From: Gemmatimonadales bacterium
Lineage (GTDB): Bacteria; Gemmatimonadota; Gemmatimonadetes; Gemmatimonadales; GWC2-71-9
Direction of reading: 5' to 3'
DNA length: 32,540 nucleotides
Assembly (NCBI GenBank): GCA_025928645.1
Contig: JAICJD010000023.1
Coordinates: forward strand, 1 to 32,540
The notes beneath the pieces are model-generated. The model was not told the DNA's origin, ran no database searches, and saw only the letters and a program-made list of their open reading frames with translations. The position numbers were made by a program, and so were the translations under genes. The first letter of the stretch is position 1; each line of letters opens with the position of its first letter. Shown piece after piece: positions 1-32,540 of the stretch.

Positions 1-68
1 GTCGCGACGCAGAGCGCCACAACGGCGACCCGCGGGATGCGTCGGGTCACGGATTGGGAGATGGCCAT
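1..68 (-). CDS. 5' end of an exported protein (partial)
   Basis: On the minus strand an ATG at 68 opens a frame that runs off the left edge. It encodes MAISQSVTRRIPRVAVVALC followed by VA, a short basic N terminus and then a hydrophobic stretch that looks like the beginning of a signal peptide or lipoprotein leader. It lies 67 bases downstream of the kinase stop, in the same direction, so it could be the next gene of that transcript. No clear Shine-Dalgarno is seen, and a GTG further upstream is also in frame. Only 22 residues are visible, so no function can be given. Confidence 0.4.
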   Translation of the reverse strand, partial: MAISQSVTRRIPRVAVVALCVA

Positions 69-135
69 GGTGTCGGGATCGAAGAGGCGAACAACATGGC
101 ACACGGTACCGGAGACGGCAAGCGCAAACAGCCTC

Positions 136-3100
136 CTAGCGGCCGACCAGCCTGGCCAGCGCCGCGCGGGCGCTGTCGCGCTCGGCCCGCAGCCGTTCCT
201 CGGGGTCGGACCGGAGCGCGAGATAGCGCCGCAGCGACCGCAGCGCGCTCGCCGTGTCGCCGGCGGCGAGCCACAAGCGCCCCTGTTCTCTGAGGTAGGT
301 CGAGAGGTATGGCCGGCTTACCGGGACAGCCACTTCGACCCGCCCGATGGTGCGGGCGGCGCCCGCGCGATCTCCCATGGCTTCGCGCAGGCGCGCCAGG
401 ACAAGGTCGGTAGCGTACCAATCGATCATGATGTCGCTGTCGCGGTAGATCGAGTCGGCGCGGTCGAGCAGTCGGCCGGCCTCCGGGCGGTTGGTTCGCC
501 AGACGAGCGACGCGTCGAGCAGGTCGGCGCACACGGCGCGGTCGTCATCGTTGTAGGCCTCGTTCCCCATGACATGCGGAAGCGCGCGAAGGCGGGCCGA
601 CCACACGTGCGCCCTCCGCGCGTCCCCGTGAGCGAGCCACCAGATGCCCATGCGGCAGACCGCGCGGGCGTGGACGCCGGCGGCCAGCGTGTCCGCGGGC
701 CGCGGCGCGGGCCGCGAGGTGAGCGTCGCGAGGTCGCGCGCCGCGGCGGCCGTGTCGCCGTCCCAGAACAGCGCGTCGTCGATCCGCCGCAGCCTGGCCC
801 ACTCCGGATGTGGCTCGGCCTCGGCGAGACTGTCCGTGAGCGCAAGTGCGGCCGACGGATGGCCGGTATCGAGCAGCCAGTCGAGCCGGCGCTGGCGCAC
901 GTCCGCGAGCCTGGGCCCGGTCACCGCGCGGCGTTCCATCTCCGCCAGCACCAGCGGGACGTCGCCCAGCCCCATCGCGTCCTCCGGCGCCACGCCCGCG
1001 GCCCACACCAACGCGTCGTCCGACCACCGGGGGATCGCGCGCCGCTCTCGCGCCGCCGCCGCCGAGTCGCCCAGCGCGATCGCGAGCGTCCAGCGCACGT
1101 AATCGGACCAGTCGCCCGATGAGGTGTCCTGAGCCGCCCACAGGCGGGCCGCCGCGCGCAGACCCGTGGTGTCGTCGAGGTAGAGTTTCGCCAGGAGCAG
1201 GTGGTTGAGCGGCAGCACAAAGCTCGAATCGAGGGCCAGCGCGCGGCCGAAGTATTCCTGCGCGCCGGTCACCGCATGCGCGACGTCGGTCAGGCCGCCC
1301 CAGTGGAACTGCTGGTCGCCCAGCTCGAACCAGGCCTCGGGCGACGCGGGCAACGCCCGCACCGCATCGCGCCACGCCGCGAGCAGGAGCAGCGCGGACG
1401 AGGGATCCGGGTACTTGGGGCCGAGCCAGGCCCGGAGCAGCACCCTGGAGGCAGGGCCGAGCTTGGCGCGGTAGGTCCAGGCGAGGCGGCGCGGCCGCTC
1501 GATCGACTCGCGATCCTGGGTCCGCTCAGCCGACGCCATCGCGTCGAGCGCCGCCAGCGCGAAGGTCGAGTCCTCTCGCAGCGCCTCGTTGAAGTGCGCC
1601 ACCGCCTCCACATAGCGACCCCGGCGGTGGGCCGCCCTGCCCTGGAGCCAGGCGGCGACGGCCTTGGCCGAGCTGAGCTCGCCCAGACCGGTCGTGACGC
1701 CCGCGCCGTTGTGGCCGACGAGGAACTGCGCGGCGAGCCGGTCCACCAGCGCCGGCAGCGAGTCCAGGCTGCCGCTTGCGCTGGCGCGCACACTGCGCCC
1801 GCCGCCGCCGGTGGGACGGAGCTCGGCGCTCAGATCGACGCCCGCGCCCGAGCGCACCAGGCTCCCGTCGACGACGAGGCCCGCCCCGGCCCGCCGCGCG
1901 GCGGTCATGCCAGTCTCCTGCGAGACATCCGTCCCGGAGTGATATCGCAAGTACCCCAGCAGCTCGCGTGGCGGCACGGGGTGCAGCGCCGAGCCATCGA
2001 GCTTCACCGCGAGCAGGTCCACGATGCCCTCGCCCAGGTAGTCGAGCGAGCGATCCGGTGCGGTGATCCGGAACGGGAGCACGGCGACGGTCGCGGGATC
2101 GAGCCGGTCGGCGTCGCGTAACCGTCGTCGGGTGACCGCGACAGCCGCGAGGGCCGCCGCGGCGACCAGTACGACGGCGGCGAGGCGCCACGCAAAGGCG
2201 GCAGGACGGGGGCGTGCGAGGATCGGCGTGGTGTTCGTCAGGTTCGGGTTCGGGGGCGCGGACGAGCCGGCGTCAGTTGCCCGCGGGCTGGTCTGGCCCG
2301 TCGAGATCGCCGCGAGCGCGGAGCCGAGCTCGGCGGCGCTCGCCACCCGATCGGCAGGCGACTTGGCCAGGAGCCGCTGCACCAGCTCGTCGAGCGGGGG
2401 CGGCACCGTTTCGCGAAGCCGCCGCGCCGAAGGCACCGGATCGGCCAACCGCCTGGTGGCGACCGCCTGCGCGGTCGGACCGCTGTAGGGCGGCTCGCCG
2501 GTGAGCAGCTCGTAGAGCACGCAGCCCAGGCCGTAGAGATCGGACCGGGCGTCGACCGGCCCGCCGAACGACTGCTCGGGGCTCATGTAGGCGGGGGTGC
2601 CGAGGGCGAGACCGGTTTCGGTGAGGCGGTCGCCCGCGCCGGTCTCGCGCGCGGGGGCGACGCCGAAGTCGGCGAGCAGCGCGTGCGTCGGTGTGCCGCT
2701 CAGGAGCACGTTCTCGGGCTTGATGTCGCGGTGGATGATGCCCTGCGCGTGCGCGTGGCCCAGCGCGTCGGCCAGCTCGGCGGTCCAGCGCAGCGCGTCG
2801 CCGAGCGGCTGGGCGCCGTCGCGGCGGAGCCGGTCGCGCAGGCTCTCGCCTTCGACCAGGGGCATCGCGTACCACAGGAGCGGCGGCGCGCCGGGCTCGG
2901 CCGGCAGGTCGCCGGAGTCGAGCAGCGGCACGACATTGGGATGCTGCAGCCGCGCGGCGAAGCGGATTTCGCGAAGGAAGCGCTCGGCGCCGAGCGAGGC
3001 GGCGAGCTCCGGGCGGAGCAGCTTGATGGCGACGGGGCGGTCGTGACGCAGGTCGCGGCCGCGGTAGACCACGGCCATACCGCCGCGGCCGAGCTCGCGC

Positions 3101-3189
3101 TCGAGCGTGTAGCGGCCGGCCAGATGGGCGGCGAGGCGCGTGGTGGAGTCGGGCAGGGGCGACCCGGGCTGGGGTGATGGGCCTAGCAT
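136..3189 (-). CDS. Membrane Ser/Thr protein kinase with TolB-like and TPR region
   Basis: A 1017-residue Hanks-type kinase. The catalytic domain covers about residues 27-290: glycine loop GRGGMAVV (34-41), ATP lysine K56 in VAIK, catalytic loop HRDIKPEN (D155), DFG (174-176) and SPE (203-205). A proline-rich linker leads to one transmembrane segment (about 333-352). Outside the membrane follows a TolB N-terminal/FlgO-like domain starting at VAVLPF (about 368) and a long alpha-helical TPR-like region to the C terminus. The topology suggests a receptor kinase with an extracytoplasmic sensor, but the ligand is unknown. All key catalytic residues are present. The ATG at 3189 lacks a visible Shine-Dalgarno; the kinase domain begins soon after it, so little can be missing. 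It shares this layout with the kinase at 15837 and partly with the regulator at 6403. Confidence 0.93.
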   Translation of the reverse strand: MLGPSPQPGSPLPDSTTRLAAHLAGRYTLERELGRGGMAVVYRGRDLRHDRPVAIKLLRPELAASLGAERFLREIRFAARLQHPNVVPLLDSGDLPAEPGAPPLLWYAMPLVEGESLRDRLRRDGAQPLGDALRWTAELADALGHAHAQGIIHRDIKPENVLLSGTPTHALLADFGVAPARETGAGDRLTETGLALGTPAYMSPEQSFGGPVDARSDLYGLGCVLYELLTGEPPYSGPTAQAVATRRLADPVPSARRLRETVPPPLDELVQRLLAKSPADRVASAAELGSALAAISTGQTSPRATDAGSSAPPNPNLTNTTPILARPRPAAFAWRLAAVVLVAAAALAAVAVTRRRLRDADRLDPATVAVLPFRITAPDRSLDYLGEGIVDLLAVKLDGSALHPVPPRELLGYLRYHSGTDVSQETGMTAARRAGAGLVVDGSLVRSGAGVDLSAELRPTGGGGRSVRASASGSLDSLPALVDRLAAQFLVGHNGAGVTTGLGELSSAKAVAAWLQGRAAHRRGRYVEAVAHFNEALREDSTFALAALDAMASAERTQDRESIERPRRLAWTYRAKLGPASRVLLRAWLGPKYPDPSSALLLLAAWRDAVRALPASPEAWFELGDQQFHWGGLTDVAHAVTGAQEYFGRALALDSSFVLPLNHLLLAKLYLDDTTGLRAAARLWAAQDTSSGDWSDYVRWTLAIALGDSAAAARERRAIPRWSDDALVWAAGVAPEDAMGLGDVPLVLAEMERRAVTGPRLADVRQRRLDWLLDTGHPSAALALTDSLAEAEPHPEWARLRRIDDALFWDGDTAAAARDLATLTSRPAPRPADTLAAGVHARAVCRMGIWWLAHGDARRAHVWSARLRALPHVMGNEAYNDDDRAVCADLLDASLVWRTNRPEAGRLLDRADSIYRDSDIMIDWYATDLVLARLREAMGDRAGAARTIGRVEVAVPVSRPYLSTYLREQGRLWLAAGDTASALRSLRRYLALRSDPEERLRAERDSARAALARLVGR

Positions 3190-3365
3190 AGCACGTGGAG
3201 GGGGGCGCGGCCAGCGGGGCGAGCGCCGATGACATTCGGTGCGGAGGCCGTCGCATGGCCCGCCGCTGGCCAGAAGCCGATAGCGCGCGCATTTTGATGG
3301 CCATTCCGAATGACATCAATCACCGTTCGTGCACGCGTCACGGACCTGTCCCGATGGAGACTATG

Positions 3366-3893
3366 ATGAGCAAAGAGACGCTCGACGAGACGTGGGAACA
3401 CTTCCGCCAGAAGTACGGCGTGTACCTTCGCCTGCTCGAGGCGATGCCCGAGGACCGCCTCGGCGCGCACCCCATCCCGGGCATGCGGAGTCCAGCCGAG
3501 CTGGCGGTGCACGTCTCGGGGACCATCGTGCGAGACATCATGGAGGGGGTGGCAAAGGGAGAGATCACGGCCGACGAATCGGCCGAGGACGCGACCGCTG
3601 CGAAGCTCGGCGGGAAAGCGGCGCTTCTCGCCTTCGCGCGGGAGTGCTTCGCGCGGGCCGACGCCGCGGTCAAGCGGATCGGCGACCGGGAGCTCGCAGC
3701 GATGGTCCCGACTCCCTGGAACGCGACCTGGCCAGGCTGGCTCGCGGTTCTCATCATGGGTGACGAGTTCATGCACCATCGCGGGCAGCTCTACGCCTTT
3801 GCACGGGCCTTGGGAGTCGAGCCGCCGTTCATGTGGAGCTACGGCGACAACGCGCCCGAATTCCGGCCCGCCGCGGCGACAGCCGGCGCCTGA
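3366..3893 (+). CDS. DinB/YfiT-family four-helix protein
   Basis: A 175-residue protein of the DinB-like fold, a four-helix bundle that usually holds a metal through three histidines. Visible candidates are H49 in the AVHVSG helix and H138 in the C-terminal FMHHRGQLYAFARALG signature. The position that normally supplies the first His of HxxHH is Glu134, so the metal site may be altered. Family members include thiol transferases and many uncharacterised stress proteins; the substrate here is unknown. The ATG at 3366 is chosen because GGAG (3356-3359) precedes it by 6 nt. In-frame ATGs at 3354 and 3363 would add at most four residues. The gene converges with the EEP gene, whose stop is 6 bp away. 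Confidence 0.85.
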   Translation: MSKETLDETWEHFRQKYGVYLRLLEAMPEDRLGAHPIPGMRSPAELAVHVSGTIVRDIMEGVAKGEITADESAEDATAAKLGGKAALLAFARECFARADAAVKRIGDRELAAMVPTPWNATWPGWLAVLIMGDEFMHHRGQLYAFARALGVEPPFMWSYGDNAPEFRPAAATAGA

Positions 3894-3899
3894 TCCACG

Positions 3900-4757
3900 C
3901 TAGTCGGTTACCGCCGCCTTGGCCACGTGCGCCCGGGTGGCGGAGTCCGGCACGACCACCGCCCACACCGGTCGGTGGTCGCTCGCCCCGTTGGTTTCCC
4001 GCAGCACGCCCGCCCAGTCCGGCCCCGCCGGCATCAGGCCGCGCACGAAGATGTGGTCCCAGGTGAAGATCGAGATGGTCGGATCGAGATGGCGGGTGAG
4101 CCAGCGATACCCGTGGTGCTCGAGCAAGACGCCGATGCCGTAGCTGTTGAAGTCGCCCGCGATGACCACCGGCCCGCGGAAATCCGCCGCGTCCGCCAGG
4201 ATGGTGCGCATCTGGTCCTCGCGCGCGCGGTCGGATCCGCCGGCCGGCGTCTCGAGGTGCACGCCGTACACCCGGATCGGCAGGCCGCGGACCACGACCT
4301 CGGCGGCAGTGGCGGTGCGGCGCTGATGCCGGGTTCGGCTCTCGTGCGGCAGCAAGATCTTCCGGCTCCGCGTGATGGGCCAGGGCGACAGCACGGCCGG
4401 TCCGAAGTATTTGTGCTCGGTCGGGTGGATCGAGCCGGGGTAGTAGACGTAGTCCAGGTGAAGCGCGCGCGCGACGCTGTCGGTGCCCTTGTCGTCCATC
4501 TCCTCGAGCGTGATGATGTCGGCGCCGCGCAGGCTGTCGCTCCGGAGCACGTCGATCGCCCGGTCGATCCGGCGGCCGAGCTTGACGTTGAAGGTGACGA
4601 TGCGGAGCGGTCCGGTCGCCGCGGGCACGTGGCCCTGAAGCGCGTACTCGCCGATGAACCGGGGCGAGGCCGGGTCGAGCAGGTTGATCGTGCGGGTACA
4701 GCCGGCGAGGAGGCAGACGGCGAGCAGGGTGGCGCGGGCGGGGCGAACGCGGGGCAT
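3900..4757 (-). CDS. Lipoprotein endonuclease/exonuclease/phosphatase (EEP) family
   Basis: A 285-residue secreted lipoprotein: the leader ends in the lipobox LLAGC with the lipidated Cys at 20. The rest is an EEP-fold hydrolase (DNase I/sphingomyelinase/inositol phosphatase superfamily). The metal and catalytic set appears complete: N57 in TFNVKL, Glu in ITLEEMDD (85/86), H167 in YGVHLET, D202 and N204 in AGDFNSYG, and D260-H261 in SDHRPVWA. The protein therefore probably hydrolyses a phosphodiester or phosphate ester at the outer surface or in the periplasm. The sequence does not show whether the substrate is nucleic acid, phospholipid or another ester. No operon partner is evident; it converges with the DinB-like gene. 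Confidence 0.9.
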   Translation of the reverse strand: MPRVRPARATLLAVCLLAGCTRTINLLDPASPRFIGEYALQGHVPAATGPLRIVTFNVKLGRRIDRAIDVLRSDSLRGADIITLEEMDDKGTDSVARALHLDYVYYPGSIHPTEHKYFGPAVLSPWPITRSRKILLPHESRTRHQRRTATAAEVVVRGLPIRVYGVHLETPAGGSDRAREDQMRTILADAADFRGPVVIAGDFNSYGIGVLLEHHGYRWLTRHLDPTISIFTWDHIFVRGLMPAGPDWAGVLRETNGASDHRPVWAVVVPDSATRAHVAKAAVTD

Positions 4758-4915
4758 GCGGGAACGGTAATCGGGGTGAGGAGCGGCGAGGGGGACGGCG
4801 GGAGGTGCAAGTGGGCCGGCAGCAGCAGTGGGCCGGCAGCAATGGAAGGGGCATCTGTCATCCCGGGCTGAAGATCCCCCAGTTCCGCTCGCCCATCAAA
4901 CCCCACGCTCACCCC

Positions 4916-6445
4916 TCACCCACGCCCGGTTCGCCGCCGTTCTGGCAGCAGCGATCCGATCAGCGACAGCGGGAAGTAGGCGAGGTCGCGCACGGCCGGG
5001 ACCGTCGTAAGCGCGCGGACCGGTTGGGGCATCTGCTCGCGGATCTCCCCGAGGAGCGCGGTCACGACCGCGCGCCGGTCGCCCGCCTTGCGCTCGGGGA
5101 CCGCAAGGATCCGATGGACGGCGTAAAGGCCGACGACGACCGTCGCGACGAAGAGGAAGTCGAGCCCGCGAAGGTCGATCGGGTGGAGCGCGAGCCCCTG
5201 TCCCGGCTCGAGCGCCGAGGTCCACGCCACTGTCACGCTGAGCCGCTGCGCCTGGAGCCAGTCGGCGCCGACGCCGGCGAGGACGGGCGCCAGCGCGGCG
5301 GCGATGCCCGACACGATGGCGTTGGTGGCGAGATAGCCGGCGGCCTGGCCTCGGGGGGCCAGCTCCATTGCCACGGTCCCCGTGGTGAGCGTGACGCCGG
5401 CAGACGCGAGGCCCGCGAGCACGTGAATCGCGGCGACGACGGCGAGCACGAGCCAGGGCGTGTGCAGCATGCCCGCGATCGGCCAGCCGGCGACGCTGAG
5501 CAGGAATCCCAGACAGGACACCCGGAGCACGGTAAGGGTCTGAAACCGGTCGGCCACGGCGCCCCACGCCCGGAGCACGAGCACGCCGGTGACCTGGCTC
5601 AACACCGTCGCGCCGAGCACGACGGTCATGGGCAGGCCGAGCCGCCGGAGCAGGTACACCGTGAAGAACGGTGCGCACAGATTGCCGGCGAAGGTCCACG
5701 CGCCGAGGAACGCGACGAGCGCGCGGAAGCGCGGGTCCTTGAACGGAGCGCCGATGACGTCGCGCCACGGGCGCCGGGCCGAGGGCGGCGTCTCCACGTC
5801 CGGGATCCGGCCGAGCGGAACCAGGCCGGTGAGCCCGGCCAGCGCCCCGATGCCGAGCACGACGACATACGCCTCCGCCGGCGAGCCGAACGCAACGCCC
5901 AGCCGGTCCACCGCGACGCCGGCGCCCAGGGCGAGCGGCGCGCCGATGGATGTGGCGATGGCCATGCGCCGCGCGACGACCCGGTTGCGGCTCTCCTCGG
6001 GAAGGAAGTCGCGCATCCACGGGTTCCACGCGGCGCTCGAAACGGTCGCGAAGGCGGCGACGATCAGCAGGATCCCGAACAGGGCCGGCACCCGCGCGCC
6101 GGCCGGCAGCGCCCAGGGCAGCACCAGCACGCCGAGCGCCGTGGTGCGTCCGACGAGCGCCGGCCACCAGCAGAGCGCCCTGCGCGTGCGATGCCGCTCG
6201 ATGAAGGCGACGGCGGGAAGCTGCAGGATCTGGGTCGCGGGGCCGAGCGCCGCGAGCAGGCCCACCTGCGTGTTCGACGCGCCCAGCAGGAGCGCGTAGC
6301 CCACGAGCAGCGGGCCCGAGAGGAGCGCGTCGCGTATCTGGGAGCAGACGCCGTCGAGCTGATAGGCGAGGATGCCCGGGTGGCGGTGACCGTCGGTGCC
6401 CGTCAGGGCGGAAGTCCCGGGCGCGCCGCCTGCGAGCCGAGCCAT
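4916..6445 (-). CDS. MFS transporter
   Basis: A 509-residue polytopic membrane protein with about 12 hydrophobic segments, a charged central loop near residues 215-235 and a cytoplasmic C-terminal tail of about 65 residues. The loop between helices 2 and 3 carries basic residues (IERHRTRRAL), as in the major facilitator superfamily. Its start overlaps the end of the upstream BTAD regulator by 43 bp in another frame, so the two are probably cotranscribed and the regulator may control this exporter or importer. The substrate cannot be read from the sequence. A start a little further downstream is possible, because the first 30 residues are not hydrophobic. Confidence 0.88.
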   Translation of the reverse strand: MARLAGGAPGTSALTGTDGHRHPGILAYQLDGVCSQIRDALLSGPLLVGYALLLGASNTQVGLLAALGPATQILQLPAVAFIERHRTRRALCWWPALVGRTTALGVLVLPWALPAGARVPALFGILLIVAAFATVSSAAWNPWMRDFLPEESRNRVVARRMAIATSIGAPLALGAGVAVDRLGVAFGSPAEAYVVVLGIGALAGLTGLVPLGRIPDVETPPSARRPWRDVIGAPFKDPRFRALVAFLGAWTFAGNLCAPFFTVYLLRRLGLPMTVVLGATVLSQVTGVLVLRAWGAVADRFQTLTVLRVSCLGFLLSVAGWPIAGMLHTPWLVLAVVAAIHVLAGLASAGVTLTTGTVAMELAPRGQAAGYLATNAIVSGIAAALAPVLAGVGADWLQAQRLSVTVAWTSALEPGQGLALHPIDLRGLDFLFVATVVVGLYAVHRILAVPERKAGDRRAVVTALLGEIREQMPQPVRALTTVPAVRDLAYFPLSLIGSLLPERRRTGRG

Positions 6446-7764
6446 CCCGCCACGCGCTGCCTGAGCGAACGGTTGTCCACCGGCTCGAAGGTCTCCCGCA
6501 CGTTGCCCTGAAGCCGCCGCGTGAGGCGCCGGACGGTGGGCAGAAGCGCGCTCGTGTCCGCCGCCTCCTCCTGAACCACGCCGAGCAGCCGGCCGCCCTG
6601 GGCCGAGACGAGCCGCGCCGAGACGGCGAAGCCCGAGCCCATGGGCGCGACATCGCCGGTCACCAACACCAGTATCGGGCCCGCCGGGCGCGGCGCGGAG
6701 AGCGACGGCAGCCGCACCGCGCGCGCATCCGCCAGGTCCACCCGGGCGACCTTGCTGAGCTCGGCGCGCACCAGCTCGGTCACCGTCGCGCCGAGCAGCG
6801 AGTCACGGGTGTGGTTGGTGAACTGGGCGAGCATGAGGCGGCGGTTGCCTCCGTCCAGCAGTCCGCGGACGACCGGCCCCGCGAGCACGAGGCCTGCAAA
6901 CGCCGAGAGCGCGAGGGCCAGGCGGCGCGAACGGGCGGGCCGAACGAGGGCGCCGAGCCCGCGGGCGGCGGAAGCGGGTGGTTGGACCGACGGCAGTATG
7001 GTGCGCCGCTCGACGCTCGCGGGGACGGCCGACTGACCCGGCGATCGTCCCTCGCGCAGCGCGCGAACCAGCGCGAGCGTCTCCGCGCTGGGCTCGGCGT
7101 CGTACTCCCGGCGAAGCCGCCGGCGGAAGTCGGCGCACGCGTCGAGCGCCGCCGCGGCGTCGCCCGCGCGGGCGAGCAGGCTCACGTGCCGGCGGAGTCC
7201 TGGCTCGTCATCCGGGGCGAGCATGCGCGCGCGGAGCGCGAGCTCCAGCGCCGCCGCCAACCGCCCGGCCCCGGCCTCCGCCTCGGCGAGGCCCCACGTG
7301 GCGGCGACCACCGCCGTCCGGAGCCGCCGGCGGGTCTGCTCCACCCACTCCTCCATCGCGGTGCCCTCGCCCTCGGCGAACACTCCAGGCAGGAAGTCGC
7401 CCCGGTAGAGCTCGAGCGCCTCGCGCGGTCGCTTCGCCAGCAGCGCGGCGTCCAGCGCCACCGCGTCGCACCAGAGTCGGCCAGGCGCGAGCGTGATGCC
7501 GTCGCGGCCCCGGTTGAGAATGACGCCGTCACCCAGCTCGTTGCGAAGATGAAAGAGCGCCTGGCGCAGACAGCGCCGCGCGTGCTCCCGGTCGCCGCGC
7601 GGCCAGAACATGGCCAGCAGCGTGTCGCGCTGCTGCCAGCCGTCGCGCGCGGCCAGGGCAAGGAACGCCAGCAGCGCGAAGCGCTTTGGCTGAAGGTGGA
7701 TGGAATCGGCCGGCGGACCGTCGCGGAGGAACTGCAGACGGCCCAGAGTGAGGAGCCTGAGCAC
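6403..7764 (-). CDS. BTAD-type winged-helix regulator with membrane anchor
   Basis: A 453-residue protein of the SARP/AfsR-like class. Residues 1-95 form an OmpR-type winged helix (LQPKRFALLAFLALA and ARRCLRQALFHLRNELG). Residues about 100-250 form the helical bacterial transcriptional activation domain (ALELYRGDFLPG; RRLRREYDAEPSAET). A hydrophobic segment (about 281-303) probably crosses the membrane. The C-terminal part (about 308-430, MLAQFTNHTRDSLLGATVTE) resembles the TolB-like domain of the two kinases in this window. A DNA-binding protein tethered to the membrane with an external domain suggests direct signal-to-promoter coupling. GTG 7764 is chosen because it is preceded by GAGG on the minus strand at good spacing. 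It overlaps the MFS gene downstream. Confidence 0.88.
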   Translation of the reverse strand: MLRLLTLGRLQFLRDGPPADSIHLQPKRFALLAFLALAARDGWQQRDTLLAMFWPRGDREHARRCLRQALFHLRNELGDGVILNRGRDGITLAPGRLWCDAVALDAALLAKRPREALELYRGDFLPGVFAEGEGTAMEEWVEQTRRRLRTAVVAATWGLAEAEAGAGRLAAALELALRARMLAPDDEPGLRRHVSLLARAGDAAAALDACADFRRRLRREYDAEPSAETLALVRALREGRSPGQSAVPASVERRTILPSVQPPASAARGLGALVRPARSRRLALALSAFAGLVLAGPVVRGLLDGGNRRLMLAQFTNHTRDSLLGATVTELVRAELSKVARVDLADARAVRLPSLSAPRPAGPILVLVTGDVAPMGSGFAVSARLVSAQGGRLLGVVQEEAADTSALLPTVRRLTRRLQGNVRETFEPVDNRSLRQRVAGWLGSQAARPGLPP

Positions 7765-7776
7765 ACCGGCCTCGGC

Positions 7777-7826
7777 GTTATCACCCGTTATCGCGCGGAT
7801 GGCGCGGGAACGGACGATCCGATAAC
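7777..7826. promoter_or_regulatory. GTTATC repeats in divergent intergenic region
   Basis: Between the divergent BTAD regulator and GlcG-like lipoprotein, GTTATC occurs at 7777-7782 and 7787-7792, exactly one helical turn apart. Its inverse GATAAC lies at 7821-7826. Tandem direct repeats at this spacing are typical of SARP/OmpR-type winged-helix binding sites. The link to the adjacent regulator is inference. Confidence 0.3.
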
Positions 7827-7946
7827 TGGTTGCGGTGAGAAATCACTATCCTACCGGTCGGCATCGGCCTGCGCAATACACCGACCGTGGTCCGGCGTGC
7901 GTCGCGGGAACCGCGCCGGGTGTCTCGCCCGCAGGGAGAGCCAGCC

Positions 7947-8768
7947 ATGCCTCGCCAGATGGGTTCTCGGACCGTGCGGTGCGCCGCGATCGGCGCCTGT
8001 CTCCTCATCCTCGCCGCGTGCGGCGACGATCCGACCGCGCCGCCCGGCCTCGCCACCGCGAACGACAAGCTCCAGCGCAGCCTGCCGACCTACGCGAAGA
8101 TGCGGAACGCTCTGCGCGACATCGTCGCCCAGCAGAACGGCGGACTCGGATTCCATATGTGGGCGGCGATCGTGGATCGCGACGGATTCGTGGTGGACGT
8201 GCTGTTCAGCGGCGACGACCGCGACAGCGAGTGGCCGGGCAGCCGGGCCATCGCCGCGCAGAAGGCCAATACCGCCAACGCGTTCAGTCTCGACAACTTC
8301 GCCCTGTCGAGCGGGAACCTCTACGCGCCGACCCAGCCGGGCGGCAGCCTGTTCGGGCTGCAGGAGAGCAATCCGGTGGACCCGCAGACGGCCTACGACG
8401 GGAACCCGAAGTTCTATGGCACCAGGTTGGATCCGCTGGTGGGCAAGCGGATGGGCGGGATCAACGTGTTCGGCGGCGGGCTCGCGCTGTACTCGGCGGA
8501 CGGGACCCTGGTGGGCGGGATCGGCCTGAGCGGCGACACGTCCTGCACCGATCACGTGATCGCGTGGAAGCTCCGGCACGCGCTCAACCTGGACAACGTG
8601 CCCGCGGGCGTGGCCGACAACAACGCGGACGACAACCTCATCCTGGACACCGACGGCGAGTTCACCGGGTTCGAGCACCCGACCTGCTTCGACAATCCCG
8701 GCCGGGGTGACCATCGGCAGATCATCCCCAACCTGCCGACGACGGATCCGATCGGGCCGGCGGCGTGA
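7947..8768 (+). CDS. GlcG/HbpS-like (DUF336) lipoprotein
   Basis: A 273-residue predicted lipoprotein: basic N terminus, hydrophobic core and lipobox LAAC with Cys25 followed by GDD. The mature part resembles the GlcG/HbpS family: GFHMWAAIVDRDGFVV, SRAIAAQKANTANAFSLD, and a glycine-rich GGINVFGGGLALYSADGTLVGGIGLSG block. Some family members bind haem or act as extracellular redox sensors; others have unknown roles, and haem binding is not demonstrated by the sequence. The ATG is supported by AGGGAG (7932-7937) 9 nt upstream. It diverges from the BTAD regulator across 182 bp and is followed directly by a strong palindrome that could end its transcript. Confidence 0.82.
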   Translation: MPRQMGSRTVRCAAIGACLLILAACGDDPTAPPGLATANDKLQRSLPTYAKMRNALRDIVAQQNGGLGFHMWAAIVDRDGFVVDVLFSGDDRDSEWPGSRAIAAQKANTANAFSLDNFALSSGNLYAPTQPGGSLFGLQESNPVDPQTAYDGNPKFYGTRLDPLVGKRMGGINVFGGGLALYSADGTLVGGIGLSGDTSCTDHVIAWKLRHALNLDNVPAGVADNNADDNLILDTDGEFTGFEHPTCFDNPGRGDHRQIIPNLPTTDPIGPAA

Positions 8769-8796
8769 GGGCGGTGAGGGAGTCGCCCCGAGGGAA

Positions 8797-8872
8797 GGAG
8801 TCACCCTGACCCCTCGCTGCGCTCGGGGTCAGGGTGACTCCGGGCTCAGGGTGACTCAGCTCAGGATGACTC
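8797..8872. repeat. Palindromic intergenic repeat, 17-bp perfect arms plus two partial copies
   Basis: GGAGTCACCCTGACCCC (8797-8813) is perfectly complementary to 8825-8841 across an 11-nt loop. CAGGGTGACTC then recurs directly at about 8847, and CAGGATGACTC at about 8862. The sequence belongs to the same family as the palindromes at 27036 and 28946. It lies 28 bp after the stop of the GlcG-like gene and could act as a terminator-like or mRNA-stabilising hairpin, although it has no U-run. Confidence 0.85.
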
Positions 8873-8942
8873 CGCCTCCCGGGCGCGCAAGAGTCCCGTT
8901 CGGCAACTGGCCGACCGGTCCGGATCGGCGCAAATTCGTCGC

Positions 8943-9434
8943 ATGAGCGCCGCTCTTGGTCTCCTCGCGTTTCTCATCGGCGCCGTCGCCGGGCTCCGCT
9001 CGATGACCGCACCCGCCTTCGTCGCCTGGGGCGCCCGGCTCGCGCGACTCCGGCTCGAGGGTACCGCGCTGGCCTGGCTCGGGTCCGGCGTCGCGGCGTG
9101 GGTGTTCCTCGCGCTCGCCCTCGGCGAGCTGGTGGCCGACAAGCTGCCGCGGACGCCGAGCCGCACGCGACCCGGCCCGTTCGCGGCGCGCATCGTGAGC
9201 GGCGCCCTCTCGGGGGGCGGGCTCGCGGCCGGCGCCGGCGGCCGGCTTGCCGCGGGTGCGCTGCTCGGGGCGATGGGCGCCGTCGCCGGAACGCTGGGCG
9301 GCTACCGTGCGCGGACGCGGCTCGGGCCGGCGCCCGGTCTCCCCGACCACGTTGTGGCGCTGGTCGAGGACCTCGTGGCGGTCGGCGGCGCGGTGCTCAT
9401 CGTGACCGCGGCGCGAAGAGCGGCAGCGGGCTGA
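8943..9434 (+). CDS. DUF4126 membrane protein
   Basis: A 163-residue protein with several hydrophobic segments. It matches the DUF4126 pattern: an N-terminal helix, GLRSMTAPAFVAW, and LALGELVADKLPRTPSRTRPG, then glycine/alanine-rich helices. The function of the family is unknown. The ATG at 8943 has no obvious Shine-Dalgarno. The gene stands alone between a palindromic repeat and the FAD oxidoreductase gene. Confidence 0.8.
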   Translation: MSAALGLLAFLIGAVAGLRSMTAPAFVAWGARLARLRLEGTALAWLGSGVAAWVFLALALGELVADKLPRTPSRTRPGPFAARIVSGALSGGGLAAGAGGRLAAGALLGAMGAVAGTLGGYRARTRLGPAPGLPDHVVALVEDLVAVGGAVLIVTAARRAAAG

Positions 9435-9563
9435 GCTCATCTCCGACCTCGGACAGCCCCCACCCCTCACTTTTGGCAGATACCCACCTTTGGTACCGCT
9501 TCCTACATTCGCCCGCTCGAGAGATCCTAACCGCCGATGCCACGCCAGTTCCTGGAGGTCACC

Positions 9564-10979
9564 ATGACGGTCACCCTGCGCACGTCCGGCGGCTCGCCGG
9601 CCGTGATCGACGCCGACTACAGCGAGCAGCTCGCCGGTCTCACCGGATCGCTGCTCACGCCCGACTCGCCGGGGTACGACGAGGCCCGCACGGTCTGGAA
9701 CGCGATGATCGACCGGCGGCCCGGCCTGATCGTGCGCTGCTCCGACGCGAACGACGTCGCGCGGGCGGTCCGGTTCGCCCGGGCGCACGACCTGCTGGTG
9801 GCCGTGCGCGGCGGCGGCCACAACATCGCGGGCAACGCGGTGTGCGACGGCGGGCTCATGATCGACCTCTCGCCGATGCGGACGGTCCGGGTGGACCAGG
9901 CGTCGCGCACCGCCGTGGTCGGCGCGGGCTGCACCCTGGGCGAGGTGGACCGCACCACCCAGGGTTACGGGCTCGCCGTGCCGCTCGGCGTCAACTCGAC
10001 GACCGGGATCGCCGGGCTCGCGCTGGGTGGCGGGTTCGGCTGGCTCAGCCGCCGATTGGGGCTCACGATCGACAACCTGCTCTCCGCCGAGGTGGTGACC
10101 GCGGACGGCAGGATCGTGCGGGCGAGCACGCGCGAGAATCCCGACCTGTTCTGGGCCATCCGCGGCGGCGGCGGCAACTTCGGCGTGGTGACCTCGTTCG
10201 AGTTCCTGCTCCATCCCGTGGGCCCCGAGGTGCTGTCGGGTCTCGTGGTGCACCCGCTGGCGGCCGCGCCCGACGTGCTCCGCTACTACCGTGAGTTCGC
10301 GCGGACCGCGCCGGAGGCGCTCGCCTGCTGGTTCGTGATGCGGCTCGCGCCCCCGCTCCCGTTCCTCGCGCCCGAGTGGCACGGCAAGCCCATCCTGGCG
10401 CTCGCCATGTGCTGGTCGGGCGACGTGGCCGAAGGCGAGCGCGTGGCGGCGCCGCTCCGGTCCTTCGGGTCGCCGCTCGCCGACGTGGTCGGGCCGAACC
10501 CGTTCGCGGACTGGCAGACGGTGCTCGATCCGCTGCTCACGCCCGGCTTCCGGAACTACTGGAAGTCGCACGAGTTCATGGACGTGAGCGACGGCCTGAT
10601 CGACGTCCTGGTGGACCACGCGAAGCGGATCCCGGACCCCAACACGGAGATCGCCTTCGCGCAGCTCGGCGGGGCCATCTCCCGGGTGCCGGCCGATGCG
10701 ACCGCGTACGGCCATCGCGACGCGGAATACACGATGAACGTGCACGGGCGGTGGTCGGACCCCGACAGCGACGCGGCGTGCATCGGCTGGGCGCGCGACC
10801 TGTTCCGGGCGGCCGCGCCGTTCGCCACCGGCGGCGTGTACGTGAACTTCCTGACCGGGGACGAGACGGAGCGGGTGCGCGCGGCGTACGGGAAGAACTA
10901 TGAGCGGCTCGTGGCGCTCAAGAAGCGCTATGATCCGACGAACCTCTTCCGCATGAACCAGAACATCCGGCCTGCGTAA
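9564..10979 (+). CDS. FAD-binding oxidoreductase (PCMH/BBE type)
   Basis: A 471-residue vanillyl-alcohol-oxidase-fold flavoenzyme. The N-terminal half is the PCMH-type FAD domain: VRGGGHNIAGNAVCDGG with H86 as the likely 8-alpha-histidyl FAD link, GAGCTLGEV, and LALGGGFGWLSRRLGLTIDN. The C terminus (YGKNYERLVALKKRYDPTNLFRMNQNI) is the berberine-bridge-like domain. The Cys that forms the second FAD bond in bicovalent members is Ser145 in VNSTTGIAGL, so a single covalent bond is expected. Such enzymes oxidise sugars, alcohols or alkaloid-like compounds with O2; the substrate here is unknown. No signal peptide is seen. GGAGG at 9554-9558 fixes the start at ATG 9564 rather than ATG 9537. Confidence 0.92.
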   Translation: MTVTLRTSGGSPAVIDADYSEQLAGLTGSLLTPDSPGYDEARTVWNAMIDRRPGLIVRCSDANDVARAVRFARAHDLLVAVRGGGHNIAGNAVCDGGLMIDLSPMRTVRVDQASRTAVVGAGCTLGEVDRTTQGYGLAVPLGVNSTTGIAGLALGGGFGWLSRRLGLTIDNLLSAEVVTADGRIVRASTRENPDLFWAIRGGGGNFGVVTSFEFLLHPVGPEVLSGLVVHPLAAAPDVLRYYREFARTAPEALACWFVMRLAPPLPFLAPEWHGKPILALAMCWSGDVAEGERVAAPLRSFGSPLADVVGPNPFADWQTVLDPLLTPGFRNYWKSHEFMDVSDGLIDVLVDHAKRIPDPNTEIAFAQLGGAISRVPADATAYGHRDAEYTMNVHGRWSDPDSDAACIGWARDLFRAAAPFATGGVYVNFLTGDETERVRAAYGKNYERLVALKKRYDPTNLFRMNQNIRPA

Positions 10980-11273
10980 TTCATCAAGCCGTGTCTCCCA
11001 GGGCGGGTTCCGGCGATGAAGGCTTCGCCAGGGCCCGCTCTCGAGGTTCAGGACCCGTCGCGCAAGACACCTCGAGATCCGGCGAGCCCGTGCTTCCAAG
11101 GGGCACTGCAGCTATGATGGGCTGGTTCGCCCGCTGGCACCGCCCCTGCCCCGAGGCCGTCGCTGCATCGTCCTGCCCTCCTGGTCCTGCTCGGCTCCCT
11201 TCTGGGCGTTCCGTCGGGCTCCGACTCGGCTCGACCGCTCTCTTCCGGCGCCCATCCACCCGAGCCGCGCTAT

Positions 11274-12491
11274 GTGCTCGACTCCGGGGCGGTCCAGTCG
11301 ATCTACTCCGGCGGCGTGCCGCACACCGACACCCGGGGCGCCTTTCGCTCGCGCTATGGCCCCGGCTCGTTCTTCCCCCGTTGCCTCTATCACGCGGTGC
11401 CGGGGTCGTTCGCGACGATCCGGCGAGCCGGCTTCAATTGCGTGCACGTCTGGGAAGGTGTCCGACTGGGTCAAGTGATCGGCGAGCTGAGATCGGCCGG
11501 GCTTCAGGTCATCCCCCACCTGCCGACGCACGAGGAGGTTGTCGAGTTCGCGTCAGACCCGCACATCCTCGGCTGGTATCTGGACGAGGAGCCGACCGGC
11601 CACGCATACCTCGACATGGCGCGCACCGGAGCGCCCGGCCTCATCGCCGAGCGCTACCGGATCTTCCTGGGCAGGATGGCGGCGATCAAGGCGGTGGACC
11701 CGCATCACCCGGTCTTTCCGCTCGACGGCACGTATGCGCCGCCGGGCCTGGGCGACTGGTGGGACCGCTGGAACACCGTCGGCGACGTGAGCGCGCACGA
11801 CAATTACCCGCTGCAGCGGGGCACGACGAGCCTCGAGGCGCTCGCCCGCTCGGTATCGCGGGCCGCCACGCTCAACGGCGAGCGAAAGCCGCTGTGGATC
11901 ACGCTTCAGGCATTCGGCGGCCTGCCCGGACTGGAGGGCGAGGCCCGGATGCCCACGCCGGTCGAGCTGCGGAGCATGGCGTTCACGGCGATCGTGCACG
12001 GCGCGACCGGCCTCATCCTGTTCGCGTGGGACAGCCCAGTCACCCGGATGGGTCACGTGCTCGGCATCGGCCCCGCGACACGGGAGCGGTACGACTCGGG
12101 GACGGCCGCCTCGCCGGAGGACGCCGCGAGCAGTCGCGCGCTGTGGGCCGGCGCCGTGGCGCTCAACGCCGAGCTCGAGCGGCTGACCCCGGCGCTGCTC
12201 GCGCCCACCGCCCGGGTGCCGTATGAGGTGTGGCATGCGGGGGAGAGCCGCACGCCGAGTCCCCTGGGGAGCATGCTCAAGCAGAATGCGGACGGCGGCT
12301 ATACGATGCTCGTCGCGAACCTCGAAGGGACGCCGCTCGCCGCCCGGTACGACTTCCACGGCGGCGTCGCCTCGGTGCGCCGCCGCGAGCCCGACGGCTC
12401 CGCTCGCCCCCTGGCTCACGACGCCTCGAGGTTCGGCGACAGGCTCCCGGCCTTCGGCGCCGCGGTGTACGAGCTCAGGCTCGAGCCTTGA
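11274..12491 (+). CDS. TIM-barrel glycoside-hydrolase-like protein; 5' end probably frameshifted
   Basis: The intact frame starts at GTG 11274 and gives 405 residues. LGWYLDEEP (E105/E106), SAHDNYPL (D176) and PLWITLQAFGG after successive beta-alpha units look like the active-site edge of a (beta/alpha)8 glycosidase. MAFTAIVHGATGLILFAW closes the barrel and a beta-sandwich-like tail follows. The exact GH family is not recognised. The same frame is open back to 11118 and encodes LHRPALLVLLGSLLGVPSG, a signal-peptide-like segment without a start codon. ATGs at 11114/11117, preceded by AAGGGG, lie in another frame. A one-base change in the C-rich stretch around 11141-11152 would join them, so the true product is probably secreted and about 450 residues. 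Confidence 0.72.
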   Translation: MLDSGAVQSIYSGGVPHTDTRGAFRSRYGPGSFFPRCLYHAVPGSFATIRRAGFNCVHVWEGVRLGQVIGELRSAGLQVIPHLPTHEEVVEFASDPHILGWYLDEEPTGHAYLDMARTGAPGLIAERYRIFLGRMAAIKAVDPHHPVFPLDGTYAPPGLGDWWDRWNTVGDVSAHDNYPLQRGTTSLEALARSVSRAATLNGERKPLWITLQAFGGLPGLEGEARMPTPVELRSMAFTAIVHGATGLILFAWDSPVTRMGHVLGIGPATRERYDSGTAASPEDAASSRALWAGAVALNAELERLTPALLAPTARVPYEVWHAGESRTPSPLGSMLKQNADGGYTMLVANLEGTPLAARYDFHGGVASVRRREPDGSARPLAHDASRFGDRLPAFGAAVYELRLEP

Positions 12492-12629
12492 CGCCGAGAC
12501 CCGCCGGCGTCATCTCTGCTGGTGGGCGGGTCGGCGGACTGCGGTGTCCGACGCCTCGCGGCCCGCGCTCACGCCTGAGCACCCCACCCACGACGACCAC
12601 CCGTAGAGCCCACCACTCAAGGAGGCCCC

Positions 12630-14003
12630 GTGTCGAGCGTCGTCGATCCCACCGCGGCGGACGCCCGCCCGCGCACCGGCGCGGGACGCGGCCGGCTCCT
12701 TCAGGTGCTCGGGATCAGCTTCGGCATCGCGGTGCTGGTCGGCAACACGATCATCATCGGCATCCTCCGCACCCCGGGCGACGTCGCCGCCCGGCTGCCC
12801 AGTCCCGCGCTCTTCATCGGCGTGTGGTTTCTCGGCGGGCTGTACGCGCTGCTCGGCACGATCTCGCTGGCCGAGCCGGGCGCGATGGTCGCCCGCTCCG
12901 GCGGACAGTATCCGTTCGTGCGGCGCGGGCTCGGCGAGTACCCGGGTTTCATCGTCGGCTGGAGCGACTGGATCTCGACCTGCGCGCCGATCGCGCTCGG
13001 CGCGATGGTCTTCACCGAGTACCTCGAGCCGCTGGTGCCGGCCATCGCCCGCCGGCACGTGGCGGCGGGCGTCGCGCTGGTGCTGGGGTTCGGGCTCGTG
13101 CTCTGGCGCGGCATCCGCGTCGGCGACCTGATGCAGCAGGTCCTGAGCGCGGTCAAGGCGCTCGCGTTCGGTGCCCTGATCGGCGCCTGCCTGCTCGTCC
13201 CGGTGCCCACGGGCATGAGCACCGCCGTGAGCGCGTGGCCGGCAGGCGTCTCGGTGATGACCGCCGCCGTGCTCGCACTCCAGGCGGTGATCTACACCTA
13301 CGACGGCTGGACCGCCCCGCTCTACTTCGCCGAAGAGACCCGGAACCCTGGCCGGAACGTCCCGCGCTCGATGGTGTTCGGCGTGCTGGCCGTCATCCTG
13401 ATCTACGTGCTGGTGAACATCGCGTTCGTGCGCGTGCTCGGCATCCGGGGCATGGCCGGCGATCCGTTCGTCGCCGCGAGCGCGGGCAAGGCGCTGTTCG
13501 GCAATCCCGGTGATCTCGTGATCCGGCTGCTCGTCCTCCTCTCGATCCTGAGCGGAATGAATGCCTGCGTGCTCATGGCGCCGCGGATCATGCTCGCGAT
13601 GAGCCGCGACGGGCTCCTGCCGGAGGCGTTCGTCACCGTGAACCCGGGCGGGACGCCGAGCGTGGCGCATTGGACCGCCATCGGGGCCGCCATCGCGTTC
13701 ATCGTCACGGGCACGGTCGAGACCGTCATCGCCCTCTGCGCGTTCTTCTTCGTCGCCAACTACCTGCTCTCGTTTCTCAGCGTGTTCGCGCTCCGGATCG
13801 AGGAGCCGGCCACGCCGCGGCCGTGGCGCGTGCCGGGCTATCCCTGGACGACGGGCATCGCGGCCCTAGGCTCGGTCGCCTTTCTCGCAGGCTCGGTGGT
13901 GAGCGACTGGAGCAACAGCTGGAAATCGATCCTGCTGCTGGCGCTGAGCTACCCGGCGTACCGGTTCGTGCTGGCGCGGCGGAGAGCGGGCGCGCCAACG
14001 TAG
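12630..14003 (+). CDS. APC-family amino acid permease
   Basis: A 457-residue polytopic membrane protein with about 12 hydrophobic segments. The first helix has the APC signature (GISFGIAVLVGNTIIIGILRTPGDVA, described as residues about 28-53), and helix 3 carries EPGAMVARSGGQYPFVRRGLGEYPGF. It most resembles amino acid/polyamine antiporter-type carriers; the substrate is not determined. GTG 12630 is preceded by AAGGAGG (12619-12625) at 4 nt, a strong site. The gene lies 110 bp upstream of the DDAH-like hydrolase, in the same direction, so it may import a guanidino compound or amino acid for that enzyme (inference). Confidence 0.9.
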   Translation: MSSVVDPTAADARPRTGAGRGRLLQVLGISFGIAVLVGNTIIIGILRTPGDVAARLPSPALFIGVWFLGGLYALLGTISLAEPGAMVARSGGQYPFVRRGLGEYPGFIVGWSDWISTCAPIALGAMVFTEYLEPLVPAIARRHVAAGVALVLGFGLVLWRGIRVGDLMQQVLSAVKALAFGALIGACLLVPVPTGMSTAVSAWPAGVSVMTAAVLALQAVIYTYDGWTAPLYFAEETRNPGRNVPRSMVFGVLAVILIYVLVNIAFVRVLGIRGMAGDPFVAASAGKALFGNPGDLVIRLLVLLSILSGMNACVLMAPRIMLAMSRDGLLPEAFVTVNPGGTPSVAHWTAIGAAIAFIVTGTVETVIALCAFFFVANYLLSFLSVFALRIEEPATPRPWRVPGYPWTTGIAALGSVAFLAGSVVSDWSNSWKSILLLALSYPAYRFVLARRRAGAPT

Positions 14004-14113
14004 CACGTACGAAGCGTCGCCCGACAGGTCCGTCCCCTGCCCGGCCCATCGGCCAGGATCCCCTGGCGTTCGCCTCGATGACCGCGTGACCATCCTCCGG
14101 AGCGCTCGCCACC

Positions 14114-14887
14114 GTGCGATTCACCCGCGCCCTCGTCCGCCCGCCCGCTGACACGTTCGCCGACGGGATCACCTCATCCAACCTGGGGCCGCCTGATCCA
14201 GCGCTCGCACGCGCGCAGCACGAGACCTACTGCCGCTCGCTCGAGCGGCTCGGACTCTCACTCGTGCGGCTCGCGCCCGACCCGGCGTTTCCCGACAGCC
14301 CGTTCGTCGAGGATACGGCGATCGTGGCGCGCGGCGACGCGATTCTCGCCCGCCCCGGCGCGCCGAGCCGGGCCGGAGAGGTGGCATCGGTCCGCGAGGC
14401 GCTCGGCCGCTGGTTTCCGACCATCGCCAGGATCACCGCGCCAGGCACGCTGGACGGCGGCGACGTGTGCGAGGCCGGCGCCCATGTCTTCATCGGCCGG
14501 TCGGAGCGGACCAACGCCGAGGGCGCGGCGCAGCTCGCGACGTGGCTCTCCGCGCACGGCCTCGGGTCGACGCTCATCGACATCCGGGACGTGCCCGCGC
14601 TGCTGCACCTCAAGACCGGGCTCTCGTGGCTCGGCGGACGGCGGCTGCTGGTCTCAGAGGATCTGGAGAAGCACGAGGCCCTCGCCGGTTGGAACGTGGT
14701 GCGGGTGCCCGCCGGCGAGGCGTACGCCGCCAACTGCATCCGGGTCAACGACACGATGCTGGTACCGGAGGGCTTCCCCGCCACCCGCGAGCTGCTCGAG
14801 CGGCTCGGCGAGACGGTGGTCGCGCTGGACGTGTCGGAGTACCAGAAGATGGACGGTGGGCTGAGCTGCCTGTCGGTGAGGTGGTGA
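14114..14887 (+). CDS. ddaH: Dimethylargininase (DDAH)-like guanidino hydrolase
   Basis: A 257-residue pentein-fold protein that matches N(G),N(G)-dimethylarginine dimethylaminohydrolase, which turns methylated arginines into citrulline plus methylamines. Visible active-site elements are FVEDTAI (E66-D67), the DGGDV turn (114-118), the catalytic histidine H165 in LLHLKTG, and the nucleophile C252 in MDGGLSCLSVRW at the C terminus. The length is typical of bacterial DDAH. The start is GTG 14114, with GGAG about 11 nt upstream. Other pentein members such as arginine deiminase are much longer, so DDAH is the best fit, though the substrate could be another guanidino compound. It probably forms a unit with the APC permease. 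Confidence 0.88.
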   Translation: MRFTRALVRPPADTFADGITSSNLGPPDPALARAQHETYCRSLERLGLSLVRLAPDPAFPDSPFVEDTAIVARGDAILARPGAPSRAGEVASVREALGRWFPTIARITAPGTLDGGDVCEAGAHVFIGRSERTNAEGAAQLATWLSAHGLGSTLIDIRDVPALLHLKTGLSWLGGRRLLVSEDLEKHEALAGWNVVRVPAGEAYAANCIRVNDTMLVPEGFPATRELLERLGETVVALDVSEYQKMDGGLSCLSVRW

Positions 14888-15249
14888 GACAGGCGGGCGG
14901 GTCGTCGCGGTTCTTCATCCCGACGCCTGCGGGCCTGCTCTCCCGCTCCCTTGCCCGACTGCTCGCCTGCCTCCCGTGTGTCGCCCCGACACACCGGCCC
15001 AGCAGAACTGAGGCGCCCTTGTCGCAGGCGCGTCGAGCAATGAGGGCGACGTCCGCGGCTGAATGGCTCTCCGGCGCGGGGAATGCCCGGGCATAACCGA
15101 TTGGCCGGGCGCGTGGTGCCCACGACCCCCGGCACCCAGGGTGACGCGTCGTCGGCGGGCGCAGGCAGCAAGGCCTGGACTTTGCGTCCAGAGTGGCCGA
15201 TCCGGCCAGCACTTGGCTTCGCAGCGCACCCCTGGCAAGCTTTCGAGGG
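14888..15249. other. 362-bp intergenic stretch without a recognised gene
   Basis: No convincing coding frame is seen. The stretch contains adjacent small hairpins: CAGGC/GCCTG around 15163-15176, CTGGAC/GTCCAG with a TTTGC loop at about 15175-15191, and TGGCC/GGCCA at about 15194-15208. These just precede the zinc-ribbon gene. Read on the minus strand the middle hairpin contains ACGCAAAG, a core string of the c-di-GMP-I riboswitch, but no minus-strand gene follows. Confidence 0.5.
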
Positions 15250-15774
15250 ATGGGTAAGACCTACCGGGAATGTCCCGCCTGCGGCAAGCACGCGTTGAGC
15301 ATCGCGACGCGTTGCCCCGCCTGCGGCGGAGAACTGCTCGACCAGCCCGTACGCCGGCAGGCGGCCGCGCCCAGGAGTCGCCTGCGCGTGCCGCTCGGGC
15401 TCCTCGGGCTGGCGCTCGTGGCGGCGGCCGCCGCTGCGGCCGCGCTACTGCACCGTGACACGCCTGCCCGGGAGACGGGCGCCTTTCCCGTGGTGCCGGA
15501 TGAGGCGCCGGTCGCGATCGATACGTTCCGGGTCGCTTCCTCGTCCGCTACGACGGCGCCCCCAGACTCGGCGCCAAGCGCGCAGGCCATACCGCGTGTG
15601 GCCCGCACCTGGACCAAGGTCCACGAGCGGCGGAGCGTGAAGGCCGATCTCAGCGCGGTGCTCCTCCCGGGCGACACCGTGCTGGCGGACTCGCTCGAGG
15701 GCGGCTGGTGGCGGGTGGCGCTCGAGGGCAAGGTCATCGGCTACGTGTACGGCGGCACCCTGGCGGGCGACTGA
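15250..15774 (+). CDS. Zinc-ribbon, single-pass membrane protein with SH3-like domain
   Basis: A 174-residue protein. Residues 8-25 form a four-Cys zinc ribbon (CPAC at 8-11, CPAC at 22-25). An Arg-rich linker leads to a transmembrane segment (about 48-67), a Ser/Pro/Ala-rich spacer and a C-terminal SH3b-like domain (about 118-172; GDTVLADSLEGGWWRVALEGKVIGYV). The cytoplasmic zinc ribbon and external SH3-like module suggest a cell-wall or envelope sensor or scaffold, but no specific function is recognised. An ATG at 15193 would add 19 residues; 15250 is preferred because the ribbon begins soon after it, although the upstream GAGGG is too close to be a good Shine-Dalgarno. It lies just upstream of a kinase gene. 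Confidence 0.7.
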   Translation: MGKTYRECPACGKHALSIATRCPACGGELLDQPVRRQAAAPRSRLRVPLGLLGLALVAAAAAAAALLHRDTPARETGAFPVVPDEAPVAIDTFRVASSSATTAPPDSAPSAQAIPRVARTWTKVHERRSVKADLSAVLLPGDTVLADSLEGGWWRVALEGKVIGYVYGGTLAGD

Positions 15775-15803
15775 TTGCCGGGTCGAATCGCCCGCCGTAG
15801 CTT
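15775..15803 (+). promoter_or_regulatory. Candidate promoter of the kinase gene
   Basis: TTGCCG (15775-15780) and TAGCTT (15798-15803) are separated by 17 nt. The -10-like hexamer ends 7 nt before ATG 15811 of a 9-codon leader, the same distance as at the promoter upstream of 19908. The matches to consensus are only moderate. Confidence 0.4.
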
Positions 15804-15810
15804 CCGCGGC

Positions 15811-15840
15811 ATGCACACCATGAACTCGACCCTGCGGTGA
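15811..15840 (+). CDS. Nine-codon leader ORF overlapping the kinase start
   Basis: ATG 15811 opens MHTMNSTLR and ends at TGA 15838-15840, which overlaps the kinase GTG (15837-15839) as GTGA. The kinase start has no Shine-Dalgarno, so termination-reinitiation from this leader is a reasonable way to translate it. It may start at or next to the transcription start (leaderless). A chance ORF is the alternative. Confidence 0.4.
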   Translation: MHTMNSTLR

Positions 15841-18068
15841 GCGACCCCCGCGCGGCCGACGCGCTCGCCGATCGCTATACCATCCTGCGCGAGCTCGGCC
15901 GGGGCGGGATGGCCACGGTCTACCTCGCCGACGACCGCCGCCACGGCCGCCAGGTGGCGATCAAGGTTCTCCATCCGGAGCTCGGCGCCGTACTCGGGGC
16001 GGACCGGTTTACCCGCGAGATCCGGATCGCGGCCGCGCTCAACCACCCGCACATCCTCCCGCTCTACGACTCGGGCGAGGCCGGGGGCCGCCTCTATTAC
16101 GTCATGCCGTACGTTCGCGGCGGATCGCTGCGCGAGCGGCTCGCCTCCGGGCGCACGCCCGGCGCCGAAGAGGCGGTCGCGCTGGCGCGGCAGGTCGCGG
16201 CCGCGCTCGACCATGCGCACACGCACGGCCTCGTCCACCGCGACATCAAGCCGGAGAACATCCTGCTGCACGAGGGCGAGGCGATGGTGGCCGACTTCGG
16301 CATCGCCCTCGCGGCGGCCACGGCGCCGCACGAACGGCTCACCCACACCGGGCTCATGGTCGGGACGCCCGAGTACATGAGTCCCGAGCAGGCAGCTGGC
16401 GAACGGACGCTCGACGCGCGGAGCGATGTGTACAGCCTGGGTTGCGTGCTGTACGAGCTGCTCACCGGCGAGCCTCCGCACCGGGCGCCCACCGCGCGGG
16501 GCGTGATCGCGCGCCGGTTCAGCGAAGCGCCACCCCGCGCGCGCCGCGTGCGCCCCACGCTGCCGGCGGCGCTGGACGAGGCGATCGCGCGGGCCCTCGC
16601 CGTGGACCCGGCCGACCGCTTTGAGAGCGCCATCGCCTTCGCCGACGCGCTCGCCGGCAGGGACGTCCCCGGGCGGGCGCCGCGGCTTCCCTCGTTGGCT
16701 GTGCTCCCGTTCCAGAACCTCAGTACCGATCCGGAGAACGAGTGCTTCGCCGATGGGATCACCGAGGACGTGATCGCGCAGCTCTCGAAGATCCGTTCAC
16801 TGAGGGTCATCGGGCGGAGCTCGATCATGCGGTTCAAGGGCCGCGAGCAGAGCCTGCGCGAGATCGGCCTCACCCTCGACGTGGGTACGCTGCTCGAGGG
16901 CAGCGTGCGGCGGGCGGGCAAGCGGGTGCGCATCGTCGCCCAGCTCATCGACGCGGAAACCGACCGGCACCGCTGGGCCGAGACCTACGACCGCGACCTC
17001 ACCGACATCTTCGCCATCCAGACCGATGTCGCCCTGCAGATCGCGGGGGCGCTCGAGGCCGAGCTGACGCAGGAGGAGCGGGCGCGCCTCCGCCGTCAGC
17101 CCACGGACGACCTGCAGGCCTACCAGCTCTACCTCCAAGCCAGGCATTGTCTGACCCGCTGGACGAAGCAGGGTCTGGATCAGGCGATCAGACACCTGAA
17201 CGAGGCCGTCGACCAGGATGCCGACTTCGCGCTGGCCCACGCCACCCTCGCCTGGGTGTACCTGGACATGGCACTCGCCGTGGTAGGCTCGACTCCCTCA
17301 TCCGAGGCGTTCGAGCGGGCGAGAACCGCGGTGGCGCGCGCGCTCGAGCTGGACCCGGGGCTGGCGCAGGCGCACGCGGTGCTCGGCCACCTCAAGTACG
17401 CCTGCGACTACGACTGGATCGGTGCGGAGGCGGAGCTCAAGCGGGCGATCGAGCTCGACCCCAACGGCGGCGAAGCGTACGATTTCTACGGCCTCCTGCT
17501 CTCCGCGCTCGAGCGCTACGACGAGGCGATCGAGATGCAGCGTCAGGCTCATGCCATGGACCCCCTGGCCCACCGGATGGATATCGTGACCACCTTCCTC
17601 CGGGCCGGCCGGTACGACGAGGCGCTGCGCGCGGTCACCCGCGTGCTCGAGGTCGAGCCCGAGCTCCCGCTGGCGCACCTCACGCTGGGGTGGGTGCGGA
17701 TGCTCACGGGGAAGCCGGCCGAGGGGATCGCCGCGATGGAGCGGGCCGTCGAGCTCGCGAGCGACAACACGCTCTACCTCGCCCAGCTTGGCCAGGCCTA
17801 CGCCCGCATCGGCCGGGTCGACGAGGCGAGGAAGGTCCTCGGGCGACTCGAGGAGTTGTCGCGCCAGCGGTACGTCTCGCCATATCACATGGCCTACGTC
17901 CACACCGGCCTCGGTGAGGACGAGCGGGCACTGGACTGGCTGGAGCGGGCCTACGCGGAACGGGCGGGCGGCGTGTTCGGGATCAAGGGATCGTTCCTGT
18001 TCGCCTCGCTGCGATCGCATCCGCGTTTCCAGGCCCTGCTTCGGAAGATGAATCTCGGCGACGGGTGA
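15837..18068 (+). CDS. Cytoplasmic Ser/Thr protein kinase with TolB-like and TPR repeats
   Basis: A 743-residue protein. The Hanks kinase domain covers about residues 14-272: GRGGMATV (21-28), K43 in VAIK, HRDIKPEN (D136), DFG (153-155) and SPE (182-184). A TolB N-terminal-like/adenylate-cyclase-associated domain follows, starting at LAVLPFQNLSTDPENECFADG (about 287-410). Several TPR units occupy about 425-743 (for example ALELDPGLAQAHAVLGHLKY and AIELDPNGGEAYDFYGLLLS). Unlike the kinase at 136-3189 there is no transmembrane segment between kinase and TolB-like domain, so the whole protein should be cytoplasmic. All catalytic residues are present. GTG 15837 is the first possible start after an in-frame stop at 15798; it overlaps the leader stop. 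The TPR region probably binds partner proteins; targets are unknown. Confidence 0.93.
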   Translation: MSDPRAADALADRYTILRELGRGGMATVYLADDRRHGRQVAIKVLHPELGAVLGADRFTREIRIAAALNHPHILPLYDSGEAGGRLYYVMPYVRGGSLRERLASGRTPGAEEAVALARQVAAALDHAHTHGLVHRDIKPENILLHEGEAMVADFGIALAAATAPHERLTHTGLMVGTPEYMSPEQAAGERTLDARSDVYSLGCVLYELLTGEPPHRAPTARGVIARRFSEAPPRARRVRPTLPAALDEAIARALAVDPADRFESAIAFADALAGRDVPGRAPRLPSLAVLPFQNLSTDPENECFADGITEDVIAQLSKIRSLRVIGRSSIMRFKGREQSLREIGLTLDVGTLLEGSVRRAGKRVRIVAQLIDAETDRHRWAETYDRDLTDIFAIQTDVALQIAGALEAELTQEERARLRRQPTDDLQAYQLYLQARHCLTRWTKQGLDQAIRHLNEAVDQDADFALAHATLAWVYLDMALAVVGSTPSSEAFERARTAVARALELDPGLAQAHAVLGHLKYACDYDWIGAEAELKRAIELDPNGGEAYDFYGLLLSALERYDEAIEMQRQAHAMDPLAHRMDIVTTFLRAGRYDEALRAVTRVLEVEPELPLAHLTLGWVRMLTGKPAEGIAAMERAVELASDNTLYLAQLGQAYARIGRVDEARKVLGRLEELSRQRYVSPYHMAYVHTGLGEDERALDWLERAYAERAGGVFGIKGSFLFASLRSHPRFQALLRKMNLGDG

Positions 18069-18116
18069 CGCGCCCGGCTCGCGGCCGTTTCGGGATGACA
18101 CATCGAGGTGTCGAGT

Positions 18117-18641
18117 ATGCCCCGCTATGCCGCGTTCCTCCGCGGCGTGAGCCCGATGAATGCGAGTATGCCGGAGCTCACGCAGGCATTCGAGAGAGCT
18201 GGCTTCACCGCGGTGAAGACCGTGCTTTCGAGCGGCAACGTCGTGTTCGACGCCCGCCGCTCGTCCGCCGCCGCGCTCCAGCGTGCGGTCGAAGCGGCCA
18301 TGCGGGAACGGCTGGGAACGGCATTCCTCGCGATCGTTCGCCCTGTGGACCTCCTCCAGGCGCTGCTCGCATCCGATCCCTACCGGCCGTACCGCATCGG
18401 CGCTGACGCCAAGCGCATCGTCACCTTCCTTCGGGAGACGCCGACCACCACCGTGACCCTGCCGATCGAGCGGGACGGAGCTCGGCTGCTCGCGATCAGG
18501 GGAGGCGAGGTCCTGGGCGCCTACCTGCCGACCCCCAAGGGTCCGGTGTTCATGACGCTGATCGAGCGGACTTTTGGCAAGGAGGTCACCACCCGGACCT
18601 GGGATACGGTAGCGCGGGTAGCGCGGGTGGCGCGGGCTTGA
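18117..18641 (+). CDS. DUF1697 family protein
   Basis: A 174-residue protein matching DUF1697: YAAFLRGVSPMNASMPELTQAF, then GFTAVKTVLSSGNVVFDA, RPVDLLQALLASDPY and a C-terminal RTWDTVARVA. The usual motif in the family is LRGINVGG; here it is LRGVSPMN. The function of the family is unknown. ATG 18117 is chosen because GAGG (18105-18108) lies 8 nt upstream; GTG 18108, inside that Shine-Dalgarno, is less likely. It follows the kinase by 48 bp and may be cotranscribed with it. Confidence 0.85.
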   Translation: MPRYAAFLRGVSPMNASMPELTQAFERAGFTAVKTVLSSGNVVFDARRSSAAALQRAVEAAMRERLGTAFLAIVRPVDLLQALLASDPYRPYRIGADAKRIVTFLRETPTTTVTLPIERDGARLLAIRGGEVLGAYLPTPKGPVFMTLIERTFGKEVTTRTWDTVARVARVARA

Positions 18642-18808
18642 GCGCTGCCGCCGTCCTTCTCCGAATCACATGCCTGTTCCGTTCGCCGAGCGGGCGCCAT
18701 CTCCGAGCAGGAACCAATCCGGGACCAACGTCGTTGAGGCAGGTGCGCGGCCCACGATTTGCTGGGTGAGTGCGCGTCCCCTGATCGTTTTCCGCAGGAG
18801 AGCCTCCC

Positions 18809-18991
18809 ATGCTCAACCTTCTCGGCCGCGGCCTGCTCGATCCGGACGGCGTTCACACCCACTCGCGCGAGGACTGCCCCAGGGTGCGTCGGCTGCACCC
18901 GGAAGAGCTCCGCGGCGGCTTCACCATGGGTCGGATGCGCTGCCCCGCCTGCACCGACATGTCTCAGCGAAAGAAGCCCCCGGCCCGGTGA
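18809..18991 (+). CDS. Small CxxC protein coupled to the exonuclease gene
   Basis: A 60-residue protein with possible metal-binding residues: HTH (17-19), Cys24, His30 and CPAC (45-48). It has a good Shine-Dalgarno (AGGAG, 18796-18800, 8 nt before ATG). Its TGA (18989-18991) overlaps the GTG start (18988) of the exonuclease as GTGA, the usual sign of translational coupling. This arrangement argues that it is expressed. I do not recognise the family; a small zinc-binding protein working with the nuclease is inference. Confidence 0.6.
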   Translation: MLNLLGRGLLDPDGVHTHSREDCPRVRRLHPEELRGGFTMGRMRCPACTDMSQRKKPPAR

Positions 18992-19818
18992 TCGTCCATG
19001 TCGTGGACGGCACCTACGAGCTGTTCCGACATTTCTACGGCCAGCGGCGGTTCAACAAGGGCAAGGACAAGCCGTTCGGCGCGGTTGCCGGAGTTCTCCA
19101 CACCATTCTCGAGATGATCGAGGGCGGCGCCACCTACCTCGGCGTCGCCACCGACCACGTGATCGAATCGTTCCGGAACGATCTCTGGCCCGAGTACAAG
19201 ACGGGCGCGGGGATCGAGCCTGCCCTCTTCCGCCAATTCCAACCGCTCGAAGACGCCCTCGAGGCCATGGGAGTCGTGGTCTGGCCCATGGTCGAGCTCG
19301 AGGCCGACGACGCGCTGGCGTCGGCTGCCCGGATCGCGGCGGAGGACGAGCGGGTGGAGCAGGTGTGCGTCTGGGCAAACGACAAGGATCTGGCGCAATG
19401 CGTGGTCGGTCAGCGCGTGGTGCAGGTGGACCGCCGGGCGAAGGAGATCCGCGACGCCGACGGAGTGCGCCGGAAATTCGGCGTCGAGCCAAGCCGCATT
19501 CCCGACCTGCTGGCCCTGGCGGGCGATGCCCAGGACGGCTACCCCGGCATCGCCGGCATCGGCCGGATGACTGCGGGCCGGCTCATCAACCGGTATGGTC
19601 CGATCGAGGCCTTTCCCGAGAACGTGCTTGGCCGGGAACGGGAGCTCGCCCTGCTGTTCAAGCGGCTCGCCACGCTGCGGACGGACGCGCCGCTGTTCGA
19701 CGACATCGAGTCGCTCCGCTGGCGTGGGGCGGCGCCGGGCTTGGCCGCGTGGGGCGACCGGTTGGCTGACACGCGGCTCGTGGAGCGGGCCGCGGCGGCG
19801 CGGTCAGGGAGCGCTTGA
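18988..19818 (+). CDS. 5'-3' exonuclease/FEN-type nuclease
   Basis: A 276-residue stand-alone protein like the 5'-3' exonuclease domain of DNA polymerase I. The acidic metal-binding set is visible: D7 in VVDGTY, D56 in VATDHVIESFRND, E105-D107-D108 in ELEADDAL, D132 and D134 in WANDKDLAQ, and D180 and D183 in LALAGDAQDGYPGI. The last leads into the helix-3-turn-helix GIGRMTAGRLINRYG that binds DNA. No polymerase part follows, so it probably removes flaps or RNA primers or acts in repair. It starts at GTG 18988 overlapping the stop of the 60-residue protein, with no independent strong Shine-Dalgarno. Confidence 0.9.
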   Translation: MIVHVVDGTYELFRHFYGQRRFNKGKDKPFGAVAGVLHTILEMIEGGATYLGVATDHVIESFRNDLWPEYKTGAGIEPALFRQFQPLEDALEAMGVVVWPMVELEADDALASAARIAAEDERVEQVCVWANDKDLAQCVVGQRVVQVDRRAKEIRDADGVRRKFGVEPSRIPDLLALAGDAQDGYPGIAGIGRMTAGRLINRYGPIEAFPENVLGRERELALLFKRLATLRTDAPLFDDIESLRWRGAAPGLAAWGDRLADTRLVERAAAARSGSA

Positions 19819-19871
19819 CTCCTTTCAACCCGCAGCCGCTCGAGCCACACATGCCTACGTCCGCAACCCCG

Positions 19872-19900
19872 TCGACACCCTCCGGGCTTCGGCCTATATT
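19872..19900 (+). promoter_or_regulatory. Promoter of the efflux operon
   Basis: TCGACA (19872-19877) and TATATT (19895-19900) are each one mismatch from the sigma70 consensus and have the ideal 17-nt spacer. Transcription would begin about 7 nt after the -10, that is at GTG 19908, so the adaptor mRNA is probably leaderless. This is the best housekeeping-type promoter seen in the window. Confidence 0.7.
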
Positions 19901-19907
19901 CGCTGCC

Positions 19908-21179
19908 GTGACCGTTCCTACCCACGATCTCTCGAAGCTCCGGATCGACCGCGATCCGCCGCCGCAAGTGCGCCGCGCGTTCGGCCGCACGATCCTGTAC
20001 GTCGCCATCGCCCTTCTGCTCGCCGGAGCGGCCCTGTTCTACGCGCGGAGCCGGTCCACCGTCGCGGCGCCGACCGTGGTCGCCACGCCGATCTCGACGG
20101 GCGGTGGCGGCGCCTCAGCCGCGGCCACGTCGGTGACGGCGAACGGGTACGTGGTCGCCCGCATTCGTGCCTCGGTGTCGGCCAAGCTCCCGGGCCGCAT
20201 CGCATCCCTCACGGTGGACGGCGGCTCCGAGGTCCGGCGCGGCCAGGTGATCGCCCGGCTCGAGAACGACGATTACGCGGCCGCGGCCGCGGAGGCAACC
20301 GCCAATCTCGCGAGCGCGCGCGCGGAGCTCGCCGAGGCCGTGACCGACCGCGACCAGCTCGCGCGCGAATCCCGCCGGGTCAACCAGATCCACAGCGAGC
20401 ATCCGGAGCTGATGTCGGCCCAGGACGCCGAGGCCGCGCGCAGCCGGGCGGATCAGGCCGTCGCGCGCGTCAACTCGGCCCAGGCGAAGGTGGCGGCGGC
20501 GGACGCGGCGCGCCGGTTCGCCGAGGCCACGCTCGAAAACACCTACATCCGGGCGCCGTTCTCGGGCACCGTTCTTCGGAAAGAGGCCGAGGTGGGCGAG
20601 GTCGTGGCGCCGTCGGTCGGCGGCGGCCTCACGCGCGGGGCGGTGGTCACGATGGCGGACCTCAAGTCGCTCGAGGTCGAGGTGGACGTGAACGAGGCCT
20701 ACATCGCGCGGGTGACGCGCCGGCAGCCGGCGCGCATCACGCTCGACGCCTACCCCGACACCTCGTTCCGCGGCGAGGTGCGGCAGGTCGTGCCGACGGC
20801 CGACCGGCAGCGCGCGACGGTGCAGGTCAAGGTGAGCATCCTCGACCGCGACCCGCGGATCCTGCCCGAGATGGGCGCGCGCGTCGACTTCCTCGCGAGC
20901 GACGCCGCCAGCGACTCGAGCGGGACCGCGGCCGCCGCTACGGCACCCGCCGCCAACCGCTTCCGGCTCCCTGCCGCCGCGGTCCGCGATGCCGGGGGCC
21001 GCACCGTCGTCTGGCTGGTGCGTGACGGCCGGCTCACGGCGCGTGACGTCCAGGCCGGGCCGGTGAGCGGCGGATTCCGGGAGATCACGCGCGGCCTCAA
21101 CGGCGGCGAGCGCGTGGTGACCGGTGGGGTGGAGAATCCGAAGGAAGGGATGCGGGTCACGCTGTCGGGCGGGCAATGA
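19908..21179 (+). CDS. HlyD/MacA-like periplasmic adaptor
   Basis: A 423-residue membrane-fusion protein. A basic N terminus precedes one transmembrane segment (about 27-46). Then come a lipoyl-like half (VSAKLPGRIASLTVDGGSEVRRGQVIARL), an Ala-rich coiled-coil hairpin (about 120-205), the second lipoyl half (TYIRAPFSGTVLRKEAEVGE) and beta-barrel/membrane-proximal domains. It would link an inner-membrane ABC transporter to an outer-membrane channel. The frame is open upstream to TTG 19815 and ATG 19851, but GTG 19908 is preferred because the promoter at 19872-19900 places transcription initiation there. It is followed by the ATPase and two permeases, the classical order. Confidence 0.88.
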   Translation: MTVPTHDLSKLRIDRDPPPQVRRAFGRTILYVAIALLLAGAALFYARSRSTVAAPTVVATPISTGGGGASAAATSVTANGYVVARIRASVSAKLPGRIASLTVDGGSEVRRGQVIARLENDDYAAAAAEATANLASARAELAEAVTDRDQLARESRRVNQIHSEHPELMSAQDAEAARSRADQAVARVNSAQAKVAAADAARRFAEATLENTYIRAPFSGTVLRKEAEVGEVVAPSVGGGLTRGAVVTMADLKSLEVEVDVNEAYIARVTRRQPARITLDAYPDTSFRGEVRQVVPTADRQRATVQVKVSILDRDPRILPEMGARVDFLASDAASDSSGTAAAATAPAANRFRLPAAAVRDAGGRTVVWLVRDGRLTARDVQAGPVSGGFREITRGLNGGERVVTGGVENPKEGMRVTLSGGQ

Positions 21180-21206
21180 GTCACCCTGAACGAAGTGCAG
21201 GGGTCC
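21178..21206. repeat. Half copy of the GTCACCCTGA intergenic repeat
   Basis: GAGTCACCCTGAACGAAGTG and a following CAGGGGTCC are a degenerate single arm of the palindromic family seen at 8797 and 27036. It begins at the adaptor stop codon and fills the gap before the ATPase. Confidence 0.6.
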
Positions 21207-21231
21207 AGGCCACCATCGAGCGAGGATACTC

Positions 21232-21942
21232 ATGGCGCTGGTCGAAATCCGTAACGTCCACAAGAGCTTCCGCCGCGACGCCGAGCGGATCGACGTGTTC
21301 AGCGGCCTGTCGATGGACATCGAGCAGGGCAGCTTCACGGCGCTGATGGGGCCGTCGGGCTCGGGAAAGTCGACCCTGCTCAACCTCATCGCCGGGCTGG
21401 ACCAGCCGACCAGCGGCACCGTGCGGGTGGGCGGCGCCGAGGTGAGCGCGATGACGCCGGCGCAGCTGGCCGAGTGGCGCTCCCGGAACGTCGGCTTCGT
21501 CTTCCAGCAGTTCAACCTGCTGCCCGTGCTCACCGCGTTCCAGAACGTGGAGCTCCCGCTCCTGCTGACCCGACTCTCGAAGAAGGAGCGCGACGAGCGG
21601 GTGCGGATCGCCCTCGGCGTGGTGGGACTCGATGACCGGCTCCAGCACTATCCGCGGCAGCTCTCGGGCGGCCAGGAGCAGCGCGTGGCGATCGCCCGCG
21701 CCATCGTGGCCGACCCGACCCTGGTGCTGCTCGACGAGCCCACCGGCCAGCTCGACGCGCGGAGCTCGCAGGAGGTGCTCTCCCTGCTCGGCCGGCTCAA
21801 CGACGAGTTCAACAAGACGATCATCATCGTGACCCACGACCCGCACGCCGCCGAGCGGGCCAAGCGGCAGCTCCACCTGGACAAGGGGACCTTCGTGGAG
21901 CAGGCGCGGACCGCGGGAACGGCAGCGGGAGCGGTCGGATGA
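21232..21942 (+). CDS. ABC transporter ATP-binding protein (MacB/LolD type)
   Basis: A 236-residue ATPase with Walker A GPSGSGKST (40-48), Q-loop FQQFNLLP (about 91-98), signature LSGGQ (144-148), Walker B LVLLDEP with D168-E169, D-loop and switch H202 in VTHD. The closest type is the LolD/MacB/FtsE group that works with FtsX-like permeases and mechanotransmits across the membrane. GAGG lies just upstream of the ATG. Its TGA overlaps the first permease ATG (ATGA, 21939-21942). A second permease follows beyond an inserted repeat element. Confidence 0.95.
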   Translation: MALVEIRNVHKSFRRDAERIDVFSGLSMDIEQGSFTALMGPSGSGKSTLLNLIAGLDQPTSGTVRVGGAEVSAMTPAQLAEWRSRNVGFVFQQFNLLPVLTAFQNVELPLLLTRLSKKERDERVRIALGVVGLDDRLQHYPRQLSGGQEQRVAIARAIVADPTLVLLDEPTGQLDARSSQEVLSLLGRLNDEFNKTIIIVTHDPHAAERAKRQLHLDKGTFVEQARTAGTAAGAVG

Positions 21943-23081
21943 AGTTCTGGACCCTGCTCCGCGCCAACCTCGGCCGGCACAAGCGGCGCACGCTGCTCAC
22001 GGTGACGAGCGTGGCGCTGGCGCTGTTCCTGTTCGCCTCGCTGCGCACGGTCATCACGACCCTGCGAGCGGCGTCGGAGTTCGGCAGCGCGCGGCGCCTG
22101 GTGAGCACCAACGCGAGCGGCCTCATCTTCCCGCTGCCCGTGGCGTACGCCAACCGGCTTCAGGCCGTGCCCGGCGTCGAGAAGGTGACCTGGGCCAACT
22201 GGTTCGGCGGCCAGTACGGCGACGGCAAGCGGTTCTTCGCCAACTTCGCGGTGGACGCGCGGACCTATCTCGACCTCTATCCCGAGATGTCGGTCCCGGC
22301 CGACCAGCGCGAGGCGTTCCTGCAGGACCGCTCCGGCGCGCTGATCGGATCCCGGCTGATCGACCTGTTCGGCTGGAAGGTGGGGCAGAACGTGACGCTC
22401 CGCGGGACGATCTTCCCGGGCGACTGGACCTTTACCATCCGCGGAGTGTACACCCCGACCGACCCGGTGATCAACGACGACGCGATGATGTTCCACTGGG
22501 AGTATCTGGATGAGCGCACCGGCCGCGGCGGACTGGCCGGGTGGTACATCATGCAGATCGACCGGCCCGAGAACGGCCCGCAGATCGCCAAGGCGATCGA
22601 CGACCTGTTCCGGAACTCGAGCGCGCCCACCAAGACCGGCACCGAGCAGGCGTTCAACGCCAGCTTCGCCACCATGTGGGGCAATGTGGGCCTCCTGATG
22701 AACACGATCGGCATGGCGGTGGTGTTCGCGATTCTCCTCGTGGCCGCCAACGCGATGATGATGAGCGCCCGCGAGCGCACCCGCGAGCTGGCCGTGCTCA
22801 AGACCATCGGGTTCTCCGACCGGCGGCTGTTCGGGCTGGTCATGCTCGAGGCGGGCATCATCACCATCTCCGGCGCCGTGATCGGCCTGGGCGCGGCCAA
22901 GATCCTCTACCGCGCCACCAACTTCAACGCGGCCGGCTTCCTGCCGGGGTTCGACGTCACCGTCCCGACGCTCGGGCTGGGCGGCGCGATCGCGCTGCTG
23001 CTGATGCTCGCCAGCGGAATCGTACCGGCGCTCCGGGCCGCGAGGCTGCCCGTCGTCGCGGCGCTGCGGAACGTCGAGTGA
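21939..23081 (+). CDS. MacB/FtsX-type ABC permease 1
   Basis: A 380-residue permease. It has an N-terminal transmembrane helix (about 17-39), a periplasmic MacB-like domain (about 45-240, including WANWFGGQYGDGKRFFANFAV) and a C-terminal FtsX domain with three helices from about 245 to 370 (ARERTRELAVLKTIGFSDRR is the cytoplasmic coupling region). It starts within the ATPase stop (ATGA overlap), so the two are translationally coupled. With the adaptor it makes a tripartite-type exporter; the cargo is unknown. Confidence 0.93.
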   Translation: MKFWTLLRANLGRHKRRTLLTVTSVALALFLFASLRTVITTLRAASEFGSARRLVSTNASGLIFPLPVAYANRLQAVPGVEKVTWANWFGGQYGDGKRFFANFAVDARTYLDLYPEMSVPADQREAFLQDRSGALIGSRLIDLFGWKVGQNVTLRGTIFPGDWTFTIRGVYTPTDPVINDDAMMFHWEYLDERTGRGGLAGWYIMQIDRPENGPQIAKAIDDLFRNSSAPTKTGTEQAFNASFATMWGNVGLLMNTIGMAVVFAILLVAANAMMMSARERTRELAVLKTIGFSDRRLFGLVMLEAGIITISGAVIGLGAAKILYRATNFNAAGFLPGFDVTVPTLGLGGAIALLLMLASGIVPALRAARLPVVAALRNVE

Positions 23082-23109
23082 AGGCAATTGATCGAGTGAA
23101 TGAGAAACA

Positions 23110-23311
23110 GTTCACCACGGAACCACGTAAAACACGGACAACGGCCACGGAAACAGCTGGTGGTGACAGCACACCGGCGGGGTTCGGGGCCTGAGGGGAA
23201 AGCGAACCACGGAGGCACGGAGGGCATGAGCAGGGACCGCACCGGTGTACGGTTGACCAAAGGCTTTTTTCCGTGGCCGTTGTCCGTGTTTTCCGTGGTT
23301 CCGTGGTGAAC
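23110..23311. repeat. 202-bp element with 44-bp terminal inverted repeats
   Basis: Positions 23110-23153 and 23268-23311 are inverted copies that match at 43 of 44 positions; the arms contain CCACGGAACCACG and GGCCACGG. The inner part carries a further CCACGGAGGCACGGAGG unit (about 23204-23222). It separates permease 1 from permease 2. No transposase is encoded and no clear target duplication is visible. Short frames within it look fortuitous. It resembles a MITE-like or REP-type element; the RNA would fold into a very long hairpin. Confidence 0.85.
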
Positions 23312-23334
23312 CTTAGAACCTGAGCCCACCCCCG

Positions 23335-24498
23335 ATGAAGATTCCGCTGATCTATAACGTCCGCAGCGTCCGCCAGCGCCCGGTCTCCACGGCGCTTACC
23401 GCGCTCGGCATCGGCCTGGTGGTGGCGGTGTTCATCGGGATGCTGGCGCTGGCGAACGGCTTTGCGACCGCGCTCACGCGCACCGGTTCCGAGCAGAACG
23501 TGCTGGTGCTCCGGAAGGGCGCCGACTCGGAGATGGCGAGCAACCTCGACCGGGACGCCGTGAGCGCCCTGACGTCGTCGCCCCACGTCGCCCGCGGCGC
23601 GGAAGGGCGCGCGCTCGCCAGCCCCGAGGTGTACGTCGTGATCCCGCTGGGCCGCATGGGCGACACGACGCAGCTCGCCAACGTGGTGGTCCGGGGTGTG
23701 AGCGAGCAGGCCTGGCAGGTGCGCGCCAACGTCGCCGTCTACGAGGGGACGCGCCCCTCCACGGGCAAGAACGAGGTCTGCGTCGGCAAGCGGCTGGTAG
23801 GACGGTTCCCGGGGACCGGGCTGGGCGAAACCATGCGCTTCGCCGGACGGCCCTGGACGGTGACGTGCCACTTCGCGGCGGCGGGGTCGGCGTTCGAGTC
23901 AGAGATCTGGGGCGAGAACGAGCAGATCATGCCCGCGATGCGGCGCGAAGGCTTCCAGTCGCTCGCGTTCCGGCTGGCCGACCCGGCTTCGTTCGAGGAG
24001 GCGAAGCGCCTGCTCGAGGCCGACAAGCGGGTGACGGTGGACGTCTACCGGGAGAGCGCGTTCTACGCCAAGCAGTCGGAGCTGCTCGGCAACATCCTCC
24101 GGATCCTCGCGATCATGATCACCGGCATCATGGCCGTCGGCGCGATCTTCGGCGCGGTCAACACGATGTACGCCGCGGTGGCGTCGCGGGCGCCGGAGAT
24201 CGCGGTGCTGCTCACCCTCGGATTCCGCCCGCGAAGCATCCTCGCGAGCTTCCTGGCGGAGTCGGCGGTCATCGCGGCGGCCGGCGGGGTCATCGGCTGC
24301 CTGCTGGCGCTGCCGATGAACGGCGTCGTCACCAGCACCACCAACTGGGCCAATTTCAGCGAGACGGCCTTCAGCTTCCGGGTGACGCCGGGACTGCTGC
24401 TCGCCGGGCTGGTCTTCGCGGTGGTGATGGGGACGCTTGGGGGCTTCTTCCCGGCGCGGCGGGCCTCGAAGGTGCCGGTCGTCCAGGCAATCCGGTAA
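23335..24498 (+). CDS. MacB/FtsX-type ABC permease 2
   Basis: A 387-residue permease with the same layout as the preceding one: an N-terminal transmembrane helix (about 18-40), a periplasmic domain (about 45-250) and three C-terminal helices of the FtsX domain (about 255-385; coupling region ASRAPEIAVLLTLGFRPRSI). The two permeases probably form a heterodimer with two copies of the ATPase. The ATG at 23335 lacks a strong Shine-Dalgarno, perhaps because the inserted repeat element (23110-23311) displaced the original junction. Confidence 0.92.
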   Translation: MKIPLIYNVRSVRQRPVSTALTALGIGLVVAVFIGMLALANGFATALTRTGSEQNVLVLRKGADSEMASNLDRDAVSALTSSPHVARGAEGRALASPEVYVVIPLGRMGDTTQLANVVVRGVSEQAWQVRANVAVYEGTRPSTGKNEVCVGKRLVGRFPGTGLGETMRFAGRPWTVTCHFAAAGSAFESEIWGENEQIMPAMRREGFQSLAFRLADPASFEEAKRLLEADKRVTVDVYRESAFYAKQSELLGNILRILAIMITGIMAVGAIFGAVNTMYAAVASRAPEIAVLLTLGFRPRSILASFLAESAVIAAAGGVIGCLLALPMNGVVTSTTNWANFSETAFSFRVTPGLLLAGLVFAVVMGTLGGFFPARRASKVPVVQAIR

Positions 24499-24515
24499 GG
24501 TGTCTGACCCGGCCG

Positions 24516-24552
24516 TTGACTGGGCCGTTCCGCTGCAACATATTTGTTGCAG
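24516..24552 (+). promoter_or_regulatory. Promoter and operator of the toxin-antitoxin operon
   Basis: TTGACT (24516-24521) and CATATT (24539-24544) have a 17-nt spacer. The perfect inverted repeat CTGCAACA-N4-TGTTGCAG (24533-24552) covers the -10 and the expected start of transcription. This is the position expected for autorepression by the Xre-type antitoxin encoded 19 bp downstream. Confidence 0.75.
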
Positions 24553-24570
24553 ACGAAAGGACCGGTCACC

Positions 24571-24933
24571 ATGGCTCGACGACATACGCCGCGGCAGCGG
24601 CGCCTCACGCTCGCCCAGGCGAGCGTCGATGCCGGCGAGGTGGTGTTCGGGAGCCGCGCCGCCCTGGCCGAGTGGGCGGGCAGCCACCGAAGCCAGATCA
24701 GCCGTGTGGCCAAGGGGCAGGAGATCGGCGGCGAGGCGGGATGGCGGATCGCCGGACTCGCCGCGGTCGTCACCGCGCTGCTCGACATCTACGAGCCGGA
24801 GGCGGTGGCGGGATGGTTTCACGGCGCCAACCCCCAGCTCCGGGACCGGCGGCCGCTCGACGTCCTGGCCGAGGGCGACGTGGCCGCGGTCATGGCGGCC
24901 GTCCAGGCCGCGCGCACCGGTGCCTATGCGTGA
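24571..24933 (+). CDS. Xre/MbcA/ParS-type antitoxin
   Basis: A 120-residue antitoxin. After a basic N terminus (MARRHTPRQRRLT), residues about 25-75 form an Xre-like helix-turn-helix (SRAALAEWAGSHRSQISRVA). The C terminus has the DUF2384 toxin-binding pattern: LLDIYEPEAVAGWFHGANPQLRDRRPLDVL and a final alanine-rich helix. It should bind the RES toxin encoded next and repress its own promoter through the palindrome at 24533-24552. ATG 24571 is preferred over TTG 24544 because GAAAGGA (24555-24561) lies 9 nt upstream and the earlier codon lies inside the operator. Its TGA overlaps the toxin GTG. Confidence 0.88.
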   Translation: MARRHTPRQRRLTLAQASVDAGEVVFGSRAALAEWAGSHRSQISRVAKGQEIGGEAGWRIAGLAAVVTALLDIYEPEAVAGWFHGANPQLRDRRPLDVLAEGDVAAVMAAVQAARTGAYA

Positions 24934-25529
24934 GCCCGGCTGAGCGCTCCACTTGGCGCTGTTTCCCTCACGACCCGGCCGCACCGGCCGGGTCGCCTTT
25001 TTCGAGTACCTCGCTGGCGCCGGGGCAGACCGTAGGGCGGTTCGACCTGCACGATCGCCCGCCGGTCCGCTATCTGGCGGAGACGGGGGACCACGCCGTC
25101 GCCGAAGCGCTCTCGCCGTTCCGCGGCACCCGGTTCCGTCCGGCATACCTGCGGCAAGGTGGACACCGGCTCGCCCTGGTCGAGGTGACCCTCGCGCGCT
25201 CGCTCGTCTCCCGCATCGTCGACTGTACCGACCCGGCTGTCCTCGCGGCCCTCGGACTCAGGCCGGATGACCTGGCCCATCACGACCGCGCGGTTACCCA
25301 AGCGATCGCCCGCCGGCTCCACGACCTGGGCGAAGGGAAGGAGCAGCGCGCCGGTCTCAGGTGGTGGTCGGCCCTGACCGGCGCGTGGCACACGTTCGTG
25401 CTGTTCACCGATCGCGAGCGCGCGGACGAGGTCGCGTTCGGTGTCCCGCGAACGATCGAGGTGGACGACGAAGAGGTCGTTCGTGCCCTCAGCGTGCTGG
25501 GGATCAGGCGTTCGGTGGCGACGGCATGA
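24930..25529 (+). CDS. RES-domain toxin (NAD+-consuming type)
   Basis: A 199-residue RES-family protein. Known members (MbcT, ParT) degrade NAD+ or ADP-ribosylate targets and stop growth. The conserved points are visible: Arg in TWRCF near the N terminus, Tyr and Glu in VRYLAETGDHAVAEALSPFRG, and the C-terminal WW-ALTGAWHTFVLFTDR region. GTG 24930 overlaps the antitoxin stop (GTGA), so translation is coupled. Unusually, codons 14-25 contain an intrinsic-terminator-like hairpin (24971-25002). A start after the hairpin would remove the conserved WR, so the long form is preferred. Confidence 0.87.
   Translation: MSPAERSTWRCFPHDPAAPAGSPFSSTSLAPGQTVGRFDLHDRPPVRYLAETGDHAVAEALSPFRGTRFRPAYLRQGGHRLALVEVTLARSLVSRIVDCTDPAVLAALGLRPDDLAHHDRAVTQAIARRLHDLGEGKEQRAGLRWWSALTGAWHTFVLFTDRERADEVAFGVPRTIEVDDEEVVRALSVLGIRRSVATA
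24971..25002 (+). terminator. Intrinsic terminator inside the RES toxin gene
   Basis: CGACCCGGCCG (24971-24981) pairs perfectly with CGGCCGGGTCG (24985-24995) around a CAC loop, and CCTTTTT follows at once (24996-25002). The 11-bp GC-rich stem plus U-run is the textbook shape of a rho-independent terminator. It lies 38 bp after the antitoxin stop and within the toxin frame. Confidence 0.75.
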
Positions 25530-25620
25530 GGCTTGGCGCGGGGGCAGCGATCCGGCGGCCGGCCTCGCCCGCATGCCGCTCCGGTGTACCTTGGGAGCAC
25601 CCGCCCACCCGGAGCGCGCG

Positions 25621-26028
25621 ATGCTCATCCATCTCCCGGTTCCTCTCCCCCGGCTCCTCCCCTATGCCGACGTCGCGGTGCTGCTCATGCGCCTTCTCGT
25701 CGGCGCGGTGTTCGTGACGAGTGGCTGGAGGCACCTGAAGGACCCCGTCGCCCGCGGCAAAAGCATCGGCGCCTCGCCCGGGTTCACCCGGTTTCTCGGC
25801 GCTGCCGAGCTGGCCGGCGGACTCGGCGTGGCGTTCGGGGTGCTGGCCCAGCTCGCCGCGCTCGGCCTCATTCTGATCATGCTCGGCGCCATCCAGAAGA
25901 AGATCTTCGTGTGGCACACTGGCTTCTGGGGCAAGCACGGGACCGACGGCTGGCACTACGACCTGGCGTTCGCGGTGATGTGCCTGGTGATCGCCACGAC
26001 CGCCGGCGGGCGCTACGTGCTGGTCTGA
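25621..26028 (+). CDS. DoxX family membrane protein
   Basis: A 135-residue protein with four hydrophobic helices matching DoxX: MRLLVGAVFVTSGWRHLKDP, then FTRFLGAAELAGGLGVAFGVLAQLAALGLILIMLGAI (about residues 58-94) and a C-terminal YDLAFAVMCLVIATTAGGRY. Members are linked to thiosulfate:quinone oxidoreductase or oxidative stress, but most have unknown roles. The ATG has GGAG 7 nt upstream. A TACCTT hexamer (25587-25592) upstream may be its -10 element, though no -35 is recognisable. Confidence 0.88.
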   Translation: MLIHLPVPLPRLLPYADVAVLLMRLLVGAVFVTSGWRHLKDPVARGKSIGASPGFTRFLGAAELAGGLGVAFGVLAQLAALGLILIMLGAIQKKIFVWHTGFWGKHGTDGWHYDLAFAVMCLVIATTAGGRYVLV

Positions 26029-26038
26029 CGTTCCGCCA

Positions 26039-26068
26039 TTGACAAGGGCCTGGATAGTCCGCTTGAAT
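26039..26068 (+). promoter_or_regulatory. Weak candidate promoter of the sdh operon
   Basis: A perfect TTGACA (26039-26044) is followed after 18 nt by TTGAAT (26063-26068), which lacks the important A at position 2 of the -10. It lies 130 bp before the first sdh gene and nothing else of note is seen in 26029-26200. Confidence 0.3.
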
Positions 26069-26200
26069 TTGCTGGCCGGTCGGGGCGGGTCGCGCCGCCG
26101 GCGTCTCCAGTCCCGACGACTGCGGTGATCGAGCCACGGCGAGCCGCCTGACTCGGCCGCTTCGCGCCGGGCGACCTCCCACCTCGGAGGCTCGAGGCCG

Positions 26201-27004
26201 ATGGCCGACGTGCCCCACCCCCTCACCCGCCGCCGCTTCGGCGCGACGATGCGCCGGGACGCATGGTGGCTCCAGCCTGCGCTCGTCTTCGTCCTGCTCT
26301 CGAGCTTCATCGTCTACGCCACCTGGGCCGCGTTCCAGGGCGCGCACTACACATTCGGGCCATACCTGTCGCCGTTCTACTCGCCGGAGCTGTTCGGGAG
26401 CTCGCCACACGCGTGGTTCGGCCCGAAGCCGGCCTGGTGGCCGCGCTGGCTCGTCTTCTCGCCCGCGCTCCTGATCCTCCCGTTCCCCGGACTGTTCCGC
26501 GTCACCTGCTACTACTACCGCGGCGCGTACTACAAGGCGTTCTGGGCCGACCCGCCGGCCTGCAGCGTGGGCGAGCCGCGAGCCCGCTACCGGGGCGAGG
26601 CGTCGTTCCCGCTCATCGTCCAGAACATCCATCGGTACTTCCTCTACATCGCGCTCTTTTTCCTGGTCGTGCTGCTGTCGGATGTCTGGAAGGCGCTCTG
26701 GTTCTTTGACTCGGCGACGGGGCGGGCGACCTTCGGCATCGGCGTGGGCACGCTGGTGCTCGCGGTCAACGTCGTTCTCCTCGGCGGGTACACTCTCGGC
26801 TGCCACTCGATGCGACACGTGATCGGGGGTTACCTGGATCGCCTCTCCGGACGCCCGGTCCGGCGCCGGCTCTACGCCTGCTCGAGCTGCCTCAACCGCG
26901 CCCACATGCGTTGGGCCTGGTGCAGTCTGTTCTCGGTGGCGTTCGCGGACCTCTACATCCGGCTTTGCTCGATGGGCGTGTGGACGGACTGGCGGATTTT
27001 ATGA
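26201..27004 (+). CDS. sdhC: Succinate dehydrogenase membrane anchor (Sdh1-type)
   Basis: A 267-residue membrane protein with about five hydrophobic helices (25-46, 83-99, 145-168, 179-200 and 238-258). It is the only anchor gene before sdhA and sdhB. It resembles the single anchor subunit of actinobacterial/mycobacterial Sdh1 rather than the short SdhC/SdhD pair. It is rich in potential metal ligands: C103, C121, H144, C201-H202 and H206 in TLGCHSMRHVIGG, and C227, C230 and H235 in CSSCLNRAH. Known Sdh1 enzymes carry a membrane-embedded Rieske-type [2Fe-2S] cluster instead of haem, and these residues would suit that; the assignment is inference. GGAGG (26186-26190) and GAGG (26194-26197) precede the ATG. 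Confidence 0.8.
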   Translation: MADVPHPLTRRRFGATMRRDAWWLQPALVFVLLSSFIVYATWAAFQGAHYTFGPYLSPFYSPELFGSSPHAWFGPKPAWWPRWLVFSPALLILPFPGLFRVTCYYYRGAYYKAFWADPPACSVGEPRARYRGEASFPLIVQNIHRYFLYIALFFLVVLLSDVWKALWFFDSATGRATFGIGVGTLVLAVNVVLLGGYTLGCHSMRHVIGGYLDRLSGRPVRRRLYACSSCLNRAHMRWAWCSLFSVAFADLYIRLCSMGVWTDWRIL

Positions 27005-27035
27005 ACCCCGTGAGCCATCCTTCGAGTCATGCCTC

Positions 27036-27104
27036 GAGTCACCCTGAGCGAAGCGAAGGGGCCATGCGCCGACGCATGCCCCTTCGCTTCGCTCAGGGTG
27101 ACTC
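27036..27104. repeat. Long palindromic repeat between sdhC and sdhA
   Basis: Two arms of about 32 bp starting GAGTCACCCTGAGCGAAGCG pair with one bulged C around a CCGA loop (27036-27104). The sequence belongs to the same family as 8797 and 28946. As RNA it would form a very stable hairpin in the middle of the sdh operon, which could lower or stabilise downstream expression. Confidence 0.9.
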
Positions 27105-27124
27105 CTGACTCCCTAGCCCGATCG

Positions 27125-28939
27125 ATGCCCGACTACCAGACCTTCGACCACGACGTGCTGGTGATCGGCGCCGGCGGCGCCGGCCTTCGGGCCGCGGTCG
27201 CGGCGTCGGCGGCGGGCGTGAAGGTCGGACTGGTGTGCAAGTCGCTCCTGGGCAAGGCGCACACGGTGATGGCCGAAGGGGGGATCGCGGCGTCGCTCGC
27301 CAACGTGGACAGCCGGGACAACTGGCAGGTCCACTTCGCCGACACGATGCGCGGCGGCCAGTACATCAACAACTGGCGCATGGCCGAGCTGCATGCCAAG
27401 GAAGCGCCGGAGCGGGTGCGCGAGCTCGAGGCCTGGGGCGCGCTGTTCGACCGGACGCCGGACGGGCGCATCCTCCAGCGCAATTTCGGCGGCCACAAGT
27501 ACCCGCGCCTCGCGCACGTGGGCGACCGGACCGGACTCGAGATGATCCGGACGCTGCAGGACCACAGCATCCATCAGAGCATCGACGTGCACATGGAGTG
27601 TACGGTGCTCCGGCTGTTCACCGACGGCGGGCGCATCGCGGGCGCGCTGGGCTACGACCGTGAGCGCGGCCGGTTCCGCCTCTACCGCTCGCGGGCCGTC
27701 ATCCTCGCCACCGGGGGCGTCGGCCGGGCCTACGCGATCACCAGCAACAGCTGGGAGTACACCGGCGACGGCCACGCGCTCGCCTATCACGCGGGGGCCG
27801 CACTCCAGGACATGGAGTTCGTGCAGTTCCACCCCACGGGCATGATCTGGCCGCCCAGCGTGCGCGGCATCCTCGTGACCGAAGGCGTGCGGGGCGAAGG
27901 CGGCGTGCTGCTCAACAATCAGGGCCGGCGGTTCATGTTCGACGACATCCCCGAGAACTACCGCGCCCAGACCGCCGACAGCGAGGACGAGGGCTGGCGC
28001 TATACGCAGGGCGACAAGAACGCGCGCCGGCCCCCGGAGCTGCTGACCCGCGACCACGTCGCCCGCTGTATCCGGCGCGAGGTAGCGGAGGGGCGCGGCA
28101 GCCCGCACGGCGGCGTGTTCCTCGACATCTCCTGGATCCGGCAGCGGCTGCCCAACGCCCGCGAGCACATCATCCGCAAGCTGCCGAGCATGTATCACCA
28201 GTTCAAGCAGCTCGCGGACATCGACATCACCACCACGCCGATGGAAGTCGGTCCCACCACGCACTACATCATGGGTGGCATCCGGGTGGACGGCGACAGC
28301 CAGATGTCGACGGTGCCCGGCCTGTTCGCGGCCGGCGAGTGCGCGGCCGGCCTGCACGGCGCGAACCGGCTGGGCGGGAACTCGCTGTCCGACCTGCTGG
28401 TCTTCGGCAAGCGCGCGGGGGAATACGCGGCGCGGTTCCCCCGCGAGTCCGGCGCCGCGAGCATCGACCCCGCGCAGGTGGAGGACGCGGTGCGTCAGGC
28501 GCTCGCGCCCTTCGAGCGCACGGGGAACGGCGGGGGCCCCTATCAGGTGCAGCACGATCTGCAGCAGACGATGCAGGAGCTCGTGGGCATCGTGCGCACC
28601 GCGGGCGAGATGGAGCGGGCGCTCGACCGGCTCGCGCAGCTCAAGGAACGGGCCGTCGGGGTGGGCGTCCCGGGCAACCGCGAATACAACCCGGGCTGGC
28701 ACACCGCGCTCGACCTCGGCAACCTGCTCACCGTTTCCGAGGCAATCACGCGGGCCGCGCTCGAGCGCCGGGAAAGCCGCGGCGGGCATTTCCGCGAGGA
28801 CTGCCCCGAGAAGGACCCGGCCGGCGCCCGGTTCAACATCGTGGTGCGGAAGGGAGCGGACGGCAGGATGCAGCTCACCCGCGAGCCGATCGCGGAGATG
28901 CCCGCGGAGCTCAGGCAGGTCATCGAGGAGCAGAAGTAG
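27125..28939 (+). CDS. sdhA: Succinate dehydrogenase flavoprotein subunit
   Basis: A 604-residue flavoprotein that oxidises succinate to fumarate at the cytoplasmic face of complex II. The dinucleotide fold VLVIGAGGAGLRAA (11-24) binds FAD. H46 in KAHTVMAEGG is the expected covalent FAD attachment site. Active-site blocks are FVQFHPTGM, TEGVRGEGG and GANRLGGNSLSDLLVFG. The C-terminal domain is helical and ends in basic residues. ATG 27125 follows the palindrome and lacks a good Shine-Dalgarno; an in-frame extension to 27029 would run through the repeat and is rejected. It forms the operon with the anchor and iron-sulfur genes. Confidence 0.96.
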   Translation: MPDYQTFDHDVLVIGAGGAGLRAAVAASAAGVKVGLVCKSLLGKAHTVMAEGGIAASLANVDSRDNWQVHFADTMRGGQYINNWRMAELHAKEAPERVRELEAWGALFDRTPDGRILQRNFGGHKYPRLAHVGDRTGLEMIRTLQDHSIHQSIDVHMECTVLRLFTDGGRIAGALGYDRERGRFRLYRSRAVILATGGVGRAYAITSNSWEYTGDGHALAYHAGAALQDMEFVQFHPTGMIWPPSVRGILVTEGVRGEGGVLLNNQGRRFMFDDIPENYRAQTADSEDEGWRYTQGDKNARRPPELLTRDHVARCIRREVAEGRGSPHGGVFLDISWIRQRLPNAREHIIRKLPSMYHQFKQLADIDITTTPMEVGPTTHYIMGGIRVDGDSQMSTVPGLFAAGECAAGLHGANRLGGNSLSDLLVFGKRAGEYAARFPRESGAASIDPAQVEDAVRQALAPFERTGNGGGPYQVQHDLQQTMQELVGIVRTAGEMERALDRLAQLKERAVGVGVPGNREYNPGWHTALDLGNLLTVSEAITRAALERRESRGGHFREDCPEKDPAGARFNIVVRKGADGRMQLTREPIAEMPAELRQVIEEQK

Positions 28940-28945
28940 GAACGC

Positions 28946-29029
28946 TCATCCCGAGGGGGCGAAGCGACCGAGGGACTTGCCGGCGCGTTTCCCGAACCGT
29001 TCGAGAATCCCTCGCTTCGCTCGGGATGA
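28946..29029. repeat. Imperfect palindromic repeat between sdhA and sdhB
   Basis: The arms begin TCATCCCGAG and end CTCGGGATGA. The right arm reads TCCCTCGCTTCGCTCGGG. The left arm carries two 3-4-nt insertions (GGG and ACC). The sequence is a diverged relative of the 27036 repeat and lies in the 167-bp gap between sdhA and sdhB. Confidence 0.75.
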
Positions 29030-29106
29030 CAGATTGGTGCGCCAGCCCCCGCGCCCTGAATGACCATCGGAACGCTGGTGACAGATCGGACAGGAGGCCC
29101 ACCCTG

Positions 29107-29940
29107 GTGACGGATACGCTGAAGCCCGACCTGGCCGAGACCGGCGCGGTCGAGGAGACCGAACCGCCTCGGCCACACGCCGAGCCGCAGGGGAGCGCGA
29201 CGTTCCGCGTCTGGCGCGGCGACAGGAGCGGCGGGCGGTTCGTGGACTATCGGACGGCGGTGTCGCCCGGGATGGTCGTGCTCGACGCCGTCCACCAGAT
29301 CCAGGCCGAGCAGGCCAACGACCTGGCGGTGCGCTGGAACTGCAAGGCCGGCAAGTGCGGCTCGTGCTCCGCCGAGGTGAATGGCCAGCCCAAGCTCATG
29401 TGCATGACCCGGCTGAGCGAGCTGCCGCTGGACCAGCCGGTCACCGTCGAGCCGATGCGCTCCTTCCCCCCGATCAAGGACCTGGTGACCGACGTCTCCT
29501 GGAACTTCCGGGTGAAGACCCGGATCGCCCCGTTCACGCCCCGCCCGCCGGACGCGCCCGACGGCACCTGGCGCATCGCGCAGTCCGATGTGGACCGGGT
29601 GCAGGAATTCCGGAAATGCATCGAGTGCTTCCTGTGCCAGGACGTCTGCCACGTGCTGCGGGACCACCACCTGCACGAGGAGTTCATCGGGCCGCGGTTT
29701 CTGGTGTACGTGGCGGCGCTCGAGATGCACCCGCTCGACACCGGCGACCGGGTAGAGGCCCTCCGCCGGGCGCACGGGATCGGGTACTGCAACATCACCA
29801 AGTGCTGCACCAAGGTGTGTCCCGAGCACATCACCATCACCGACAACGCGATCATCCCGCTCAAGGAACGGGTCGTGGACCAGTTCTTCGATCCGCTCGG
29901 CAAGCTGCTCAAGGTGTTCAGCAGGAGGGAGCAACCGTGA
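29107..29940 (+). CDS. sdhB: Succinate dehydrogenase iron-sulfur subunit
   Basis: A 277-residue electron-transfer subunit. [2Fe-2S] ligands are C79, C84, C87 and C99 (NCKAGKCGSC and LMC). The [4Fe-4S] motif is CIECFLCQDVC (C171, C174, C177, C181). The [3Fe-4S] group comes from CNITKCCTKVCPE (C228, C233/C234, C238). Electrons pass from SdhA FAD to the membrane anchor. A 30-residue Glu/Pro-rich N-terminal extension precedes the ferredoxin fold. GTG 29107 has AGGAGG (29093-29098) 8 nt upstream. Its TGA overlaps the start of the next gene (GTGA). Confidence 0.95.
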   Translation: MTDTLKPDLAETGAVEETEPPRPHAEPQGSATFRVWRGDRSGGRFVDYRTAVSPGMVVLDAVHQIQAEQANDLAVRWNCKAGKCGSCSAEVNGQPKLMCMTRLSELPLDQPVTVEPMRSFPPIKDLVTDVSWNFRVKTRIAPFTPRPPDAPDGTWRIAQSDVDRVQEFRKCIECFLCQDVCHVLRDHHLHEEFIGPRFLVYVAALEMHPLDTGDRVEALRRAHGIGYCNITKCCTKVCPEHITITDNAIIPLKERVVDQFFDPLGKLLKVFSRREQP

Positions 29941-30446
29941 CGGACCGGTACGAGCTCAAGCGCATCTCGCGCGAGGGGATCCCGGCGGCGCTGCAGAAGG
30001 CCGAGCGCTACCGGGTCATCAACGATCCCTCCTCGGCGGAGAGTATCTGCCTGGACGTGCTGGAGGTGGAGCCCGGGAACCAGGAGGCGCTGGTGACGCT
30101 GGTGCTCGCCATTACCGACCAGTTCCCGAGCGCGCCGGCGGAGGGCGTTCGCCGGGCCAAGGAGCTGCTACCGCAGCTCAAGGACGACTACAAGCGCGCG
30201 TACTACTCCGGCATCGTCGCCGAGCGCTGCGCCAAGGCGTACGTCCGGCGCGGAACGATGGGGTCCGGCGAGCTGGCCTACCACTGGTTCCGCGAGGCGA
30301 TGGGCTGGTACGAGCAGGCGGAAAAGCGACGGCCGGCCGGCAACGACGAGGCGATCCTTCGGTGGAACACCTGCGCCCGCATCCTCGCCCGTGACGAGCA
30401 CATCCGGCCGCGAGTGGAGGAGCCGGTCTCGCCGGGCTCGGAGTGA
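29937..30446 (+). CDS. Helical TPR-like protein cotranscribed with sdhB
   Basis: A 169-residue soluble protein that I do not recognise by name. It starts at GTG 29937, overlapping the sdhB stop (GTGA), with AGGAGGGA just upstream, so it is clearly translated with sdhB. The sequence is helical with TPR-like spacing: ALQKAERYRVINDPSSAESICLDVLEVEPGNQEALVTLVLAI and a terminal AYHWFREAMGWYEQAEKRRPAGNDEAILRWNTC region (both described, residues about 15-57 and 102-135). It has no signal peptide or membrane segment. Coupling to sdhB suggests a complex II assembly factor or partner, which is inference. Confidence 0.75.
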   Translation: MTDRYELKRISREGIPAALQKAERYRVINDPSSAESICLDVLEVEPGNQEALVTLVLAITDQFPSAPAEGVRRAKELLPQLKDDYKRAYYSGIVAERCAKAYVRRGTMGSGELAYHWFREAMGWYEQAEKRRPAGNDEAILRWNTCARILARDEHIRPRVEEPVSPGSE

Positions 30447-30471
30447 TCCCGACGGAGCAGATGGCCTGGTA

Positions 30472-31122
30472 CTACCCGTCCGCGCCGCTCTTCACCGCCC
30501 TCCGCCCGACCTCGAAACAGCAGCGCAGCCGGGCCTCGACGTCACAACACTTGGCGACCGCGATCCCGGCGAACTCGGCGAGCAGGCTCTCCACCGCGTT
30601 GCAGGCCTCCGGGTGCCGCTGCGTTGCCGCCGAGAGCGGGCAGCCGTAGCCGCGAATCAGATAGCCTCCGGCGTGCTCCTCCACCTGGGCGACGCCGCCG
30701 AGCTCGTTGAGGAGCGCGCTCGCCGCCTCCGCCCGCTGCCGCAGGTCGCCGGTCGGCCTCGGCCGATCGGCCATCAGGCGCCGACCCACGTCGTGCATCA
30801 GCCCATCGAACTCTGCGGCATCGAGCCGCTCATCCAACACGTGCAGCAGCTCGGTCAGCACGGGCGCGTAGGCCCGTGAGAACATGAGCTCCGCCTCGGC
30901 GGTGAGGAGGTAGGTCCGCGCCGGCTTGCTTACGCCGCGGCGCGATTCCCCCTGCCCCACCAGCCCATCTCGTTCCAGTATGGCAAGCTGTGCCCGCACC
31001 GCGTTCCCCGTCAGGCCGAGTCCCCCCGCCAGTTCGTCGACCGTCATCGGGCCGCGCCGCAGCAGTCCCATGACCTGCCCGGCAGGGCTGGCGAGTAAAC
31101 GGTTCCAATACGGTACGCGCAT
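30472..31122 (-). CDS. SufR-like winged-helix regulator with C-terminal cysteines
   Basis: A 216-residue repressor-type protein. Residues about 5-75 form a winged helix (MTVDELAGGLGLTGNAVRAQLAILERDGLV). The C-terminal part resembles the iron-sulfur repressor SufR: YGCPL at 159-163, then CX12C (C161 and C174 in RHPEAC), followed by C192-C193 and C201-C202. Such cysteines can hold an Fe-S cluster that controls DNA binding; the exact ligands are not certain. The start at 31122 has GGGAGGAG just upstream on the minus strand. It diverges from the cytochrome lipoprotein across a shared 28-bp palindrome. No suf genes are present in the window. Confidence 0.8.
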   Translation of the reverse strand: MRVPYWNRLLASPAGQVMGLLRRGPMTVDELAGGLGLTGNAVRAQLAILERDGLVGQGESRRGVSKPARTYLLTAEAELMFSRAYAPVLTELLHVLDERLDAAEFDGLMHDVGRRLMADRPRPTGDLRQRAEAASALLNELGGVAQVEEHAGGYLIRGYGCPLSAATQRHPEACNAVESLLAEFAGIAVAKCCDVEARLRCCFEVGRRAVKSGADG

Positions 31123-31167
31123 CAGGGACTCCTCCCGGCAACGGTGATCCGGGGACCGCAGCGGTGG

Positions 31168-31195
31168 AGATTTTGCAGATTTATCTGGAAAATCT
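31168..31195. promoter_or_regulatory. 28-bp operator-like palindrome in the divergent region
   Basis: AGATTTT (31168-31174) is inverted at 31189-31195, and CAGAT-TT-ATCTG (31176-31187) shares the same centre, so 24 of 28 positions are symmetrical. It is AT-rich in a GC-rich genome and lies between the SufR-like gene and the cytochrome gene, where both promoters must be. It is the best candidate for the regulator's binding site. Confidence 0.75.
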
Positions 31196-31260
31196 TAGAT
31201 TGTGCCGTTCTGATAAAGTTAGCCTCGTCCCACCCATTCTACCCCAGGAGAGCCAAGCAC

Positions 31261-32481
31261 ATGCCAGTGAAGCACCTGGCCGTGCTCACCATGGCGCTGG
31301 CCGTTTTCGCCTGCGGCGACGACGCACGCCCCACCGAGCCCGGGTCGACCACCTCGATTGCGGCCGACTCGGCACAGGCCGCCCTCAATCCGGCCCTGGT
31401 TGCGCAGGGCCAGCAGATTTTCCGATTCGAAACCTACGGCGACGAGACCTTCTGGACCGACACTCTCCACCTCCACCGCGTGATCCGGAACGCCGTGAGC
31501 CCTAAGACAGCCCTCTCGGTCGGGCTCAAGGTCGATGTCGACGCCCTCCCGCACGAGATCAAGGCCGGAATCCGAAACGGCACGCTCGACCTGGACGATC
31601 CGGCCACCACCGTGGCGCTGCTCAAGCTGAATGCCGTGGTCGGCGTGGTAGGACAGGTGGACGCGCGGAACCGGCTCACCCGCGTGGGCGTGACCTGCGC
31701 GCTCTGCCATTCGACCGTGACCAACTCGCTCGCGCCCGGCATCGGCCACCGGCTCGACGGCTGGCCCAACCGCGACCTCAACGTCGGCGCCATCATCGCG
31801 CTCTCGCCCGCCCTCACGGCGCGGCAGAAGACCGTGTACAACTCCTGGGGCCCCGGCATGTACGACGCCAGGTTCAACCAGGACGGCAAGAACATGCCGG
31901 TGGTCATTCCGCCGGCGTTCGGCCTGCGCCACGTGAAGCGCGAGATCTATACCGGTGACGACACCGTCTCGTACTGGAATGCCTACGTCGCCATCACCCA
32001 GATGCATGGGCACGGCCGCTTCGCGGACCCGCGGATCAACGTCGCCGTCAACAACCCGCCGGATCTGGTCACGTCGAAGCTCAGGGCCCTCAAGATCTAT
32101 CAGTTCAGCCTCGAGAAGCCGGAGCCGCGGGACATCCCCGACCCCGACGCGGTCCGGCGAGGCCGAGCCTTGTTCCATGGCGCCGCCGGATGCGCGCGCT
32201 GCCATGCGGGCGCGCTCTACACCGATGTGAACAGGGGCCGCCTCCACACCGCCGCCGAGGTGGGACAGGATCCGGCAACAGCGGCGCGAAGCGCGACGGG
32301 ACTCTACCGCACCACGCCGCTCCGCGGGCTGTGGCATCCGCCCCAGCTGCGGGGACCGTACTTCCATGACGGCGGCGCGGCGACGCTGCGCCAAGTGGTC
32401 GCGCACTACGTCCGGCTTTTCGACCTTTCGCTCTCGCCACAGCAGAAGGAGGATCTCGTCGCCTATCTCAAGACTCTCTAG
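31261..32481 (+). CDS. Di-haem cytochrome c lipoprotein (MauG/CCP-like)
   Basis: A 406-residue exported lipoprotein: short leader, lipobox VFAC with Cys18 followed by GDD. It has two c-type haem motifs, CALCH (146-150) and CARCH (311-315), spaced as in two-domain di-haem peroxidases or MauG-like proteins. The C-terminal domain has LRGLWHPPQLRGPYFHDGGAATLRQVVAHY, typical of the electron-transfer/peroxidase family (residues about 346-375). A role in peroxide removal or periplasmic electron transfer is likely; the exact reaction is not known. AGGAG (31246-31250) supports ATG 31261. It probably is repressed or activated by the divergent SufR-like regulator. A short stretch of 59 bases after its stop holds nothing recognisable. 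Confidence 0.88.
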   Translation: MPVKHLAVLTMALAVFACGDDARPTEPGSTTSIAADSAQAALNPALVAQGQQIFRFETYGDETFWTDTLHLHRVIRNAVSPKTALSVGLKVDVDALPHEIKAGIRNGTLDLDDPATTVALLKLNAVVGVVGQVDARNRLTRVGVTCALCHSTVTNSLAPGIGHRLDGWPNRDLNVGAIIALSPALTARQKTVYNSWGPGMYDARFNQDGKNMPVVIPPAFGLRHVKREIYTGDDTVSYWNAYVAITQMHGHGRFADPRINVAVNNPPDLVTSKLRALKIYQFSLEKPEPRDIPDPDAVRRGRALFHGAAGCARCHAGALYTDVNRGRLHTAAEVGQDPATAARSATGLYRTTPLRGLWHPPQLRGPYFHDGGAATLRQVVAHYVRLFDLSLSPQQKEDLVAYLKTL

Positions 32482-32540
32482 CGGCGATCACCTTGCGACG
32501 GCGGCGGCATCCGGGCAGATTCTCGGATCCCCACCCTTCA

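Follow-up and report, generated by a model that had tools for sequence, protein, structure and literature searches.

SufR proteins act as repressors (PMC8593673, PMC6034842). The M. tuberculosis SufR, Rv1460, binds an Fe-S cluster, and its cysteines C203, C216 and C244 are each needed for function (PMC6034842), while the cyanobacterial SufR carries the cysteine set C-x12-C-x13-C-x14-C and recognizes the operator CAAC-N6-GTTG (PMC8593673). In V4R domains, a C-x7-C pair binds zinc in DmpR (PMC7264223) and modulates redox-sensitive DNA binding in MsvR (PMC3729527). The locus described here is made of pieces of known kinds, namely a SufR-like regulator (REG) and a lipoprotein of the di-haem peroxidase fold (CYT).

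The window, that is, the whole stretch of DNA analysed (32,540 nt), corresponds to one contig (C188) of a 3.9-Mb Gemmatimonadota genome that is 97% complete. REG and CYT are oriented in opposite directions and separated by 138 bp, within which a palindrome is found (Table 1). At its right end (32400-32540), the contig shares exactly 141 bp with contig C66, and contigs C8 and C250 share an overlap of the same length; these are assembly k-mer overlaps, which allow reading through into the adjoining contigs. From the overlap of C188 with C66, it follows that CYT is complete and that the next gene, a large one, has the same orientation.

Table 1. Features of the REG-CYT locus, in positions of the window
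Feature	Position	Strand	Basis or remark
REG	30472-31122	minus	216-aa ORF; Pfam HTH_5 above cut-off; SufR-like regulator
Cys201 codon of REG	30520-30522	minus	invariant, 52/52; matches Rv1460 C244
Cys193 codon of REG	30544-30546	minus	invariant, 52/52; REG-specific fourth cysteine
Cys174 codon of REG	30601-30603	minus	invariant, 52/52; matches Rv1460 C216
Cys161 codon of REG	30640-30642	minus	invariant, 52/52; matches Rv1460 C203
Putative operator, 28-bp palindrome AGATTTTGCAGATTTATCTGGAAAATCT	31168-31195	no strand	symmetry, matrix, relatives
Putative -35 of the CYT promoter, TGGAAA	31186-31191	plus	consensus scan and position in relatives
Putative -10 of the CYT promoter, TCTGAT	31209-31214	plus	17 nt past the -35; consensus scan
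CYT	31261-32481	plus	406-aa ORF; lipobox LAVFAC and two CXXCH motifs
First haem motif of CYT, CALCH (residues 146-150)	31696-31710	plus	both Cys and His invariant in relatives
Second haem motif of CYT, CARCH (residues 311-315)	32191-32205	plus	both Cys and His invariant in relatives

The preliminary description of this DNA had proposed REG as a SufR-like regulator, and this assignment is borne out. The best long match of the protein is TIGR02702 (SufR), at 34.7 bits and hence far under the curated cut-off of 178.8 for a SufR equivalog; the suf-linked homologue of the same genome is also below that cut-off (115.4 bits). Among Pfam families, the HTH alone was above cut-off. REG is composed of an ArsR-type winged helix (residues 1-84) and a V4R/Bet3-like cysteine domain (about 85-208), in which four cysteines, each conserved in 52 of 52 aligned sequences, are arranged as C161-x12-C174-x18-C193-x7/8-C201. 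Three of them have nearly the spacing of the SufR triad, C161-x12-C174-x26-C201 in REG versus C-x12-C-x27-C in Rv1460, whereas the SufR-like protein encoded in this genome has another residue in place of C193. Of the cysteine motifs pointed out at first, the CX12C (C161 and C174) and the two CC pairs (residues 192-193 and 201-202) are indeed present, but only one cysteine of each pair is invariant, C192 and C202 being cysteine in 26 of the 52 sequences. A FastTree phylogeny that also contained SufR-like and COG2345 proteins placed every REG sequence in one group, with modest support (0.65).

The AlphaFold model of REG (pLDDT 82, from a shallow alignment of 8 sequences) predicts a V4R/Bet3-like fold for the sensor domain. 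The best fold matches of residues 85-208 of this predicted model were BcsD, TRAPP Bet3 and the V4R sensors MopR, DmpR and PoxR, with Z scores of 10.7-11.8 and mostly an rmsd of about 3 over 120-133 residues. The Pfam V4R family (PF02830) was absent from the REG matches at E ≤1 and from the 25 commonest families among 22 REG members. Because of the matching spacings and the predicted fold, REG combines the SufR triad with a pair of the V4R-like type, and we infer that these two are structurally equivalent.

CYT proved to be the MauG/CCP-like di-haem lipoprotein that had been suspected. Together with its lipobox and two CXXCH motifs, it shows the bCcP/MauG fold from about residue 31-43 onward, with a Z of about 14 and matches to hydrazine synthase gamma, 6e1c (a MauG-like copper-homeostasis protein), BthA and MauG. 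Its C-terminal half matches the bacterial cytochrome c peroxidase profile (E = 1.4e-9), and the two covalent haem motifs in combination with this fold place it in the superfamily.

The palindrome in the intergenic stretch is symmetrical at 24 of 28 positions, that is, at 12 of its 14 pairs, as had been reported, and its layout is TTTTGCAG-N6-CTGGAAAA. Its symmetry is equalled in the window by a single other 28-mer, a GC-rich sequence near position 13,045, and the pattern of the palindrome, with up to 3 mismatches allowed, occurs a single time in the 3.9-Mb genome. A symmetric 28-bp matrix was iterated on the upstream regions of 51 REG relatives, the window being excluded; a site was present in 46 of these regions, with the consensus AATAAGTCAA(A/G)-N6-(C/T)TTGACWWATT. 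Among 32,513 positions of the window, this matrix ranked the palindrome first, in the exact register and with 17.5 bits, the next independent position scoring -5.2 bits. Scores as high were reached by 2 of 20,000 shuffled 28-mers and, when shuffled halves were mirrored into perfect palindromes, by 68 of 20,000, such that base composition alone does not explain the result. Most family sites have 25-45 bits; the window operator is therefore a diverged variant, in which TTTTGCAG-N6-CTGGAAAA replaces the family's TTGTCAAG-N6-CTTGACAA. An intermediate form, GTACAG-N6-CTGGAC, is present at locus L189. In the nearest relative (contig C87 of genome G003), whose REG is 83% identical, the operator reads AGATTATGCAG-GAAGTT-CTGGAGAATTT; 19 of 22 positions in the arms are kept and only 1 of 6 in the spacer, the pattern expected for a protein-binding site. 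On these comparisons, the palindrome is the putative operator of REG, and the earlier proposal that REG and the lipoprotein gene have it in common is supported.

Residue 39 of the REG recognition helix is Asp in most members, and Gly or His in several that have diverged operators. The residue thus seems to vary along with operator type, but locus L073 violates the rule, and we make no claim on it.

REG was detected in 89 of the 394 genomes surveyed in this phylum, and CYT in 59. The gene pair is conserved in synteny: 22 genomes have 25 pairs in which the two genes are no more than about 5 kb apart, and in 22 of these pairs they diverge. A recurrent order is seen in which REG is followed, in the divergent direction, by genes for DUF4142, a cupredoxin, CYT, a Rieske/FAD oxidoreductase and the GTP cyclohydrolase FolE, some of them missing at some loci; the window holds the two-gene form of this full conserved locus. 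DUF4142 is the commonest direct partner of REG, divergent and at most 1.3 kb away at 37 of 52 REG genes, and CYT is divergent within 1.3 kb at 19 of the 52, rates that are biased because this sample was picked partly by linkage to CYT. The preliminary description had named the lipoprotein gene as the only neighbour of REG and suggested an Fe-S-based redox switch rewired to periplasmic peroxide or electron-transfer defence. The first point holds within the window, but in most relatives DUF4142 adjoins REG, and instead of a lone rewired pair there is a clade that extends across the lineage and has a regulon to itself.

The extent of the regulon was assessed with a matrix trained on REG promoters only. 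In 1.148 Mb scanned, sites of at least 20 bits were located at 45 REG promoters, at 11 CYT promoters not linked to REG, at 1 Rieske/FAD promoter and at 2 other places. In the four-contig genome G102, both matches to the core pattern with 1 mismatch sit at known members, so the regulon looks narrow. Strong operator-like sites are seen 5' of unidentified genes at L199:9240-9267 and L214:10192-10219, and these are possible further members. A secreted protein without a Pfam match is encoded between REG and CYT in the closest relative (L063:9078-9830), and proteins of this type recur at two other cytochrome loci, L214 and L217. At L081, L082, L200, L210 and L256, Rieske/FAD-cytochrome genes lie near a classical COG2345 regulator and are mostly divergent from it; this regulator stands in place of REG and the REG operator is absent, which is a regulator swap.

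The genome under study has one REG paralogue (REG2), on contig C8 and 41% identical, as well as a SufR-like gene on contig C168 (L080) beside sufB, sufC, sufD and sufU, sufD being assigned by its similarity to the sufB sequence and by its position. No suf genes were noticed near REG at the loci listed, which agrees with the initial reading that Fe-S assembly genes are missing beside it; the SufR-like gene at the suf operon is a separate one, and REG is not the SUF regulator. In the joined C8/C250 locus (L079, L332), REG2 is followed by DUF4142 and a cupredoxin. The module is thus split here between two regulator-operator pairs with different operators, and it may reasonably be supposed that the two pairs are insulated from each other. 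At this locus, the half-sites GTCAAG and TTGACA are separated by more than the 8 nt that usually lie between GTCAA and TTGAC. No site above 1 bit was seen in seven stretches of this genome that carry the Rieske/FAD gene or other genes for DUF4142, the C8/C250 operator itself being on C8. When the genome was searched for the family consensus with mismatches, the matches were mostly GC-rich background, and the short pattern was no more frequent than its reversed-pattern control; given this background level, we claim no further regulon members there.

Beyond the Gemmatimonadota, members of the CYT family are frequent in Burkholderiales, Lysobacter and Flavobacteriales. The genome collection was scanned with the cytochrome, such that outside the phylum REG was tested next to cytochrome genes only. 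At those loci, the search for a REG-type regulator yielded a single gene, distantly SufR-like, at L259 of a gammaproteobacterial MAG, and no convincing REG operator was found, AT-rich genomes giving background matches. DUF4142, cupredoxin, FolE or ferritin-like secreted proteins often accompany the cytochrome there, and an ECF-type sigma gene is present at 25 of 80 cytochrome loci, nearly all outside the phylum. Since the same gene company appears with an ECF-type sigma instead of REG, the module is common to phyla and the regulator differs; this suggests that the cytochrome clusters outside the phylum constitute a stress module common to several phyla. Such clusters, variable in their further genes, were seen among L267, L272, L273 and L280-L315, in Burkholderiales, Flavobacteriales and others.

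The position of the operator relative to the promoters bears on how REG may work. The putative -35 of CYT sits within the right half of the operator, where relatives have TTGACA; in these, the right half-site is TTGAC(A/T), with a TA...T-like -10 about 17 nt further. In the window, the putative -35 and -10 agree with the consensus at only 8 of 12 positions. From the comparison of clade, operator, partner genes, predicted fold and invariant cysteines, we infer, with a probability of about 0.6, that REG is a dimeric, metal- or redox-gated repressor acting on the palindrome, and that oxidation or loss of its site induces CYT. By default, a REG dimer would occupy the 28-bp palindrome, covering the -35 of the divergent CYT promoter and lying near its own promoter, 45 bp from the REG start codon; it would probably block its own gene too, so that expression of both genes would be kept low. 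The four invariant cysteines in the V4R-like C-terminal domain would form a metal site that responds to redox state, with a [4Fe-4S] cluster like that of SufR as the likeliest candidate. Once this site is lost or oxidised, REG would leave the operator, and CYT would then be induced as one member of an envelope redox module formed by DUF4142, cupredoxin, di-haem cytochrome, Rieske/FAD oxidoreductase and FolE. The company of these genes suggests a possible role in defence, be it against peroxide, photo-oxidative or nitrosative stress.

The Fe-S cluster is favoured because the SufR triad is kept, zinc or thiol chemistry being given about half that weight. The predicted V4R/Bet3-like fold makes the latter a serious alternative all the same and the main rival, if a less likely one. 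Here, REG would repress through the same operator while its four cysteines bind zinc or become linked in a disulfide, as in a thiol switch of the MsvR type. The spacing C193-x7/8-C201 is that of C232-x7-C240 in MsvR, with its redox-sensitive DNA binding, and also that of the pair in DmpR, where zinc is held by C151, E172, C177 and C185. However, SufR is the closest sequence family of REG, the three cysteines required in the Fe-S-binding Rv1460 are kept at nearly the same spacing, and Pfam V4R is not among the matches of the window REG. It is improbable that REG is a ligand-responsive V4R regulator in which a small hydrophobic molecule (aromatic compounds, tetrapyrroles or quinones being candidates) enters the barrel, with a structural role for the metal site of the cysteines. 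Although the sensor domains of MopR, DmpR and PoxR align over 123-126 residues with a Z of about 10.8, and DmpR binds phenol as well as zinc, BcsD and TRAPP, which are unrelated proteins with this fold, also reach a Z around 11, the sequence affinity of REG is to SufR, and its regulon is a redox module rather than a catabolic pathway. More improbable still is that REG activates the CYT and DUF4142 promoters. The weak -35 and -10 in the window could need help, but SufR is a repressor, and the -35 itself falls within the operator, which in most relatives contains a consensus TTGACA. An operator over the -35 is the usual placement for a repressor. On promoter geometry and the SufR precedent, REG is likely to repress rather than activate. 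That the palindrome arose by chance or as a structural feature such as a terminator, the gene pair being incidental, can practically be dismissed, as the single site in the genome is outweighed by the matrix, synteny and unlinked-promoter tests and, REG and CYT being divergent, there is no converging gene to terminate.

In the open-access literature, no description was found of the REG clade, its operator, its regulon or the joint SufR/V4R cysteine set, and the abstracts of open-access papers on DUF4142 name neither a regulator nor a function. The switch between REG and CYT belongs to a phylum-wide control system for a few envelope electron-transfer proteins, apparently undescribed before. More tentatively, REG could represent a phylum-wide class that joins the SufR cluster cysteines to a V4R-type metal hairpin, which would make SufR-like Fe-S sensors and V4R redox/zinc sensors one structural family, and that controls an envelope redox module found elsewhere near ECF sigma genes, the operator of the window copy having been insulated after duplication. 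The REG system gives DUF4142 and a widespread family of di-haem lipoproteins, neither with an assigned function, their first regulon open to testing, in a phylum with few characterized regulators. It also provides a possible structural bridge between the Fe-S sensors of the SufR kind and the metal and redox sensors of the V4R kind, and a natural example of paralogous repressors in the same genome whose operators have diverged.

Compared with known systems, CYT resembles bCcP, MauG, MbnH and BthA in its two CXXCH haems and in its fold (Z of about 14 over 222-238 residues), but it is a lipoprotein with an unusual N-terminal half and about 20% identity, and it scores under the curated cut-offs of MauG and NF040606. 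The COG2345-type ArsR-like regulators, divergent from Rieske/FAD-cytochrome genes at L081, L082, L200 and L210, have the general architecture of REG, but they form a separate group in the tree, with another cysteine spacing and without the REG operator at those loci. The methanogen MsvR, a self-regulating protein linked to oxidative stress, has likewise an ArsR-type HTH fused to a cysteine-bearing V4R domain with C-x7-C spacing; it is, however, archaeal and has three conserved cysteines, and the likeness of REG to it is one of predicted fold and spacing only. The SufR proteins of Synechocystis, M. tuberculosis (Rv1460) and S. avermitilis share with REG an HTH followed by C-terminal cysteines, and autoregulation is probable in REG as well. 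Unlike SufR, REG is not at a suf operon, carries the extra invariant C193 and has an extended operator, TCAAG-N6-CTTGA plus AT arms, that has diverged in the window to TGCAG-N6-CTGGA. C161, C174 and C201 of REG nevertheless match C203, C216 and C244 of Rv1460. In the register of the SufR operator CAAC-N6-GTTG, the REG family consensus has CAA-N8-TTG, whereas the window copy reads GCAG-N6-CTGG.
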